The notes under the pieces are model-generated. The model was not told the origin of the DNA and made no database searches. It was given only the letters and a program-made list of their open reading frames with translations. A stretch of 64,000 nucleotides of DNA from Anaerolineae bacterium (lineage in GTDB: Bacteria > Chloroflexota > Anaerolineae > Aggregatilineales > Aggregatilineaceae): positions 1 to 64,000 of the forward strand of contig JAFGHR010000084.1 of the NCBI GenBank assembly GCA_016930015.1, in the 5' to 3' direction. The first letter of the stretch is position 1. Every line of letters begins with the position of its first letter. The translations under genes and the position numbers were made by a program. Below are positions 1 through 64,000 of this stretch, in pieces.

Positions 1-1
1 C

Positions 2-241
2 ACGGAATTGAACCTGCATTATTACCTGGCGCGCACGTATGACGCGCTGTGTGACGATGACGCCACCGTTGACGCGGCGCTGTCCGAATGGCGGTTGGTG
101 CGCAACGGACGGCCTAACAGCAGCCTCCAGGAAGCCTGGCGCGATGACGCGGCGCTCCGCCTGTCGTCGGGGAAAACCTGCCGCGAAAAATACGGCCTGC
201 AAAATATCCTGGGCCTGAGCGGTGTTCCCACGCGGGACTAG
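2..241 (+). CDS. C-terminal end of a hypothetical protein (partial)
   Basis: The reading frame is open from the left edge of the window (codons ACG GAA TTG AAC) to a TAG at 239-241, so this is the last ~79 codons of a gene that begins outside. The visible residues are mostly alpha-helical and rich in Ala, Leu, Arg and Asp, with a helix-pair look (NLHYYLARTYDAL and DAALSEWRLV) that resembles a TPR-like tail. The next gene, 120 bases downstream on the same strand, also ends in TPR-like helices, so the two may be related in type. No function can be assigned. Confidence 0.6.
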   Translation, partial: TELNLHYYLARTYDALCDDDATVDAALSEWRLVRNGRPNSSLQEAWRDDAALRLSSGKTCREKYGLQNILGLSGVPTRD

Positions 242-361
242 GGCGGGATTGGCAGCCGGTGATCAGCGTGCAAAACCGGTTTTTGAAACACCATGCGTTG
301 GTTGCATTATTGGGTTCGGCTGTTCTGGCCAGCCGAAGATACATAACAGGGAGTTAAGTCC

Positions 362-1333
362 ATGCAAAAAATGCGTACTGCTGCGTTTCTGGTCCTGTTT
401 CTGGCGGTGCTGCTGGCTGGCGGACCGGGCGCGTCACGCCAGGTTATCGCGCAGGACGGTGGCCCGGAGTTGGCCCACCTAGTGCTCGACGTGATCAACG
501 ACGGCGATGCCCGCATCAACCGCATGGACTGGGACGTCAACGCCTTTGCGCCGCTGTTCCCGGCTACCAGCGTGCGCGAGAGTGACTACATCGACATATC
601 CGGGCGCACGACGCTGACGATCCTGTGCGCCGACCTGACGCTGATCGAACAACGGGGCAGCGAGGTCCCGCGCTGCCAGCCGTATCCGGCTGTGGCCGCG
701 TTTTATTACGTCGATGACCCGTCCTGGTCCGGCCCGGATGCGCCGGTAACGGTTGTCGTGAGCAGTCCTGACGCGGCTGGCATCCCGCCGGAAGTGCGTA
801 ATCCCAGCGCCTACAGCCTGGACCCGCTGACCGACGACGAAATGGCCCAGGTCGCCGGGGCGGTAGGCACGATCACCGGGTTGGGCGTATCGCCTGAGGC
901 GCAGGCGTTCGCGCTGTCGAGTTACTACCGGGGCCAGGGCATGATTTTTGACTCGCTGGCCGCGCTGCTGGTGCTGCCCGACCTGGGGTGCAGCGAGCGC
1001 CGCCCGTTTGTTGATCCGCCTGCCGGGATCGAGCGCCCGTTAGTGCAGTCGCCCGCGTTGTACGTGCGCCTGGGGGAAATCTTCCAGGTGCTCGGCCAGA
1101 ACGAAGATGCGCTGCGTTATTACCGCTGTGCAACCGAGTTAGCCGAAACCGTCGGCGACCCGGCGAACACCGCGCTCGCCTACGCCCGCCAGGCGAATCT
1201 GATGGAAGATTCCGAACAGGCCACGCAGTTTTACCAGGTCGCCATTGACAACTACATGTCGCTGGGCGCGCTGGCCTCGGCAAATACCATGCTGGAAATT
1301 TGCGGGTCGCGCAACTGCACCTTACCCTACTAA
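362..1333 (+). CDS. Secreted protein with C-terminal TPR-like helices, unknown function
   Basis: A 323-residue protein. A GGGAG ribosome-binding site lies about 7 bases before the ATG. Residues 1-30 form a signal peptide: Met-Gln-Lys-Met-Arg, a hydrophobic stretch rich in Leu/Val/Ala, then AQDGG as the likely cleavage region. The middle is a mixed domain I do not recognise. Residues ~230-315 form helical pairs (ALYVRLGEIFQVLGQNEDAL and AYARQANLMEDSEQA) typical of tetratricopeptide repeats, so a protein-binding role outside the membrane is likely. Four Cys in the second half could form disulfides. A strong hairpin 48 bases after the stop suggests the transcript ends there. Confidence 0.75.
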   Translation: MQKMRTAAFLVLFLAVLLAGGPGASRQVIAQDGGPELAHLVLDVINDGDARINRMDWDVNAFAPLFPATSVRESDYIDISGRTTLTILCADLTLIEQRGSEVPRCQPYPAVAAFYYVDDPSWSGPDAPVTVVVSSPDAAGIPPEVRNPSAYSLDPLTDDEMAQVAGAVGTITGLGVSPEAQAFALSSYYRGQGMIFDSLAALLVLPDLGCSERRPFVDPPAGIERPLVQSPALYVRLGEIFQVLGQNEDALRYYRCATELAETVGDPANTALAYARQANLMEDSEQATQFYQVAIDNYMSLGALASANTMLEICGSRNCTLPY

Positions 1334-1380
1334 CCAGCAGGCCGGTTTCGGCACAGCAGCCAACGTTTGCCAACACCAAG

Positions 1381-1420
1381 CGGGGCGAGTCCTGACTGTA
1401 AGACTCGCCCCGCGATTGTT
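1381..1420 (+). terminator. Rho-independent terminator after the TPR-like gene
   Basis: A perfect 11-bp stem (CGGGGCGAGTC at 1381-1391 with GACTCGCCCCG at 1402-1412) closes a 10-base loop. The tail is only moderately T-rich (ATTGTTGTG). It lies 48 bases after the upstream stop codon. Confidence 0.7.
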
Positions 1421-1552
1421 GTGCTGCCATCCAATCATCAATACCAACCGGGTCACCCAAACAGCATTTGATTTAGTGCGTTGTGTGGTATCATAAGCGC
1501 GGATTCCCGCCGGGGAATATGGACAGGCAACCGCACATTAGGATCAAACACA

Positions 1553-2365
1553 ATGCTGCCACAGGAAGAACTTATTGCGCGTGTGCGCACACTCTGCCAG
1601 GAAGACAGCCGGGTTGATGCCGCCATGATGTACGGCTCGTTTACACGCGGCGAAGGTGACGTGTATTCGGATGTCGAATTTATCCTGTTTTTTGATGACG
1701 AACGTTTCGATAACCTCGACCATCGCGCCTGGCTGGGACAGATCGCGCCGGTGCACATGCTGTACGTAAACGAACACGGGATCACGGTCGTGATCTTTGA
1801 GAACCTGATCCGGGGCGAATTTCACTTTCACCCGGCCTCGGATGTGATCATCGGTGAGGCGTGGAACGGCTTGATCGCGTTCCCCTCGCTGGATGCTACG
1901 CTGATCGTGGATCGCTCCGGTGCGCTCACGCCGTACCTGCTGCCGCTGCTTCAGCCGATTGATCGCCTTGTGCCGGAACGTATGCAAAACGCGGTGAATA
2001 ATTTTGTCAACTGGCACTGGTTCGGCTTTAACGTGCTGCGGCGCGGCGAACATGCGCGCGCGTTGGAAATTTTGACCATGGTGCACCGTGACCTGTTATG
2101 GATGGCGCGGGCGCTGGAAAACAACACCACGCACTGGCTGACCCCGTCCAAGGCGCTGGAACAGGAACTATCCGCCGACGCCTACGCGCGGTTTCAGAAA
2201 TGCACCGCGCCGCTGGATGATGGCGCGCTCCAACGGGCGTATCAACATGCGTGGCAGTGGGGCATGGAGATGATCGAGGAACTGCACGCCCAGTTTGGCG
2301 CGACGATGCCCGCGCGGCTGCGTCACCAGTTGGCCGAGCGTGTGTTAGGTGAAGTCGAAGTGTGA
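1553..2365 (+). CDS. Lnu(F)/LinF-like nucleotidyltransferase
   Basis: A 270-residue nucleotidyltransferase of the Pol-beta superfamily. The catalytic motif is GSFTRGEGDVYSDVEF near residues 28-43: a Gly-Ser pair followed by the Asp-x-Glu that binds the two metal ions. The opening MLPQEELI, the MMYGSFT motif and the FENLIRGEFHFH segment resemble the lincosamide nucleotidyltransferases Lnu(F)/LinF (about 270 aa), as I remember them. Those enzymes adenylylate lincomycin and clindamycin. Start choice: ATG 1553 has AGGA 9 bases upstream; a TTG at 1481 is in frame but lacks a site. A TATCAT box at 1489-1494 with TTTGAT at 1467 could be the promoter. It converges with another antibiotic-type nucleotidyltransferase. 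Its substrate here is unproven. Confidence 0.8.
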   Translation: MLPQEELIARVRTLCQEDSRVDAAMMYGSFTRGEGDVYSDVEFILFFDDERFDNLDHRAWLGQIAPVHMLYVNEHGITVVIFENLIRGEFHFHPASDVIIGEAWNGLIAFPSLDATLIVDRSGALTPYLLPLLQPIDRLVPERMQNAVNNFVNWHWFGFNVLRRGEHARALEILTMVHRDLLWMARALENNTTHWLTPSKALEQELSADAYARFQKCTAPLDDGALQRAYQHAWQWGMEMIEELHAQFGATMPARLRHQLAERVLGEVEV

Positions 2366-2411
2366 GGTTAACTCGCTAAGACGTGTTCCGGTCGCTGCGC
2401 TCATATCGTTG

Positions 2412-3290
2412 TTAACCGGCTCGCCATTCCGCGAAACAAGCATCAACCCATGCCGTGACCTGGGCAGCGGACTGGGCAGGATAGGCGTAACCCAACAGAT
2501 CGGCGGTCTCAGGGGCCAGCCAGCGAACCAGCGCCATCGTGCCCAGAAGCGCCTGCCAGAGATCGTGAGCATCATACCGCCCAAACGCGGCGCGTAAGCT
2601 TTCCACAGCTCGCGGATCGGCCCACTGCTCCAAAAAACGCCCATTTATCCAGGTATCGTATTCTTCACCATGCGTCGCGCAGGCGTGCCAGGTGAGCAGC
2701 GGGAGTATACACCGCCACTTGAGATAGTTATCCACACAACCCGAAGCCGTCCAGAGTTCGCCGCGCCGCAGCTTTTTTGCCGTCCAGACGGCGTGGTACC
2801 AGAAATCGTTGACTGTGTTAAGGAAGGCTGCTTCATCCGGCAGCGGGACGAGGGATTGTTTCACCAGGGGGGACACATGAGTCAGTGTGTGAGTCAGCGC
2901 GCCATTTTTATCTACCACCACGCGCACGCCCCGCTGTACTATGTCCAGCGTATCGGTTTCTGATGTCAGCTTTGCGATCATTTCCACCGGCTCAAACACG
3001 AAATCTACATCCAGCATACCCTCGAACAAGACGCGGCGTTCAAGGGTCGCTCCCCCCATGGTTTTTTCGAGAAACGACAGCCAAAACGGGCCAATGTGAT
3101 CCAGCCATGCCGTTGTCGAGATGAACATCTGCGGGTCGGTGGCAAAGATAACCAGATCGAGGTCAGACCATTGATCAGCCGGGCGTTCGCGCCGCGCTCG
3201 TGAGCCGACGATCACGGCGCCTTGAATGGTCGGTTCGGTCTCGGCCCAGGTGATGAATCGCTCAAGCAGACTATCATAAGTGGCGGGCAT
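2412..3290 (-). CDS. Aminoglycoside 6-adenylyltransferase (AadE/AadK) family protein
   Basis: A 292-residue protein. The N-terminal nucleotidyltransferase motif is VGSRARRERPADQWSDLDL (GS...D-x-D), followed by VIFATDPQMFISTTAWLDHIG, closely patterned on the streptomycin 6-adenylyltransferases AadK/AadE (DIxYFVxD..PFI..D.WL..FG). The C-terminal helical domain keeps the family's NDFWYHAVWTAKKLRRGE and AYPAQ segments. The start is ATG 3290 with GAGGAA 8 bases upstream; an in-frame extension to 3425 overlaps the neighbouring gene and lacks support. It faces the Lnu-like gene tail to tail, 46 bases apart, and probably transfers AMP to a small hydroxylated molecule. Activity on streptomycin is inferred only from family resemblance. 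Confidence 0.8.
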   Translation of the reverse strand: MPATYDSLLERFITWAETEPTIQGAVIVGSRARRERPADQWSDLDLVIFATDPQMFISTTAWLDHIGPFWLSFLEKTMGGATLERRVLFEGMLDVDFVFEPVEMIAKLTSETDTLDIVQRGVRVVVDKNGALTHTLTHVSPLVKQSLVPLPDEAAFLNTVNDFWYHAVWTAKKLRRGELWTASGCVDNYLKWRCILPLLTWHACATHGEEYDTWINGRFLEQWADPRAVESLRAAFGRYDAHDLWQALLGTMALVRWLAPETADLLGYAYPAQSAAQVTAWVDACFAEWRAG

Positions 3291-3331
3291 ATTGGCGTTC
3301 CTCAAATTGGGCAAGGGACTGTTGTAGCACC

Positions 3332-4870
3332 CTAGAAGTTGTCCATAATCTCCCAGAACCACCACAGGAAGATCGTGACCAGGATCAGGTAAACCGCCGA
3401 GACTTGCATCAGCAGGACCACCCACTGCCGCGTGTTGCGTTTATACTGGCGCATAAAAAACACCAGCAGGTAACCTGACGGCAGCGACAGCAGCACCAAC
3501 GGGAACGCCAGCATCTTCAGGAGCGTTTGCTCGCGGTAGAAATTGCTGTTGTACGGTCGCAGTGTGCCGAAATTGTCAAATGCACGTTCGATCCGCTCGA
3601 CGACGTTCAGCTTGTCCACGCGCGTCATGGATTGATCGACCTTCATGTAGGCGCCGTGCGGCCCTAATATCCAGTATTCACCGTCGGCGGCGGGCAGCAG
3701 GCTGGTTTGGGTGCCGCTTTGCTGCAAAAAGGTGGTATCCGACGTTAAGGTCGGGCCGGTTTTGCCATCAAACGTGGCCAGCTTGATCCCCTTATCCGAC
3801 TCTTCTAGCAGCAGCCAGTTATCCAGCAGCCAGCCGTGGCGCGGATACCGCAGGCCGGGAATCCATTTTAAACTACGCGGCCCAATGAGGTAATCGGAGA
3901 AGTAAAAACTGGCGTCTTCGGTGGGGCTTTTTACCTGTTTGAGCGCCGAATCATCCAGCGAAAACGGTGCCGCGCTCAGCGACCAGTTCACCACGTTGCC
4001 CGGCGATCGGTCAAAGAGATCGCCCAGGCGAATCAGGTTGTTGTCATTGTCAAGGATGTATTGTTGTGAGCCCAGGTGGGTCAGCGGCAGCGAATCCACC
4101 AGTTCCGGCGATTGGGTTTCGGTGCCGTGCAGTACGTCAACCTCAGCGTTTGTTATGTTATCGATTTGAACCGGAACCCGCACATACACAAAGTGCCAGC
4201 CGTCATCGTCGCGGAAAGTCAATTGCAGCGTACACAGGAAACCTTCGTCACATTTATCCGGCAGCGGCACCGTGCGCGGTTCGTTCCATGCCTCCTCGGT
4301 ATACGCCGAGATCGTGACGACCGGTTCGTGGTCAATGACCAACTCTAAGCTGCCGTCTACCCAGGCCAACCCGGCGACTTCGTTTGACGCGGAAGAGGGC
4401 AGTCCCAAGGGGCGGACGCCGCCGTCGGCAAACACCCGGTAAATCGCCGATAACTCAGGCGCACCCCAAGCCACGGCCAGATCGCCGTTAGGCGCTTTGG
4501 CCAGCGCCAGCACCTGCGATGTTTCGTCTTCCGGCAGGGCCCAGCGCAGCTCCGCTTTGCCTTCGGCCAGTTTGAACCGCACCAGGCCCCACTGCTGCGC
4601 CAGCGTGTTGAGCGACAGTGAGGCGTGATCGTTGTATTCGCAGTAGCGCCAGACTGTGTCGTCGTCTATAAACGCCGGGCCGGAGCACGACTGCCGGAAT
4701 GAGTCTATTTCGCCCTGGTCGGAGACGAACTCAACGTAACGCACCGGTGAGGGGTTGGTGGCCGCTACCCAGAAAAAACGCGTCCATGCGATCCCGCAGA
4801 CAGCAAGCGCGATCGAAAACACGACAACAGTGAAAGTATAGGTTCGGTCGCCCAGTATTCTTTTCAGCAT
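3332..4870 (-). CDS. Membrane-anchored protein with large extracytoplasmic domain, unknown
   Basis: A 512-residue protein. It has one membrane segment near residues 12-30 (TFTVVVFSIALAVCGIAW), then about 400 residues outside the membrane rich in Trp, Asp and Gly with blade-like strands (LALAKAPNGDLAVAWGAPE, GWHFVYVRVPVQ) that suggest a beta-propeller. Two C-terminal membrane segments follow (LLKMLAFPLVLLSLPSGYLLVFF and VLLMQVSAVYLILVTIFLWWF). No catalytic motif is visible. The start lacks a clear ribosome-binding site. It reads away from a mobile-element copy at 4979-5192. I do not recognise the family. Confidence 0.65.
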   Translation of the reverse strand: MLKRILGDRTYTFTVVVFSIALAVCGIAWTRFFWVAATNPSPVRYVEFVSDQGEIDSFRQSCSGPAFIDDDTVWRYCEYNDHASLSLNTLAQQWGLVRFKLAEGKAELRWALPEDETSQVLALAKAPNGDLAVAWGAPELSAIYRVFADGGVRPLGLPSSASNEVAGLAWVDGSLELVIDHEPVVTISAYTEEAWNEPRTVPLPDKCDEGFLCTLQLTFRDDDGWHFVYVRVPVQIDNITNAEVDVLHGTETQSPELVDSLPLTHLGSQQYILDNDNNLIRLGDLFDRSPGNVVNWSLSAAPFSLDDSALKQVKSPTEDASFYFSDYLIGPRSLKWIPGLRYPRHGWLLDNWLLLEESDKGIKLATFDGKTGPTLTSDTTFLQQSGTQTSLLPAADGEYWILGPHGAYMKVDQSMTRVDKLNVVERIERAFDNFGTLRPYNSNFYREQTLLKMLAFPLVLLSLPSGYLLVFFMRQYKRNTRQWVVLLMQVSAVYLILVTIFLWWFWEIMDNF

Positions 4871-4978
4871 TGTTTGATAGGTCGTTGTTTTGTATGCACA
4901 TGAACCACTCGATCACATCATAACACAGCCGGACCGATCGAGCGACATAACACGCTGGGTCAAACGTATCAAATTTGC

Positions 4979-5192
4979 CAAGGCTATCGCTTCAAATGAG
5001 TGATTGGGCTTTTGAAACGCCGCGCGACACGGCGTGTCGCCTTCCCCCTAATCCCCCGTCCAAACAAGCGGACGGGGGACTTTTCCAGTGCGCGGGTCGG
5101 TGTTTTGTCCCCTCCTTGGCTTGGCCGGAGAGGGGACACGAGCGTAGCGAGGAGGGGAGGGGCGTTTTTACGCTTTTGAAGCAATTACCCTG
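4979..5192 (+). mobile_element. MITE-like element, copy A (214 bp)
   Basis: The ends are inverted repeats: CAAGGCTATCGCTTCAAA on the left and the complement of CAGGGTAATTGCTTCAAA on the right. The 10 bases before it (TCAAATTTGC, 4969-4978) and after it (TCAAATCCGC, 5193-5202) match at 8 of 10 positions, as expected of an old target-site duplication. Inside is a C/G-rich hairpin (CCCCCGTCC...GGACGGGGG) followed by ACTTTT, then a purine/pyrimidine-rich second half. It carries no gene. Copies B (45731-45947) and C (61051-61233) share both ends and the central hairpin. Confidence 0.85.
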
Positions 5193-5281
5193 TCAAATCC
5201 GCTGCCAGGCCTGTAGCGCACTCTGCCTCACTTGATTACAATAGGCTGGAAACCGTGATCCACCGAAGAGGAGGCGCCCTG

Positions 5282-6574
5282 ATGCTGCGGACTGATAGGC
5301 CGAAAATTGGACTCATACTGACCGCCATAGGGCTTGTGCTGGCGATGACTGCCGGTTGGGGTGGCAACCCTGCCGCCGCGCAGGACGGACTCGATGGCTG
5401 GACTGTATACGAGCTGAACATGCGCGCCGGACCCGATGTGAGCTATGACGTGACCGCCGTCGTGCCGGTGAATACCGGGCTGGTGTTTGAAGCACGCAAT
5501 CAGGACATATCATGGCTGCTGGGCCACACCGAGGACGGCACCGCGCGCGGCTGGGTGGCTGCCGGTTATGTGCGTTACCAGGAAGGATTCGCGGCGGTTC
5601 GACTGCCGGTCAGTGACGAAGTGGTGGGTGTTCCGGCGGCCCCGGCACCTGCTGAGGCGGCTCCCGCCCAGGAAGACGCCGCGCCCGCGCCGCCTGCCGC
5701 CAGCGGCCTGATCGCGTCGCTGGAATTGATCCACGATTCCGGCCATTCGGAATACTACCGCCTGACGTATTGGAGCGACGGCCTGCTGGTAAATGGCTAC
5801 CTGGGTTATCCCAAGGGCGACGGCAAATTTCCCGCGATCATCTACAACCGGGGCGGTCACCGCGAGCAGGGGGCGCTGACGGGCCGCGAGATCATTCCGC
5901 TGGTCGAGGCGGGTTACGTGGCGGCGGCGTCCCAGTACCGGGGCAACGCGTGGAGCCAGGGCAGCGAGTCATTTGGGGAGGGCGACGTCAACGATGTGCT
6001 GAACCTGATCGGCGTGCTGCAACAGCTTCCGATGGTGGATACATGGCGCATCGGCATGATGGGCTGTTCACGCGGGGGGCTGGTCACGTATATGGCGCTC
6101 AAGGAAGATTCGGCGCGCGGTACACATATTATCAAGGCTGCCGTCACGGTAGGCGGAATCGCGGACCTGTTTTTGTGGCGCGACGAGCGCGGCGACGTGG
6201 TCGAAAACCTGTATATGCCCTATATCGGTGTGCTGCCCGAACAGGCTCCCGACCTGTATAAAGCGCGGTCGGCGGTGTTCTGGCCGCAGTTGATCAACGC
6301 GCCGCTGCTGCTGCTGCACGGTGAGGACGACGGCCAGGTATCGGTTGACCAATCACGCCACCTCTACGACGCGCTGTATAACAGCGGGCACATCGTGGAG
6401 TTGATCACGTATCCCGGCGGTGATCACGGCCTCAACGACCAGATCGGCGGGTACCCGGAGGCGCTGCGCTGGTTCCAGACCTATTTAACCGTGCCCGGCG
6501 ACCCGGATCGCAGTTATTGGACCAACGAGGATAATATCCGCAGCGTGGGCGGCTGGTTCTTGCTGCACTACTAA
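5282..6574 (+). CDS. Secreted SH3b-domain alpha/beta hydrolase (S9-type peptidase family)
   Basis: A 430-residue protein starting at ATG 5282, preceded by GAGGAGG 9 bases upstream. A signal peptide (residues 1-36, ending AAAQDG) is followed by a bacterial SH3 domain (about 40-100: VYELNMRAGPDVSYDVTAVV, ISWLLG, GWVAAGYVR), an Ala/Pro linker, and an alpha/beta hydrolase domain (about 140-420) like the catalytic domain of prolyl oligopeptidases. The visible triad is Ser263 in GCSRGG, Asp349 or Asp350 in HGEDDGQV, and His382 in GGDHGL. SH3b domains often bind cell-wall or surface material, so an envelope-associated peptidase or esterase is likely. The substrate is unknown. Confidence 0.8.
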   Translation: MLRTDRPKIGLILTAIGLVLAMTAGWGGNPAAAQDGLDGWTVYELNMRAGPDVSYDVTAVVPVNTGLVFEARNQDISWLLGHTEDGTARGWVAAGYVRYQEGFAAVRLPVSDEVVGVPAAPAPAEAAPAQEDAAPAPPAASGLIASLELIHDSGHSEYYRLTYWSDGLLVNGYLGYPKGDGKFPAIIYNRGGHREQGALTGREIIPLVEAGYVAAASQYRGNAWSQGSESFGEGDVNDVLNLIGVLQQLPMVDTWRIGMMGCSRGGLVTYMALKEDSARGTHIIKAAVTVGGIADLFLWRDERGDVVENLYMPYIGVLPEQAPDLYKARSAVFWPQLINAPLLLLHGEDDGQVSVDQSRHLYDALYNSGHIVELITYPGGDHGLNDQIGGYPEALRWFQTYLTVPGDPDRSYWTNEDNIRSVGGWFLLHY

Positions 6575-6749
6575 AAATCTTATGTTACAAGGGGTGCGGG
6601 CAGCGCCTTTTCCTGGTTTGGTTGGGGGCGTTCAGACAGTACGTAAACAATACATTCGGCCCCCAATCGCTGATCTTGGTGTTGGGGGAATACCGTATTA
6701 GAATAATTAGCACAAACACGTAAACCATTTCCAGCCGGAGCAGAGCCGC

Positions 6750-8411
6750 ATGAAAAAGCTTACAGGTTTGGTCATTGTTTTTGCCATCGTGCTGGCGGTC
6801 TTGTCACCGGCCAGCGCCCAGGACGGACCATCTCGTAAACCGTGCAACTACGATCCCAACCGCACGCAGCCGTTTAAGACCACCTATGTAAACGAAAAAC
6901 TTCCCCTGTTCAGCCAGTTTTATGACGAAAGCTGGGGGACAGCCTGGTGTGCGCCAACTGCCGCCGGGATCGCGTTCGCGTATTGGGCCGAAAACGGGTT
7001 TCCGGCCTTGCTGACCGATACCAACGGCAACACGATGTATGAACAAGAAGAAAAATATGCGGGCGTAAACGTGTTGGGTAACATGATGGGCACCAACGTA
7101 GACGCCGGTAACACCGATGACGAAGTGCTCGCCGGTATCCGCAGTTACCTGGAATCCGCCGGCGCTTTGCAAGACTTCGTGATCCGCGTGTATGACGCCG
7201 ACGAAGGCACCACCGACCCGATTTTTGAAGATTACGCGTTCGAACTGGAGTCCGGGGGCGCGGTGTTGGTCGGGCTGGAGTGGGAAAACGGCGGGCACTG
7301 GCTGGTTGGGCGGGCCGTGTCACGCATCAAAAACGACGAAGGCACGCACTACGTCAACTTTATCGATCCAGGCACGGGGCGATCATACAACACGCGCATG
7401 AAGCCCAGCGGGGCGGTGTGGTATAACCGCCAGTGGGTGACGTTCGATATCATGATCGTTGTTGTGCCCACCGAAATGCCGATGCTGGTCGCGACCGCTA
7501 TCGCCGGGGCGACCCTGATCATGCCGCCAACCAGCACACCCGATGCAGGCGCCGCACCAACGGAAATCCTCAGCCTGCCGACCGAATCGCTGCCGGTGGA
7601 CGAGGGCGACCGGATCGTGTTCCAGTCGGACCGTGACGGGGAAAACGAGGTTTTCACGGTTAACGCCGACGGCAGCGACCTGCGCCAGCTCACGTTTAAT
7701 GAGGTGTATGACGGCGCGCCCGCCTGGTCACCGGACAAGACCAAAATCGCGTTTGGCGGCACGGGGCAGCATAACGGCTATAACGACGATGAAGTGTTTG
7801 TGATGAACGCCGACGGTTCTAACGTCCAAAATCTGACGAATTCACCCGGCGTGGACTGGTCGCCCGCGTGGTCACCGGATGGGCAGCAGATCGTGTTCCA
7901 CTCGGACCGCGACGGCGACTACGACATTTACATCATGGATGCTGACGGCTCCAACCTGCGCCAGCTTACATTTAACAGCGCCGCTGACTGGCATCCGAAC
8001 TGGTCACCGGACGGCAGCACGATCGTGTATGCCAGCGATATCGACGGCGACTACGACATTTACACGGTCAGCGTGGACGGCGGCCAGCCGATCCAGATCA
8101 CCTATAACAACCAGACCGATGCCTGGCCGATGTGGTCACCGGATGGCACCCAGATCGCATGTGAATCCAGCAATACAGTCGATGGCGGCTTCCAGGTGCT
8201 CGTCATGGATGCCGACGGCAGCGGTATTTTCCAGGTGACGAGCGCTACCGATCATGAAAACTGGCATCCGTCCTGGTCACCGGATGGCACGCGGATCGTG
8301 TTTGCGTCCAACAAAGACGGGAATTTCGACATCTGGACGATCAACGTGGACGGCACCAACCGCCAGCGTATTACCTACAATACGTCCGAGGAAAACTGGC
8401 CGGACTGGTAA
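6750..8411 (+). CDS. Secreted C39-like cysteine peptidase fused to a PD40 propeller
   Basis: A 553-residue protein with a signal peptide (residues 1-24). Residues ~45-245 are a papain-like C39-type domain: Cys67 in [10 protein letters not shown], His183 in [10 protein letters not shown] and Asp206 in NFIDPGTG form a plausible triad. A Thr/Pro linker ([15 protein letters not shown]) leads to about six TolB-like PD40 repeats (residues ~290-553), each carrying a version of [12 protein letters not shown] and WSPDG. Such propellers usually bind partners or ligands. Codons in the repeats are very alike, hinting at recent duplication. A strong terminator follows the stop, and the next gene is a second PD40 propeller. 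Confidence 0.8.
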
Positions 8412-8421
8412 CGGTTTTTTT

Positions 8422-8457
8422 AGAAGACACCACAGCACAACGGTGTCTTCTTTTTTT
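8422..8457 (+). terminator. Rho-independent terminator after the C39/PD40 gene
   Basis: A perfect 10-bp stem (AGAAGACACC at 8422-8431 with GGTGTCTTCT at 8442-8451) and a 10-base loop end in a run of eight T. A matching run of T/A precedes the stem, so it may work in both directions. Confidence 0.9.
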
Positions 8458-8529
8458 GTGATGGAATTATCGTTCAACCGGGCGGGGGAACGCTGCCCCG
8501 GCGCGCAGTTACACGGAGGTCACACATCA

Positions 8530-9672
8530 ATGGTTACACGCCGGATTCTTAGTTTGTTAGTGATGTTGGCAGCCGTGATCGCGCTGCCCGTCGCGTTTAT
8601 CTCGGACAGCGCCCACGCTGCCGGGGCGGGGGGACACATCGCGTTTGGGTCCGACCGTGACGGTGACTGGGATATCTACGTCATGAATCCGGACGGGTCG
8701 AACGTGCGCCAGCTCACGCTGAACACCGACGATGATTTTCGTCCAGCGTGGTCACCGGATGGGCGGCAGATCGCGTTTCACTCCGACCGTGACGGCGACT
8801 ACGAAATTTACGTCATGAACGCGGACGGCTCGAACGTGCGCCAGTTGACGTTTAACACAGCCGCCGACGTCCACGCGGCGTGGTCGCCCGATGGCACGCG
8901 CATCGCGTACCAGTCGAGCGTGAACGGCCTGCGCGATATCTACGTGGTTTACCCGGACGGCACGAATCCGCGCCTGCTGACGAACAACGCGCTGGATGAC
9001 TGGTTCCCGGCGTGGTCACCGGACAGCAACCAGATCGTGACCTACGCGGCTTCCAGCAGCATCGCGGTATTTGTCGGCCAGCACGGCGCGGGCAGCATGG
9101 AATACCACGTCAACGACCTGCCGGACGTTTACCTGTCGTGCGACGAGATCATGAATTCGACGCAGTTTCAACCGCTGGCCGTGTTTGTCGGCGCGTCGAA
9201 TCAGGCCGTCAACGCGGCGGCTTACCACGCCATCGCGATTCCGGGGCAGGTGACTGCCGGCCTGCCGGGCGCGTGGTTGTTCCGCGTGGCGGACCTGGGC
9301 GGGTGTGAGGACCGCGAGCTAACCATCATGAACGCCGACGGCAGCGCGTCGCGGCGGCTCACCAACAATTTCGCCGATGACCGTTACCCGGCGTGGTCAC
9401 CGGACGGCACGCGCATCGCGTTTGCGTCCGACCTGGACAGCGACTTTGAGATTTACCTGTTCGATCTGCGCACGAACAACATCGTCCAGATCACGGCCAA
9501 CCGCCAGACCGACTGGGCGCCAGCGTGGTCACCGGACAGCACGCAGATCGTGTTTTCGTCCGACCGCGACGGCGACAACGAGGTCTACATCATGAACGTG
9601 GACGGCTCGAACGTGGTCCAGTTGACGTTTAATGCGGCTCAGGATGAACTGCCCGCCTGGTCGCCCTGGTAG
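8530..9672 (+). CDS. Secreted TolB-like PD40 beta-propeller protein with an inserted domain
   Basis: A 380-residue protein. The start is ATG 8530 with ACGGAGGT 9 bases upstream; an open frame extends further left but belongs to the preceding gene's repeats read in another frame. A signal peptide (residues 1-33, SAHAAGAGG) precedes three or four PD40 repeats ([25 protein letters not shown]), then about 85 unrelated residues (~175-260, with three Cys in total) and three more repeats. The insert begins after [16 protein letters not shown]. It is probably a binding protein at the cell surface. The gene sits 23 bases before a sigma-factor-like gene. Confidence 0.8.
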
Positions 9673-9695
9673 GCGGCCTGTGGATGGTGTAAGTC

Positions 9696-10007
9696 ATGCC
9701 ACCGGGCCGGTTCGAGGATTATTTCGAGGATAGGCTGGCTCAGATCGAGCCGAAACTCATCCGTTGGGCACACTGGAAATACAGCCCGGCTACCGAGTAC
9801 GATCGCGACGAAGCGCTGCAGAACACCCGCATCATCCTCTGGAAGCGCTACAGCGAGAATCCGGAGGAGTGGGCCCCTATGCCCAAAGAGAAGTGGCTGG
9901 CGTATGCCAAAGGTGTGTACCGGTACGATATGCTCGGCAGCTACCGTAACCGGCAGAGAAAACCGGTCAAGAATGCATCTGATATGAAATGTATTGTCAA
10001 CGACTAG
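9696..10007 (+). CDS. N-terminal part of a sigma-70-like factor, ended by an in-frame TAG
   Basis: A 103-residue reading frame with a region-2-like helix set (FEDYFEDRLAQIEPKLIRWA, YDRDEALQNTRIILWKRY) seen in sigma-70/ECF factors, which bind core RNA polymerase and the -10 element. It stops at TAG 10005-10007. The same frame then stays open (GAC ATT ACC GGC GAC GAA) into the downstream helix-turn-helix half, so the two ORFs look like one ~314-residue protein broken by one nonsense codon. It could be a recent pseudogene, a sequencing error, or a case of read-through. No strong ribosome-binding site is visible. Confidence 0.55.
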   Translation: MPPGRFEDYFEDRLAQIEPKLIRWAHWKYSPATEYDRDEALQNTRIILWKRYSENPEEWAPMPKEKWLAYAKGVYRYDMLGSYRNRQRKPVKNASDMKCIVND

Positions 10008-10028
10008 GACATTACCGGCGACGAAGCG

Positions 10029-10640
10029 TTGACCATGACCCAACTCGGCAGCCGGTCCAGGCCGAACCAGTTTGGTTACGCGCATGACATACACCTGGCC
10101 GAGCTGCGCCTCGACCTGGAACACGCAGTTGAACGCGGCCTGCGACGGTTGTGCAAGTCTCAGCAGCGCGACATGCCCAAACTCATCGCCGACATGCTCG
10201 CCGGATACACACTGGATGAAATCTGCACGCGCCACAGTTGGACGCGTAACCGGGGTGTGATCCTCATGCGTAAGCTGCGCACCGTGTTCTACGAGGAACT
10301 CACCGGCGAGAAGAAGATCGGCTACCTGGGCAGCCACCATCCACTCACGGATGAGGAAAAGCAGCGTATCAAGGAACTGTACGTGTCCGGTCTGAGCTAC
10401 CGTAAGGTGGCCGCACGGGTGGGACGCTCAGCGAGTGCGGTGGAAGGCATCTGCAAACGGTATCCGCCGGAACTGGTAACCCAGGTGCGCCAATTGCGCG
10501 CCAAAGGATTGAGCCACTCGAAAATCGCCGTGTGCGTCGAGCGCAGCAAGTCGTATGTGAGCTGGCTCATCCAGGCTGAGGGCATCGACGCTCGTGCGAA
10601 ACACTCCGACAGCGACGACCTGTGTTCTGTTAAGGCATGA
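10029..10640 (+). CDS. C-terminal helix-turn-helix part of the interrupted sigma-like protein
   Basis: A 203-residue frame opening at TTG 10029 or ATG 10035, with no good ribosome-binding site for either. Residues ~40-90 (LRRLCKSQQRDMPKLIADML, YTLDEICTRHSWTRNRG) look like a region-4 DNA-binding helix-turn-helix. Two further HTH-like segments follow (YVSGLSYRKVAARVGRSASA and RAKGLSHSKIAVCVERSKSY), similar to Hin/resolvase-type HTH units. It is in the same frame as the upstream region-2-like part, from which one TAG separates it. If translated alone it would be a DNA-binding protein without the polymerase-binding region. Confidence 0.55.
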   Translation: MTMTQLGSRSRPNQFGYAHDIHLAELRLDLEHAVERGLRRLCKSQQRDMPKLIADMLAGYTLDEICTRHSWTRNRGVILMRKLRTVFYEELTGEKKIGYLGSHHPLTDEEKQRIKELYVSGLSYRKVAARVGRSASAVEGICKRYPPELVTQVRQLRAKGLSHSKIAVCVERSKSYVSWLIQAEGIDARAKHSDSDDLCSVKA

Positions 10641-10648
10641 CCACCAAG

Positions 10649-10681
10649 AGAGCGACTCGTCACCGGGTCGCTCTTTTTTTG
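10649..10681 (+). terminator. Rho-independent terminator after the sigma-like gene
   Basis: AGAGCGAC (10649-10656) pairs with GTCGCTCT (10667-10674) across a 10-base loop and runs into seven or more T. Confidence 0.9.
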
Positions 10682-10824
10682 TTGCCGTTTTCCCCCAATA
10701 ATCAGAGGCTGTTTGAAGCAATATCCGCGCTGTGTTGGAACCGACTCTGCGTACAAAAGCATAACGGAGAGTCCGCAGACCCTCCGCCATCCCGCATCCT
10801 TCTCATTCTACGATATCGCCTGGG

Positions 10825-11685
10825 TTACCTCTGCGCGCACAACGCCTGCCACTCCTCCAGGGTCGGGTCAGTCACCGGCCAGCCTTCAGGATTGGGCCAG
10901 TTCGCCGGTGCGCCATACGGCATCACCTGGTGTCCCAGCGGGTTGGCATATCCGTCCTCGTCGCAGATGTTGCCCAGCAGCCGTCCCCGCTCTAATTCGG
11001 ACAGCGTCAGCAGCGTGCCATCCAGGCTGAGGATGTATCGCTTGATCTGGTATTCCCATCCTGCCCTCATAGCCGACACTTCTTCCCAGCCAGTCAGGTG
11101 GGTTCGCGGCCCATCGCCCAGTCCCTCGGTCTCGAACTGGTACTCCTGCCAGGAGTGCCCCACTTCTTCGATGTAGGTCGAGAGCACATCGTCGAATGTC
11201 GGGCGCGCTGCCATGCTCCCGTCGGGCTGCGGGTCGGAGAACATCGTCGCGCCGAACCGGACCAGCGACTGCTTGCTCACCAGGTCCATCCCGCACACGT
11301 CGCCCATCGTGCGTGCCAGCCTGGGATTGTCACACTCCGATGGGACGCGGTCGCGCACCATCACTTCACCGCGGATGTTCCACGCCAGGTTCGCATCGAA
11401 GGCGACCGTGTCCCCAGGGGCGGGTGCCCATCCCCCGCGTGCCAGGGCGATATCGGCGACCAGCGCTACCGCGGCCTGTCCGTCGCCCTGCCGCACCATC
11501 TCGAACACGGAACGCGCCTCATCACCGGCTGCCGCGGCGGTCCGCGACGTCATGACAAACCGTCCCACACTCAGACTGCCGACCACCACCAGCGCCGCCG
11601 CTAGAAACAAGATGTTTCGCCATCCCTTGCGCACGTTCCCGTAAGTCTTCTGTGCTATACTGATGACACTTGCGTTCCCGTTCAT
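10825..11685 (-). CDS. Single-pass membrane protein of unknown function
   Basis: A 286-residue protein with GGAGGAG 8 bases before its ATG. One membrane segment lies at about residues 25-45 (ILFLAAALVVVGSLSVGRFV), followed by a soluble domain outside the cytoplasm. A helix carrying YIEEVGHSWQEYQFETEG stands out for its His and Glu spacing and might bind a metal, but it is not the standard HExxH motif. Four Cys are present in the soluble part. It is divergent from the giant SARP/kinase gene, sharing the 147-bp region with the 11-bp-period repeats, so it may be under the same control. I do not recognise the family. Confidence 0.65.
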   Translation of the reverse strand: MNGNASVISIAQKTYGNVRKGWRNILFLAAALVVVGSLSVGRFVMTSRTAAAAGDEARSVFEMVRQGDGQAAVALVADIALARGGWAPAPGDTVAFDANLAWNIRGEVMVRDRVPSECDNPRLARTMGDVCGMDLVSKQSLVRFGATMFSDPQPDGSMAARPTFDDVLSTYIEEVGHSWQEYQFETEGLGDGPRTHLTGWEEVSAMRAGWEYQIKRYILSLDGTLLTLSELERGRLLGNICDEDGYANPLGHQVMPYGAPANWPNPEGWPVTDPTLEEWQALCAQR

Positions 11686-11762
11686 GGCTCGTCTCCTCCG
11701 TCTTTGCCCCGACCGTGGCCGGTGAGCGCGTTTGTGTATGACCTCAGACTAGGCAACTGCCG

Positions 11763-11822
11763 TTCGGCGGCGGCTCGACGACGGTTCGACAAACCTTCGA
11801 GAAACGTTCGACTAACGTTCGA
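11763..11822 (+). promoter_or_regulatory. Six TTCGA direct repeats at an exact 11-bp period (candidate SARP operator)
   Basis: TTCGG at 11763, CTCGA at 11774, then TTCGA at 11785, 11796, 11807 and 11818: every start is 11 bases from the last. Most units read G-TTCGA followed by a short A/C-rich spacer. SARP regulators bind tandem heptamers spaced one helical turn (11 bp) apart, often with a TCGAG core. The array ends 10 bases before the ATG of a protein that begins with a SARP domain and overlaps its ribosome-binding site, which suggests self-control. Binding is inferred. Confidence 0.7.
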
Positions 11823-11832
11823 GGGGGAAACG

Positions 11833-14800
11833 ATGGGCCCACGACTGGAGATTCAGACGCTGGGTGGCGTGACGGTCACCTGTGATGAGACCCGCGTTGA
11901 GTTCGGGCAGCGTAAGACGCTCGCCCTGCTGGTGTACCTCGCCTACCACCCCCACCCGCATCCGCGTGAAGTGCTCGCCGAGATGTTGTGGGAAGACCGC
12001 ACGCAAGCCCAATCGTTGGCCAATCTACGGGTCGTGCTGACCGACTTGCGCCAAGCAGTCAAACCCTTCATGTGCATCACGCGCGAGACAGCCGGAATCG
12101 ATCCAGACAGCGACATCGCGCTGGATGTGACCGTCTTCGAGCACATGTTGGACGAAGCGGTGGCGGACGTTTCACGGCTTGCTACTGGTGTGGAGATGTA
12201 TCAGGGGGACTTCCTGGCGGGGTTCTACATTGACAGCTCCGCCTTCGAGACCTGGGCTACCCGCGAACGCGAACGCTTGAAGCTGCGCGTGATGGATGCC
12301 TTCGATAGCCTCATCAGCGGGGACCGGGACCTTGGCGACTACCAGGCGGGACTGGCACGCGCGGCGCGGCTGCTGGCGCTGGACCCTTTGCGCGAGGAGA
12401 CCCATCGCCAGATCATGGAGCTGCTGTGGCGCTCCGGGCAGCGCGCCAAAGCACTTGAGCAATATGACCAATGCCGTCAGGTGTTGGCCGATGAACTGGG
12501 CGTCGAGCCAGCCCCGGCGATGACTGAGTTGTATGAACTCATCCGCACAGGAGAAACGCCCGAACGTGCCGACCAGCCCCCGCCCATTCGCGGCTACGCG
12601 ATCCGCGAGCGCATCGGCGCGGGCGGCTTTGGCGAGGTCTATCGCGCCTGGCAGCCGGTGGTCAATCGCGAGGTGGCAATCAAGATCATCCGCCCCGAGT
12701 ACGCCAATCATCCCGACTTCATTCGCCGCTTCGAGACCGAAGCGCAGCTTGTCGCGCGGCTCGAACACCCGCATATCGTGCCGCTCTACGATTACTGGCG
12801 CGAGCCGGATGGGGCATTCTTGGTCATGCGCTACCTGCGTGGCGGCAGCCTGCGGCAGCGCCTGGACAATGGCCCGCTTTCGTTCGATGACTGCGCGCAT
12901 CTCGTGGAGCATGTCGCTGGCGCGTTGACCGTCGCACACCAGCAGGGGATCGTGCACCGCGACCTCAAACCCGCCAACATCCTGCTCGATGATGCTGGCA
13001 ACGCGTACCTGTGCGATTTTGGCATCGCCAAGGTGCTCGATCCGGCGGTGCGGGCGACCCAGGAAGGCGCGCTCGTCGGGTCACCAGCATATCTTTCACC
13101 GGAGCAGATTCGTAGCGAACAGGTCACGCCCGGCTCGGACATCTACAGCTTCGGCATCTTGTTGTACGAAACGTTGACCGGCCAACCGCCGTTTTCGAAT
13201 GCCCTGACACCCTCGGCGCTGCTGTACAGCCAACTCAATGAACCGCTGCCCTCACTGCTCGATCTCTGTCCCGATCTGCCGCCTGGGCTGGACACTGTGG
13301 TCCAGCGCGCAACCGCCAAAGATCCCTTGGACCGCTATCGTGATGTCCAGGGTCTGGCAGCGGCGTTCCGCGCGGCGGGCGGGGATGCTGTGGCTGAACT
13401 ACCGGCAATCCCATACACGTTGCCAGAGAGTGCGATCGCCTTGATGGTGCAGCGCAATCCCTACAAAGGGCTGCGCCCCTTCACGGAAGCCGACGCCGAT
13501 GACTTCTTCGGGAGAGAAACAGCGGTCGACCACCTGCTGGCCCGATTGGAGGAAGACACGGGTGAGTTCGGACGTTTCCTGGCGGTGGTGGGACCCAGCG
13601 GCTGTGGCAAGTCGAGTGTGGTGCGGGCCGGGCTGCTGCCTGCCCTGCGCGCGGGACGACTGCCCGGTGCGGAGGAGTGGTTCGTGGCCGGAATGCTGCC
13701 GGGCGCTCATCCTCTTGAGGAGATCGATATCGCACTCACACGGGTCGCAGCAGCACCTGACCTCAACCTGCTGCCCGTGCTGCGCGACGATGAACGCGGC
13801 CTGCTGCGCGCCGTTCGCCGGGTGCTGCCCAACGATGCGACGCTGCTGCTGGTGATTGACCAGTTTGAGGAGGTCTTCACCCTGGTCGACGACCCGGCGG
13901 AAGCGCGATTTTTCATGGACAGCCTGTATGCAGCCGTCACCGATCTGCGCAGTCCGCTGCGCATCGTCATCACCCTGCGCGCTGACTTCTATGACCGCCC
14001 GCTGATGCACCCCGACTTCAGCCAGTTGGTGCGCCAGCGGACCGAAGCCATCGTGCCGATGATGGCGGAAGAGGTCGAACGGGCGGTCAGCTTGCCCGCT
14101 GAAAGCGTAGGGGTCAAGCTGGAACCAGGATTGACCGCGGCCATCACGGCGGAGGTCCACGAGCAGCCGGGGGCACTGCCGATGTTGCAGTATGCCCTGA
14201 CTGAGTTGTTCGACCATGCCACCGACCATGTGCTGACCTTGGACGCCTACCAGGCTGTCGGGGGAGTACAGGGCGCGCTGGCCCGGCGCGCCGGTGAGGT
14301 CTACGGTAGTCTGACTCCTGACCAGCAGCATGTCGCGCGGCAGTTGTTCCTGCGGCTGGTAACGCTGGGCGAAGGCGTGGAGGACACACGGCGACGCGCC
14401 CTGCAGGCCGAACTGCTGTCGGTGAGCGGCGAGACCATGCAGGCGGTCATAGACGTCTTTGACCGCGCCCGGTTGCTGACCTTTGACCATGACCCGGTCA
14501 CACGTGGCCCAACCGTCGAGGTCGCACACGAAGCCATCCTGCGCGAGTGGGACTTGCTGCGTGCGTGGCTGGACGAGAGCCGGAACGATATACGGTTGCA
14601 GCGTATGCTGGCCACCGCCGCGACCGAATGGCAGCATGCCGGGCAGGAGACCAGCTACCTGTTGAGTGGCGCGCGGCTGGCGCAGTTCGAGGAGTGGGCT
14701 GCCCACACTACGCTGGCCCTGACCCAGGAGGAGCGTGACTTTCTGGCGGAGAGTACCAGCGAAGACCGGCGGCGCAAGGCGGTTCAGCGCCGCGTCCGTA

Positions 14801-17088
14801 ATACGGTGCTGGCTGCCGCGGTTGTGATCGCGGTGGTCATGGGTGCGCTGGCCCTGCTGGCCTCAGACCGCGAACAGCAGGCACAGCAAGCACGTGAGCA
14901 AGCCCTCAGTGCACGTGCCACCAGCGATTACAACGCCGAGGTTGCTGTCGCCAACGCCGCCGAGGCACGCGAACTCGCCCTGGTCAACGGCGCGCGGGCC
15001 GCGCTGGTGAGTGGCGATCTGGATACAGCGCTGGCATTGGCAGTGACCGCAAACCAGAGCGACACCCCTTCTGCCGAGGCACAGACAATTCTGTCGGAAG
15101 CAGCGTACCAGCCGGGCACCATTCGCCGCCTTGTTGGCGATAGACTTGGTATAATCATGACCATCGCTGTCAGCCCGGACGGCCAGACGGCGCTTTCGGG
15201 GGGAGAAGCCGGCAAAACCACCTGCTGGGACCTGAACACAGGGAAAGTCATCTATGATCTTCAAGGTCATGATCCGGCAGGGATAGTGTTGGATGTGGAT
15301 ATCAGCCCGGATGGCCGGACCGGAGTGTCTATCGCTGAAGATCAGTCCATCATCCTTTGGGATTTGAAAACTGGGGAGATGATTCGACGCTTTGGTGAAG
15401 ATCACATTCTGAGTCCCCATTCCCTTTCGGTGGCCTTCAGTCCGGACGGGCAAACAGTGCTTTCCAACAACGGCGGACGGTCGGTGCTTGCGGAATTTCC
15501 TGAAGACGAAGAAGCTAATCTGATTCTGTGGGACGTGAGCACAGGGGAACCGGTTCGTACTTTTCACGGGCATACGGCCATAACAGGTCGTTTGGCGATC
15601 AGCCCCGATGGCAAGACGGCCTTGTCGGGAGCCTGGGGCGGTGAGCTTATCCTGTGGGATATGGCAACTGGCGAAGCCATCCAGCAGTTCGGGGAAATAA
15701 GCGAGATGCCATTCAAGCTGCCGAGTGACATCAAGTATATGCCAGATGGTGGGCATGCACTGGTTCTCTATGCAGACAACACCATCATTTTGTGGGACCT
15801 CGAGACGTTTGAAGCACTACAGCATTACGGTGAGCCAGGCGGGTTCAACGGCTATGCCGAGTTCGATATCAGTCCCGACGGACGCCTGATGCTGATGCCC
15901 AGTTTTGAAGATAAGCTGGTAATTCTGGATGTGGAGACCGGGGCGACGATTATGCCGCTGCCCGGATACAATACCGGAGCTGCATTCATGCGCGACGGGC
16001 GCGCGGTGCTCGTCGGGATGGTAAGCGAACTTCGTCTGCTGGCGATTCAGTACGGGGCAGAGGTGCGCCAGTTCTCAACCGATTTTCCACCTCTGCTGGC
16101 AACCCTCAGCCCGGATGGGCGGACTTTGTTTGTCGCGATTGATAACGGCTTCGAGATGGAAGATGCCCGAGAATGTGCCATTGTTTTGTTTGACGTTGAA
16201 TCGGGTCAGGAAACTCAGCGCTTCGGCCTGGATACCCCTCTTATCCGCGAACTGGGCTGTCCGGTGACGAGTCTCGCGCTTAGCCCGGACGGACATACCG
16301 CGTTGGTTGGCGGCGGACGTGCCATAGCAAAGGCTGGTAGTGAAGGACCGGCTGTGCTGTGGGATGTAACCACCGGCGAGGTGCTGCATATTCTTGAGGG
16401 TCCCAGCGGAGGTTTCAGCGCCGTTGTTTTCAGCCCGGATGGACAGACCGCGCTGACAGGAGGCCGGAACGAGTTCACTGTAATCCTCTGGGACGTGGAA
16501 TCGGGCCAGGAGATACGCCGCCTGACCGGTCACACCAATACGGTATGGCGCGTCGTCTTTAGCCCGGATGGGCAGACCGCGCTGTCCAGCGGGCAGGATG
16601 GCCTCGTCATCCTGTGGAATCTAGCTACTGGCGAGGCAATCCACGAACTTGAAGGACATGTGGGCGGTGCGAACGATGTGGGATTCAGTCCCGACGGGTC
16701 GACAGCACTGTCCATTGGTGATGACGGTCGCCTGATTCTGTGGGATCTCAAAACCGGGCAGTTGGTGATGAGCCTGGAGGCTGAGGCCTCCAGTGGCGTT
16801 GAGTTCAGTCCGGACGGGCGCTACGCCCTCACCAGTGGCGGGAGAAACAGCGTATGGGACCTCACTACCGGCAGTGAGGTGCGGCGTTACAGCACAGACT
16901 GGTGGCACCAGCTCAACCTAAGCCTGGATGCCGAGACCTTTTTCGTAATAGGTCCGGATGACCATGTCCATCAATGGCGCATTGATTGGGGTGCAGACCT
17001 GCTAACCTGGACGCTTGACCACCGCTATGTGCGCGATCTAACCTGCGAGGAACGCGCGCAGTATCACATCGAGCCGCTGTGTGAGTGA
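11833..17088 (+). CDS. SARP/BTAD - Ser/Thr kinase - nSTAND NTPase - WD40 giant regulator
   Basis: A 1751-residue protein starting at ATG 11833 (GAGGGGG just upstream). Domains in order: OmpR-type winged helix plus BTAD helices (1 to ~250, the SARP unit); protein kinase (~257-520) with GAGGFGEVYR, Lys284, HRDLKPANI (Asp377) and DFG (Asp395), all catalytic residues present; nSTAND-type NTPase (~540-960) with P-loop GPSGCGKSS (587-595) and Walker B LLLVIDQFEE (Asp676); one hydrophobic segment near 990-1012; then WD40 repeats (~1105-1750, SPDGQTALSGG type). DNA binding plus a membrane-like segment in one chain is odd and suggests a membrane-tethered regulator. Probably the WD40 part senses, the NTPase switches and the kinase or SARP part acts. 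The 11-bp repeats upstream are its likely own target. Confidence 0.85.
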   Translation: MGPRLEIQTLGGVTVTCDETRVEFGQRKTLALLVYLAYHPHPHPREVLAEMLWEDRTQAQSLANLRVVLTDLRQAVKPFMCITRETAGIDPDSDIALDVTVFEHMLDEAVADVSRLATGVEMYQGDFLAGFYIDSSAFETWATRERERLKLRVMDAFDSLISGDRDLGDYQAGLARAARLLALDPLREETHRQIMELLWRSGQRAKALEQYDQCRQVLADELGVEPAPAMTELYELIRTGETPERADQPPPIRGYAIRERIGAGGFGEVYRAWQPVVNREVAIKIIRPEYANHPDFIRRFETEAQLVARLEHPHIVPLYDYWREPDGAFLVMRYLRGGSLRQRLDNGPLSFDDCAHLVEHVAGALTVAHQQGIVHRDLKPANILLDDAGNAYLCDFGIAKVLDPAVRATQEGALVGSPAYLSPEQIRSEQVTPGSDIYSFGILLYETLTGQPPFSNALTPSALLYSQLNEPLPSLLDLCPDLPPGLDTVVQRATAKDPLDRYRDVQGLAAAFRAAGGDAVAELPAIPYTLPESAIALMVQRNPYKGLRPFTEADADDFFGRETAVDHLLARLEEDTGEFGRFLAVVGPSGCGKSSVVRAGLLPALRAGRLPGAEEWFVAGMLPGAHPLEEIDIALTRVAAAPDLNLLPVLRDDERGLLRAVRRVLPNDATLLLVIDQFEEVFTLVDDPAEARFFMDSLYAAVTDLRSPLRIVITLRADFYDRPLMHPDFSQLVRQRTEAIVPMMAEEVERAVSLPAESVGVKLEPGLTAAITAEVHEQPGALPMLQYALTELFDHATDHVLTLDAYQAVGGVQGALARRAGEVYGSLTPDQQHVARQLFLRLVTLGEGVEDTRRRALQAELLSVSGETMQAVIDVFDRARLLTFDHDPVTRGPTVEVAHEAILREWDLLRAWLDESRNDIRLQRMLATAATEWQHAGQETSYLLSGARLAQFEEWAAHTTLALTQEERDFLAESTSEDRRRKAVQRRVRNTVLAAAVVIAVVMGALALLASDREQQAQQAREQALSARATSDYNAEVAVANAAEARELALVNGARAALVSGDLDTALALAVTANQSDTPSAEAQTILSEAAYQPGTIRRLVGDRLGIIMTIAVSPDGQTALSGGEAGKTTCWDLNTGKVIYDLQGHDPAGIVLDVDISPDGRTGVSIAEDQSIILWDLKTGEMIRRFGEDHILSPHSLSVAFSPDGQTVLSNNGGRSVLAEFPEDEEANLILWDVSTGEPVRTFHGHTAITGRLAISPDGKTALSGAWGGELILWDMATGEAIQQFGEISEMPFKLPSDIKYMPDGGHALVLYADNTIILWDLETFEALQHYGEPGGFNGYAEFDISPDGRLMLMPSFEDKLVILDVETGATIMPLPGYNTGAAFMRDGRAVLVGMVSELRLLAIQYGAEVRQFSTDFPPLLATLSPDGRTLFVAIDNGFEMEDARECAIVLFDVESGQETQRFGLDTPLIRELGCPVTSLALSPDGHTALVGGGRAIAKAGSEGPAVLWDVTTGEVLHILEGPSGGFSAVVFSPDGQTALTGGRNEFTVILWDVESGQEIRRLTGHTNTVWRVVFSPDGQTALSSGQDGLVILWNLATGEAIHELEGHVGGANDVGFSPDGSTALSIGDDGRLILWDLKTGQLVMSLEAEASSGVEFSPDGRYALTSGGRNSVWDLTTGSEVRRYSTDWWHQLNLSLDAETFFVIGPDDHVHQWRIDWGADLLTWTLDHRYVRDLTCEERAQYHIEPLCE

Positions 17089-17128
17089 TTCAAGATGGGC
17101 ATGTCACCAGGCATACCTGCGAGAATTG

Positions 17129-17296
17129 TTATTTCCGCCGTCGGTGGATGATTTGGTGAATACGTTGATAGGAGATTCCGAATTGCCGCGCCAGTTCAGC
17201 CTGCGAGACGCCCGCAGCATGTCGGGCGCGAATGAAGGCATCACGTTGTTTGGTGGTGAGGGAGTTTTCATGCCGTGAGGGATTGTCGCAAAGACA
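17129..17296 (-). pseudogene. Remnant of a small helix-turn-helix protein
   Basis: On the minus strand a 55-codon frame is open between TGA 17297-17299 and TAA 17129-17131. It has no ATG, GTG or TTG start. The peptide contains TTKQRDAFIRARHAAGVSQA and ELARQFGISYQRIHQIIHRR, a textbook helix-turn-helix like those in resolvase or sigma region 4. The missing start and the stop just upstream suggest decay. It lies between the giant regulator and the arsenic genes. Confidence 0.5.
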
Positions 17297-17353
17297 TCAA
17301 GATGGTTTTCGTTGTGAGATGGTCATTAAACCAGACACCAAACAAGCACCTCG

Positions 17354-17369
17354 ACATGTCTAGACGTGT
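17354..17369. promoter_or_regulatory. 16-bp near-palindrome, possible operator
   Basis: ACATGTCTAGACGTGT pairs with itself at 7 of 8 positions. It lies in the gap between the HTH remnant and the arsM terminator, not clearly in front of any gene, so its role is uncertain. Confidence 0.25.
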
Positions 17370-17484
17370 GATAAAATAGGCTATATTCAGATCGAACTGA
17401 GCGAAAGGCTTCCCTACGAAGTACAGGTGGAATACGATAATGCGACGCCCGTCGTTTCCGCAATAACTTGTTGGGAAAGAACAA

Positions 17485-17518
17485 AAACGAGCGGCCTTTC
17501 CCGCTCGTTTCGTTTTTT
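17485..17518. terminator. Terminator after arsM (may act both ways)
   Basis: AAACGAGCGG (17485-17494) and CCGCTCGTTT (17501-17510) form a 10-bp stem with a 6-base loop. Reading from arsM on the minus strand, the stem is followed by TTTTTGTT; on the plus strand it is followed by CGTTTTTTT. Confidence 0.85.
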
Positions 17519-17538
17519 TGAGGTGTGAGTGTTTCCTG

Positions 17539-18327
17539 CTATTTAGGCTTGTAGGCGGTAATGCGCGCACTGTAGATGCGCGGCATTCCGTCTTTGCGCT
17601 CGATGATCTCTTCAGCGCCTACTTTATCCACGACCTCGATATTCACAAAGCCTGCTTCGCGTATCAGTCCGGCGTACTGCTCTGCATCAATCGCACCACT
17701 CACACACTCAGCCCAACTGTCCATATTGGCTTGCAGTTCGGGGCTGAAGTCGCCTTCGGTCACGATATCGCTGATCGACATGCGCCCGCCCGGTTTGAGG
17801 ACGCGGAACACGTCAGCAAATACGGCGGCTTTATCCGGCGAGAGGTTGATCACACAGTTGGATATCATGACGTCAATCGTGTTGTCCTTGACGGGCAAAT
17901 CTTCGATGTAGCCCTTGCGAAATTCGACGTTTTCCACGCCCATCTTGACCTTGTTGGCGTTGGCTTTGGCGAGCATTTGGGGCGTCATATCCACGCCGAT
18001 GACGTAGCCAGACTCACCAACCTGTTTCGCGGCCAAAAAGCAGTCAATGCCGCCGCCACTGCCGAGATCGAGCACCGTTTCGCCGGGATTCAGCGCGGCG
18101 ATGGTCACGGGGTCACCGCAGCCAAGCGAGAGGCCGGTCACATCGACGGGCAGATTTTCGAGTAACTGCGGATCGTAGAGTGTTGAAGAGCACTCGCAGT
18201 CGGCTGCGGCGCTCTGTGAGGAATCGCCGCAGCAGGATGACGCCTGACTTTGCTGTACCCGTTCTACGATGCTGCCGTAGTGTTCCTGTACGGCGTCGTG
18301 GATGGTGTCGATTTTGATCTGAGCCAT
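17539..18327 (-). CDS. arsM: Arsenite S-adenosylmethionine methyltransferase
   Basis: A 262-residue SAM-dependent methyltransferase that adds methyl groups to arsenite. The SAM-binding motif is [13 protein letters not shown] (~85-97). The Cys residues expected of ArsM are present: Cys70 in SLGCGDP, Cys158 in [12 protein letters not shown] and Cys208 in WAECVSGA, plus an N-terminal Cys pair (32-33) and Cys44/Cys46. The start is ATG 18327 with AGGAG 8 bases upstream; the longer frame to 18471 has no site. It follows arsR by 61 bases on the same strand, with an ArsR-like operator in the gap, so it is likely induced by As(III) or Sb(III). Confidence 0.92.
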
Positions 18328-18342
18328 GATTGAACTCCTGTT

Positions 18343-18362
18343 ACATTGATAACTATCGATAT
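18343..18362. promoter_or_regulatory. ArsR-type operator in front of arsM
   Basis: ACATTGATA-AC-TATCGATAT is a 9-2-9 inverted repeat with two mismatches. It is nearly the same as the operator inside the arsR promoter (18746-18765), which supports a second ArsR-controlled site between arsR and arsM. Confidence 0.65.
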
Positions 18363-18388
18363 GTTTGGGCAAAAAAAGAGCGTGTCGA

Positions 18389-18736
18389 TTATGGACACAA
18401 CGGACAATCCGGTTCGTCACGCGTATCAAGACCTGTCTCTGCACCAGCATTTTCGGCATAATCCGGCGCAAAGGTCTGCACCAATGCGCCGCAGCATACG
18501 GTTAGTTGCTGCTGGTTCAGCGTGTAGAAACGCTGGCGGCCTTCCTGGCGCACGATGACCAGATTCGCCTCTTCCAGCTTTTTCAGATGGTGGCTGACGG
18601 TGGGCTGATTGACCTTACCGCCGAGTTTGTCCACCACGTCATTCACGCTCAACCATACGCAGCACAGATGCTTCATGATTTCCTGGCGCGTATCGTCGGC
18701 CAGGGCTTTCGCAAAGAGAACAGGATCGACGCTCAT
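18389..18736 (-). CDS. arsR: ArsR-family metalloregulatory repressor
   Basis: A 115-residue winged-helix repressor. The DNA-recognition helix is [17 protein letters not shown] (~44-60), followed by the wing [10 protein letters not shown]. Likely As(III) ligands are Cys pairs 25-26 and 81-82 and the C-terminal CPLC (111-114); this arrangement differs from the classical CxC in helix 3 and resembles ArsR types with later-evolved sites. No ribosome-binding site precedes the ATG. The consensus promoter upstream would start the transcript at or beside the ATG, so the mRNA is probably leaderless. It should repress itself and arsM until As(III) binds. Confidence 0.9.
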
Positions 18737-18742
18737 AATGGT

Positions 18743-18770
18743 ATTATATCGATATTTATCAATATGTCAA
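18743..18770 (-). promoter_or_regulatory. arsR promoter with embedded operator (leaderless)
   Basis: Read on the minus strand: TTGACA (18765-18770), a 16-bp spacer, TATAAT (18743-18748). Both boxes are perfect consensus. Only six bases separate the -10 box from the ATG at 18736, so transcription should begin at the start codon. The spacer and -10 contain the 9-2-9 inverted repeat ATATCGATA-TT-TATCAATAT (18746-18765), one mismatch, the expected ArsR operator. Confidence 0.85.
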
Positions 18771-18792
18771 GATTCATTAAGTTATGAACTGC

Positions 18793-18821
18793 TTGACATT
18801 TGGTAACGCACCGCGTATCAT
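18793..18821 (+). promoter_or_regulatory. Promoter of the T-box/trpB transcript
   Basis: TTGACA (18793-18798), a 17-bp spacer and TATCAT (18816-18821). It points away from the arsR promoter, whose -35 box lies 22 bases to the left. Transcription would start near 18828, just before the T-box leader. Confidence 0.8.
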
Positions 18822-18837
18822 TACGGGCGTAACAACA

Positions 18838-19164
18838 TTGAACCGGAAGAGTAAGCTTTGGCGCGCCGGACAGAAAATCGCCCCACCGGCTGAGAGGGCG
18901 AGACGGGCCAGCGTAAGCTGAATGGACCGGGGAGTTGCGCGGAGGCAATGCCGCGCCGGATTCGCCGCCGTTATCCAGGCGCAATGAGTGAGGCTGGCTT
19001 TTGCGCGTGTGCGCATGTTCCGCCAGGATTTCCGCCATCACCGGGCGGATTTTTGTTTTTTCGGCGGCATGACCGATCAACACGCAGCGGCGGCCAGACC
19101 TAACCAGGGTGGCACCACGGGTGTTACGCGCTCGTCCCTGGCCGTTCGGGGACGGGCGTTTTTG
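18838..19164 (+). ncRNA. T-box leader with Trp (UGG) specifier
   Basis: The leader starts with the AGTA-containing Stem I segment (CCGGAAGAGTAAGC). The specifier loop reads GCTGAATGGACC, giving UGG (18923-18925), the Trp codon. The T-box AACCAGGGTGGCACCACGGG lies at 19102-19121; its UGGC can pair with the GCCA end of tRNA-Trp. The terminator follows: GCTCGTCCC (19130-19138) with GGGACGGGC (19149-19157), then TTTTT. Uncharged tRNA-Trp should stabilise the antiterminator and allow trpB transcription. A second terminator-like hairpin (TCCGCC/GGCGGA, 19031-19049, then TTTTTGTTTTTT) sits between Stem I and the T-box. Confidence 0.9.
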
Positions 19165-19258
19165 ATTCCGACTCGCTCGCCAGCGGCGCGCTTGGGCCTC
19201 GAACAGTCTCAGACGTTTTTGCACGACCTTATTTAATACCCATAGGAGGCCTTAAGCC

Positions 19259-20653
19259 ATGCCCGATAAAATTCACACCAAGTACGTGCTCGACGAAACT
19301 GAAATGCCTCGCGCCTGGTACAACATTCTGCCCGACCTGCCGCACCCGCTGCCCGCTCCGCTGCATCCGGGGACACACCAGCCGATCGCGCCGGAGGATA
19401 TGCTGCCCATTTTCCCGATGGCGTTGATCGAGCAGGAAATGAGCTCGGAACGTTACATCGAAATCCCTGGGCCGGTGCGCGAAGTTCTTACCCAGTGGCG
19501 GCCCAGCCCGCTGTTTCGTGCCCGCCGCCTGGAAAAAGCGCTCGACACGCCCGCCCGCATTTATTATAAGTATGAAGGTGTCAGCCCGGTCGGCAGCCAC
19601 AAGCCGAATACCGCTGTCGCCCAGGTGTATTACAACAAAGAAGCTGGCATCAAAAAGATCAGCACCGAAACCGGCGCGGGCCAGTGGGGATCGTCACTGG
19701 CGATGGCCGGGGCCTTCTTTGGCGTGGAGATCGAGGTCTTCATGGTCAAAGTGAGCTACGAGCAAAAACCGTTCCGCCGCAGCATGATGCAAACATTCGG
19801 CGCGACTGTGCACGCCAGCCCAACCAATCTGACCGACGCCGGGCGTGGCGCGCTGGCCAAAGACCCGGACAATCCCGGCAGCCTGGGCCTGGCCATCAGT
19901 GAAGCGGTGGAAGTCGCCGTCAAGAGCGGCGGCACCATCAAGTATTCGCTGGGCAGCGTGCTGAATCATGTGCTGCTGCACCAGACCGTCGTGGGTGAAG
20001 AAGCGCTGCTGCAAATGGCTAAAGCCGACGATTACCCGGATATCGTGATCGGCTGTGCGGGCGGCGGCAGTAACATGGCCGGATTGATCATCCCCTTTGT
20101 GCGCGAAGCCCGCAAGAAAGCGCTGAATACGCGCTTCCTGGCTGCCGAACCGACGGCGTGCCCCAGCATGACACGCGGCGTCTACAGCTACGATTTTGGC
20201 GACACCGTCGGCATGACCCCGCTCATGAAGATGTACACGCTCGGCCACGACTTCATGCCGCCCGGAATCCATGCCGGTGGGCTGCGCTATCACGGCATGG
20301 CGCCGATCATGTCGCTGCTGCATGAGGAAGGCATTGTTGAGGCTCAATCCTACCACCAGAACAGCATCTTTGAGGCGGCGGTTTTGTTTGCCAAACAGGA
20401 AGGTATCATCTGCGCGCCGGAAAGCGCCCATGCCATCCGCGCGGTGATCGATGAGGCGCTGGAAGCCAAAGCCGCCGGTGAGGAACGCGTGATCCTGTTT
20501 AACCTGAGCGGTCACGGCCACTTTGACATGCTGTCCTACGACAAGTACTTCGAAGGGGCGCTCCAGGACTATGACTACCCGATTGAAGCCGTGCAGGATG
20601 CGCAGACCCGGCTGCCTACGATTGATGAAGCCGCGCTTGCGCCCGGTGACTAG
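19259..20653 (+). CDS. trpB: Tryptophan synthase beta chain, TrpB2 type
   Basis: A 464-residue PLP enzyme that joins indole and serine to make tryptophan. The PLP lysine is Lys115 in [22 protein letters not shown] and the phosphate-binding CAGGGSN loop are present. The length and the N-terminal extension ([20 protein letters not shown]) mark the TrpB2 class, which often works apart from TrpA. GGAGG lies 11 bases before the ATG. It is alone behind a Trp T-box, with no other trp gene nearby, and ends at a strong terminator. This fits a stand-alone indole-salvage enzyme made when Trp-tRNA charging falls. Confidence 0.93.
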
Positions 20654-20694
20654 GCCGAGGCCCGGCCAGCCGCTTTCCACCTGACGTGATTCAT

Positions 20695-20730
20695 ATCCCC
20701 CTGCGTGTGTGTATACGCAGGGGGATTTTC
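20695..20730 (+). terminator. Rho-independent terminator after trpB
   Basis: A perfect 12-bp stem (ATCCCCCTGCGT, 20695-20706, with ACGCAGGGGGAT, 20715-20726), an 8-base loop and TTTTC. It lies between trpB and a convergent gene. Confidence 0.92.
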
Positions 20731-20733
20731 TGT

Positions 20734-21024
20734 TCACTTACGAATGGAGCCGATCAGGTCATTAAACCGCTTGCGAACGTCGGGGAACTCCGGTTCCAGC
20801 TTCGACAGCGTGTCACCGGCGGTTTCCATGCCGCGCTTGTATCCGTCTTCGACGGCCTGGGCGATCAGTTTGCGGGTTTTGTCACCTTCATCGGGCGCAA
20901 ACAGGATCGCGATCACGGCACCAATGCCCAGCCCCAGCGCCATAAACAACAAAACCGTTACGACCTGGTTTCGCCGGGCGACACGCTCCGCCTCACGGCT
21001 GTAGTAAATGCGGTCGTTTGTCAT
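20734..21024 (-). CDS. YtxH-domain small membrane protein
   Basis: A 96-residue protein with one membrane segment (about 22-42, VVTVLLFMALGLGIGAVIAI) followed at once by LFAPDEGDKTRKLIAQ, the hallmark of the YtxH/gas-vesicle-like family, then a charged helix. The role of YtxH proteins is poorly known; in Bacillus relatives they are stress-induced. AAAGGA precedes the ATG. It is convergent with trpB and stands alone. Confidence 0.8.
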   Translation of the reverse strand: MTNDRIYYSREAERVARRNQVVTVLLFMALGLGIGAVIAILFAPDEGDKTRKLIAQAVEDGYKRGMETAGDTLSKLEPEFPDVRKRFNDLIGSIRK

Positions 21025-21108
21025 CTGGCATTGTCCTTTCCGTAGAGGTTTTCATTCACCGTTGCTTCCATTATCCATGATTTAGCGCCGCAGCACGAGC
21101 GGCCACGT

Positions 21109-21414
21109 TTACCCGGTAAGCGCGGCAGGCCCCAGGTGCTCGGTGATGATGCGCGCCAATGTATCGGCGTCTACCGCGTGGAACCACAATTCGTCGGGGT
21201 AGATAACGAGATTCGGACCCCCGCCGCACAAACTCAGACAGTTGGTGCTCTCCCACGTAACCGGACCGCGTGACATAAAGGCGGGGACCGGGTCACCCAA
21301 TGCATTACGCAGCATCTCTACCAGCGGTTCGGCCCGGCCATCCTGGTTACAGAATTCCCCCGTACACAGGACAACGCGTTTGCGCGCGCTTGTCCTGCCA
21401 CCTGACTCACTCAT
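21109..21414 (-). CDS. (2Fe-2S) ferredoxin of the thioredoxin-like type
   Basis: A 101-residue protein. The cluster ligands are CTGEFC (Cys-x4-Cys, ~17-22) and NCLSLC (Cys-x3-Cys, ~59-63), followed by GGGPNLVIYPDELWF. This is the pattern of thioredoxin-fold [2Fe-2S] ferredoxins, which carry electrons. It lies 2 bases after the stop of a metallo-beta-lactamase-fold gene on the same strand, so the two are co-transcribed and may act together. Confidence 0.85.
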   Translation of the reverse strand: MSESGGRTSARKRVVLCTGEFCNQDGRAEPLVEMLRNALGDPVPAFMSRGPVTWESTNCLSLCGGGPNLVIYPDELWFHAVDADTLARIITEHLGPAALTG

Positions 21415-21416
21415 GT

Positions 21417-22145
21417 TTACCCCCTCTGGTGCGCCAGCACGGCCAGCCGCGCCTCTAATGTATCGATGACATCCGGGCAGGCGTCCGCGTGGGGCGCGTG
21501 GGGAAATCCCGCTGCCAGATCGGATACCAGTGATGCCGATACATCAATCGGCGGACCGTGACCGGGTACGATCACGTCCGCCCTTGACACGATATGCGCC
21601 ACGCTGCGCCACGTTTGTATGATGTCATCTGGGGTGTAGTTGTTGGGCCAGTAGTAGCCCCACGCGCGCAGCCACTCGTCATCCAGCACGGCATCACCGG
21701 CGATCCAGATGGCGCGATGGTGTTGATCATAAAAAAACAGCGCCATCAACAGCGGGTGATGCCCCGGACAGTTTTCGGTATACAGGCCCGGCAATGCGTG
21801 CTGTTGACCGGTTCGCAGCGGGCGCAGGCGCGGCGGCACGGTCGTGTATGGCATGTGCAGCATATGATCGGCATGCAGGTGTGTGACAAACAAATACCCT
21901 ACATCGTCAAATACCGCGCCCACCGTCTCCAACTGCCGGACCGCATCAACCAAACCGGCCTCGGTGAAACACGGATCGGTGATAACGGTGTTATTCGGCT
22001 GCGGCGTTTGATCGTCCGGCCAGACCAGGACCGACGTGCAGCGGTGCTCCACCATGTGATCAACCACGCCATCCGGGCGCAGTGGAATCCGGCCCGTTTG
22101 CAGCACGATCCAGTTACAGCGCTGAGTTCCTGTGTCGATACCCAT
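21417..22145 (-). CDS. Metallo-beta-lactamase-fold hydrolase
   Basis: A 242-residue protein. The metal-binding motif THLHADH (~86-92), the bridging Asp in IAGDAVLDD (~147) and the last His in VPGHGPP (~198) are all present, so it should bind two metal ions and hydrolyse a thioester, lactone or similar bond. The substrate cannot be told from sequence. It forms a tight operon with the ferredoxin gene downstream. An N-terminal WIVLQTGRIPLRPDG strand resembles AttM/lactonase-type enzymes, but this is weak evidence. Confidence 0.8.
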   Translation of the reverse strand: MGIDTGTQRCNWIVLQTGRIPLRPDGVVDHMVEHRCTSVLVWPDDQTPQPNNTVITDPCFTEAGLVDAVRQLETVGAVFDDVGYLFVTHLHADHMLHMPYTTVPPRLRPLRTGQQHALPGLYTENCPGHHPLLMALFFYDQHHRAIWIAGDAVLDDEWLRAWGYYWPNNYTPDDIIQTWRSVAHIVSRADVIVPGHGPPIDVSASLVSDLAAGFPHAPHADACPDVIDTLEARLAVLAHQRG

Positions 22146-22162
22146 ACATGTCCCCGTTGTGG

Positions 22163-22261
22163 CTACCGGGTGGTTGAATCATCCACCGTCACTACTATCT
22201 TACCGTGAACTGCCGCATTTTCGAGTTGTTCGTGCACGTTCGGGGCAGCGGGTGACAGCCG
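22163..22261 (-). pseudogene. Possible C-terminal remnant of a zinc/quinone oxidoreductase-like gene
   Basis: On the minus strand the frame before TAG 22163-22165 reads NVHEQLENAAVHGKIVVTVD, like the end of medium-chain dehydrogenases (quinone oxidoreductase type, ...HExLEnxxxxGKvVlTV). No start or catalytic part is present, so it looks like the tail of a deleted gene. The match is short. The rest of the 22146-22450 gap shows nothing I can name. Confidence 0.4.
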
Positions 22262-22450
22262 CCGGGATTTGATGCCCTGACCGCGCTGGCCGCAGGTATG
22301 CGATAGTATGGTGTTAGTTAAGCGTTGGATAACGGTTAGCGTCGTGTAAGTTGGCCGCCGCCTGATCGTATCACCGCCGTCGAGCCGCGCCTGGTACCAG
22401 GGTCATATACTGGATCATGACGACCGTGTAGTGGGTATTTGAGGTGTGTC

Positions 22451-23578
22451 ATGGCCGGTAGAACGCTTCTCATGTTTCTGGTTGTGGTATTGATAACGGC
22501 GGGATGTACGTTGTACGATGCTGACGAACCATCCTCGACCGGTGTTCAGCCTGCCAACGCGCAGTCACTCGCGTTTTCCGGGGATACATCGGACGGTGCC
22601 CAGTCCGTGATGCTGAATGCGTCCTACAGCAGCGCGCCGACGAAACCCGCCGCCCAGTCGAATGCCCCCTGTCCGCCGCCTGACGGCTGGACTGCCTACC
22701 AGATGGCGATCAACGAAACGATCTACAGTGTGGCGGCGCGATCCGGGCTGAGCGCGCAGGACCTGCTGTTAGCCAACTGCCTGACCCAACCATCTGCGTT
22801 GGGGCCGGGAACGTGGTTGTACGTCCCGCTGCTGGCGGTGGCCGCACGCCCGGACACACTGCTGCCGCTGAGTATCAGCGCCCTGGTCGCCGATCCCGTC
22901 GAAGTGGGCGCGGGGGATACGGTTCACCTGACGTGGCAGGCGCAGGGGCCGGTGGTCCGGGTGCGCCTGGGCTGGATGTATTACAACCAGTTTGTAGAAG
23001 AAGCCGCCGATCTCCCGGCGATTGGGACATGGGCGCTGACCGTACCCGACGATGGGCGCGAATCGATCACCTACATGGTGCGGGTCGGCGACGGCCTGGC
23101 CGAAGTCGCCGCGCAAACGACGGTTCACGTCCGGTGCCCGCAAGACTGGTTTTTTAGTCCCTCACCGCCGGGCTGTCCTTCATCGGCGCTGGTCACAACC
23201 TTTTTAGAGCAGCCGTTTGAACACGGCACCATCGTGTATATGCCGGCGATGGCCGCGCATTACGTCTTGATCGCCGGGCAGCCGGGCCAGCGGCTCGCCG
23301 ATACATTTGTGCCCGGTATGCCGCTCACCGATGCGGGACTCGAGCCGCTGGTGCCCGCCGGGCTGCGCCAGCCGTCCGGCCCGATCAATCGTGCCTGGAA
23401 CAGCAGCGAAGGCATGCGCGAGGCGTTAGGGTTTGCGCTCGGTCCTCCCGCCGAGTTTACCGGCATGCTCCAGCGTGTGGCCGGGCCGTCGGGTGATGTG
23501 GTCTATTTTTCATCGGCAGCAGGGCAGGTGGTCGCGTTCGCCAATCGCCAGCCCTGGGGGGTGATCACGACTCAATAA
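22451..23578 (+). CDS. Lipoprotein with a LysM-like domain
   Basis: A 375-residue lipoprotein. The signal peptide ends in a lipobox, LITAGC, so the Cys near residue 18 is lipidated. Residues ~75-120 (GWTAYQMAINETIYSVAARS, then LLLANCL and GTWLYVPLL) match the LysM pattern that binds peptidoglycan. An Ig-like/cell-surface domain follows (VSAGDTVHLTWQ type, here VGAGDTVHLTWQAQGP), then an unknown domain with paired Cys. GAGG lies 7 bases before the ATG at 22451. It probably sits on the outside of the membrane and holds the cell wall. Confidence 0.75.
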   Translation: MAGRTLLMFLVVVLITAGCTLYDADEPSSTGVQPANAQSLAFSGDTSDGAQSVMLNASYSSAPTKPAAQSNAPCPPPDGWTAYQMAINETIYSVAARSGLSAQDLLLANCLTQPSALGPGTWLYVPLLAVAARPDTLLPLSISALVADPVEVGAGDTVHLTWQAQGPVVRVRLGWMYYNQFVEEAADLPAIGTWALTVPDDGRESITYMVRVGDGLAEVAAQTTVHVRCPQDWFFSPSPPGCPSSALVTTFLEQPFEHGTIVYMPAMAAHYVLIAGQPGQRLADTFVPGMPLTDAGLEPLVPAGLRQPSGPINRAWNSSEGMREALGFALGPPAEFTGMLQRVAGPSGDVVYFSSAAGQVVAFANRQPWGVITTQ

Positions 23579-23650
23579 GCCAGAATGCGGGCGGAAAACA
23601 GCTTATCCACACACCATTTTTTTACTTTTCCCAACAGTCGAGTTATTGTG

Positions 23651-23681
23651 TTGGCTTGGCTGTTGATTTCGCCTGTATAAT
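23651..23681 (+). promoter_or_regulatory. Possible promoter of the CNB/AAA+ operon
   Basis: A perfect -10 box TATAAT (23676-23681) with TTGGCT at 23651-23656. The 19-bp spacer is long, so the -35 box is uncertain. The start codon is about 98 bases downstream. Confidence 0.4.
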
Positions 23682-23778
23682 GGATAAGGACACATGGGAT
23701 GGCCCTGTCCTTTCTGTCCGTGCTCGCTGCACCATCGCCCGCGACGACGAGAGGGGAGACGGGTCAGGAGGTATAATC

Positions 23779-24252
23779 ATGTTTTTGGACAGTATCCCGA
23801 TTGACCAGGCGAATCATTGGTTGGTATCTTGGGGTTTCGAGGGTGAAGAGTTCGAAGCGCTCCGCGCGTATGCGGAGGAAGTCCATTATCCGGCACGCGC
23901 CACGATTTTTTCCGAAGGGGAACAGGCTGATGGCATGTACCTGGTGCTGGAAGGGATGGCGCTGGTCTTCACGGTCGACGAAAACGGGAACGAACAAACC
24001 ATCGGTATTGTTACCGAAGGCCAATCGTTCGGCGAATTAGGCGTATTGGTCCGGCAGCCGCGCCAGGCAACTGTTGCGGCAGGACTGAACGCGCGTTTGC
24101 TCAAGATTACACCCGCCACACTGGAAAAACTGGAAGCAGAGGAACCGGACCTTATCATGCGGCTGTACAAAGCGCTGGCGCAAACACTGGCGGAGCAGTG
24201 GGTGCGCGGTGGTCCGTTGTCCCGACAACTTCGGGGAGCATATAACCGATGA
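23779..24252 (+). CDS. Cyclic-nucleotide-binding (CNB/CRP-like) domain protein without HTH
   Basis: A 157-residue protein starting at ATG 23779 with GGAGG upstream. It is one CNB beta-barrel (~35-140): IFSEGEQADGMYLVLEG, then the phosphate-binding cassette FGELGVLVRQPRQATVAA. The cassette keeps FGEL and Arg but has RQA where cAMP binders usually have RSA/RTA, so ligand choice is open. No helix-turn-helix follows. The stop overlaps the start of the AAA+ gene (ATGA), so the two are translationally coupled and probably form a complex in which the ligand controls the ATPase. Confidence 0.85.
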   Translation: MFLDSIPIDQANHWLVSWGFEGEEFEALRAYAEEVHYPARATIFSEGEQADGMYLVLEGMALVFTVDENGNEQTIGIVTEGQSFGELGVLVRQPRQATVAAGLNARLLKITPATLEKLEAEEPDLIMRLYKALAQTLAEQWVRGGPLSRQLRGAYNR

Positions 24253-25589
24253 CCGATCAACTTGAGCATGAGGTGACGCGCGCCAGCAATAGTAATATGC
24301 GTATCGATCCGATCAAACAGTTGTTGCAGGCCCCCGGCACACCTGAAGAACTCGATATTCCAATCGCGGTTATCACCGACATCATATTTCGTATGCTCTT
24401 TACCGAAGGCCAGGTGAGCTTGCGGCGCTTTGCCGATGTCATCCGGCTGGATCGCAAAGTGCTCGACAAACTGCTGGAACGTATGCAGTACGACCAGTTG
24501 GTAGAGGTCGCCAGCGCGGGGCAGGTCGGGCGCTATACGTATACCTATGCCCTGACCGATGCCGGAGCAGATCGCGCCCGCGATGCGCTCGAACGCGGCC
24601 AGTATATTGGCCCAGCGCCGGTTCCGCTGGACAAATATAACCGGATGATCTTGTTTCAGACGGCGAACAAGCTCCGGCTCTCGCCGGACGAGGTGAAGGC
24701 GTCGTTGAATCACCTGATTCTGGCCGAAAACTTTCACAAGCGGATCGGCCCGGCGGTCAATGCGGGCACGTCGATCTTTTTGTACGGCCCGCCCGGCAAC
24801 GGTAAAACCACGATCGCTGAGGCGGTCGGCGGCCTGATTGGCGGGGCGGACCCCATCTGGCTGCCGTATGCGCTCAGTGTGGGCGGGTACATCGTCAGCA
24901 TTTATGATCCGCTGGTGTTTCACGAAATCGAGGTGACCAAAGACCAGCTCAAAGGAATGCGTACCAGCAGCCTGGCCGAAGTTGATCTGCGCTGGGGGTT
25001 GTTCCGACGCCCGGCGGTGGTTGTCGGCGGCGAGCTGACCATGGACGCGCTTGAACTGCGCCTCGACCCGATCGCCAAGTTTTATGAAGCGCCGCTCCAG
25101 CTTAAGGCCAATGGAGGCATGTTCCTGATCGATGACTTTGGCCGCCAGATGATGAGTCCGTCCGAACTGCTCAACCGCTGGATTGTGCCGCTGGAATCCG
25201 GGTTTGACCTGCTGCGGCTGCAAACCGGCCAGACGCTGCAAGTGCCGTTCCGCCAATTGATCGTGTTCAGCACCAACCTGGACCCGAACGAACTGGTCGA
25301 CGACGCGTTTTTGCGCCGTATCCAGATGAAGGTGCAGGTCGAAAGTCCGGACGAACGCATGTTTTTCCAGATTTTCGCCACCATGGCGCAGCAGTTGGAC
25401 GTGCCGCTCGAAAAAGACGGCTTTATGTACCTGCTGCAAAACTGGTACCGTAAAACAGGCCGCCAGATGCAGTCGGTACATCCGCGTGATATCCTGAAGA
25501 TTATCGTGGCGATGGCCGAATATGAGGATCTCCCGCCGCGCCTGACACCCGAAGCGATTGACGAAGCGTGTTCGAATTATTTTGTATAG
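24249..25589 (+). CDS. AAA+ ATPase with N-terminal winged-helix-like domain
   Basis: A 446-residue protein. Residues ~35-115 (VITDIIFRMLFTEGQVSLRR to LTDAGADRARDAL) look like a winged helix. The AAA+ core follows, with Walker A GPPGNGKT (~178-185), Walker B MFLIDDFGR (~293-301), a sensor-1-like FSTNLDP and an arginine-bearing DDAFLRRIQMKV. The overall plan resembles MoxR/RuvB-like ATPases that remodel proteins. It is coupled by a 4-base overlap to the CNB-domain gene upstream. I infer a nucleotide-regulated remodelling ATPase; the target is unknown. Confidence 0.8.
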   Translation: MTDQLEHEVTRASNSNMRIDPIKQLLQAPGTPEELDIPIAVITDIIFRMLFTEGQVSLRRFADVIRLDRKVLDKLLERMQYDQLVEVASAGQVGRYTYTYALTDAGADRARDALERGQYIGPAPVPLDKYNRMILFQTANKLRLSPDEVKASLNHLILAENFHKRIGPAVNAGTSIFLYGPPGNGKTTIAEAVGGLIGGADPIWLPYALSVGGYIVSIYDPLVFHEIEVTKDQLKGMRTSSLAEVDLRWGLFRRPAVVVGGELTMDALELRLDPIAKFYEAPLQLKANGGMFLIDDFGRQMMSPSELLNRWIVPLESGFDLLRLQTGQTLQVPFRQLIVFSTNLDPNELVDDAFLRRIQMKVQVESPDERMFFQIFATMAQQLDVPLEKDGFMYLLQNWYRKTGRQMQSVHPRDILKIIVAMAEYEDLPPRLTPEAIDEACSNYFV

Positions 25590-25620
25590 ACCGGATGTGT
25601 CAGACCGGCGTGACAAAACC

Positions 25621-26205
25621 GTGACCCACTCACCGCTCCCACCATTGCAGCCGTTGACACCCATCGAATGCCCGCGCTGCGGTGAGTCTAACCCATCCTG
25701 GCGCGCCAAGTGCCAGCGCTGCGACCTGTGGCTGCCCCGTCCTGACGATTCACCGCCGCCCATCCCGGACCGGATCAAACGACCCGGTTATATAACCGGG
25801 TGGGCGCTGTTTTTTGGATTCTACATTTTGCTCAGCGCGTCGTTATTCGCGTCAGATAGTGCCGCCGCCGCGACGTTTTCCCCGGTGGATTTGCTGTTGT
25901 TGATCGGAACCGGCGTGCTGACGCTGGCCGCCGTGTTAGTGATCGCGGGTGTATGGCGTTTGGAGCCGTGGGCGCGTGTGCCCGCCATCGTGATCCACGT
26001 GGTGTTGATCGCGCTGGTGGTTGCGAACATGGTCACGTCGCCGCTGCCGGATACCCCTGGCACGGCGTCGGGTGACGGCACACTATCCAGCGACGCATTC
26101 GCGCAGCAGGCGGACGTATGCGGTAACGTGTTCTGGATTCTGCTGAACGGGGCTTTCATCGCCTGGTTTGCCACGCACAAAGACACGTTTCGCTCGCGCC
26201 GTTGA
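25621..26205 (+). CDS. Zinc-ribbon membrane protein, unknown function
   Basis: About 194 residues from GTG 25621; starts at GTG 25600 or 25612 are also possible, and none has a clear ribosome-binding site. A zinc ribbon near the N-terminus (CPRCGESNPSWRAKCQRC) is followed by three or four membrane segments (YITGWALFFGFYILLSASLF, LLLLIGTGVLTLAAVLVIAG, VPAIVIHVVLIALVVAN, VFWILLNGAFIAWF). Such proteins are common in Chloroflexota and have no set role. It overlaps the reading start of the next gene, so they may be co-transcribed. Confidence 0.6.
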   Translation: MTHSPLPPLQPLTPIECPRCGESNPSWRAKCQRCDLWLPRPDDSPPPIPDRIKRPGYITGWALFFGFYILLSASLFASDSAAAATFSPVDLLLLIGTGVLTLAAVLVIAGVWRLEPWARVPAIVIHVVLIALVVANMVTSPLPDTPGTASGDGTLSSDAFAQQADVCGNVFWILLNGAFIAWFATHKDTFRSRR

Positions 26206-26246
26206 GCGATAACATCAAAGCAGGCAACGCAAACAGGGCAGGACTT

Positions 26247-27974
26247 GTGAAACGAACGTATGATGTATCGGTTTTGGTCGTGGTAGGGTGTATCGTGCTG
26301 GCTGCCGTGTTACAGGCGCCGCGCGGGTACGCCCAGGACACCGTGAATCCCGATGGCCCCCCATTTTCGTTACCCTTCGACGCGCCGCCCGGCCCGAATA
26401 CGTGGCTCTACGAGCAGCATTACGGTAACACACAGTCGGCGTTTAACTACGGCAGCACGTGGTACCTGTACGGGCAGGGGATGCATTTTGGTATAGACCT
26501 CGAAGCGCCGTGCGGCACGCCGGTTCACGCTATCGCGGATGGCGTGGTGGCCTATGTGGACGGGGAAGGGTTCGGCGCGGGACCGCATAACCTGGTTGTG
26601 AAGCACCCCGGCACCGGGTTGGCGTCCCTGTACGGGCACCTGCTGCGCGAGCCGGAACTGGTCCGGGGCCAGGAAGTTCAGCGCGGCGACGTGATCGGCC
26701 TGTCCGGTGATCCGGACCTGTCGTGTGAGTCGCGCCCGCATCTGCATCTGGAAATTCGCAGCGACGATTACCAGGTCGCGTATAATCCTATCTTCTTTTT
26801 TGACGAAAACTGGCACATGCTGGCCAGTGTCACGTCCGGCGCGAACAGCTTTCAGCAGGACCTCGACGCGCCGTACCGCTGGATGCGGCTCGAAGACCAA
26901 CCGTCGATCAACTTCAGCAGTTTGCAGCTTAACCGCTACCAGAATCCCTGGCCGCCCAAGCTCGAACAGCGCGCGCCGGTCAACCCGCCCACGGATCGCC
27001 GCCTCGACCCGCTGCCGGATGACGTGACCGTGATCCAAACGCCGGTCGCGCTGGACCGGTGGGCCATCAACGCGTGGTGGGACCCCGCCGATCCGGACGC
27101 GGTCTACCTGATCGATTCCGTGCCGGGGCAGGGGACCGGCGTATTCCGCCAGCCGCTGGACGGTACGCTGCGCCAGTACATCGAGGGTGCGCCGCCGTCG
27201 ATCCTGTCACCGGACGGAGATGTCAGCGTGCGCCGCCTGCCCGACGCCAGTTTTGCGATCACCGACCGCCGCACGGGTGACGTGAACACCATCATCACCG
27301 ATGGTAACTATCCCGCCGTGTCACCGGGTGGCGAGTACCTGCTGTGGGAAGTGTTGGGCGGTGAGATCGTGCCGGGCGAAGCGCCGCCCAGCCTGCAAGT
27401 GTGGATCAGTAACCTGGACGGCTCCGAGCGCCGTCACGTGTATTCACAGGCGGGCGGCTGGAGCATGTGGCTCGACGATCACCGGCTGCTGCTGGTCCAG
27501 CGGGGGCAGCTCAGCGCCAAGACGACGCTGTCGGTGTTGGATATCAGCGCGCGCGGCACCCTGCCGCAGGAACTCGGCACGTACCGCTGGCTGCACGGAA
27601 TCCAGGTGTCGCCGGGCGGGGATTATCTCGCGTTTTATCTGGCGTTTCAGGATGATCCCGATGACAGCGGCCTGTATGTGCTGCGCACGCGTCCCGGTGC
27701 AGAAGCACAGCCGCTGCCGGTTTTTGGCGCGACGCGCTGGCGCGATGATCGCTCGCTGTTTGTGCTCAGCTATGATGCTCAAACCGACGTACACACGCTG
27801 GGCGTGGTGGATGTGCGCCGCCGCGAATACCGCGCCCTGACCGATCCCGATGATCTGCCCTTGCGCGTGGCAAACGGCGATTGGAGCGTATCGCCCGACG
27901 GCACGCGCATCGTGTACGTGGACCCGACCGATTACGGGCTGTACCTGCTGACGATCACGCCCGAAGACGAATAA
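26247..27974 (+). CDS. Secreted M23 metallopeptidase with C-terminal propeller
   Basis: A 575-residue protein from GTG 26247 (AGGA 7 bases upstream). That start gives a clean signal peptide ending GYAQD; a TTG at 26202 would add 15 residues. Residues ~75-180 are an M23 (lysostaphin/LytM-like) peptidase: MHFGIDLEAPCGTPVHAIAD supplies His and Asp, and RPHLHLEIR supplies the second His pair, so the zinc site looks intact. It should cut peptidoglycan cross-bridges. The rest is beta-rich with WD/PD40-like turns ([35 protein letters not shown]). It is convergent with a response-regulator gene only 10 bases away. Confidence 0.82.
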   Translation: MKRTYDVSVLVVVGCIVLAAVLQAPRGYAQDTVNPDGPPFSLPFDAPPGPNTWLYEQHYGNTQSAFNYGSTWYLYGQGMHFGIDLEAPCGTPVHAIADGVVAYVDGEGFGAGPHNLVVKHPGTGLASLYGHLLREPELVRGQEVQRGDVIGLSGDPDLSCESRPHLHLEIRSDDYQVAYNPIFFFDENWHMLASVTSGANSFQQDLDAPYRWMRLEDQPSINFSSLQLNRYQNPWPPKLEQRAPVNPPTDRRLDPLPDDVTVIQTPVALDRWAINAWWDPADPDAVYLIDSVPGQGTGVFRQPLDGTLRQYIEGAPPSILSPDGDVSVRRLPDASFAITDRRTGDVNTIITDGNYPAVSPGGEYLLWEVLGGEIVPGEAPPSLQVWISNLDGSERRHVYSQAGGWSMWLDDHRLLLVQRGQLSAKTTLSVLDISARGTLPQELGTYRWLHGIQVSPGGDYLAFYLAFQDDPDDSGLYVLRTRPGAEAQPLPVFGATRWRDDRSLFVLSYDAQTDVHTLGVVDVRRREYRALTDPDDLPLRVANGDWSVSPDGTRIVYVDPTDYGLYLLTITPEDE

Positions 27975-27984
27975 GCCGGGCCGG

Positions 27985-28812
27985 TTAGCTCACCTCGATA
28001 CGCTCGGACCCGGACGTGATACGGCACGTGATCTGCATAAAGGGGTGTGTTTGACCCTCGCGCCGCATGGCGCCGCGCGTCCGGTCTTCCTCGGAATAGT
28101 GCTGCTTGACCTGGTCGTTGAACACGGCGGCGATCTGTTCTGCGATGGACTGGGCGCGGTCGTGCGCGGTGATGATCAGGAAATTATCCTCGTCCAGATA
28201 ACTGATAAAGTCGTCTGCATGTCCCTTGTCATTGACCACACTCAGCAGCAGAGTCCCGACGGCCCGGCATACGGTCGCCCCGGCAGCGCTGCCGTAGGTT
28301 TCGCGGTAGGGGATCGCGTGTTCGAGCGTGATCTCGATGATCGATCGGACGGGATCACGGCGCGCCTGTTCGAGTTTGTCACGCGCGGTGAACGCGGCAG
28401 GCAGGCCGGTGCGCAGGTCGGTCAGGTAGTCACGGGCGGCACGCGCGATGCTGTTTTGCACGCGCAGCATCAGTTCTTGCAGGTCGAACGGTTTGGGTAC
28501 AAAGTCGTCGGCGCCCAATGACAGTCCCAGCAGCCGTTGATCACGCGCATTCAGCCGTGTCAGGAAAATGATGGGGATATGCGCGGTGCGCGGACGCCAG
28601 CGCAGTTTGACCGTTAGCTGGTACCCATCGGTATCCGGCAGCATGATGTCCATCAGGATGATATGCGGCAGGATGCGCGTCGCCATATTCAAGGCTTCTA
28701 TGCCGTCGAGCGCGTGAAAAAAAGTATAACCCTGGCCGGTGAAAAACAAGCGCAGCATGTCCGCTACGTCCGGTTCATCTTCGACCAGCAAAATCCGCTG
28801 TGCGTCGGTCAT
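27985..28812 (-). CDS. Response regulator with a degenerate GGDEF-like domain
   Basis: About 275 residues. The receiver domain (1-120) has the acidic pocket EDEPD, the phospho-acceptor Asp in IILMDIMLP and the Lys in VPKPF, so it should be phosphorylated. The C-terminal half has the helix/strand order of GGDEF domains (TDLRTGLPAAFTARDKLEQA), but the signature is YLDEDNF rather than GGDEF, so cyclase activity is unlikely. ATG 28812 lacks a ribosome-binding site; a TTG at 28824 has AGGGGA well placed and may be the true start. Confidence 0.8.
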   Translation of the reverse strand: MTDAQRILLVEDEPDVADMLRLFFTGQGYTFFHALDGIEALNMATRILPHIILMDIMLPDTDGYQLTVKLRWRPRTAHIPIIFLTRLNARDQRLLGLSLGADDFVPKPFDLQELMLRVQNSIARAARDYLTDLRTGLPAAFTARDKLEQARRDPVRSIIEITLEHAIPYRETYGSAAGATVCRAVGTLLLSVVNDKGHADDFISYLDEDNFLIITAHDRAQSIAEQIAAVFNDQVKQHYSEEDRTRGAMRREGQTHPFMQITCRITSGSERIEVS

Positions 28813-28891
28813 GTGTATTGTCAACGCGTCCCCTAACCTCTACTGGTTCCAAATCGCGCAGGCTTATACGGTGCAAACCTGCGCACGTGGT

Positions 28892-30679
28892 TTACTGGGC
28901 CGGTGCCGTTATGCGCCACGTACCGCCCTGGCAGTCGCCGCGAATCTCGCCCTCACTGAGCGCGATGGTATCGCCGTACAGCGTGTTCAACTGGTGTTCG
29001 CCGGGGCCGGGGTAATACTGGTCGTTTTCGACATACCCGCCGGGTATATACGTGTAGCGGCTGGTGTAGTTAAATTCCGGCGTGGTCGCCCATCCCAGGC
29101 CATCCTGAATCTGTGTATTGGTGCGCCACAGCTTGCCGAAACCGCGTTCAGGCTGGATCAGACCGTCCGGTGCTACCAGCGCCGCGTCGGTTTCCGGTTC
29201 GGTGTCCTGGTACGTGTCGTTATAACAGAACCAGTCGCCCTGGCTGGGATCAGTGGCCGACGCCAGCATCACCCAGATTTGCCGCGTCGGCTGTACCCAG
29301 AACATACGCCCGCGCTCGAATACCTGCTCGGCGAGCGGGACTTCAGCAGCCGTGTTGGTCGGGTACACCTGCGGGGCAGCGCCGGGCTGTTCGCCGGGTG
29401 AGGTGGTCGCGGCGGTGTCTACAGCGATGATATCCTCACCGGCGGCCTGTAACGCCCACAACCGGATGCGCCCGCTGTCCGTGCCGGACGCTAACCGGGC
29501 GCCGTCCGGGCTGAACGCGACGCCGGTGACCGTCCCCTGGTGGCCGTCCAATATGCGTAAAACACGGCTGGTGCTCACTTCCCACAGGCGCACGTTGCCA
29601 GCCGCGCCGCCGGACGCTACCACGCCGCCGTCAGGGTGATAAGCCAGCGTCTCGACCGGGGTGCCCTGGTCGGGGAACAGGGCGGCAGGGCTGCCGGATG
29701 GCATATTCCACACCGCGATTGTGCCGTTACGCCCGCTGGTGAGTAATAAACTGCCGTTGGGGTCAAATACCGGGCTGAAGCTCCATTCGGGCAACGCATC
29801 GATTACCGCTGTTTCTTCGCCGGATGCCACGTTCCACAGGCGCACCGTGCCATCCTGGCCGGTGGAGGCGAGCAACTGGTTATCCGGACTGATCGCGACA
29901 CCGGTTACCGGGCCAGCATGCCCAAACAGGGTATATATGGCCTCGCCGCTGCCCACGTCCCACAGCCGGATCGTTTGGTCCAGGCTGCCGGACGCCAGCC
30001 ACCGCCCATCCGGGCTGAAGGCCACGCCGTTGATCGGCGCACCAACCGAGTGACGCGACAGGCTGTGTAACAGGTCGCCGGTTTTGGGATCGTACAGGTG
30101 GATCGTGCCGATGCTGTTGCCCACGGCCAGCGATAGGCCATCCGGGCTAAACGCGAGGCTGGCGGCGGACGTGTCCACGGCCAGCACGATTTCACGGACC
30201 AAGGCGCCGGTCGAGGCGTCCCACAGGCGCACAAAACGGCCATCACCGCCGGATGCCAGCCACCGGCTGTCCGGACTGAATACCAGGCTGGTGATCGGAC
30301 CGGCATCCCAGGCTTTGAGTTCGCTCAACTGGAACGTTGATCCTGCCGGTGTCAGGGTCGGCTGGCCGGGGGGCGCGGGGCTATCCTGGACGGTAGCGGG
30401 GGCCGCTGAAGGAGACGCGGCAGTAGCTGCGGCAGTTGCCGTCATCGCCTGCTGGAACGCCGCTTGAACGGTCTGGGTGAGCGCGATATCGGGCTGTTGG
30501 GCCTGCGCGGTCTGCGTAAACAAATCGTTGATCGCCGCGTCTACCGTCTGCTTTTGGAGCGTGGGGTCAACTTGTGCGGACGGGCCGCTGAAAACATCCG
30601 TTGTCGCGATAAGCAGCGCCACGGCGAACACTCCCAGGCCGGACATGGTGGCCAATAGCGTGATCAATCGCCGGTTCAT
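28892..30679 (-). CDS. Membrane-anchored WD40 beta-propeller protein
   Basis: A 595-residue protein starting at ATG 30679 with AAGGGAG upstream. One N-terminal membrane or signal segment (~5-28, LITLLATMSGLGVFAVALLI) is followed by a low-complexity Gln/Ala/Thr/Pro stretch and seven WD40 repeats (~140-430: FSPDGRWLASGSLDQTIRLW type), enough for one full propeller. The C-terminal ~150 residues are a separate domain with two Cys (WFCYNDTYQDT, GDCQGGTW). It probably binds partners outside the membrane. It lies downstream of the REC-ATPase gene on the same strand. Confidence 0.8.
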   Translation of the reverse strand: MNRRLITLLATMSGLGVFAVALLIATTDVFSGPSAQVDPTLQKQTVDAAINDLFTQTAQAQQPDIALTQTVQAAFQQAMTATAAATAASPSAAPATVQDSPAPPGQPTLTPAGSTFQLSELKAWDAGPITSLVFSPDSRWLASGGDGRFVRLWDASTGALVREIVLAVDTSAASLAFSPDGLSLAVGNSIGTIHLYDPKTGDLLHSLSRHSVGAPINGVAFSPDGRWLASGSLDQTIRLWDVGSGEAIYTLFGHAGPVTGVAISPDNQLLASTGQDGTVRLWNVASGEETAVIDALPEWSFSPVFDPNGSLLLTSGRNGTIAVWNMPSGSPAALFPDQGTPVETLAYHPDGGVVASGGAAGNVRLWEVSTSRVLRILDGHQGTVTGVAFSPDGARLASGTDSGRIRLWALQAAGEDIIAVDTAATTSPGEQPGAAPQVYPTNTAAEVPLAEQVFERGRMFWVQPTRQIWVMLASATDPSQGDWFCYNDTYQDTEPETDAALVAPDGLIQPERGFGKLWRTNTQIQDGLGWATTPEFNYTSRYTYIPGGYVENDQYYPGPGEHQLNTLYGDTIALSEGEIRGDCQGGTWRITAPAQ

Positions 30680-30807
30680 AGACTCCCTTTCCGGTGTGTC
30701 CCCCACACGTGATCCGGTTGCTCTAGTTGGATGCAAAGTGGCCGCGGTTTGCGCGGACGGTGATTGTGCCGCAGATACCCCACCAGCGCAAACGCGCGTC
30801 AAATAGT

Positions 30808-30850
30808 CCCCCGCCCGACCAGGCTGGACGAGGGATTTAGGGGGAGAGTG
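30808..30850 (-). repeat. Orphan core of the MITE-like repeat (hairpin only)
   Basis: On the minus strand CTCCCCCTAAATCCCTCGTC and the following CGGGGGACTA resemble the central hairpin of copies A-C (CCCCCTAATCCCCC...GGACGGGGGACT). The terminal repeats are missing. Read on the minus strand it sits between the ATPase gene and the WD40 gene and could end the upstream transcript. Confidence 0.5.
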
Positions 30851-30916
30851 TTACACAAAAAAATTAATTGATCGTGCAAAGCGATTGCCTTGCCGGGACG
30901 TGTGTCACCCCAGGGC

Positions 30917-32176
30917 TTACATGGTCATGGTGCGGGTCAACTGTTGGATGGCCTGCGCATAGGCCCCTTCCGGATCGGATACCACCAGCGGCATCCCGCG
31001 CCGGATGGCATTGGCGTGATCGGGCGTGTAGGGGATTTCCGCGGACAAGGGACGTTTGAGCGCCTTCTGGATCGTGTCTGGCGGTACGTCGCGCGTGGGC
31101 CGGATTTGGTTGAGTACCACGCGCACGCGCCCCATTTCCACGCCCAGGTTTTGCAGCGCGGTCAGAAATTGGCCCGTACTCTGGATCGACAGCAGGTCAT
31201 CGGCCATCACCACCACGACCGCCCGCGCGACTAACAGCGCCCCGATTGACGCGGAATCCAGGTGCGGTGCATCGACCACCACGTGGCTGTAGGTGCTGCC
31301 TAGTTCCTGTAAAATATTTTGCGTAGCGATGGTGGACAGCGTTGGTGTGCCCGGTATCGCCGGAGCAGGCAGCACCGCCATACCGGACGGTGGATGTTCG
31401 ATAAGCAGTTGGTTGACGATGCGCGGATCAAACGTGTTCCCCTTTGCCACCAGTTCGCTCCAGTTGTGCGGTGACGGCAGGTGGAGATGCAGCGGAATGT
31501 GACCGCTGGATGTGCTCAAGTCCACCAAACACACCTGGCGGCCCCGGTTGACGAGGGTAAATGCCAGGTTGACGGCAATCGTTGTGCTGCCGGTCCCGCC
31601 GCGCAGGCTGATCACGGTCATGATCGGCAAACGGCCTTTGATCGTGTCGGCGCTGAGCGCATCGCTAAAATCGACGGCGGGCTGTTCGAGTGTTTCAATG
31701 GCCTGTAATTGGCTCGGTGGCCGGGGTGGCACGCTCGAAGGGCGGGGGGGTGGGGTAGGCGAGCGCGGGATTGGTTCGGTCAGCAGGCCGGTATGCACGC
31801 GGTAGTTAACACCGGCACGCAGCACGGCGTCAACGCGGTCGGTCAGTTCGTGGGAGGTGACCGGCTTCGACAAAAAGGCGTTCGCCCCGGCTTCCAGCGC
31901 CATGTGTTTATCCATGGGCTGGCTGCGGGCTGTCAGGATGATGATCGGGATACGCGCCGTGCGCGAGTCCTCACGCATACGCCGCACGACATCATACCCG
32001 CTGAGCCCCGGCATCATGACATCAATGATCGCCAGTTCGTGCTGGTTTTTGGCCGCCAGCGCGATCCCTTCTTCACCGCTATCGCTGATCTCAACCTGGT
32101 GGCCCACGCGCTCAAGCATCAGCTTGACCATCTGGAGGAGATTGGCGTCATCGTCAATTACTAATATGCGGGCCAT
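30917..32176 (-). CDS. Receiver domain fused to a CpaE-like (ParA/MinD family) ATPase
   Basis: A 419-residue protein. The N-terminal receiver (1-120) has IDDDAN, the acceptor Asp in LAIIDVMMPG and Lys in FLSKPV. A Pro/Arg/Ser linker follows. The C-terminal ParA/MinD-type domain (~185-419) is closest in plan to CpaE of Tad-pilus systems. Its Walker A is RGGTGSTTIAVNLA: both the signature Lys (KGG) and the P-loop Lys (GKT) are replaced, so ATP hydrolysis is doubtful, as in other atypical CpaE/TadZ proteins. No other Tad genes are in the window. It probably positions something at the membrane or pole. Confidence 0.82.
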   Translation of the reverse strand: MARILVIDDDANLLQMVKLMLERVGHQVEISDSGEEGIALAAKNQHELAIIDVMMPGLSGYDVVRRMREDSRTARIPIIILTARSQPMDKHMALEAGANAFLSKPVTSHELTDRVDAVLRAGVNYRVHTGLLTEPIPRSPTPPPRPSSVPPRPPSQLQAIETLEQPAVDFSDALSADTIKGRLPIMTVISLRGGTGSTTIAVNLAFTLVNRGRQVCLVDLSTSSGHIPLHLHLPSPHNWSELVAKGNTFDPRIVNQLLIEHPPSGMAVLPAPAIPGTPTLSTIATQNILQELGSTYSHVVVDAPHLDSASIGALLVARAVVVVMADDLLSIQSTGQFLTALQNLGVEMGRVRVVLNQIRPTRDVPPDTIQKALKRPLSAEIPYTPDHANAIRRGMPLVVSDPEGAYAQAIQQLTRTMTM

Positions 32177-32248
32177 GTTTTACCTTTATTAACCATTCCA
32201 TGCCTGTTTTCGTATTCTACCACTGTTCCGCATATAGGGAGCCAACTT

Positions 32249-32782
32249 TTATTTTTTTAATACACAAAATGCTTCGATCTGACCCCGATTGACGAGGATC
32301 GCGCCGCCTTCAAATACAATTTCGCGGTGGCCGATCAACACAGCTCTCGCGTTGAACAGGGGAATAAACTGTTCGGGTGTGGTGCGTATGAAATTGCCCA
32401 CATTAACCGATGGGTGCAGATTCAACATGCCGTTGACTTCGAAGCCCCCCACGATCAAAAAGACCGGTCGCTGGGCATGATCTGGCCCCTTGTACTGGCC
32501 CTGGCGGCGCGGCAAGCCGCTTTCAGGCTCGCTGAGCACCACGAGTTCCAGGTTACTTTTACGCACATGGCCGCTTTCATAATTGGCGCCCAGCGACGCC
32601 GGGTCCAACAGCGGCGAAATAAACATACGCTCAAGCTGGATAAACAGCTCCATGTGGTGGTTAAGCTGGTCCATCAAGGGATCGCCGTGCAGGTCAGCTT
32701 CGCCGTTAATTCGGTACGAGGCGGTCAAATAGTCACCGGCAACGTACCCTTTGCGGATCGTTGCTTTTTGCGTGCCGATCAT
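32249..32782 (-). CDS. Conserved-looking hypothetical protein
   Basis: A 177-residue soluble protein without signal peptide or membrane segment. It has a long helix (LMDQLNHHMELFIQLERMFI) and a beta-rich C-terminal half (RPVFLIVGGFEVNGMLNLHP, LFNARAVLIGHREIVFEGGA). No catalytic motif is seen. It sits 72 bases upstream of the REC-ATPase gene on the same strand and may belong to that unit. I do not recognise the family. Confidence 0.65.
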   Translation of the reverse strand: MIGTQKATIRKGYVAGDYLTASYRINGEADLHGDPLMDQLNHHMELFIQLERMFISPLLDPASLGANYESGHVRKSNLELVVLSEPESGLPRRQGQYKGPDHAQRPVFLIVGGFEVNGMLNLHPSVNVGNFIRTTPEQFIPLFNARAVLIGHREIVFEGGAILVNRGQIEAFCVLKK

Positions 32783-32852
32783 GATCGTTTGCCTATTCTC
32801 TCACACGTCCGATGCCTTCATGTTGTAACCGCCAACCAGCCGGACGGCGGCG

Positions 32853-34010
32853 TTAACGGGGCGTGGCATTGAATGCGTTGACGGCATTCGCTACTGCCGG
32901 GTCCAGCGTGTCTAACCCCGGATCGGTGGGCATGTCGATGCTCCATTCGCTGCTGCGTTCGATGGCTGCCCCGTCCACCAGGGTATTGATCCACAGGTCA
33001 AAATAACCCTGTTTGCTGGCTTCGATTTCATCTTCCGTCAGGGTTTGCATGCGCCGGTCGAGCACTTCGATCAGGTGCAGGCCGTACTCGGTTTCGACCG
33101 GGCCGACCAGCGTGTTGAGGTCGGCATCGCGCACGGCGTCGGCATATGCCTGGGTCAGATAACTGAGCGTGACCCAGCCCAGGTCACCCCCATTGACAGC
33201 GCTCGATTGGTCGTCGGACATAGTCGCTGCCACATCTTCGAACGCTTCACCATTGTCGAGGCGCTGCTGAGCGTTGGTGATACACAGTTCGGCGGCGGCG
33301 CGTTCGTCACCGGTGGGCGGCGTGATATTTGACATGTTGCCCGGATGAAAACCGCACAGGATGTGGCGCGACTGCACGGCCATTTCTTCGGTTGGCACGT
33401 TCGCGCCCAGGTAGTCAAACAGGGCGCTGTGCAGCGCTTCGGTCGCGAATATCTCGCGGATGTCATCCCGGCTCATGCCGGATGCGGCGCTTGCTTCGGT
33501 ATACCAGGTGTCGATGAAAACCTGGGCGGTGTCACTGGTTGTGATCTGTTCGGCGGGCACGTCGGTCCACAGGCTGAAAAAATCGTCTTCAAACGCCTGT
33601 ACGTCTTCTGCGGTTGGCCCGACGCCGACATCGGCGCCGGTTTGCCACAACAGCCGTTCTTGTTCCATCTCGATGAGTACGGCGCTGCCCAGCACCAGCG
33701 GATTTTCGAGGTTGTACAACAGGGTGCTCACGTAGTCAGGCACCAGCACCAGGTTTCCGGCGGTCAGCTCGTGGACTTTCACCAGCTCGTTGATGTACTG
33801 CCAGCGCACGAAGCGCACACGAGCATGGAACACGTCCCGCGTGATCGCGTCATCATTCACCCGTGAAACGATCATGTCCTGCGAATAGACCTGGCCCGGT
33901 GCGGCGATCACGCCTGCCAGCATCAGCGCGATGATCAGCAGGTGTCGCCATCCGGCCCGGCAGCAGCCTGATAGGATGTGGTGGCGAAACGCCAAACAAA
34001 CAGACAGCAT
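32853..34010 (-). CDS. Secreted parvulin-type peptidyl-prolyl isomerase (SurA/PrsA-like)
   Basis: A 385-residue protein from ATG 34010 (AAAGG upstream). An N-terminal hydrophobic segment (about residues 20-38, LLIIALMLAGVIAAPGQVYS) exports it. SurA-like N-terminal helices follow (VNDDAITRDVFHARVRFVRW), then a rotamase domain (~240-350): SRHILCGF, NGEAFEDVAATMSDD, GGDLGWVTLSYL, VGPVETEYGLHLIEVLDRR. These are the standard parvulin motifs. It should help secreted proteins fold. The CGFHPG part of the active-site loop is unusual. Confidence 0.85.
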   Translation of the reverse strand: MLSVCLAFRHHILSGCCRAGWRHLLIIALMLAGVIAAPGQVYSQDMIVSRVNDDAITRDVFHARVRFVRWQYINELVKVHELTAGNLVLVPDYVSTLLYNLENPLVLGSAVLIEMEQERLLWQTGADVGVGPTAEDVQAFEDDFFSLWTDVPAEQITTSDTAQVFIDTWYTEASAASGMSRDDIREIFATEALHSALFDYLGANVPTEEMAVQSRHILCGFHPGNMSNITPPTGDERAAAELCITNAQQRLDNGEAFEDVAATMSDDQSSAVNGGDLGWVTLSYLTQAYADAVRDADLNTLVGPVETEYGLHLIEVLDRRMQTLTEDEIEASKQGYFDLWINTLVDGAAIERSSEWSIDMPTDPGLDTLDPAVANAVNAFNATPR

Positions 34011-34272
34011 GACAGACCTTTCTGGTAATGCTGCGTGATGATTCACTGAATCAGCATGTATGATAGCGGATTTCGCGTGGTGGCGATAATGCCAACTCCC
34101 GCCCACACGCCACGCTTAGAGGGAAAAATGCTGCCCGTTCACGGTCGTCCAGCGTGGTTTTAGTTTGCCGGGTCAGGCTGGTTCCCTGGGCTGCATTGTC
34201 ATCTAAAAACTCGCCAACCAGGCGCCATGTACGCCTTGCTGCGATGGGGTGCTGGCCGGACGGTCGGAAGGA

Positions 34273-35319
34273 TTAGCGCAGACTGCGTACCAGGAAGACG
34301 TCAACCGCCTCCTCGCGCCCACGGACCACGTGTGATCCTTGCGATTCGACTTTCACGTCGTTTTGAATCAGGCTGTAGGTGTCCTCGCTGATCAGAATCC
34401 GGTTCCCTTTGCTGAGTCCCTGCAACCGGCTGGCGAGGTTAACGGTATCGCCAATGGCGGTGAAGTCCATGATTTCTTGTGTGCCGACATTACCCACAAT
34501 CGCCCGCCCGGTGTGGATGCCAAAATTGACGTTAAGGCGGAACTCCGGGGCCAGTTCACGCTGAAACTCGCCGAGTGTCGCGTGGATTTTAAGCGCGGTG
34601 CGTACTGCCCGCAGCGCATGATCGATCTGTGGCAGCGGCGTGTTGTACAGCGCCATCACGCCGTCGCCCAGGAATTTGTCGATCGTGCCGCCGTGCCGTT
34701 TGATGTGGTGTACAATCAGCGAATGATAACGGTTAAGCACGTCTAACAGGCGGCCCGGCTCGGTTTGTTCGGCTATCGTCGTGAAGTTTTCCAGGTCGGC
34801 AAACAGGACCGTGACAATCGCCTCGGCCCCGCCCAGCGTAACGCGGGTGGGGTCTTCGAGAAGCTGTTCGACGATCTCATGTGCGACAAAACGCTCGAAT
34901 GCCTGGCGCAGTTGCTGGCGTTGCTGGCGCAGGCTGTCGGTATATTCTTTGGCGCGAAGCTGGGTGTTGATGCGGGCGATCAGTTCACGCGGGTGAAATG
35001 GCTTGACCAGGTAGTCATCGGCGCCTAGCCCCAGCCCGGTCACGCGTGACTCAACGTCAGACAGCGCGGTTAACATGATCACGGGGGTTTTGGCGGTTGC
35101 GGGGTTCTTTTTGATGGTTTCGACAACCACAAACCCATCCATTTCTGGCATGTTGACATCCAGGATAACGAGATCGGGCGGTTCAGCCTGGATTTTCTCC
35201 AATGCGATCTTGCCGTTTTCGGCCAGTACCGGCTTGTGACCCAGGCTGAGCAAAATATCGCGCACCAGCTCGCGACTGTCGCGGTTGTCCTCGGCAACAA
35301 GCACCGTAGCGTGATTCAT
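34273..35319 (-). CDS. Receiver domain fused to a class III adenylate cyclase
   Basis: A 348-residue protein. Receiver domain 1-120: acceptor Asp54 in LVILDVNMPEMDG, Lys in YLVKPF. A helix links to a class III cyclase domain (~165-345): metal Asp175 in FADLENFT, Asp219 in KFLGDGVMA, purine-selecting Lys215 and Thr287 in DFTAIGDTVN, and the transition-state pair Asn294/Arg298. All needed residues are there, and the Lys/Thr pair points to ATP, so it should make cAMP under phosphorelay control. It lies 35 bases after a stand-alone receiver gene, probably one operon. Confidence 0.9.
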   Translation of the reverse strand: MNHATVLVAEDNRDSRELVRDILLSLGHKPVLAENGKIALEKIQAEPPDLVILDVNMPEMDGFVVVETIKKNPATAKTPVIMLTALSDVESRVTGLGLGADDYLVKPFHPRELIARINTQLRAKEYTDSLRQQRQQLRQAFERFVAHEIVEQLLEDPTRVTLGGAEAIVTVLFADLENFTTIAEQTEPGRLLDVLNRYHSLIVHHIKRHGGTIDKFLGDGVMALYNTPLPQIDHALRAVRTALKIHATLGEFQRELAPEFRLNVNFGIHTGRAIVGNVGTQEIMDFTAIGDTVNLASRLQGLSKGNRILISEDTYSLIQNDVKVESQGSHVVRGREEAVDVFLVRSLR

Positions 35320-35354
35320 GCTCCCATCTTCACCTTGTGATGCCGCGTCGTTAT

Positions 35355-35744
35355 TTAGCCCAGAAAGTGCGCCAGTTTGCTGGCCAATTCGCGGAGGTCT
35401 ATCGGCTTGGAAACGTAATCATCACACCCGGCGCTCAGCGCTTTTTCACGATCGCCGACCATGGCATGGGCCGTTAGGGCAATGATAGGGATGTGTGACA
35501 GTGTATCGTTCGCCTTGATTTTTTGGGTCGCCGCCCACCCATCCATCCTGGGCAGCGAAAGGTCCATCAAGATCAGGTCTGGGATCTCGGCTTCGGCCTT
35601 GGTCAGACCTTCTTCGCCATCGACCGCGACGAGCACTTCATATTGCAGCGATGCCAGGACGTCAGTGATGAGGATGCGATTGTCAGGATTGTCTTCTACG
35701 ACCAGAACACGTTTTACCATAAGCCTGTGCGCACGCTGTGGCAT
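35355..35744 (-). CDS. Stand-alone receiver-domain response regulator
   Basis: A 129-residue receiver domain with VEDNPDN, the acceptor Asp in LILMDLSLPRMDG, Thr in IALTAHAM and Lys in YVSKPID. There is no output domain, so it acts in phosphotransfer or by binding partners. AAGGGAAGGGGG stands just before ATG 35744; ATG 35720 is also possible but has no site. It is followed by the REC-cyclase gene. Confidence 0.85.
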   Translation of the reverse strand: MPQRAHRLMVKRVLVVEDNPDNRILITDVLASLQYEVLVAVDGEEGLTKAEAEIPDLILMDLSLPRMDGWAATQKIKANDTLSHIPIIALTAHAMVGDREKALSAGCDDYVSKPIDLRELASKLAHFLG

Positions 35745-36073
35745 GCCCCCTTCCCTTGTATGGCGATATGGTTAAATAGTAGCGTATTGTATGCCTGTTT
35801 GCACCTATTCGCACTCACCGTCAGAGTGATATCCTTACTCGTATAGTGAGTGTGCGGCCAACACGGCCACGGTTAGCGCGCGTAGGCTGCTGTTGCTGCC
35901 GGATAGTGTCTATAGTGTGATGTTATCACTCATCGGGTGATCAGTGCCAGTCGATATGTCAAATAACATGAAAACAATTGAGCCGGAACTGTACGGGCCG
36001 CCCATGTGCATGTGCAGGTTTGTATACTCCTGATATTATGTCGTGTGCTGGACACATTTTGGGCCGCGCCCGT
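35745..36073. other. Gene-free gap
   Basis: About 330 bases without a convincing gene. I see a TTGACA on the minus strand (35957-35962) with no matching -10 box, and short GTGATcn-type repeats around 35915-35945, but no clear regulator site, terminator or gene remnant. Confidence 0.4.
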
Positions 36074-36916
36074 TTATGATGCGGGTGAACCGCGATGCCC
36101 GGCCATCCAGGCCGCGCCAAAATCGACCAGCGCCCGCTGCCGGATCAGCCGGGCGGCTGCACACGCGACCTTGCCCAGTCGAAGCGTGTCGCGGTTGTCC
36201 GGTTCGGCGGCCTGCTCGAACGCGGCGCCAATGGTCACAAAATCGGAGTCATCGATATCGACGTTTTCAAATGTGATCCACTGCCGCACCCCGTCCACCA
36301 GGACCGGCGCGCCTTCGGTGATCGTGCGCTTGCCGGGCCAGTCGGCGCGGTATTCGGCCAGGTGGAGCGACGTGTTGCTGTCATACCCGACCCCCAGCAG
36401 CAGCACCCAGCCATCGAGATCATACATGCGCGCCAGCGGGGATGTTTCGCCCAGCCCGTGCGCGAACTGGTGATCAGCCGTGATCACGTCACGCCTGGCG
36501 CCCCATGCCGCGAACGACACCTGCGGGTGAGCGCTGCGCACCACGCCGCGCTGTTTGCGGAAACACGCCGGAATCTTCCCCATGCCGCGCGTCGGCGTCA
36601 GATCGGGATCATAAGCGGGCATCGTCTGCCGGATGGTGTCCCACCACGCGTCGGGAACCGGCGGATTCTGCCAGTTGGCAGGGTCGGACAGATCGCCGGA
36701 TTGGGTGGGCATGACCAGGGTGCCCGCCGTGCTGATGGCGCGTTCCAGGGCCAGCACGACCGCCGGAGCGCCGCCGCATACCCAGCCTAACGCGCTTAAC
36801 GACGAGTGTACGAGCAGGGTCATGCCGCGCGTGACGCCGAGGGCTTGCAGGTCGGCGATCAGTGACGCGACGGTGGCCGGTGTGCTGGCGGCTGAAACGG
36901 TATCGTGTTCGCTCAT
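36074..36916 (-). CDS. AAC(3)-family aminoglycoside N-acetyltransferase-like protein
   Basis: A 280-residue protein from ATG 36916; the ribosome-binding site is weak. The family pattern is clear: LLVHSSLSALGWVCGGAPAV near the N-terminus, GTLVMPTQSGDLSDPANWQN, then LTPTRGMGKIP and RSAHPQVSFAAWG with the family's His. AAC(3)/YokD-type enzymes use acetyl-CoA to acetylate amino groups, in classical cases the 3-amino group of aminoglycosides. Many such genes in environmental bacteria have unknown substrates. It follows four sensor-kinase genes on the same strand, 79 bases after the last. Confidence 0.85.
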   Translation of the reverse strand: MSEHDTVSAASTPATVASLIADLQALGVTRGMTLLVHSSLSALGWVCGGAPAVVLALERAISTAGTLVMPTQSGDLSDPANWQNPPVPDAWWDTIRQTMPAYDPDLTPTRGMGKIPACFRKQRGVVRSAHPQVSFAAWGARRDVITADHQFAHGLGETSPLARMYDLDGWVLLLGVGYDSNTSLHLAEYRADWPGKRTITEGAPVLVDGVRQWITFENVDIDDSDFVTIGAAFEQAAEPDNRDTLRLGKVACAAARLIRQRALVDFGAAWMAGHRGSPAS

Positions 36917-36995
36917 GTCAGGAGTATCTCTTTTTGATGCAGCGCGTTTGACCTGGTCCGGGGTCAGGCGCCCGCGCGTGTCAAGTACGCGCGCG

Positions 36996-38456
36996 TCACG
37001 TACGCGCCGCCATCGCCTGAATGTGTCGCCCGGCGGTCTTGTGGTCCACGGCGGGCAGCGTGACAAAAAACGTCGTGCCCTGTCCGGGCTGGCTGATCAG
37101 CCAGATACGACCGCCGTGCATCTCGACCAGCTTTTTGGTGATCGCCATGCCCAGGCCGGTGCCCTGGTATTGGCGCGTGCTGGAGCTGTCCAACTGTTGG
37201 AATTCGGCAAACACGGCGTCGTAGTTGTCGGGATGAATGCCGATCCCGGTATCAACAAATTCGAGCTGGACCATGCGGTTGCCCTGGACGCCCAGCGCGC
37301 GAATGGTGATGCTGCCTTCCGATGTAAACTTGATCGCGTTGGCGAGGATGTTGGTCACGATCTGCTGGGTGCGGACCTCGTCGGCCCACAGGTGCGGCGT
37401 GTCGGCGAATTCACGCACGATCGACAGGCCCTTTTCAGTCGCCAGCGGTTCAATCGTATTGAGCACCCCTTCGAGCAGCGCCGCCGTATCCAGCGCGGCC
37501 CACTCCAGCGTAACGCGGCCACTCTCGATCCGGTTTAAATCCAGCACGCCGTTGACGAGATCGAGCAGGTGGTGCCCGTTGCGGATCACTTTTTCCAGCC
37601 GGTCGCGCTGCGTATCGTTGAGCGCGCCGTATGTGCCGTTCACGACAAGCTGGGTGTAACCGATAATACTGTTGAGCGGGGTGCGCAGTTCGTGGCTCAT
37701 GTTGGTCAAAAACTGGTTTTTCATGCGGCTGGCGGCTTCGAGTTCGTCGTTATGCATGGCCAGCTTTTGATTGAGCGTGGCCAGCGGGTTAAATAACTCA
37801 AAGCGCAGCACTTGCCGCCCCATCACCACCGCCGACGCGGCCAGGAAAAGCGCGCTGAAGGGCACCGGCACAAGCGGCCAGATGACGGTCGCGGAAACCA
37901 CGCTCAGCATGACAAATACCGGCGCCAACCACAGCCAGCGCGAGCGCTCGCCTTGCATGCGCCGCAGCACGACCGCCGTGGTGAGCAAATAGCCGATCAT
38001 CAGGCTGGCCGACACCAAGCCATAGGGGGTCCAGTGGCCCTGGTAGCTGCCGTCTTGGGTGGCCACCGGCTCGAAGTCGTTGACCAGCCTGCCATCCCAC
38101 ATGCTCACGAGTAAAATCACGACCAACACCAACCCACCCCCGCGCACTATGCGGATCGTGAGGGTGTGGATTCCGGAGAACTCGGACGCAAAGAAAAAGG
38201 TCATGACCACGAACAGAATGTACAGGGTCATGGCGAGGTAAAAGATTTCGGCGGGATCAGCGTTGAGTTCATCCACAAAGCGCGCCAATCCGTTCACGAG
38301 GCTGTACGCCATCAACAGCAGCATGACGGCGGCAAATAACTGGTTGGCGCGGCGGCGTGGTGCCTGCCACAATACCAGCATGAGCAGCGCCGCCGCGATG
38401 ACGGCTGTCATTACATTGGCCGACAGCACGATCAGCGTTACGTTTGACAGCTTCAT
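36996..38456 (-). CDS. Membrane sensor histidine kinase
   Basis: A 486-residue protein with about seven N-terminal membrane segments (1-215), then a HisKA domain with the phospho-acceptor His255 in MSHELRTPLNSIIGYTQ and a HATPase domain with NILANAIKFT (N box), VDTGIGI (G1) and GTGLGMAITKKL (G2). No receiver is attached. Its start overlaps the end of the next kinase gene upstream by 4 bases, so the two are translationally coupled and may be a receptor pair. Confidence 0.9.
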   Translation of the reverse strand: MKLSNVTLIVLSANVMTAVIAAALLMLVLWQAPRRRANQLFAAVMLLLMAYSLVNGLARFVDELNADPAEIFYLAMTLYILFVVMTFFFASEFSGIHTLTIRIVRGGGLVLVVILLVSMWDGRLVNDFEPVATQDGSYQGHWTPYGLVSASLMIGYLLTTAVVLRRMQGERSRWLWLAPVFVMLSVVSATVIWPLVPVPFSALFLAASAVVMGRQVLRFELFNPLATLNQKLAMHNDELEAASRMKNQFLTNMSHELRTPLNSIIGYTQLVVNGTYGALNDTQRDRLEKVIRNGHHLLDLVNGVLDLNRIESGRVTLEWAALDTAALLEGVLNTIEPLATEKGLSIVREFADTPHLWADEVRTQQIVTNILANAIKFTSEGSITIRALGVQGNRMVQLEFVDTGIGIHPDNYDAVFAEFQQLDSSSTRQYQGTGLGMAITKKLVEMHGGRIWLISQPGQGTTFFVTLPAVDHKTAGRHIQAMAART

Positions 38457-40294
38457 GGGGCGGACTCCTGATGCGGGGGGGCGGTGTTCACCAGACGCCG
38501 GACACTGTCGATCAACTGCTGCTCGTTGATGGGTTTGGTGATGAATCCGGCGGCTCCACTGTCGCTGAGTTTCTGGTGATCGGTGATGACCGACACGATC
38601 AGCACCGGGATCGATCGCAGTTGGTTGTCCTCACGCAGTTGGGCGAGCACCTGCATGCCGTCGGCGTGCGGCATGACCACGTTGAGTGTGATCAGTGACG
38701 GTGAAATTTCACGGGCCAGGCGCAGCCCGTCTTTAGCGCTGGATGCGCCGTACACCTGAAAACTGGCGTTCTCCAGGTACTCCTGGATGGTTTCGATGGC
38801 ATCGGTATCGTCGTCAATCACCAGCACAACGCGCCCCCTGGCGTTTGGGCCGGGTTTGAACTCAGCCCGCGCGGCTGCCGATACCGCCGCCGCAGGCAGC
38901 GCTACATGAAAACTGCTGCCCATGCCGGGTGTGCTTTCGAACCAGATATGCCCGTTGTGCATTTCAACCAGATGCCGCGCCAGCGTTAGCCCCAGCCCGG
39001 TCCCTTCGTGGCGGCGTGTAGGTGATTCGGTGGTTTCTTGAAATGCCTTAAAGACATGTTCCTGTTTTTCCGGCGGGATGCCGATCCCGGTATCGATCAC
39101 GCTCAGGATGATCTGGCGGCGTCCGGCGTCATGGTTACCCCGCACGGTAACGCTGCCTTCATCGGTGAACTTGATCGCGTTTGATATCAGGTTCCACGCG
39201 ATCTGATAGGTGCGGGCACGGTCTGCCCACAGCACAGGTAGATTCGCATAGTCGCGGTTGATCGCCAGCCCTTTGCTCTGGGCCTGGGATGAAAAACTCT
39301 CTAGCAGTTCGTTGAGCATGGTGGTGATATCAATAGCTTCCGGGTTGAGTGCCAGGTGTCCGGCTTCGATCTTGCTCAAGTCCAGCACGTCGTTGATCAG
39401 GTCCAGCAGTAAATAACCGTTGTGCACGACTTTTTCCAGGCGGTCAACCTGAAGCGCCGACAAATTACCATACGTGCGGTTGAGCACCAGGTTGGTGTAG
39501 CCAATAATACTGTTGAGCGGGGTGCGGAGTTCGTGGCTCATGTTGGCCAAAAACTGGCTTTTCATGCGTGTTGCTTCGTCTAGCTCGATGTTTTTGGCGA
39601 TAAGCTCCTGGTTCAGGTCAATGAGCGGCTGGAACACGTGGCGTGTGAGCACGGAGCGCCCCAAAAACACCACCGCGATCGTAATGCCTGCCGCGTTGAT
39701 CGCGTATTGGCTCAGGCTGGGTTTGATGGCAAATGACGCGATCCCCAGGGTCAAAAAGACGACCGGCACGGCTAACTCGTGGGTTTTGGGGTGGCGGTGG
39801 CGAAAAATCAAATAATAGATGCTGCTGCCCAGGTACACCAGGATCACCCCGATCCCGATCGACCCGATCGGGGTGATCTCGTAACGATACGCGCCGCTGG
39901 ACAGCGGTTCCAGGTTGTCGAAAATCGCGTCGCCCCACACCAGCCCGATCCCGATCAATGCCGCCGGGACGGTGGTCAGGTGCTCAATACGGCGCAGCGG
40001 GTGTGGCACCCCGGCAAACGCCAGTAAAAAGTTAAACAACAGCACAACCGCCGCGATGTAAACCGTCGCGCTGCTGTACAGCAGGGCTTTTGCGTCCAGA
40101 TTGAACTGCTGCGCTACCGGCCACACGGTGTTAAACATGCCATGCAGCGCAAACATAGTCATTGCCAGGCTGAAGTACAGGTTGCTGCGCCGCCGCGAGT
40201 CTTCAAGGACGATCAACAGCGCAAGTGCTGCACTAAAGGTGGCCAGTGTTGCGTTGGTTGCCAGGCTGAAATATCCTGCTATACCGATCGACAT
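38453..40294 (-). CDS. Membrane hybrid histidine kinase with a degenerate receiver
   Basis: A 613-residue protein. Seven or so membrane segments (1-220), HisKA with His254 in MSHELRTPLNSIIGYTNL, and HATPase with WNLISNAIKFT and GTGLGLTLARHL. The C-terminal receiver (~487-600) has DDDTDA and Lys in FITKPIN, but the acceptor position is Asn538 (SLITLNVVMPHADG), so it cannot be phosphorylated in the normal way. It is coupled by a 4-base overlap to the next kinase. Its membrane part resembles those of its neighbours, pointing to duplication. Confidence 0.9.
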   Translation of the reverse strand: MSIGIAGYFSLATNATLATFSAALALLIVLEDSRRRSNLYFSLAMTMFALHGMFNTVWPVAQQFNLDAKALLYSSATVYIAAVVLLFNFLLAFAGVPHPLRRIEHLTTVPAALIGIGLVWGDAIFDNLEPLSSGAYRYEITPIGSIGIGVILVYLGSSIYYLIFRHRHPKTHELAVPVVFLTLGIASFAIKPSLSQYAINAAGITIAVVFLGRSVLTRHVFQPLIDLNQELIAKNIELDEATRMKSQFLANMSHELRTPLNSIIGYTNLVLNRTYGNLSALQVDRLEKVVHNGYLLLDLINDVLDLSKIEAGHLALNPEAIDITTMLNELLESFSSQAQSKGLAINRDYANLPVLWADRARTYQIAWNLISNAIKFTDEGSVTVRGNHDAGRRQIILSVIDTGIGIPPEKQEHVFKAFQETTESPTRRHEGTGLGLTLARHLVEMHNGHIWFESTPGMGSSFHVALPAAAVSAAARAEFKPGPNARGRVVLVIDDDTDAIETIQEYLENASFQVYGASSAKDGLRLAREISPSLITLNVVMPHADGMQVLAQLREDNQLRSIPVLIVSVITDHQKLSDSGAAGFITKPINEQQLIDSVRRLVNTAPPHQESAP

Positions 40295-40493
40295 GATCCG
40301 CTTTTTTTGAGTGAACTTGATGCCAGCCGATACCCCGTATTGTACCGGGTTCGTTATTATGGTACATCACGTACCGGTTTTGTGCATCATATCAGGTTGG
40401 GGTATCAGGGGCATCACATCAAACTGGGTGTTGGTTTTTTCCCCGTCCTGATAGTGATTCCGCCAATAATACCTGTTTGGGGGCGGCGAAAAC

Positions 40494-42824
40494 CTACGAA
40501 AACGCCGTGTGGTTCGCCGCATGGGCCGCGTCATCGAGCGCGATCACCAGGCTGTGCAGCAGGCTGTTTTCAGACGTTTTTTGCTGGCGGATCACGCGGG
40601 CGGTGTGGGCAAACACGGCGGTATCATCGATGTCCACAGTGCTCTCGGCACATAACACCAGCAGCGGCACATGACGGCGGCCCGGCTCGTTACGCAGCAG
40701 TTGTACGACTTCAAAACTGCTGATAGCGGTTGTGTTGAGGTCGAGCAGGACCAACCCCGGTTTGTTAGTGGTGTCGCGCAGCCACGCCAGTGATGTCTGG
40801 GCATCCTGGCACCCGGCGAGGGTCGTGATCCCCTCACTGTTCAGGAAATTACACAGGGTATCGCGTTCGTCCGGATCGTCGTTGATGATCACTGCCGGAT
40901 CGCTGACTTGTTCCCGCTGGATGTGTGCCAGCGCGGCCAGTAATTCGTCACGCTGGACCGGGCAGCGAATACACGTGCTCCGGCCCAATACCAGCCCGCT
41001 CGGTTCATCGTCGATGACACTCACAATGACCAGTGGAATAACCGCCGTCGCCGGATTCTGCCGGAAGCGCCAGATCACTTCCCAGCCGGACAAACACGGC
41101 ATCAGGATGTCAACCAGGATCGCGGCGGGGCGAACATCGTGAGCCCGTGCCAGCCCGCTGGCGCTGTCGGACGCACGCACCACGTGATAACCGCCCGCTT
41201 CCAGGGTCGCGGTCAGGATATCGGCGGCTTCGCTGCGGTCTTCGACAATCAACACGGTGGGCCTGCCGGTGGCGGGTCCGGCGGAGTGGCCCAGGTCGGC
41301 GCTGGTGATTTCAAGGGCGGGCAGGGCTACAAAAAAGGTGCTGCCTGCGCCCGATTGGCTGCGAACCCAGATGCGCCCGGTGTGCAGTTCAACCAGCCGT
41401 TTGGTGATCGCCAGTCCCAGCCCGGCACCCTCGTATTGGCGCGTGGCGCTGCCATCGGCCTGCCGGAATTCCTCAAAAATCCGCGCCTGGTCCTCCGGTG
41501 GGATGCCGATACCCGTGTCTTCCACGCTGATCACCAGCCAGCGGCGGTCCTCCAACCACCCGGTCACGGGTAGCGCAAAGTCGGCGCTCTGGCCGTCTTC
41601 GACGATCACACTCTGTGCCGACAGCCGGATATGTCCGTGTGTGGTGAACTTGATGGCATTGCTCAGCAGGTTGACCAACACCTGCCGGATGCGCAGTTCG
41701 TCGGCGTGGATCAGGTGCAGCGGTGACTGAAAATGAACCTGCATGTCGATGTCTTTACCGGCCAGCAGGGGGTCGATAGTGGCCAGCAGCCCGTCGGTCA
41801 TCGCTTCCAGGCTGGTCGGCCCCAGGTTGAGTTCCAGGCGACCGCCTTCGATCCGGCTCAGGTCGAGAATATCGTTGATCAGGGCCAGCAGATCATGCCC
41901 GTTGCGGAAGATTTTTTCGACACGGTCGGCCTGCTTATCGGTGAGTGGGCCGTAGATGTTGTTGAGCATCAATTCGCTGTACCCGACAATCGAGTTGAGC
42001 GGTGTACGCAGCTCGTGGCTCATATTGGCCAGAAATTTACTCTTGTACCGGTTGGCTTCGAGCAGTTCGTCGTTGAGTTGTTCGGTGCGTTCTTTTTCGG
42101 CAGCCAGGTCATTAAACGCCAGCCGCAGGTCGTTATTCAAGGCGCTAAGCTGGGTGTTGGCTTCGCTGAGCGGGATGAACAACTGCCAGCGCAGTACGGC
42201 ATACCCGATCAGGATCGCGGCCACTGTCGCCAGCACACCGCTGATCGGATATCCGCGCAGCGGCGCGAACAGGTTGATCAGGTAACCGGCTGGCAGCAGC
42301 AGGGCCGGGATGCGCAGCGGGGCGGCGCGGGGATCGTCGCTGCGCTGCAATACCAGCCACGCGATCAGGCTGTAGGCGAATACGTGGGCCAGGATAGCAT
42401 AACCCATCGGGAGAAAATCATACTGCGCTTTTACCTGGCCGGTTTCAGTGTACGCGACAGCTTCATGGCTCCACAGGGCGATGGCTGCCCCGATCAAAAC
42501 CACGACCGTCCACAGCGTCAGCCCGCGCACGAACCGGTAAGTGGGGCGGCACAACACGATCACGAACCAGTACAGCGTAACCGGCGCGACGGCCCGGCTT
42601 AACATCATGACGTAAAAATCGTCAGTTTCGCTCAAGGAGTTGATGTCCGGGAGCAGGCGAGCCAGCGACGCGTAAGAAGCGGCGCCGACCGCTGCTAAGT
42701 AGAGCGAAAACCACACGTTGAGCATGGTGCGGCGCGGCTGGATCAGCATCACAAATATCAGGCCCATTGTAATGCCCAACGACAGCCCATTAGCCAGTAA
42801 CATGACGGTGTGTTGCAGGTTCAT
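40494..42824 (-). CDS. Membrane hybrid histidine kinase with two receivers
   Basis: A 776-residue protein. Membrane segments occupy 1-220; His270 lies in MSHELRTPLNSIVGYSEL; the HATPase has NLLSNAIKFT and GAGLGLAITKRL. Receiver 1 has the acceptor Asp in ILVDILMPCLSG, but the conserved Lys is lost (STCIRCPVQ). Receiver 2 has Asp in LVLLDLNTTA, yet lacks the usual Met-Pro. Both are therefore unusual. It starts 1 base after the stop of the GAF-kinase gene, so they are one operon. Confidence 0.88.
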   Translation of the reverse strand: MNLQHTVMLLANGLSLGITMGLIFVMLIQPRRTMLNVWFSLYLAAVGAASYASLARLLPDINSLSETDDFYVMMLSRAVAPVTLYWFVIVLCRPTYRFVRGLTLWTVVVLIGAAIALWSHEAVAYTETGQVKAQYDFLPMGYAILAHVFAYSLIAWLVLQRSDDPRAAPLRIPALLLPAGYLINLFAPLRGYPISGVLATVAAILIGYAVLRWQLFIPLSEANTQLSALNNDLRLAFNDLAAEKERTEQLNDELLEANRYKSKFLANMSHELRTPLNSIVGYSELMLNNIYGPLTDKQADRVEKIFRNGHDLLALINDILDLSRIEGGRLELNLGPTSLEAMTDGLLATIDPLLAGKDIDMQVHFQSPLHLIHADELRIRQVLVNLLSNAIKFTTHGHIRLSAQSVIVEDGQSADFALPVTGWLEDRRWLVISVEDTGIGIPPEDQARIFEEFRQADGSATRQYEGAGLGLAITKRLVELHTGRIWVRSQSGAGSTFFVALPALEITSADLGHSAGPATGRPTVLIVEDRSEAADILTATLEAGGYHVVRASDSASGLARAHDVRPAAILVDILMPCLSGWEVIWRFRQNPATAVIPLVIVSVIDDEPSGLVLGRSTCIRCPVQRDELLAALAHIQREQVSDPAVIINDDPDERDTLCNFLNSEGITTLAGCQDAQTSLAWLRDTTNKPGLVLLDLNTTAISSFEVVQLLRNEPGRRHVPLLVLCAESTVDIDDTAVFAHTARVIRQQKTSENSLLHSLVIALDDAAHAANHTAFS

Positions 42825-42825
42825 C

Positions 42826-45585
42826 TCAGGGTGTATCCAGGCTGGTGATACGATCTGGACTGGCGACCGGCAGGATAAACGTGAATTCGCTGCCGATGCC
42901 TATCTGGCTTTCAACCCAGATCGCGCCGCTCATGGTTTCCACCAGTTTTTTAGTGATCGCCAGGCCCAGGCCGGTCCCCCCATAAGCGCGGGTGGTGCTG
43001 CCGTCGGCCTGGCGGAACTCGTCAAAAATGATCGTCTGGTTTTCCGGGCTGATGCCGATCCCGGTATCGATCACGGATGTCAGGATCAGCCTGGCGCCGT
43101 CTTGTTCGATCAAGCTGCTCTTGATCGTAATGCTGCCTTGCGCGGTGAACTTGATGGCATTACTCAACAGGTTGGTGATGATCTGCCGCAGCCGGTTGGG
43201 GTCGGCATACACGCGCGGCAGGTCCGCCGGGACATTGATCAACATCGCCAACCCGCGCTCACCGGCCTGTGATTCCATCGTCTGGACTACCGCAATGATC
43301 GATTCGTACACATCCACGGCCTCGAATTGAAGTTCCATGCGCCCGGCGTCGATTTTGCTGAGGTCAAGCAGATCGTCGATCAAGGACAGCAAATTGCGGC
43401 CATTGCGCGCGATGCGCTCGATACGGTTGCCCTGCTCCTCGTTGAGCTTGCCGTAAATTTCGGCCATCAGCCCGTCGCTGAAACCGATGATCGAGTTAAG
43501 CGGCGTGCGCAGTTCGTGGCTGATCGTGGCCAGGAACTGGCTTTTCAGGCGGTTGGCTTCCGACAGTTCGACCGCGCGCTGTTCGAGTTGTTTGAACAAC
43601 AGCGCGTTGTCGATGGCGACTGACGCCTGGGCGACCAGGGTTTGAGCGAGCCGGATGCTGCCATCGGTGAAGATGCGGCCCGGCTCGTGATCGATCCAGG
43701 TCACGACGCCCAATACACGGTTGCCAGCGATCATGGGCAGCACAAGCTGGCTGTGTGCGTTTATGTTTTCGAGCAGTTGGCGCGCGCTGGCATCGACGTT
43801 TGGATCGTGTACGTAGACGGTGATCGGCTGGCGGTTCTGAATGGCGGTGGCCACCGCCATGTGTTCGTCCAGGAGCAGCAGCGCGCGATCAGCCTGCGAG
43901 CGGCGGTTGCCGCCATTATTCGGGGCGTGGTAGTGGGCTTCGATACGCACCGCGTTAAGATTCGTCTCGTACAGCCCGACCATGCAGGTTGACGTATTGA
44001 GCGCTTGGCCCAGGTGACGCACCATCGCGTGTGTGAGTTCGGTATAGTTCAGGAGCGCGGTCAGGTCCTGGCCGATCTCATACACGATGATTTGTTCGTG
44101 GAGCCGCTGCTGTGTTTGGGCGTAGAGCCGCGCATTTTCGAGCGCGGTGCTGAGCTGTGCGGCCAGTGTTTCCAGCGCGATACGCTCCAGATCGGTGAAC
44201 GCATTGAGCTGGGTTGACAGCACATCGATCGCGCCGATGATCTGTTCACCCCGGCGCAGCATCACGGTAATACAACTTTGCAGGCTGTGTTGTTCTTCGA
44301 GCGAAACATAGTCGGGATCATAACGCACATCGGGCACAACCTGCGTCTGGTTTTCGCGGATCCCGCGCCCCACCACGCCCTCATCGATCGGAAATGAGTA
44401 ATCCTCCGGGGGCAGCAGCTTGGGCGAGCGGGCAGCGCTGGCGCATATTTCAACGCGCTGCCGGTCCTCGGTCACGCGCATGACGTGTACGGCCTCGTGG
44501 CCGAGCATGTCGTAAATGCTGTGTGCCGCGCGGTCGAACAGGCTCTTCGTTTCCAGGATCGCGTACAGGTTTTGGCTGATGCGGTTGATCTGGTTAAGCA
44601 TATCGGCCCGGCGGCGTTCGGCAGCGAACATCTGCGCGCTGGACAGGCCGACCGCGATCTGGTTGGCGATGGTCTGCACGATGGTGATCTGGTCGGTGGT
44701 AAATTCCTCGCTTTGCTGGTTGATCAGGTGCAGCACACCCAACGTGCGTTTGCGCGTGTTGAGCGGGCAGGCGAGCACATTCTGGCAGTGCGGCCCGGAC
44801 TCCGGCGGGGGAGTCGGGCTGTAGAAGTATTCGCCGGTATGGTATACGTCAACCAGGTATCCCGGCCCATCGAGCGGTTGAGGGGTGCGCGGCCAGGTTT
44901 GGGCCAGGCCGAATAACGATTGTTCGTGAACTCCAAGCTGGTACGTGACATGATCCGGCAGCAGCAGTTGGGCGCCTTCACAGTTGAGCAGATCGGATGT
45001 TTCGCGCACGGCGTTGATCAACATCTCGTCCAGGTTGAGTGTCGCGCTGGTGATGCGTGCCAGCCGTTGAAGCGCGGCGGTTTCGCGCAGTTGGACTTGT
45101 ACACTCTCAGTCAGTTGGCTGTGATCCAGCGCCAGTTCACGATAAAGCTGGATCGTGTACAACACCAGTGCTGTCTGGTCGGCCATCGTCTGCAAAATGG
45201 CGAGATGCTCGCTGGTGAACGCGTTAGGCTGGTGGCTTTCCAGGTTATAAACACCCAACAACTCGCCGCCAAACACGATCGGCACCACCAGTTCGGCGCG
45301 CGAGTCAGGATCAATAAACTCGCTGCGCGGATCATCCCGCATGTCAAGGATCATTTCGGGTTGTTTACGTTCGGCAGCTTGCCCGACAATGCCTTTACCC
45401 AGCGATACACGCTTGATCACCAGCGAACTGTCCCCAACGTAAACATGCGGCAGCAAAACCTGCGTGTCGGGATCAAAGAGCGCCAGTCCGCCGCTGTCAA
45501 ACGGGATGGCTTCGCGGATGCGTTGCACGGTGTTCAGCAGCAAGTCACTGATATCAAACGGCAGGGTAGCCATGTGTTGTGTCAT
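42826..45585 (-). CDS. Soluble histidine kinase with four GAF domains
   Basis: A 919-residue protein with no membrane segment. About four GAF domains in a row (~10-150, 170-320, 335-480, 500-660; e.g. GKGIVGQAAERKQPEMILDM, EGVVGRGIRENQTQVVPDVR) precede HisKA with His690 in ISHELRTPLNSIIGFSDG and a HATPase with NLLSNAIKFT and GTGLGLAITKKL. GAF domains bind small ligands or chromophores; I see no clear bilin Cys. ATG 45585 is taken as start; TTG 45591 or ATG 45573 are possible. It is first in the leftward kinase operon. Confidence 0.9.
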   Translation of the reverse strand: MTQHMATLPFDISDLLLNTVQRIREAIPFDSGGLALFDPDTQVLLPHVYVGDSSLVIKRVSLGKGIVGQAAERKQPEMILDMRDDPRSEFIDPDSRAELVVPIVFGGELLGVYNLESHQPNAFTSEHLAILQTMADQTALVLYTIQLYRELALDHSQLTESVQVQLRETAALQRLARITSATLNLDEMLINAVRETSDLLNCEGAQLLLPDHVTYQLGVHEQSLFGLAQTWPRTPQPLDGPGYLVDVYHTGEYFYSPTPPPESGPHCQNVLACPLNTRKRTLGVLHLINQQSEEFTTDQITIVQTIANQIAVGLSSAQMFAAERRRADMLNQINRISQNLYAILETKSLFDRAAHSIYDMLGHEAVHVMRVTEDRQRVEICASAARSPKLLPPEDYSFPIDEGVVGRGIRENQTQVVPDVRYDPDYVSLEEQHSLQSCITVMLRRGEQIIGAIDVLSTQLNAFTDLERIALETLAAQLSTALENARLYAQTQQRLHEQIIVYEIGQDLTALLNYTELTHAMVRHLGQALNTSTCMVGLYETNLNAVRIEAHYHAPNNGGNRRSQADRALLLLDEHMAVATAIQNRQPITVYVHDPNVDASARQLLENINAHSQLVLPMIAGNRVLGVVTWIDHEPGRIFTDGSIRLAQTLVAQASVAIDNALLFKQLEQRAVELSEANRLKSQFLATISHELRTPLNSIIGFSDGLMAEIYGKLNEEQGNRIERIARNGRNLLSLIDDLLDLSKIDAGRMELQFEAVDVYESIIAVVQTMESQAGERGLAMLINVPADLPRVYADPNRLRQIITNLLSNAIKFTAQGSITIKSSLIEQDGARLILTSVIDTGIGISPENQTIIFDEFRQADGSTTRAYGGTGLGLAITKKLVETMSGAIWVESQIGIGSEFTFILPVASPDRITSLDTP

Positions 45586-45730
45586 AGTCAACCACAGTAA
45601 TTAAAGAGAAGTTGTTGAACTGCGTTTTCTCAGAGCGTGTAATCGGGTGTAGCCAATACGATCACCATTTGTCCTACCGTCCTTTTATAGTCGCTTACGC
45701 CTGTTGGGGCAAATGCCTGCCATCGCGTCA

Positions 45731-45947
45731 CAAGGTAATCGCTTCAAATGGATGGTTGAGGTTTTGTTATAACGCCTTCCCCCTAATCCCCCTTCCAACC
45801 AGGCTGGACGGGGGACTTTTTTACACGGGGTCGCTGCATGTGCGCCCGCAACTGGCTGTTTTTGCCCCTCTTTGGCTTGGCCGGGGAGGGGCAGCCGGGC
45901 GTAGCCCGGTGGGGAGGGGCGTTTTGGATTTTGAAGCGATAGCCCTG
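45731..45947 (+). mobile_element. MITE-like element, copy B (217 bp)
   Basis: Left end CAAGGTAATCGCTTCAAA, right end complementary to CAGGGCTATCGCTTCAAA. The flanks CATCGCGTCA (45721-45730) and CCTCGCGGCA (45948-45957) match at 8 of 10 positions. The centre repeats the CCCCCTAATCCCCC / GGACGGGGGACTTTTTT hairpin. It lies between ppa and the kinase operon. No coding capacity. Confidence 0.85.
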
Positions 45948-45970
45948 CCTCGCGGCAGGTGCTTGTCGCA

Positions 45971-46029
45971 CGTGTCGCCGGTGCGTGTCGCCGGTGCGTG
46001 TCGCCGGTGCGTGTCGCTGGTGCGTGTTG
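45971..46029. repeat. 13-bp tandem repeat, four copies plus a part
   Basis: CGTGTCGCCGGTG is repeated at 45971, 45984 and 45997, with a one-base variant at 46010 (CGTGTCGCTGGTG) and a partial fifth copy. It starts 24 bases after mobile-element copy B and ends 67 bases before the ppa stop. No function is visible. Confidence 0.85.
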
Positions 46030-46095
46030 TAGGACCGTGTAGATCATGCGTTTGGTGGCAGCGGTCGTTGTGGCATGCGTGCGCGGTGCCGCCGC

Positions 46096-46644
46096 CTAGA
46101 CCACCATATCGGGCGGGAACTGCTCTTTATAGCGCTGTATCGATTGCAGAATCACCTGGCGTGCAACGTCTGCGCCTTCCCAGCCTTGGGGTGTCACCTG
46201 GATGCCTTGAAGCTGTTTGTACGTCTGGAAAAAGTGCGCCACCTCGTTTAGGAAGTGCTTGGGCACGGCGGTGATATCGGTGTAATCGTCAAAGATCGGA
46301 TCGGTCGCAGGCACAGCCAGAATTTTGTCATCCGGATCGCCCCGGTCGATCATGTGGAAAATGGCGATCGGGCGCGCTTCGATCACGCATCCGGAAAATG
46401 TTGGCTCGTTAACCATGACCATGATGTCCATCGGGTCACCGTCTTCGGCGAACGTCTGCGGGATCAGCCCGTAATCGCTGGGGTAGTGCATAGGACTGTA
46501 CAGCACCCGGTCGAGTTTGATCACACCGGCTTTTTTGCTGTACTCGTATTTGTTCCGGCTGCCTTTGGGAATCTCCACAATACAATACACGGCGTTGGGG
46601 ACATTCGGGCCGGGGGGTAGGCTGTGCCACAGGTTAATGGCCAT
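46096..46644 (-). CDS. ppa: Inorganic pyrophosphatase (family I)
   Basis: A 182-residue soluble enzyme that splits pyrophosphate to two phosphates and so drives biosynthetic reactions. The family I motifs are intact: [12 protein letters not shown] (~24-35), [12 protein letters not shown] (~53-64), the metal-binding [10 protein letters not shown] (~67-76) and DDKILAVP (~104-111). GAGGT lies 8 bases before the ATG. The length is normal for a bacterial hexameric enzyme. Confidence 0.95.
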
Positions 46645-46757
46645 AGGTGCTTAACCTCATTGTCATGATCATGCAGGCCAGTGCGCTGGCTGGTATCCGG
46701 TCTTATGCTAATTGTAACCTATAGTGCTGGCTGGTGATCGCTGATTTCCCCGTCGGC

Positions 46758-47051
46758 CTATTGTTCAGGACGGGGATAGGGCTGGTCTTCATGCTGAGAG
46801 GGTGCAGTTTGGGGAACGTACCGGTTGGGCGGCGGGCCGGATTCGCCGATCAGGACTTCCAACTGCCGGATCGCGCATTCGTCGTACAATACCACCCGGC
46901 ACACGTCACATTGCCAGGCCGGGATATTGGGCATATGTACCAGGCTGTCCTCGTATGCATGTACGTAGGTATGTTGGGTCGGGTGGAGGTGACCGAGATG
47001 GCAGTATGGGCAGGTATTGGATTCTGGTGGTTGATTTGTCTGGTTTGACAT
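46758..47051 (-). CDS. YgiT-type zinc finger protein
   Basis: A 97-residue protein with two Cys pairs, CPYCHLGHLHP (~14-17) and QCDVCRVVLYDE (~48-51), the arrangement of YgiT-type (MqsA N-terminal-like) zinc fingers, then a Pro/Gln-rich tail. In other bacteria such domains occur in antitoxins or alone; no toxin gene is next to it. It starts 10 bases after the lepB stop and is probably co-transcribed. Confidence 0.7.
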   Translation of the reverse strand: MSNQTNQPPESNTCPYCHLGHLHPTQHTYVHAYEDSLVHMPNIPAWQCDVCRVVLYDECAIRQLEVLIGESGPPPNRYVPQTAPSQHEDQPYPRPEQ

Positions 47052-47061
47052 GGCCTGTGCG

Positions 47062-47790
47062 TCAATAGGGGTTCGAATAAGGCGGTGTGGGTGTGGCTGG
47101 CGGCGGAAATGCCGAAGACGTGAACCCGGTTTCGGGTGGAATAATGGTCGGCGTAGGTGTAAGTGTGGGCGTAGGCGTGATCGTTGGCAGCGGCATCCCG
47201 CGTTGTTCGTCGAATGACTCGTGTTCGATCAATCCCCAGTCTTTGGGCGGCCAATAACGTACAAAAGCCCGTCCCACGAGGTACTTCCGGTTGATCGGGC
47301 CAAAATCCTGTGAGTCTTTGCTGGAGCCGCGATTATCACCCAGAACAAAATACTCCTCCGGCCCCACGACCCATTCCCCGTCACATGTTTTTCCCCGGCA
47401 CCAGTTTTCGTTATCGATATAGGGTTCTTCCAGCCGTTTGCCGTTGACATAAACCCGGCTGTCCTGAATGGTGACAGTTTCACCGGGCAGCCCGATCACA
47501 CGCTTGATGAAGTCGCGGTCCGATTGCAGCGGGTAATGAAACACGACCACGTCACCGCGACCGGGTTCGCCGAGAATATACGACAGGCGGCTGACGATGA
47601 TAAACTGGTCGGTGTTAAAGTTGGGCAGCATGCTGTGCCCGTCCACCACAAAACGCGCCGTCGCCAGGTTCACAAATGTGTAAATCGCGGCGATCAGCAG
47701 AACGGTTTCGATCGTTTCGCGCAGAAACGAACCGGACTGCCGCAGGCGCGGGCGGGGCACGTTGGTGAAAACCTCCTCAACCGGAAGCAT
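47062..47790 (-). CDS. lepB: Signal peptidase I
   Basis: About 242 residues. It removes signal peptides on the outer face of the membrane. The N-terminal anchor (TIETVLLIAAIYTFVNLA) is followed by the catalytic Ser in VDGHSMLPNF, the general-base Lys in RDFIKRVIGLPGETV, and GDNRGSSKDSQDFGP. The C-terminus is an unusual Thr/Pro-rich tail (TPTPTLTPTPTIIPPETG). The start is uncertain: ATG 47790 has no site, TTG 47838 has AGCAGG, and GTG 47760 follows GAGGAGG at long spacing and would give the most typical N-terminus. Confidence 0.88.
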   Translation of the reverse strand: MLPVEEVFTNVPRPRLRQSGSFLRETIETVLLIAAIYTFVNLATARFVVDGHSMLPNFNTDQFIIVSRLSYILGEPGRGDVVVFHYPLQSDRDFIKRVIGLPGETVTIQDSRVYVNGKRLEEPYIDNENWCRGKTCDGEWVVGPEEYFVLGDNRGSSKDSQDFGPINRKYLVGRAFVRYWPPKDWGLIEHESFDEQRGMPLPTITPTPTLTPTPTIIPPETGFTSSAFPPPATPTPPYSNPY

Positions 47791-48002
47791 GGGGATACCG
47801 GATGGAACAGGTGTTATGGGTTCGTGTGAAACGGTCAAGATGGCCTGCTTTGTGTTGTGTTTTTCGATCGTGCCGGGATGTTGGGCCGGAATTGGGGTCC
47901 AGGCAGAAAAACCAGCACCCACTATAACGCATCGAACCCCGGCTGACAATGGGCAACCGCGCACAGTGCATGCAGAATGTATCAGGGATTTCGCCCGGCG
48001 GT

Positions 48003-48896
48003 TTATACCGGCCAGTCCCCCGACGCATAACCGACACCCAATGTCTTTGGCCCGACGTGTACGCCCAGCACCGGCGCAGTGGGCACGACTGTCGCCAGGA
48101 CGCAGTCAAACTGGTCCTGCAGCCGGGTTATGAGCTGGTCGGCCAGCGTAGAGTCATCGCCATAGAGCGCAATAGCGCGCAGCTTGTTGTCTTCGCCCAC
48201 GTCCTTGGCGATGCGCTCGACGAATACGTCAATGGCTTTAGCCAGGCTGCGCGCGCGTCCGGCGGAGACATAGGTCCCGGCGGCATCGCCTTCCTTGGTC
48301 ACGGTGATAATGGGCTTAATACGCAGTGCCTGCCCGATCTGGTAGCGCACGGCGCCGATACGCCCGCCCCGGTGCAAATAGGACAGGTCTTCGACGCTGA
48401 ACAGCAGTTCGCCGCACGCGTGCGTTTGGCGCAGCAGGGGCAGGATCGCGTCCACACCGTATCCGGCCCGGATGGCACGCGCGGCGGTCAGGACTTGCAG
48501 CCCCAGCGCGGCTGAAAGCGTCCCGCTGTCCCATACCGTGATCGGGTAATCGGGCAGGCTTCGGGCGGCCTGCCGGGCCACGTTGACGGTTCCGCTCAAG
48601 CCTTCGCTGAGGTGAATCGACAGGATCGGTGCGCCCGTCTGGGCGATTTCACGGTACAGGGCTTCGAAATCGGGAACCGTCGGCTGGGACGTAGTCGGGT
48701 GTACATCACCGATTGCCAGCCGTTCGTAGAACTGTTCGTGCGTGATATCGATTCCGCTGCGGAACGATTCGCCGCCAAACAGGATGCTCAGCGGCGCGAC
48801 GTGGATCGCGTACTGCTCGAACAGGTCGGGCGGCAGGTCGCAGGCGGCATCGGTGACAATGACGGGTAAGGTGTTGGGGGCAGGTGATTCGGGCAT
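48003..48896 (-). CDS. DegV family protein (fatty-acid binding)
   Basis: A 297-residue protein from ATG 48896 (GAGGAG upstream). The DegV fold is shown by IVTDAACDLPPDLFEQYAIH, PLSILFGGESFRSGIDIT, TSQPTVPDF, SIHLSEGLSGTVNVARQAA and DLSYLHRGGRIGA. DegV/FakB proteins hold a fatty acid in a buried site, in some bacteria for fatty-acid kinase FakA. No fakA is in the window. It is upstream of lepB on the same strand. Confidence 0.88.
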   Translation of the reverse strand: MPESPAPNTLPVIVTDAACDLPPDLFEQYAIHVAPLSILFGGESFRSGIDITHEQFYERLAIGDVHPTTSQPTVPDFEALYREIAQTGAPILSIHLSEGLSGTVNVARQAARSLPDYPITVWDSGTLSAALGLQVLTAARAIRAGYGVDAILPLLRQTHACGELLFSVEDLSYLHRGGRIGAVRYQIGQALRIKPIITVTKEGDAAGTYVSAGRARSLAKAIDVFVERIAKDVGEDNKLRAIALYGDDSTLADQLITRLQDQFDCVLATVVPTAPVLGVHVGPKTLGVGYASGDWPV

Positions 48897-49103
48897 AGGA
48901 CACTCCTCGATATGATCACAGGCGTGATGATACCAGTTAGCCCCACGCAACGCAGCGGGGCACGTTATAGTAGCGCAGCACGCGCCGAAATACCAGTTTG
49001 TGACCCTGTGCCTATGCAGCGAGCGCAGTTGCTACAGGGCAGACGCACTCACAAGTAATCAAATCAATGGTGTTGGCGGCATGAAAACAAGGTAGGGCAG
49101 GGA

Positions 49104-50696
49104 TCAGGCCAGTGCCAGCAGGTTGTAGACTAAGATCGGCTTCTGGCGGCCTTTGACGGTGATTTCGCCTATCTCTTCGATCTCAACCTGATCGCTTATG
49201 CGGTTGTATACCTCTGACGATATCAAGATTTGGCCGGGCATGGCGCGTTCCTGAAGGCGCTTGGCGACGTTGACGGTGTCACCAATGGCGGTGTAGTTCA
49301 TGGCTCTGGCCGTGCCGATGTTGCCAACTACCACTTCGCCCAGGTGCACGCCGATCCCAAATGCCAATCCTTCACCTGCAACACTGGTATTGCGCTCAGC
49401 GACCGCGATTTGCAGCGCCACCGCCGCATCAATTGCGCGATAGGGGTGATCGGGTTGGTCTTCGGGCGCATTAAAAAAGGCCATCACGGCGTCGCCCAGA
49501 AACTTGTCGAGCGTGCCCTCACGCCCAAAAATCACGTCTGTGGCGATCTTAAAGTATTCGTTCAGCAAGCTGACCACGTCTTCGGGCGGGGCATGTTCGC
49601 TAAAAGCCGTATAAGCGCGCATGTCAGCAAACAGCACCGAGATCTCGCGGCGGCGCCCGCCCAGTTGCAGGGCGTCCGGATTCTCAAGGACGCGGTCAAC
49701 TACGCTCGGCGCGACGTAACGTTCAAATGCGCTGCGAATGGACCGGCTCTCTTGTTGGGTGGTTTCGCGGAGTGCGGCATAGTTGCGGGCGTTTTCGATG
49801 GCAATGGCGGCGTAGTCACCCAGCGCGCTGAGCATCGCGCCGTCCTGCTGTGTAAACGGGACCGCGTCAACTTGAAGGTTGGCGACGCTGATCACGCCCA
49901 TGACACGCTCGCCGATCATCAGCGGGACGGCGGCAACGGCGGTAGGCAGCATGGGATTTTGGGCGCGGTGTTTGCGCAGTTCTTCCGGCGAAAACACAAC
50001 CGCTTTGCCCGATTGGATGGCATGCCACGCGATCTGGTCGCTGCTGACTTCGTTAGTTGGCTGGGCGCTGGCGTCACCACGCTGTTTGACGGCCCGGCAG
50101 ACGAGTTGGTTGCCGTCGAGCAGCAGCAGGCTGCCTTGTTCGGCCCCAATAACCTGGGTCGCGGCGTCGACAACCCGCACTAAAAGCTGTTCCATACTGA
50201 CCAGGGCGGTGACACTTTTGCCGATCTGGTAGAGGGTGTTTAATTCCTGGACACGGCGGTTCAGGGTGCGATTGGCCTGGAGCAGGCGTTCGGTGAGCGC
50301 GTCTTTTTCACGGCGGAGCCGGACTTCGCTCAGGCAGCGATCCAGCGCGTCGAGCATCTCGTCCACGGTGTAGGGTTTTTTGACGTAGTCGCGTACCCCT
50401 TTGCGGTAGACCTCGATCGCGATCTCTTCGGACCCGTGGAAGGTCATCAGGATAACAGGGATACTCCAGCCTTCGTCGTTGAGCGCGTCGAGCACCTGCA
50501 TGCCGTTCATACGCGGCATTTGCAGGTCCAGCAGAATCACGTCCGGGTGATACTTCCGCACCATATCCATGCCTTCAAGGCCGTCGCGGGCTACCAGGGC
50601 GGTATATCCGTTCGGCTTGAGGACATAATCAACGATGAATTCGCGGTTATCGCGTCCATCGTCGACGACAAGTACTCTGACTTCGTTGTCGTTCAC
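49104..50696 (-). CDS. Receiver-GAF-class III adenylate cyclase
   Basis: A 530-residue protein. Receiver 1-125 with acceptor Asp57 in VILLDLQMPRMNG and Lys in YVKKPY; a coiled segment; a GAF domain (~165-310); then a class III cyclase (~345-520) with FADMRAYTAF (metal Asp), TLDKFLGDAVMA (Lys and metal Asp) and NYTAIGDTVNVAKRL (Thr, Asn, Arg). The ATP-selecting Lys/Thr pair is present. It is the second REC-cyclase of the window, so cAMP output seems to be set by at least two inputs. Confidence 0.9.
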   Translation of the reverse strand: MNDNEVRVLVVDDGRDNREFIVDYVLKPNGYTALVARDGLEGMDMVRKYHPDVILLDLQMPRMNGMQVLDALNDEGWSIPVILMTFHGSEEIAIEVYRKGVRDYVKKPYTVDEMLDALDRCLSEVRLRREKDALTERLLQANRTLNRRVQELNTLYQIGKSVTALVSMEQLLVRVVDAATQVIGAEQGSLLLLDGNQLVCRAVKQRGDASAQPTNEVSSDQIAWHAIQSGKAVVFSPEELRKHRAQNPMLPTAVAAVPLMIGERVMGVISVANLQVDAVPFTQQDGAMLSALGDYAAIAIENARNYAALRETTQQESRSIRSAFERYVAPSVVDRVLENPDALQLGGRRREISVLFADMRAYTAFSEHAPPEDVVSLLNEYFKIATDVIFGREGTLDKFLGDAVMAFFNAPEDQPDHPYRAIDAAVALQIAVAERNTSVAGEGLAFGIGVHLGEVVVGNIGTARAMNYTAIGDTVNVAKRLQERAMPGQILISSEVYNRISDQVEIEEIGEITVKGRQKPILVYNLLALA

Positions 50697-50887
50697 AAGG
50701 GTGATTCAGCCCCCTCACTGGTGGAATACATCCGCCAGTCAGTATAGTGCAAATCGGTGAATGCGGCTACTACCGCTGCTGCCGTAAATCGGCCAGGCGT
50801 GGGGCATGCAGCAGGTAAACGGTGTGAGCCTGCTGCACGATTTCGGATACAATATGAAAAACAGGAACTGCCAAAAGGACTCGTATC

Positions 50888-52942
50888 TTGAAACCAAAAG
50901 TCCGCATCTGTCCCAACTGTAGCGCGCACGTTCTGGCCGATGATAACATTTGCCCGCGCTGTGACTTTGATCTGAGCCGTGTGCCGCTGCTGCCGGTCGA
51001 AAAAGAAAAATCCAAGACACTGCCCGGTGCCGGTGTGCCGGATGAACCGTTTTCCAGTAAAACCCGTGACGAGGCGGCGCCGCATGTGCACGCTGAGGCG
51101 GCTGACTATCCCGCCGGTGAGCCGGAACCAGCGCTGCCGGAGGGTGTGTCTGGTGATGCCCAAGACGACGATCTGACGCTCAGCCAGCGCATGGAAGCCA
51201 TGTTCACGGCGCATCGTGATCCGGGCCGCAGGTTCAACGGGCCGCCGCGTCCGGTTGTTCCGTCCTCCGAAAATCGACCGACGGGTGACGTTCCCGCCGA
51301 CGAGGAGACGCCCGACGATGGCAGCGTGGTCATGCGAGAGACTCAGCATGTGCCGCAGGTTACACCGCGTATGCCGCTCGAAAGTGTGGCTCCGCCTGAT
51401 GACACGCCGGAAGGTGCCGATCCTGGCGATGACGATGATGACCTGTCGTTGAGCGCGCGCATGGCGGTGATCAACCCGCATTCCGAGGTTCAGCCGTCGC
51501 GCGATGAGCCGCCTGTTGACGACGATGACGAGGAGCTCACGCTCACCGCGCGGTTGGAGGTGCTGAGCGATCTCCCCGGTCCAGAGCCGGAGGTTGTCGA
51601 AGCGCTGCGCGAATCGGTGGCGATGCTCGAAACAGAAGCTGACGATCAGCCGGATGACGGGATCGATTATGATATCGCTGAACCTGCCGGCGCACCGGAC
51701 GCCGCGCCAGACGCTGAGCCGGATATCGAACCGGACGCCGCACCCGCCAGTTCGATCGCTGAAGACGATATTCCGACGGCGGTTGATGATGATCTGGCAT
51801 ACATGGTAATTGCGGATAGTGACTATCCGGCGGATAACGACTATTCGGCGGAAGAATACTCCTCGGTAGACAGCGAATACCCGGAGGATGAGTACTCTCC
51901 CGCGGAAATTGACTCCGCGCCGGATGAAGTGGACGACAACACCGGTGTGTTTGCGGACGTTGAAACGCCGCCGGTGGCTGACAAAACACACCCGCGTTTT
52001 GACGAGTTCCCGCCAGAGCCGCCCGCCGACGCCGGTTTTTCCGAAGCGACCACGACTCGCCTGGCATCAGAACGGGTAGAGATGCCCGCCGATGCGCCGG
52101 ATGAATACGTGAGTTCGGCGCACGCGATCCCGGTTGTGTTCCCGGACGTGACGATCACCAGCAAGGCCCAGACGCCGAGGCGAACCGTTCCCCGGCGCGG
52201 CAAACAACAGGGTTACATTATTCCGCCCGCGCCCTACACGCCCCCGCCATCCCGCCCGGTACCGCCGCCCCCGGCCCGGATCACGCCGCCGCCAGCCGCA
52301 TCACGCCATACCTACGGCGTCACACCCGCGGCAGCTTACCTTCAACAGCGCGTCCAGGCGTACACGGCGGGCGGCTACCGGACGATTGTGCAGGGACCGC
52401 ATGAAGTGATGCTGGCACGCGGCAAGCCGATGGGGTTATTGGTGTGGCTGCTGTCACTGCTGTCGATCATCGGGCTGGTATGGTACGTGCTGATCATGGC
52501 CCTGAGTGGTTTTCAGGCCGACCGCGTGTACCTGACGCTTGAAGCCGATGGCCGCGTATATGAGGACGGTCCTGGCGCGGCGCATATCCGGCGGGGCCGG
52601 TCGCGCGGCGGGCGTCGATGGGCCTTTGTGGGACTGATGATCTTTAGCGTGTGCCTGGTGCTGGCGGTGATACTGGGCGCGGTGGGCTGGCTTGCCCTGG
52701 AGCGGTTCAAGCCGGAACTGCGCGAAGCCTACCCGGAGATCACGCTGTTTGAGGACGACTACAGCAGCGATGTCGCTAACTCGGATAATGTGGAGCTTGT
52801 AAAGAATGGGGCGGTCGCCTTTTCGATCCTGGCCGGTATCGCTGCCGTCGGCTTGTGGGGCGGCGCGACCCTGTTTGTGATCGGGGTGGTCCACGCCGCT
52901 GCTTACCGTGCGAAGGTGCCGCCGCTGCCCGGCTACGCCTAA
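50888..52942 (+). CDS. Zinc-ribbon, acidic-linker membrane protein with triple DDxLxLxxRM motif
   Basis: A 684-residue protein from TTG 50888 (AAGGAC 9 bases upstream). A zinc ribbon (ICPNCSAHVLADDNICPRCD, 7-26) is followed by about 480 disordered residues rich in Asp, Glu, Pro and Ala. Within it a short motif occurs three times: DDDLTLSQRMEAM (~97), DDDLSLSARMAVI (~184) and DDEELTLTARLEVL (~216). A Pro-rich stretch leads to two or more C-terminal membrane segments (LLVWLLSLLSIIGLVWYVLI, GLMIFSVCLVLAVILGAVGW, then AILAGIAAVGLWGGATLF-like). The repeated motif looks like a partner-docking site. Unknown function. Confidence 0.7.
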   Translation: MKPKVRICPNCSAHVLADDNICPRCDFDLSRVPLLPVEKEKSKTLPGAGVPDEPFSSKTRDEAAPHVHAEAADYPAGEPEPALPEGVSGDAQDDDLTLSQRMEAMFTAHRDPGRRFNGPPRPVVPSSENRPTGDVPADEETPDDGSVVMRETQHVPQVTPRMPLESVAPPDDTPEGADPGDDDDDLSLSARMAVINPHSEVQPSRDEPPVDDDDEELTLTARLEVLSDLPGPEPEVVEALRESVAMLETEADDQPDDGIDYDIAEPAGAPDAAPDAEPDIEPDAAPASSIAEDDIPTAVDDDLAYMVIADSDYPADNDYSAEEYSSVDSEYPEDEYSPAEIDSAPDEVDDNTGVFADVETPPVADKTHPRFDEFPPEPPADAGFSEATTTRLASERVEMPADAPDEYVSSAHAIPVVFPDVTITSKAQTPRRTVPRRGKQQGYIIPPAPYTPPPSRPVPPPPARITPPPAASRHTYGVTPAAAYLQQRVQAYTAGGYRTIVQGPHEVMLARGKPMGLLVWLLSLLSIIGLVWYVLIMALSGFQADRVYLTLEADGRVYEDGPGAAHIRRGRSRGGRRWAFVGLMIFSVCLVLAVILGAVGWLALERFKPELREAYPEITLFEDDYSSDVANSDNVELVKNGAVAFSILAGIAAVGLWGGATLFVIGVVHAAAYRAKVPPLPGYA

Positions 52943-52954
52943 TCCGTGTGCCGC

Positions 52955-53365
52955 CTAACGCCCGCGATGTTTTTTGCGGGCTTTTTCGCGCCTGGTTTGA
53001 TAGGTGCGCTCACGCTCAGTCTCACGTTGGGCGCGCGACACCTCTTTGCGCGTCTTTTTATTCTGCTCGCGCTGCACACGCATAACTTCATGCGCCTTGG
53101 ACGTGATTCCCTGGCGCTCCACTGCACGGCGGGCTTCGCGCTGCTGGCGTTTGGGATTTACACGCCTGTGCATGTGTGTCTCAGCCGGCACCCCGACCGT
53201 CATTTGACAGCACAACGTATCCAACTCGTGCAGCACAAACGTATACACCTGCTGGTTATTCGGTTCGGCGCCAAACACGTGCCGGGCCGCGTATAACTGC
53301 CCGTCGCGTTCGTCTTCGAGCACGCCGACCCAGAATGGCGGATCAAAATAGATGGTGAACTGCAT
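52955..53365 (-). CDS. yjdF: YjdF family (DUF2992) protein
   Basis: A 136-residue protein. The N-terminal half (MQFTIYFDPPFWVGVLEDER, AARHVFGAEPNNQQVYTFVL) matches the YjdF/DUF2992 family, and the very basic C-terminal helix (KAHEVMRVQREQNKKTRKEV) is typical of it. The biochemical role is not known; in Firmicutes the gene is controlled by the yjdF riboswitch, which binds azaaromatic compounds. Here its ribosome-binding site (AAAGGG) lies in a hairpin in the leader (53366-53423). Confidence 0.85.
   Translation of the reverse strand: MQFTIYFDPPFWVGVLEDERDGQLYAARHVFGAEPNNQQVYTFVLHELDTLCCQMTVGVPAETHMHRRVNPKRQQREARRAVERQGITSKAHEVMRVQREQNKKTRKEVSRAQRETERERTYQTRREKARKKHRGR
52960..52986 (+). terminator. 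Terminator inside the 3' end of the convergent yjdF gene
   Basis: GCCCGC (52960-52965) and GCGGGC (52976-52981) form a stem followed by TTTTT. It lies 18 bases after the stop of the plus-strand gene, and its bases also encode the last residues of the minus-strand YjdF-like protein. Confidence 0.8.
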
Positions 53366-53490
53366 GGGTTATCCCTTTCCCTGACCAATGCCACGGCTCA
53401 CCACCGGACATCCCTGGGAAAGGAAAGGTTACTGAATGCACGCGAGGATACACGGTGCATCGCCCGGACTACCAGCCGGGCCGTGTTTCT
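53366..53490 (-). promoter_or_regulatory. Structured leader of yjdF, possible riboswitch
   Basis: On the minus strand CCTTTCCC and GGGAAAGG (plus-strand 53416-53423 and 53374-53381) form an 8-bp stem around a ~34-base loop; the 3' arm contains the ribosome-binding site of yjdF. A second compound hairpin lies upstream (CACGG...GCCCGG...CCGGGC...CCGTG, 53451-53484). This fits translational control. Whether it belongs to the known yjdF (azaaromatic) class cannot be decided by eye. Confidence 0.5.
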
Positions 53491-53651
53491 GTGGTGTGAA
53501 CTGAGTGTATTTTAGCCCTGCCACGCGCAGCGAGCAAGGAGAAGCGGCTCTGGCTGGCGGTGGGACCGGTCGCGCGCGGAAAAATGACCGGTAGTACAAT
53601 AAAAGTCAGCAGCATGATCGATGTCCAGGTAACGAGAAGGGCCATAACACA

Positions 53652-54128
53652 ATGGCATTTTCATTGTCTAGCAGGGATTTTGCTCACGAAGACGTGATTC
53701 CACTGCGCCATACCTGTGAAGGTGACGATATTTCGCCGGAAATGACGTGGACCGATCCGCCGCCCGGTACGGTTGAGTATGCGCTGGTGGTCCACGATCC
53801 CGACGCCCCGCGCGGGGATTGGGTGCATTGGATCGTCTACCACATCCCGGTTAATGTACGCACGCTGCCGCAAGATTTCGCTAAAGAACGTGTGCTGTCG
53901 GATGGGACACACCAGGGCCTGAACGATTTTGGCAAGATCGGTTATGGTGGGCCATGCCCGCCGCCCGGTCATGGCCCGCACCGGTACTATTTTACGCTGT
54001 ACGCGCTTGATGTACGGATTCTGCTGCCACCCGGCGCCAACAAAGCTAATCTATTGACCGCGATGGAAGGGTATATTGTGGGCCAGGCTACGTTAATGGG
54101 ACGTTTTGAGCGCACACGGTCGCATTGA
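53652..54128 (+). CDS. YbhB/YbcL family (PEBP) protein
   Basis: A 158-residue phosphatidylethanolamine-binding-protein-like fold. The ligand-pocket motifs DPDAPRGDWVHWIVYHIP (~48-65) and GGPCPPPGHGPHRYYFTLYAL (~99-119) are intact. Bacterial members such as YbhB are cytosolic; their ligand is not settled. AGAAGGG lies 12 bases before the ATG. It stands alone. Confidence 0.88.
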   Translation: MAFSLSSRDFAHEDVIPLRHTCEGDDISPEMTWTDPPPGTVEYALVVHDPDAPRGDWVHWIVYHIPVNVRTLPQDFAKERVLSDGTHQGLNDFGKIGYGGPCPPPGHGPHRYYFTLYALDVRILLPPGANKANLLTAMEGYIVGQATLMGRFERTRSH

Positions 54129-54161
54129 TCGGTGTACGCTGTTGTGACACGCCGGTATGTG

Positions 54162-54518
54162 TCAGCAGGTGACATGGATGATCGCATTAGTCGTTGTCAG
54201 GTCAGACCTGGACAGCAGTGTGCAGGCTTCGGGCGTGGGAACGACTATCAGTTTAACGCCGCGTTCATCGGCTTCTGCAAACACTTTTTTCATGACGGGA
54301 AGCTGCCCGTAGGTGCCGGTCCCAATGATGAGCTGCTGGCAGTCCCACGGGATCGTTTCCTTGATCGAAAGTGGCGTATGCCCGAAGTGTGCCTTGTGTT
54401 TTTTGGATGGTTTTTTGTCGCGCAAGGTAACGTGCTGCTCGTCGCAAATGACAACATCCCGGTTATAGGGCACGCCGTTAAGCCGAATTTCTCCGAAATG
54501 GACGAACTCCGCGTTCAT
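54162..54518 (-). CDS. Mth938-like domain protein
   Basis: A 118-residue protein with the Mth938/DUF498 pattern: FGEIRLNGVPYNRDVVI, then CQQLIIGTGTYGQLPVMKK and GVKLIVVPTPEACTLLSR. Members have a compact alpha/beta fold of unknown activity, in some organisms linked to complex I assembly. AGGGAG precedes the ATG. It is convergent with the PEBP gene. Confidence 0.8.
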   Translation of the reverse strand: MNAEFVHFGEIRLNGVPYNRDVVICDEQHVTLRDKKPSKKHKAHFGHTPLSIKETIPWDCQQLIIGTGTYGQLPVMKKVFAEADERGVKLIVVPTPEACTLLSRSDLTTTNAIIHVTC

Positions 54519-54691
54519 GATGGGTACTCCCTGTTCCTTTCAGAGCCGATCACAACGGTTATTACCTCTTATTATATGCCATGCTGGGGAGATGCGGGCG
54601 CAGTGCTTACGCCTGGCCGGATCGTGATATACTAAACTACGCTGTACGGTACGCGGAAACGCGGCGGAATTGTGGCAAGGAGGAGACAGGT

Positions 54692-55807
54692 ATGAATGGG
54701 CGCGGCATATCGGCGGTTGTGATCGTGGTCGTACTGCTGATTCTGGGGATGCTGCCGGGGATGGCCGGGGCGCAGGGTGGGTATCCGGCCTACACCGACT
54801 TGTACGTGAACGATTTTGCCGGTCTGCTGACGGACAGCGACGCGGCCAATGTGCGAGGGCTGTTCATAGATTTGCGCACGACGCACGGCATCGAAGCGGT
54901 CGCGGTGACCATTGGCTCGATCCACGATTACGGCACCGGCGACGAAACGATCGAGTCGTTTGCAACCCATTTGTTCAATACGTGGGGCATCGGGAACGCC
55001 GAACGTAATGACGGTGTGCTGATGCTGGTGGCGGTCAATGATCGCGACATGCGTATTGAAGTCGGAGCCGGTTACGGCGAAGAATACAACCGCGAGATGC
55101 AGGTGATCATTGATGAACATATGCTGCCGCGTTTCCGCAAGGATGACTACAGCGGAGGTATTTACCAGGGCGCGCAGGCGCTGGTTTATACGCTGACCGG
55201 CGAATGGCCCGGCGGTGACAATCCGACCTCGCCGGAGTCTGTGCCATCAACCACGATGCGTACATCCACACAAGATGACGACGGCAGTGTGCTGCCCCCG
55301 GTGTTGGTGGGAGGTGGTACGGCGGGCATTTTAGGCGCGGCGGGCGTGGGCGTTCAGCGCTACCGGCGTTATCGCAGGCGGCGCTGTCCACACTGCAACA
55401 CCTACATGCAGCGTTTGGACGAAGTATCCGACGATGTTTACCTCGAATCCGGCCAGAAAATGGAAGAAGTGCTCAAGTCGATCAATTATGACGTGTGGCG
55501 CTGTCCGAGCTGTAACGTGCATGAGCTGCACAGCTACCGCAACTGGCTGTCGGGTTTCCAGCGCTGCCCGTCCTGTGGGTATTACACGGTTCGCCAGACA
55601 TCGCAGGTCGAAACCCGCGCCACCTATACCAGCACCGGCCTTAAGCGGGTTGAGTTAGACTGCCGCCACTGTAACTACCATCACGAACACACCGTTGTGC
55701 TGCCCAAGCTGACCCGGTCGAGCAGTTCATCCGGCAGCGGGTCATCAGGCGGATCGTCGTTTGGCGGTGGGCATTCATCCGGCGGCGGCGCCAGTGGAAG
55801 CTGGTAA
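54692..55807 (+). CDS. Secreted TPM-domain membrane protein with zinc-ribbon C-terminus
   Basis: A 371-residue protein from ATG 54692, behind a strong AAGGAGG. Signal peptide (1-26), TPM domain (~30-180: VNDFAGLLTDSDAANVRGLF, GNAERNDGVLMLVAVNDRDM, VGAGYGEEY), one membrane segment (~213-232, GGGTAGILGAAGVGV), then Cys pairs CPHC, CPSC, CPSC, CRHC that form zinc ribbons, and a Ser/Gly-rich tail like YgcG. A TATACT box at 54628-54633 may be the -10. TPM proteins are tied to membrane-protein assembly or repair; the role here is unknown. Confidence 0.82.
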   Translation: MNGRGISAVVIVVVLLILGMLPGMAGAQGGYPAYTDLYVNDFAGLLTDSDAANVRGLFIDLRTTHGIEAVAVTIGSIHDYGTGDETIESFATHLFNTWGIGNAERNDGVLMLVAVNDRDMRIEVGAGYGEEYNREMQVIIDEHMLPRFRKDDYSGGIYQGAQALVYTLTGEWPGGDNPTSPESVPSTTMRTSTQDDDGSVLPPVLVGGGTAGILGAAGVGVQRYRRYRRRRCPHCNTYMQRLDEVSDDVYLESGQKMEEVLKSINYDVWRCPSCNVHELHSYRNWLSGFQRCPSCGYYTVRQTSQVETRATYTSTGLKRVELDCRHCNYHHEHTVVLPKLTRSSSSSGSGSSGGSSFGGGHSSGGGASGSW

Positions 55808-55955
55808 ACACGCGGCCAGGTGCCGCAACTTGCCGCACTCCTGTTCTAATTTGAGGCAGGATCACACATGTTAGCGGGTTGGCTTTTGACATTCGACCCT
55901 ATCGCGCCTATACTGCTAAACGTCACGCGCTGTTTGCTCGGTTGAGGCATATTGG

Positions 55956-56819
55956 ATGGGCGATTATCACATTCTCAAGGTTAAGCGCGGCCCCAAGCCT
56001 AACCATATATTTGATCTGGAAGAAGGTTTGATCACGGTCGGTCGTGATGTCTCAAACGACGTCGTGATCAGCGATATCGAAGTGAGCCGCTTTCACTGCC
56101 AGTTGGTATGGAACGGTGAGGGTTACCAGATCGAAGACCTTGAAGCGACCAACGGGACCTTTGTGAATGGTGAACGAGTCGCCAACCCGCGCCCGCTGCG
56201 CCGGGGTGATCGCGTGGGCCTGGGTGAAGCGATCATCCTGACCTACAGTGACGAAGGCGACAGCGATCGGTACAACGAGGGCTACACGCAAGATTCCGTT
56301 GATGTTCCGCACGTGGCCCACGATCATCCTACCCGTATCGAACCCATGAACCTGGCCGAAACGCCCGCGTATTTGCATGCGCCCGATTTCCTCGAAGACC
56401 CGAACCTGTTCGACGCCGATACCGCACAGGGCTTTGATATGCCGCTGCCGTCGCTGTTTGTCAGTTATGCCGCCGAAGACAGCGATTTTGCCTACCGCCT
56501 GGCCAGCGATCTGCGGGCGGAAGGTTTCCGGGTGTGGATCGACCTGGATGGGTTGGGCGGTGGTGAGCAGCAGTGGACCCATGTCACCGAACAGGCACTT
56601 AACCGCAGTGATCACGTGGTTGTAGTCATTTCGCCGGATGCGATGGCTTCACGCGGCGTCGGTAAAGAGGTGATGGTCGCGCTCCAATGGAACAAAAATG
56701 TGATCTCGGCGCTGTGGCACGGTCACAAACTCCCCGCGCAGCTCCGCGACCTCGATTATGTCGATTTCCGCACGCACTACGACGACGCCTTCGATGACCT
56801 CCTGGCCCTGCTGGGGTAG
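55956..56819 (+). CDS. FHA-TIR fusion protein
   Basis: A 287-residue protein with no signal or membrane segment. The FHA domain (~24-97) has the phospho-Thr-binding residues GRD, SRFHC and NGTFVNG. A ~60-residue acidic linker leads to a TIR domain (~166-285): SLFVSYAAEDSDFAYRLASD, GFRVWIDLDGL, VVVVISPDAMASRGVGKEVM. Glu238 is at the position of the NADase catalytic Glu. It could therefore cut NAD or only bind partners; FHA suggests it is recruited to a phosphorylated protein, and the giant kinase of this window is a candidate only by neighbourhood. Confidence 0.88.
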   Translation: MGDYHILKVKRGPKPNHIFDLEEGLITVGRDVSNDVVISDIEVSRFHCQLVWNGEGYQIEDLEATNGTFVNGERVANPRPLRRGDRVGLGEAIILTYSDEGDSDRYNEGYTQDSVDVPHVAHDHPTRIEPMNLAETPAYLHAPDFLEDPNLFDADTAQGFDMPLPSLFVSYAAEDSDFAYRLASDLRAEGFRVWIDLDGLGGGEQQWTHVTEQALNRSDHVVVVISPDAMASRGVGKEVMVALQWNKNVISALWHGHKLPAQLRDLDYVDFRTHYDDAFDDLLALLG

Positions 56820-56906
56820 GTGCATTTCAAGTTTTAGGCACAAAAGCGATTATTGATAACTTTCCGCTTAGGCATGGCCGGAATTGCCTAGAATCTGAAA
56901 TGCACC
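56819..56906. repeat. 88-bp element with perfect 11-bp terminal inverted repeats
   Basis: GGTGCATTTCA (56819-56829) and TGAAATGCACC (56896-56906) are exact complements. An inner stem (TAGGCA/TGCCTA) lies near 56870-56890. The left arm begins on the last base of the FHA-TIR stop codon. It may be a long hairpin terminator or the mark of a small insertion before the low-GC gene that follows. Confidence 0.65.
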
Positions 56907-56983
56907 CGGCTGGCATTGCATTGTAAGGTAAATTAGATTACTATTAAGTAATAAGATGACAGACATATGGGAGGATTTTAAAA

Positions 56984-57463
56984 ATGAGTAATATAGTTTC
57001 TGTTATCGTTTCTGGGGTTTCACTGTTTATTGCTTTTGTGACTTTGGTTATGGTGGTTGTGATTCCTTATCTGCAAGATCGCCAGATGCGGAAAGAGCAG
57101 AGACGAATTTGGATGCGCGATTTCCTGCATGGGAAGTTGAATGACTTGATTAAGCTGCGTGCGAAATTGCAGTTTTTGCAGAATAAAGGATTTGTTTCTG
57201 ATCCTTCTTCTCTACCAGATGAAAAAAGAGCACAGATTTTACAATGGGAAAAAGAGCGTGAGGTTGCTTATGGCAAGGCATTTGCAATTATGCTGACTAT
57301 TCCTCGCGCTAAAGTCAGAGGGAAGGCGGGACAGGTAATGGATCAAGTTGAGAATTGGGATAAGAACAAGAAGTTGGAAGCTATAAATGCTGCGATTTCG
57401 GAGTTGGGGGATTTACTGGATTTGGCCATGGGGGAAGATGTTCGCATATCACGTTTGCGGTGA
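56984..57463 (+). CDS. Small single-pass membrane protein, low GC, unknown
   Basis: A 159-residue protein with GGAGG before its ATG. One membrane segment (4-29, IVSVIVSGVSLFIAFVTLVM) is followed by charged, coiled helices (RMRKEQRRIWMRDFLHGKLN-like; KNKKLEAINAAISELGDLL). Its base and codon use are clearly poorer in G and C than those of neighbours, a sign of transfer. It sits between the inverted-repeat element and glmS. No family recognised. Confidence 0.65.
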   Translation: MSNIVSVIVSGVSLFIAFVTLVMVVVIPYLQDRQMRKEQRRIWMRDFLHGKLNDLIKLRAKLQFLQNKGFVSDPSSLPDEKRAQILQWEKEREVAYGKAFAIMLTIPRAKVRGKAGQVMDQVENWDKNKKLEAINAAISELGDLLDLAMGEDVRISRLR

Positions 57464-57497
57464 TGTTGTGCGGGACTGAGAACTGAAAAATAGCCGA

Positions 57498-57532
57498 CGG
57501 GGATGACAGTATGCCATCCCCGCGTTGTTTAT
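57498..57532 (+). terminator. Terminator between the low-GC gene and glmS
   Basis: CGGGGATG (57498-57505) with CATCCCCG (57515-57522) gives an 8-bp stem and 9-base loop, followed by CGTTGTTTA. It lies between two convergent genes. Confidence 0.65.
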
Positions 57533-57557
57533 ACTGATTGTTGTGTTCCGCCCCCGC

Positions 57558-59399
57558 CTACTCCACCGTGACGCTTTTGGCGAGGTTACGCGGCTGATCC
57601 ACGTCGCAGCCGCGCCGCACCGCGATATGATACGCCAGCAGTTGCAGCGGGATCACGCTCACGATCGGGCTGATCAACGGCGGCGTGTCGGGCACGTACA
57701 GCACATGATCGGCTTTTTCCGCGATCAGGGTATCGCCGTCGGTGGCGACCGCGATCACGATCCCGCCACGTGATTTCGCCTGCTCGACCTGGCTCAGCAT
57801 CTTTTCATACACGCCGTCCTTGAGCGTGATCGCCAGCACAGGCATGTGCTCGTCGATCAGCGCGATCGGGCCGTGTTTCATCTCCCCGGCGGGATAGCCC
57901 TCGGCGTGAATGTAACTGATCTCCTTGAGCTTGAGCGCACCTTCCAGCGCGATCGGGTAGTTGATGCCGCGCCCCAGGTATAAAAAGTTACTGTACTGGT
58001 ACAGCTCGGCGGCGAGCGCTTCGATCGCGGCTTCGCGGTCGAGCACCTGCCCGACCATATCCGGCAGCCGGGCGATATCCTGCACGTGCTGCGCGGCTTT
58101 TTCGCGGGAGAGCGTGCCGCGCTGCTGGGCCAGGTACAGCGCCAGCAGGTATTGATCGACGATGCTGGTCGTAAACGCCTTGGTGCTCGCCACGCCGATT
58201 TCCGGCCCGGCCTGCATGGTGATAAACCCGTCGGCGACACGCATCGCCTGGCTGCCGATCGCGTTGACGATGCTCCACTGGCGCGCGTGTTTCTCGCGGG
58301 CTTCCTCCATCGCGGCCAGCGTATCGACCGTTTCGCCGGACTGGGTGATCGCCAACACCGCGCAGTCTTCATCCAGGATCGGATCGCGGTAGCGGTACTC
58401 GCTGCCGTAGTCCACCTCAACCGGGATACGTGTCAGTTCCTCAAGGATGAACTTGCCCACCAGCGCGCTGTAGGCGCTGGTGCCGCACGCGACGGTCACG
58501 ATCCGCTTGATGCGGCGTGCGTCGTCCGGTGAAATGGTGAGGTTGGGCAGGGTGATCGTGTTGGTCTGGAAGTCCACGCGGCCCCGGATCGTGTCGGTCA
58601 GGGAACGCGCCTGTTCGTGAATTTCTTTCTGCATAAAGTGTTTGTATTCGCCGCGTGCCGCGCTGACCGGGTCCCACGAGATATCGTGAATTTCGGCGTC
58701 TACCGGCGTGCCGTCGAGCGCCTGGACGGTGTACGCGTCCCGTGTCAGCGTGACCATCTGGCGGCTTTCAAGAAACACCATGCGGCGTGTATGTTCCAGG
58801 ATGGCCGGGATATCAGACGCGACAAACATTTCATCATCGCCCAGGCCCAGCGCCACGCCGCCCGCGTTACCGATGCGCACCGCGACCAGCCGGTCGGGTT
58901 CGTTTACGTTGAGCACCACGATAGCGTGTGCGCCGCGTAATCTACCGACCGTGCGCCGCGTGGCCTCGGTGACATCGTGACCGGCGTCGATCTCGCGCTG
59001 CACCAGGTGTACGATCACTTCGGTGTCAGTGTCGGAGGTGAATGTCACCCCGTCGGCTTCGAGTTCGGCGCGCAGATCGCGGAAGTTTTCGACAATACCA
59101 TTGTGCACCACGACCGTTTTACCGGATGCGCTGGTATGCGGGTGCGCGTTACGTGAACTGGGTACGCCGTGCGTGGCCCAGCGCGTATGCCCGATCCCGA
59201 TCCGCCCGTTGAGCGGTTTGTCGTTCACCATCTGGCGCAGGTTATTGAGTTTGCCAACATCACGACGCACAGCCAACGCGCCGTTTTGCAGCACAGCGAT
59301 TCCTGCCGAGTCATAACCGCGATATTCCAGGCGCTGCAAGCCTTGCAGAATCAGCGGGGTTGCGTCACGGGGTCCGATATAACCAACGATTCCACACAT
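57558..59399 (-). CDS. glmS: Glutamine-fructose-6-phosphate aminotransferase
   Basis: A 613-residue enzyme that makes glucosamine-6-phosphate, the first step towards peptidoglycan amino sugars. ATG 59399 has GGGAGGG upstream and yields the N-terminal Cys2 nucleophile (MCGIVGYIG) once Met is removed. The glutaminase domain (RWATHGVPSSRNAHPH, HNGIVENF) is followed by two SIS domains (ACGTSAYSALVGKF, SQSGETVDTLAAM, GRGINYPIALEGALKLKEIS, HAEGYPAGEMKHGPIAL) and a C-terminal TVE. A leader of ~395 bases precedes it. Confidence 0.96.
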   Translation of the reverse strand: MCGIVGYIGPRDATPLILQGLQRLEYRGYDSAGIAVLQNGALAVRRDVGKLNNLRQMVNDKPLNGRIGIGHTRWATHGVPSSRNAHPHTSASGKTVVVHNGIVENFRDLRAELEADGVTFTSDTDTEVIVHLVQREIDAGHDVTEATRRTVGRLRGAHAIVVLNVNEPDRLVAVRIGNAGGVALGLGDDEMFVASDIPAILEHTRRMVFLESRQMVTLTRDAYTVQALDGTPVDAEIHDISWDPVSAARGEYKHFMQKEIHEQARSLTDTIRGRVDFQTNTITLPNLTISPDDARRIKRIVTVACGTSAYSALVGKFILEELTRIPVEVDYGSEYRYRDPILDEDCAVLAITQSGETVDTLAAMEEAREKHARQWSIVNAIGSQAMRVADGFITMQAGPEIGVASTKAFTTSIVDQYLLALYLAQQRGTLSREKAAQHVQDIARLPDMVGQVLDREAAIEALAAELYQYSNFLYLGRGINYPIALEGALKLKEISYIHAEGYPAGEMKHGPIALIDEHMPVLAITLKDGVYEKMLSQVEQAKSRGGIVIAVATDGDTLIAEKADHVLYVPDTPPLISPIVSVIPLQLLAYHIAVRRGCDVDQPRNLAKSVTVE

Positions 59400-59806
59400 A
59401 ATTTTCCCTCCCAAGGGATACGGAACGTGCGCGCCGTATACTGCGCGTGCGCAGCGCAAGCAGGACTCAGAATCCACTCTTTGCGCAATACCACATCAGA
59501 AACGTAACATGGCGCGCGGCGTTCATACGTTTGACAGGTGTTGTACTGATCCACGGCTGCGCGTATTGTCACCGGGGTCGCCCCTGGTTTTTGACGCGCA
59601 GTTTGGGTTGGGAGGGAACATTCTAGGCCGGTGGGGTGCGGCCTGGCGGTACCCGCAGATAATTCGATCTTCGTCCCGGTAGCCGGGATTACTTCCGCCG
59701 CCTCGTATCCCTGCGCTAAACGTTGCAGGGCCTTGCGCTTGAGTCCCCTCGTTATTTCCTGATAGGCACCTCCGATTGATAGGATACATTGACTATCAGC
59801 AGTATA
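59400..59806 (-). promoter_or_regulatory. Long structured leader and promoter of glmS
   Basis: A -10 box TATACT (plus-strand 59801-59806) would start a transcript near 59794, leaving about 395 bases before the glmS ATG. The first ~150 bases fold into several hairpins (CCCTGC/GCAGGG, TCCCGG/CCGGGA, GGCC/GGCC). Blocks GCAAGGCCC, ACGAGG and CGGCGGAAG...CCCGG recall conserved parts of the glmS ribozyme, but the order and spacing do not fully fit and the cleavage-site helix is not evident. Several frames are open here, none convincing as a gene. Confidence 0.4.
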
Positions 59807-59884
59807 CCGTAGTTTTTGTTATAAAGGCTGTAACGGACTTGTAAAAAAAACGCAAGCTATCCTGGTGAGGGGGCCGCAGGCAGT

Positions 59885-60286
59885 CTACGAATGGGCGCTG
59901 CGGCTGATTTCGCTGCGCACGTAGGCCAGCGCCTCAGCCAGTGAGGGCAGGTGCGGGAGATCGATATACAGGTGTGCTTTGGCGCGCTTTACGGCGATCG
60001 GCAGCATGGGATCAGTGCCGACCAATACGCCTTGAACACGTGGATCGCAAATTGAGCTGGGATGGTCAAAGCGCTGTTCTTCGAGCCACAGCAGCACATC
60101 ACTAAACGCCATGCTGGGACCGCGCCACGTCAGCAGGCAGTACAGCGGTGGCGGTTCTGTGACCAGCACGAGCCGGGCCACGTCAGTTTGAAGACTCTGT
60201 AAGTTGGAAATATAACGCTCAACCGGCAGACCAATGGTCAAAATGGCGATTGGCTCGTCGGGAAGTTTCTGTAGACAGTAGACCAT
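59885..60286 (-). CDS. Hypothetical protein, paralogue of the gene at 60452-60880
   Basis: A 133-residue soluble alpha/beta protein. It aligns along its length with the next gene: PDEPIAILTIGLPVERYISN against ATEPIAIVTIMLPIEDHIDS, FSDVLLWLEEQRF against VSDILLCLAEHRH, and a shared VLVGTDPMLPIAVKRAK type core. The pattern recalls STAS/SpoIIAA-like folds but lacks their signature. Function unknown. No clear ribosome-binding site. Confidence 0.65.
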   Translation of the reverse strand: MVYCLQKLPDEPIAILTIGLPVERYISNLQSLQTDVARLVLVTEPPPLYCLLTWRGPSMAFSDVLLWLEEQRFDHPSSICDPRVQGVLVGTDPMLPIAVKRAKAHLYIDLPHLPSLAEALAYVRSEISRSAHS

Positions 60287-60451
60287 AGAGTTCCTGCTTA
60301 ACCAGGGAACCCACAGCCGTACAATCCAGATTCTGGTACACTGTTTTTTCCCTGGTATACCCGTTTACACCCGGTGTTTGTACATTACCAGAAGCCGCGC
60401 CATAATTCAATCATGGTTACGTAAAGTTATAATGCGATCATTAATTAAGTA

Positions 60452-60880
60452 TTAACTCATTGGCAGGTAGGGCTTCAACACAAAGGGGCGGGGAGGTGTG
60501 GCTAGTTGTTTGCGGATATCCCTGAGCGCGCCTTCCAGCGTAGGCTGCCAGTTCATATAGACTCCGGTTTCCTGCTTGACTTTGCGTATGGCAATGCCGA
60601 TCACGGGGTGCATGCCCACCAGGAAAATGGAAGTGGTGGGATCCCACAGCCCACTGACCGGGGTGTGACGATGTTCCGCCAGACAAAGCAGAATATCGCT
60701 CACGGATAACTCAACATGGCGTAAATCGGCGACAATATAAAATGGAGGGCCATACTGTTGAATGAATGTTGCTAGTTGTTGGTTGGCGTCGTTCAGGCTG
60801 TCAATGTGATCTTCGATGGGCAGCATAATCGTAACAATAGCAATCGGCTCGGTAGCTAACTTCCGAACGGTAAAAGCCAT
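60452..60880 (-). CDS. Hypothetical protein, paralogue of the gene at 59885-60286
   Basis: A 142-residue protein from ATG 60880 (AGGAG 11 bases upstream); a longer frame to 60991 is not needed for the alignment. It shares the EPIAIVTIMLPIEDHI opening, GPPFYIVADLRHVELSVSDI and FLVGMHPVIGIAIRKVKQE with its downstream paralogue. The two are on the same strand 165 bases apart and arose by duplication. Function unknown. Confidence 0.65.
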   Translation of the reverse strand: MAFTVRKLATEPIAIVTIMLPIEDHIDSLNDANQQLATFIQQYGPPFYIVADLRHVELSVSDILLCLAEHRHTPVSGLWDPTTSIFLVGMHPVIGIAIRKVKQETGVYMNWQPTLEGALRDIRKQLATPPRPFVLKPYLPMS

Positions 60881-61050
60881 GGTACTGAGTGCTCCTATGA
60901 CGAACACAACTGGATTATTCTGCTGACGATGAGTCAAGTCTGCGATGAGAGTTATCGAGGCGCTAATAACTATTTGTGTTTCCATATGCATGCAACGTGG
61001 ATTACTCTACCACGAATACGATAGACGTGCCACTACTCCGATAATACATC

Positions 61051-61233
61051 CAGGGTAATCGCTTCAAATGAATGGTTGAGGTTTTGTACAACGCCCTAAT
61101 CCCCCTTCTAGCCAGGCTGGACGGGGGACTTTATTAACGCGCGTTTGCTGCACACGCGCCCGCCACCGGCTGTTTTGCCCCTCTTTGGCCTGGCCGGGGA
61201 GGAGCGTTTTGGGATTTTGAAGCGATAGCCCTG
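61051..61233 (+). mobile_element. MITE-like element, copy C (183 bp), with perfect 10-bp target duplication
   Basis: Left end CAGGGTAATCGCTTCAAA, right end complementary to CAGGGCTATCGCTTCAAA. ATAATACATC stands directly before (61041-61050) and after (61234-61243), an exact 10-bp duplication. It is shorter than A and B because ~33 bases of the second half are missing. It carries the same central hairpin (CCCCCTTCT...GGACGGGGGACT). The intact duplication suggests it is the youngest copy. Confidence 0.92.
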
Positions 61234-61299
61234 ATAATACATCGATCTGGCCCTGTTGTGCGCTATACTGTGGAAGGATTCGCTGGCGTGGAGGAACCT

Positions 61300-61704
61300 A
61301 TGCCACAACAATCACGGGCGAAGCGTAACTGTCTGGCCGACCTGCGCACGTACCTGATCACAATGGGGGACGCCCTGTTAGAAGTCTCGCCCGATGGACT
61401 GCGGCGGCATGGGCGGTGGGACCAGGCTTTGTTTGAGGTGGTGCTGAACCGGGTTGAATCTCAGACACCGGGCTTTCAACATGTACTCGTGGATTTTTTG
61501 GCGCTGCCGGAGCGCGGCCAACCCGACGTGATCGCCGCGCTGCTGGCCGTGGATCGCCTGTCGGCGGCGTATACCTATTGGACGCGCTTGTTTCCGCCGC
61601 GACAGGCAGACGAATCGATGTTTGTGTTAAGCTTGCTGCACGATCTGAGCGACAAAGTCGAACATGCCATCAACCTGCTTGACGAACTGGGGGGCCAATC
61701 GTGA
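61300..61704 (+). CDS. Hypothetical helical protein
   Basis: A 134-residue protein from ATG 61300 with GGAGG 7 bases upstream; the frame extends to 61258 without support. It is mostly alpha-helical (LADLRTYLITMGDALLEVSP, LLHDLSDKVEHAINLLDELG) with no signal or membrane segment. It precedes the paralogous pair 61762/62292 on the same strand and may belong to the same unit. Not recognised. Confidence 0.65.
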   Translation: MPQQSRAKRNCLADLRTYLITMGDALLEVSPDGLRRHGRWDQALFEVVLNRVESQTPGFQHVLVDFLALPERGQPDVIAALLAVDRLSAAYTYWTRLFPPRQADESMFVLSLLHDLSDKVEHAINLLDELGGQS

Positions 61705-61761
61705 TCGTGCGTTTGGGGGCTGCTGCCCGGTGATGGCGTAAGGGTAAAAAGGAGCAGGACG

Positions 61762-62163
61762 GTGTCCGAAGAGCGCAAACTGAGTGGTGGTGTTATCACG
61801 TCCGAGGATCAGCATACGCACGGCGTTATGGAACTGCTTACGGCGCCTGTGCGTCACCGGATCGTATTGGCCTACTACACGCATCCCAACGAGATCGAAA
61901 CGGATCATGGGCACGATTTTATCGCCGTGTTTTCATGCAAGGACCTGGAATCGGTCATAAAAACATTCGATGCACGCCGTTTGCCGCTGCCGCTGATGGT
62001 GCATGTGGATGACCCGTTTGTGCTGAACCGCCTGCGTTATGATCTGCTTTTCCCCGGCGTTGATGTTATGCTGTTGGGTCAGGCGCGTTTGTCGGGGGTT
62101 CCTGATGTAACGTTGGAGTTGGACCTTTACGACAAGCTGATGCAGCGCTTAGGCCGGAAATAA
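61762..62163 (+). CDS. Hypothetical protein, paralogue of the gene at 62292-62705
   Basis: A 133-residue protein from GTG 61762 with AAGGAG upstream. It aligns throughout with the next gene: LSGGVITSEDQHTHGVMELL against LYGGVIIAYERHSHALVELL, YTHPNEIETDHGHDFIAVFS against YVHPTEIDFHKPHHFFIVMS, and LPLPLMVHVDDP against YPLPLIVHIDVP. Conserved His and Asp/Glu residues (HTH, HPNEI, HVDDP) could bind a metal. Function unknown. Confidence 0.68.
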   Translation: MSEERKLSGGVITSEDQHTHGVMELLTAPVRHRIVLAYYTHPNEIETDHGHDFIAVFSCKDLESVIKTFDARRLPLPLMVHVDDPFVLNRLRYDLLFPGVDVMLLGQARLSGVPDVTLELDLYDKLMQRLGRK

Positions 62164-62227
62164 GCCAGGTTGTGTCAGCGTGTGTTCGGAAAATGTTATT
62201 GTATTGTCTGTGTCGGGAAGAATATGA

Positions 62228-62256
62228 TTGACGAAGTGTTGGTTGTGCCTTAGGAT
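62228..62256 (+). promoter_or_regulatory. Promoter before the second paralogue
   Basis: TTGACG (62228-62233), a 17-bp spacer and TAGGAT (62251-62256). The transcript would start near 62263, about 30 bases before GTG 62292. Confidence 0.5.
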
Positions 62257-62291
62257 ATGTGAAGAACGTAAATGGATATTGGGAGTGTACG

Positions 62292-62705
62292 GTGACTCAA
62301 CCTCATCATAAGCTGTATGGCGGCGTCATTATTGCGTACGAACGGCACTCACATGCATTGGTTGAGCTGTTGACATATCGTCTTCGCGACCGCCTGACGA
62401 TGACACATTATGTGCATCCTACGGAGATCGATTTTCATAAGCCGCATCATTTCTTTATCGTGATGTCGGCGCGTGATCTGAGCCAGTTGGTGAATTTTTA
62501 TGATCGCAAAAGTTACCCGCTGCCGCTGATCGTTCACATCGATGTTCCAGAAGTGTTTGAACAAACTGACTACGCTCACCAATTCCCCGGCGTTGAGATC
62601 GTGACGATTTCCCAGGCCATGCTCACTGAGAACCCGGAAGACACGCTTAAGATCACGCTGTTCCGTGAGATCATTGAGCACCTCGAAGCCGCCGCCGCCG
62701 GGTAA
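62292..62705 (+). CDS. Hypothetical protein, paralogue of the gene at 61762-62163
   Basis: A 137-residue protein. GTG 62292 is chosen because GGGAG lies 8 bases upstream and the alignment with the paralogue begins there; GTG 62259 would add 11 residues. It keeps the same His/Asp pattern (RHSHALVELL, YVHPTEIDF, IVHIDVPE) and ends in an Ala-rich helix. It has its own promoter and a terminator behind it. Confidence 0.68.
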   Translation: MTQPHHKLYGGVIIAYERHSHALVELLTYRLRDRLTMTHYVHPTEIDFHKPHHFFIVMSARDLSQLVNFYDRKSYPLPLIVHIDVPEVFEQTDYAHQFPGVEIVTISQAMLTENPEDTLKITLFREIIEHLEAAAAG

Positions 62706-62742
62706 CGCCTCCATAATCTAACGTACCAATATGACTTGTGCC

Positions 62743-62774
62743 GGGACGGTGTGCAGACGCCGTCCCATTCTTTT
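62743..62774 (+). terminator. Rho-independent terminator after the paralogue pair
   Basis: GGGACGG (62743-62749) with CCGTCCC (62760-62766), a 10-base loop, then ATTCTTTT. Confidence 0.8.
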
Positions 62775-62931
62775 GATCTGGAAGCCTATTTGGACCGTAA
62801 ACGCGGGCAGACTCGTTCTGTGAGTGTGTGACACCCGGCAAGCGCCATACAGGGAAAAAGGCTACCCCCTTACTGTAGGTAATATCTGTGCTATACTGAA
62901 ATCTAGATAGGTAAGCACAGTAGGTGATGAG

Positions 62932-63297
62932 ATGCAACGCTACACCGTTCGCGATTTTCAAAATGATTTCCCTGACGACGAAGTTTGCATAGAATGGCTG
63001 AAAAATCACCGTTGGCCCAATGGTATCCACTGCGAACAATGTGACAAAGTAACGAAGCATTACTATATCGCAAGTAGGAAATCCTACTCTTGCCAAGAAT
63101 GCGGACACCATGTGCATCCTACAGCAGGAACGATTTTCCACAAATCTAGGACGCCGCTATCTCTTTGGTTCTACGCAATCTATCTTATGGCTCTGACACG
63201 CGGTCGTGTGTCTGCTAAGCAGATCGAACGCGAACTAGGCGTTACATACAAAACCGCGTGGCGTATGGCAAAGCTGATTCGTGAGGCTTTAGCGTAG
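62932..63297 (+). pseudogene. N-terminal fragment of an IS1595-family transposase
   Basis: 121 residues remain of a ~300-residue enzyme. The zinc ribbon (CEQCDKVTKHYYI, CQECGHHVHPTAGTIF), SLWFYAIYLMALTRGRVSAK and the HTH QIERELGVTYKTAWRMAKLI are typical of the IS1595 N-terminus. TAG 63295-63297 ends the frame before the DDE catalytic core. Beyond it a short frame (LCGDADENGTPRD) faintly recalls the first catalytic Asp region, so the core has decayed or been deleted. Confidence 0.8.
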
Positions 63298-63379
63298 TAA
63301 ATGGTTTGTGTGGTGACGCCGACGAGAATGGCACCCCAAGGGATGTAGAACGAACACAACTACAAGCACCGTCACAAAA

Positions 63380-63418
63380 TGCACAGTGCCGCCGAAGTTA
63401 ACTTAAGGGCACTGTGCA
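63380..63418. repeat. Perfect 11-bp inverted repeat downstream of the transposase fragment
   Basis: TGCACAGTGCC (63380-63390) and GGCACTGTGCA (63408-63418) around a 17-base spacer. No T-run follows, so a terminator is less likely than a remnant of a mobile-element end or a binding site. CTGTGC...GCACAG also flanks the promoter region before the transposase fragment. Confidence 0.55.
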
Positions 63419-63470
63419 TACGCAGGTAATCGTGAGTTTTTGGATGCTTGCGATGATGTTCCGATGTGCC

Positions 63471-63665
63471 TTACTTTTCTTGGTTGGATGGTGCTGGCTC
63501 AGTGACCTTTTGAAGGACATCGAAAAACTCATCTTCTGTTAGCATACGTGTATCATCTCGCAGTTCGTTGGGATTAACATTCGGAAAAAATTCCTTAAGG
63601 AATTCCGTGTGTGTGTATTTTCTGTCCAGTCTGTCATTTATCCTATTTGTTTTTTTCTTGCTCAT
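63471..63665 (-). CDS. Small charged hypothetical protein
   Basis: A 64-residue protein, very rich in Lys, Arg, Glu and Asp (MSKKKTNRINDRLDRKYTHT). GGGAGAGGGG lies right before the ATG, a strong ribosome-binding site that overlaps the end of the upstream gene by 23 bases, so the two are coupled. Low GC. Not recognised. Confidence 0.55.
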   Translation of the reverse strand: MSKKKTNRINDRLDRKYTHTEFLKEFFPNVNPNELRDDTRMLTEDEFFDVLQKVTEPAPSNQEK

Positions 63666-64000
63666 TTTTCCCCTCTCCCTGAAGTAACTCTCTAATGTCG
63701 GTCATTATAGAAGCTAACTCTTGGAGCAATAGTGGCGATTGATTGGTGATTCTACTGTCATCAAAAAAATGATAGTTCTGCGCGGGTTCAAAATAATGTT
63801 TGCGCTTAATCCAAATAAAGCCATCTTTCTTGGAAATAACTGCAACGTCGGTTGGGCCCCCTACCGTCTCTGATATATTAGACACTCTACGCATATACGA
63901 TGTGATGTTTACTAATGTTTCTGCCATCAAACCAAGTTCATCTTTTGGAAGGGAAGCCACGATAGATAACATGGGGCTTGTATAGGTATCATATAATGAT
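63643..64000 (-). CDS. C-terminal part of an unrecognised low-GC gene (5' end outside window)
   Basis: The frame is open to the right edge (codons TCA TTA TAT GAT ACC before the first internal Met), so the gene begins beyond 64000. About 119 residues are visible. The segment LPKDELGLMAETLVNITSYM, SETVGGPTDVAVISKKDGFI and WIKRKHYFEPAQNYHFFDD looks like a conserved family found in varied bacteria, possibly an Ntn-hydrolase-like tail, but I cannot name it. It is co-directional and overlapping with the small gene after it. Confidence 0.65.
   Translation of the reverse strand, partial: SLYDTYTSPMLSIVASLPKDELGLMAETLVNITSYMRRVSNISETVGGPTDVAVISKKDGFIWIKRKHYFEPAQNYHFFDDSRITNQSPLLLQELASIMTDIRELLQGEGKNEQEKNK

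Follow-up and report, generated by a model that had tools for sequence, protein, structure and literature searches.

A six-repeat SARP-type heptamer array in an Anaerolineae genome as the probable activator site of a gene divergent from a SARP-kinase gene

To our knowledge, SARPs are known nearly exclusively from actinomycetes, where they activate antibiotic clusters. Classical SARP sites, such as those of DnrI and ActII-ORF4, consist of two or three TCGAGCG-type heptamers with an 11-bp period in antibiotic cluster promoters, and in the AfsK-AfsR system the kinase AfsK phosphorylates AfsR. In published SARP promoters the direct repeats are spaced by 11 or 22 bp, 8 bp separate the 3' repeat from the -10 element, and the SARP touches the initial 8 bp of every 11-bp repeat; the -35 is poor and is covered by the afs box, which spans -19 to -40 (PMC10936776). 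In the SARP-LAL pairs PimR-pimM and ScnRI-ScnRII, 7-bp repeats with 4-bp spacers are intergenic and lie upstream of the target gene (PMC5930380). Within the literature accessible to our search, which left out many subscription papers, we found no work on SARP regulation in Chloroflexi.

The window analyzed here comprises 64 kb of a contig from an Anaerolineae bacterium. On its plus strand, six TTCGA-type units start at positions 11763 (TTCGG), 11774 (CTCGA), 11785, 11796, 11807 and 11818 (TTCGA at the last four). The exact 11-bp period described by the initial annotation could be reproduced, with two of the six units off TTCGA by one base. This array (11763-11822) agrees with six TTCGA units at period 11 in 28 of 30 positions, compared to a top score of 21 for other periods from 8 to 14 within the window, and a maximum of 20 among 40 sequences of the same 64-kb length drawn from a first-order Markov model. 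The source genome (4.04 Mb) was scanned by pattern search and by profile search. Further TTCGA arrays of this kind were not found in this genome: the pattern search for three TTCGA at 11-bp spacing returned nothing besides the array, even with one mismatch allowed, and the profile gave one match.

The initial annotation assigned the array to the plus-strand gene at 11833-17088, which codes for a 1751-residue SARP(BTAD)-Ser/Thr kinase-nSTAND1-TM helix-WD40 protein, and overlooked that this DNA likewise lies upstream of a divergent minus-strand gene (10825-11685, 286 aa). Read on the minus strand, the repeats are SARP-like heptamers of the TCGAACG-N4 type: TCGAACG (heptamer 1, distal, 11816-11822), TCGAACG (heptamer 2, 11805-11811), TCGAAGG (heptamer 3, 11794-11800), TCGAACC (heptamer 4, 11783-11789), TCGAGCC (heptamer 5, 11772-11778) and CCGAACG (heptamer 6, promoter-proximal, 11761-11767), separated in this order by TTAG, TTTC, TTTG, GTCG and GCCG. 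Heptamer 6 is followed by a 9-bp spacer, GCAGTTGCC (11752-11760), a -10 element TAGTCT (11746-11751) without recognizable -35, the Shine-Dalgarno sequence GGAGGAG (11693-11699) and the ATG at 11685. The start site of the target transcript would then lie at about 11739, with the two proximal repeats at about -18 to -39. The locus combines heptameric direct repeats at an 11-bp period, a conserved distance of about 8 bp between 3' repeat and -10 (9 bp from the heptamer end, 8 bp if the 8-bp contacted repeat is counted), and an orientation toward a gene with -10, Shine-Dalgarno sequence and reading frame downstream. The match to TAnnnT is a loose criterion for a -10 element, which counts against reading the region as a divergent promoter.

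Compared to the DnrI and ActII-ORF4 sites, the heptamer is near-identical and the period is the same, but the repeats number six instead of two or three. The geometry matches the AfsR box: at the afsS promoter of Streptomyces coelicolor, a large SARP with a STAND domain is likewise associated with 11-bp direct repeats, the -35 is poor, and the two proximal repeats hold a similar position (about -19 to -40; PMC10936776). The differences are that afsS has two repeats, that the target in our case is a divergent gene for a putatively exported or membrane protein, and that the host is not an actinomycete. PimR recognizes three plus two heptamers (CGGCAAG) that do not overlap the -35 (PMC5930380), and its target is a PAS-LuxR regulator of antibiotic genes.

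Of 154 genomes of the order, 12 encode a homologue of the 286-aa protein; in a sample of the class, homologues came from genomes of this same order only. The array together with the -10 element is present at 13 of the 15 target-homologue loci whose promoter region was read; at the remaining two (G407 and G397) no array was found. The conservation upstream of orthologues that the initial annotation had proposed to check is therefore real, though it is tied to the divergent target. With the window heptamer alone as the query, most other loci scored above all of 500 dinucleotide shuffles. The weakest locus (L154, p=0.022) owes its rank to an array shifted by one base, and at L150 the best score fell on a neighbouring TAnnnT; the TATGCT arrangement seen in L153 is also present there and matches once TATGCT is chosen. 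In a grid of periods from 8 to 14 and spacers from 5 to 13, evaluated on 19 promoters outside the window, a single peak emerged at period 11 and spacer 9 (23.3), with all other cells at or below 13.4. This peak is conservative, since the 19 promoters include two array-less homologues and L033. An alignment of 12 promoters revealed invariant columns A59, A60 and G62 in heptamer 6, and C71, T72, A73, T77 and G78 (CTAnnnTG) around the -10, while the distance from the -10 to the ATG varies from 38 to 85 nt across target loci. The arrangement of regulator, repeats and target recurs in related Chloroflexota-type genomes. Slippage makes short tandem arrays, and other 11-bp TTCGA arrays in genomes of the class adjoin unrelated genes; yet the probability that we are looking at a chance or functionless mutational repeat is negligible, given that the array has kept its phase with the -10 across families whose target proteins share 40-60% identity. 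The array is real and not a product of chance.

According to the central proposal of the initial annotation, the SARP protein would repress its own gene by binding the array and covering leader and ribosome-binding site. Some of this stands: a SARP-type direct-repeat site does lie beside a SARP gene, it is kept in orthologues, and its last unit does reach the ribosome-binding site, since unit 6 overlaps the SD-like GAGGGGG (11821-11827) of the ATG at 11833. In the window, as at the other SARP-adjacent loci, the array touches or almost touches the SARP start codon. It would also be crossed by the SARP transcript if this transcript began at a possible extended -10, TGCTATACT (11653-11661, plus strand, within the start of the target coding sequence), which is kept in two G396 loci that lack the target gene. 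What does not stand is a primary role as self-operator, because heptamers, spacer and -10 suit the opposite strand and face away from the SARP gene, and because the array follows the target.

This linkage is apparent from loci in which the two genes are separated. Of the 13 loci with an array, 10 have a SARP gene as the direct divergent neighbour. In the other three the array lies beside the target without abutting a SARP gene, and the neighbours, named from their sequences, are a DmpA-type peptidase-like gene (G401), a radical-SAM-like gene (G396 C3:1001216) and deoC, which in G414 stands between the array and a SARP gene starting 1.36 kb off. A fourth case (L165, G404:C199) has kept the promoter before a target remnant from which the middle was deleted in frame. 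For G401 and G404, both incomplete MAGs, no close full-length SARP-kinase orthologue was found; G401 holds a 54%-identical SARP-kinase fragment at a contig edge. Conversely, the array was absent upstream of five SARP-family genes without adjacent target (G406:C30, G414:C242, G397:C44, G407:C77 and G407:C397), including one whose product shares 67% identity with the window protein over the SARP-kinase part (G406:C30). At two SARP paralogues of G396 the divergent target has been lost or replaced; their divergent strand still carries a degenerated array (CCGAACG or CTGAACG), followed by 9 bp and TAnnnT. Since the array is present at targets without SARP neighbour and absent at SARP genes without target, it goes with the target and does not accompany the SARP gene whatever its neighbour. 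Upstream regions of other SARP genes show no excess of SARP-directed repeats either (2 of 40). Self-repression as the main function is therefore improbable. As a secondary effect it is possible, since the array lies near the SARP start codon in ten loci, and a bound array would cover the SARP leader and ribosome-binding site, which makes negative feedback plausible. That the repeats act at the RNA level, by giving the SARP mRNA a structured leader, is a very remote prospect: the array does lie within the probable leader, but this RNA folds no better than shuffles (z=0.47) and matches no Rfam family at a meaningful score, and conservation tracks helical phase and -10 geometry.

The N-terminus of the 11833-17088 product is a SARP domain, as had been proposed: it combines an OmpR-like winged helix with a BTAD domain (E=1.2e-26), residues 10-237 match the SARP structure of AfsR (8hvr, E=3.4e-13), and AfsR and EmbR matches begin at residues 4-11 and run to 237. 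The SARP domain is followed by Ser/Thr kinase, nSTAND1 and WD40 parts. A single strongly hydrophobic, TM-like segment (residues 992-1010) separates nSTAND from WD40 and recurs at the corresponding place in relatives from G403, G406 and G396, from which we infer a membrane-anchored regulator with the WD40 part outside. NCBIfam models for AfsK and AfsR both match, far below their cut-offs, and by these matches the protein resembles an AfsK-AfsR fusion. Unlike in the AfsK-AfsR system, the kinase is fused to the SARP, and WD40 plus a membrane helix replaces TPR. The SARP-kinase has its best named relatives in Chloroflexi and Anaerolineae MAGs, which suggests that the genome is a Chloroflexota MAG of the Anaerolineae type.

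The genome encodes other BTAD proteins besides this regulator, and relatives contain up to 14 SARP-domain matches. With several SARPs per genome, a paralogue could be the binder. The divergent promoter might then be real but bound by another SARP-family protein or a different regulator, with the neighbouring SARP-kinase merely sensing or modulating, and the target-array pairs that are unlinked to a SARP gene would fit such a division of labour. We consider this rather unlikely, in view of the ten loci where the SARP gene is the direct neighbour, and because arrays beside other SARP paralogues differ in heptamer, which is what one would predict if every SARP had a heptamer to itself.

The divergent target itself contains one N-terminal hydrophobic helix (residues 25-43) and is predicted to be an exported or membrane protein. 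Its family has an invariant EExxHSWQEY-type motif (EExxHSWQE). Searches against Pfam, NCBIfam and PDB sequences gave no match, and neither did the predicted structure against PDB folds at E<=0.001; trimming the N-terminal helix raised the pLDDT from 83.7 to 90.8 and still produced no fold match. Assignment as a metalloprotease was rejected, since EExxH replaces the HExxH of zincins and no fold matched; that the protein might be a degenerate zincin- or metalloprotease-like domain is only a thought. Elsewhere in the window, two adjacent plus-strand genes (8254-9672 and 6750-8411) code for secreted TolB/WD40-like beta-propeller proteins, the latter gene with 132-bp internal DNA repeats.

Taken together, we consider it likely that the array is the activator-binding part of the promoter of the divergent gene 10825-11685, and that the activator is the adjacent SARP-kinase. 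In this mechanism, SARP protomers would sit side by side on six in-phase TCGAACG heptamers, and the two proximal repeats (about -18 to -39) would put SARP over the missing -35. The bound SARP would hold sigma there and could then let a sigma-70-type RNA polymerase use the weak -10 TAGTCT to transcribe the gene for the 286-aa membrane or exported protein. The most probable activator is the 11833-17088 product, a putatively membrane-tethered fusion of a SARP, an AfsK-like kinase, a STAND NTPase and a WD40 propeller, and activation may be gated by phosphorylation or oligomerization. The adjacent SARP as binder, activation as the effect, and the signal are what we infer. If this is true, a signal path from an outside WD40 part via STAND and kinase to SARP and a neighbouring gene would reside in one protein, and the separate roles of AfsK and AfsR would be joined in a single chain. 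With regulator, site and target side by side, fused kinase-STAND-SARP signalling becomes directly testable. The locus would also represent a SARP regulon defined by sequence outside actinomycetes, in which the repeats number six and are in phase, and for which the genome seems to hold a single target promoter.

A sequence-only promoter profile built from the 12 promoters was run over the 154 genomes. The 13 strongest matches are all target promoters, which is in part expected, the model having been built from 12 of them, and no further strong matches emerged in these genomes. Matches from outside the model are the G404 remnant (E=9.8e-6) and a site upstream of a secreted hydrolase-like ORF (G396:C3:1458158, E=3.2e-5). 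The class-wide pattern TTCGA-N6-TTCGA-N6-TTCGA proved too loose to be useful: it occurs in nine other genomes, and the neighbours that were checked are unrelated to SARP.

For 40 further SARP genes of these genomes we asked for a three-repeat array 8-10 bp from TAnnnT at p<=0.05. Such arrays were found on the divergent strand in 12 cases and on the SARP strand in two, though many of these rows are orthologous to each other, so that 12 of 40 overstates independence and the independent number is perhaps nine. The heptamers differ from that of the window (CTAAACG/CTGAACG, TGTCACG, TGTGACG, TGAAACG and CGGAACG), mostly end in ACG and lie about 9 bp before the -10. Loci with such differing divergent arrays include L245, L247, L249, L257, L242, L243, L250, L220 and L222, from genomes G415, G107, G222, G419, G333, G403 and G406. 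Several ORFs divergent from these other SARP genes start signal-peptide-like, and one (L246, G415:C335) contains an LQR.IGNQA motif reminiscent of eCIS-associated cargo proteins. These observations suggest a general module of SARP plus divergent target in these genomes. A wider reading, which we offer only tentatively, is that the large multidomain SARPs of Anaerolineae-type genomes form modules of one regulator and one divergent exported target, in which the heptamer code is particular to each module and the 9-bp/-10 geometry is conserved; the present module would contain a membrane-tethered WD40-STAND-kinase-SARP chain. SARPs would in that case control exported proteins and not antibiotic clusters. 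The promoter rule (heptamer, 9 bp, TAnnnT) may serve to find the targets of many large SARPs in these genomes.

Among more distant SARP-kinase genes from Chloroflexi and Acidimicrobiia, upstream 11-bp repeats (as in L059, L060, L098, L119 and L120) were found in 53%, compared to 37% of kinase-only controls, an unconvincing difference. Three of these loci, of the Acidimicrobiia type (L098, L119 and L120), carry, roughly 50 bp ahead of the SARP match, TGCGAAC/TGCGATC pairs with 11-bp spacing; these pairs face the SARP gene, and may point to self-activation in that lineage.
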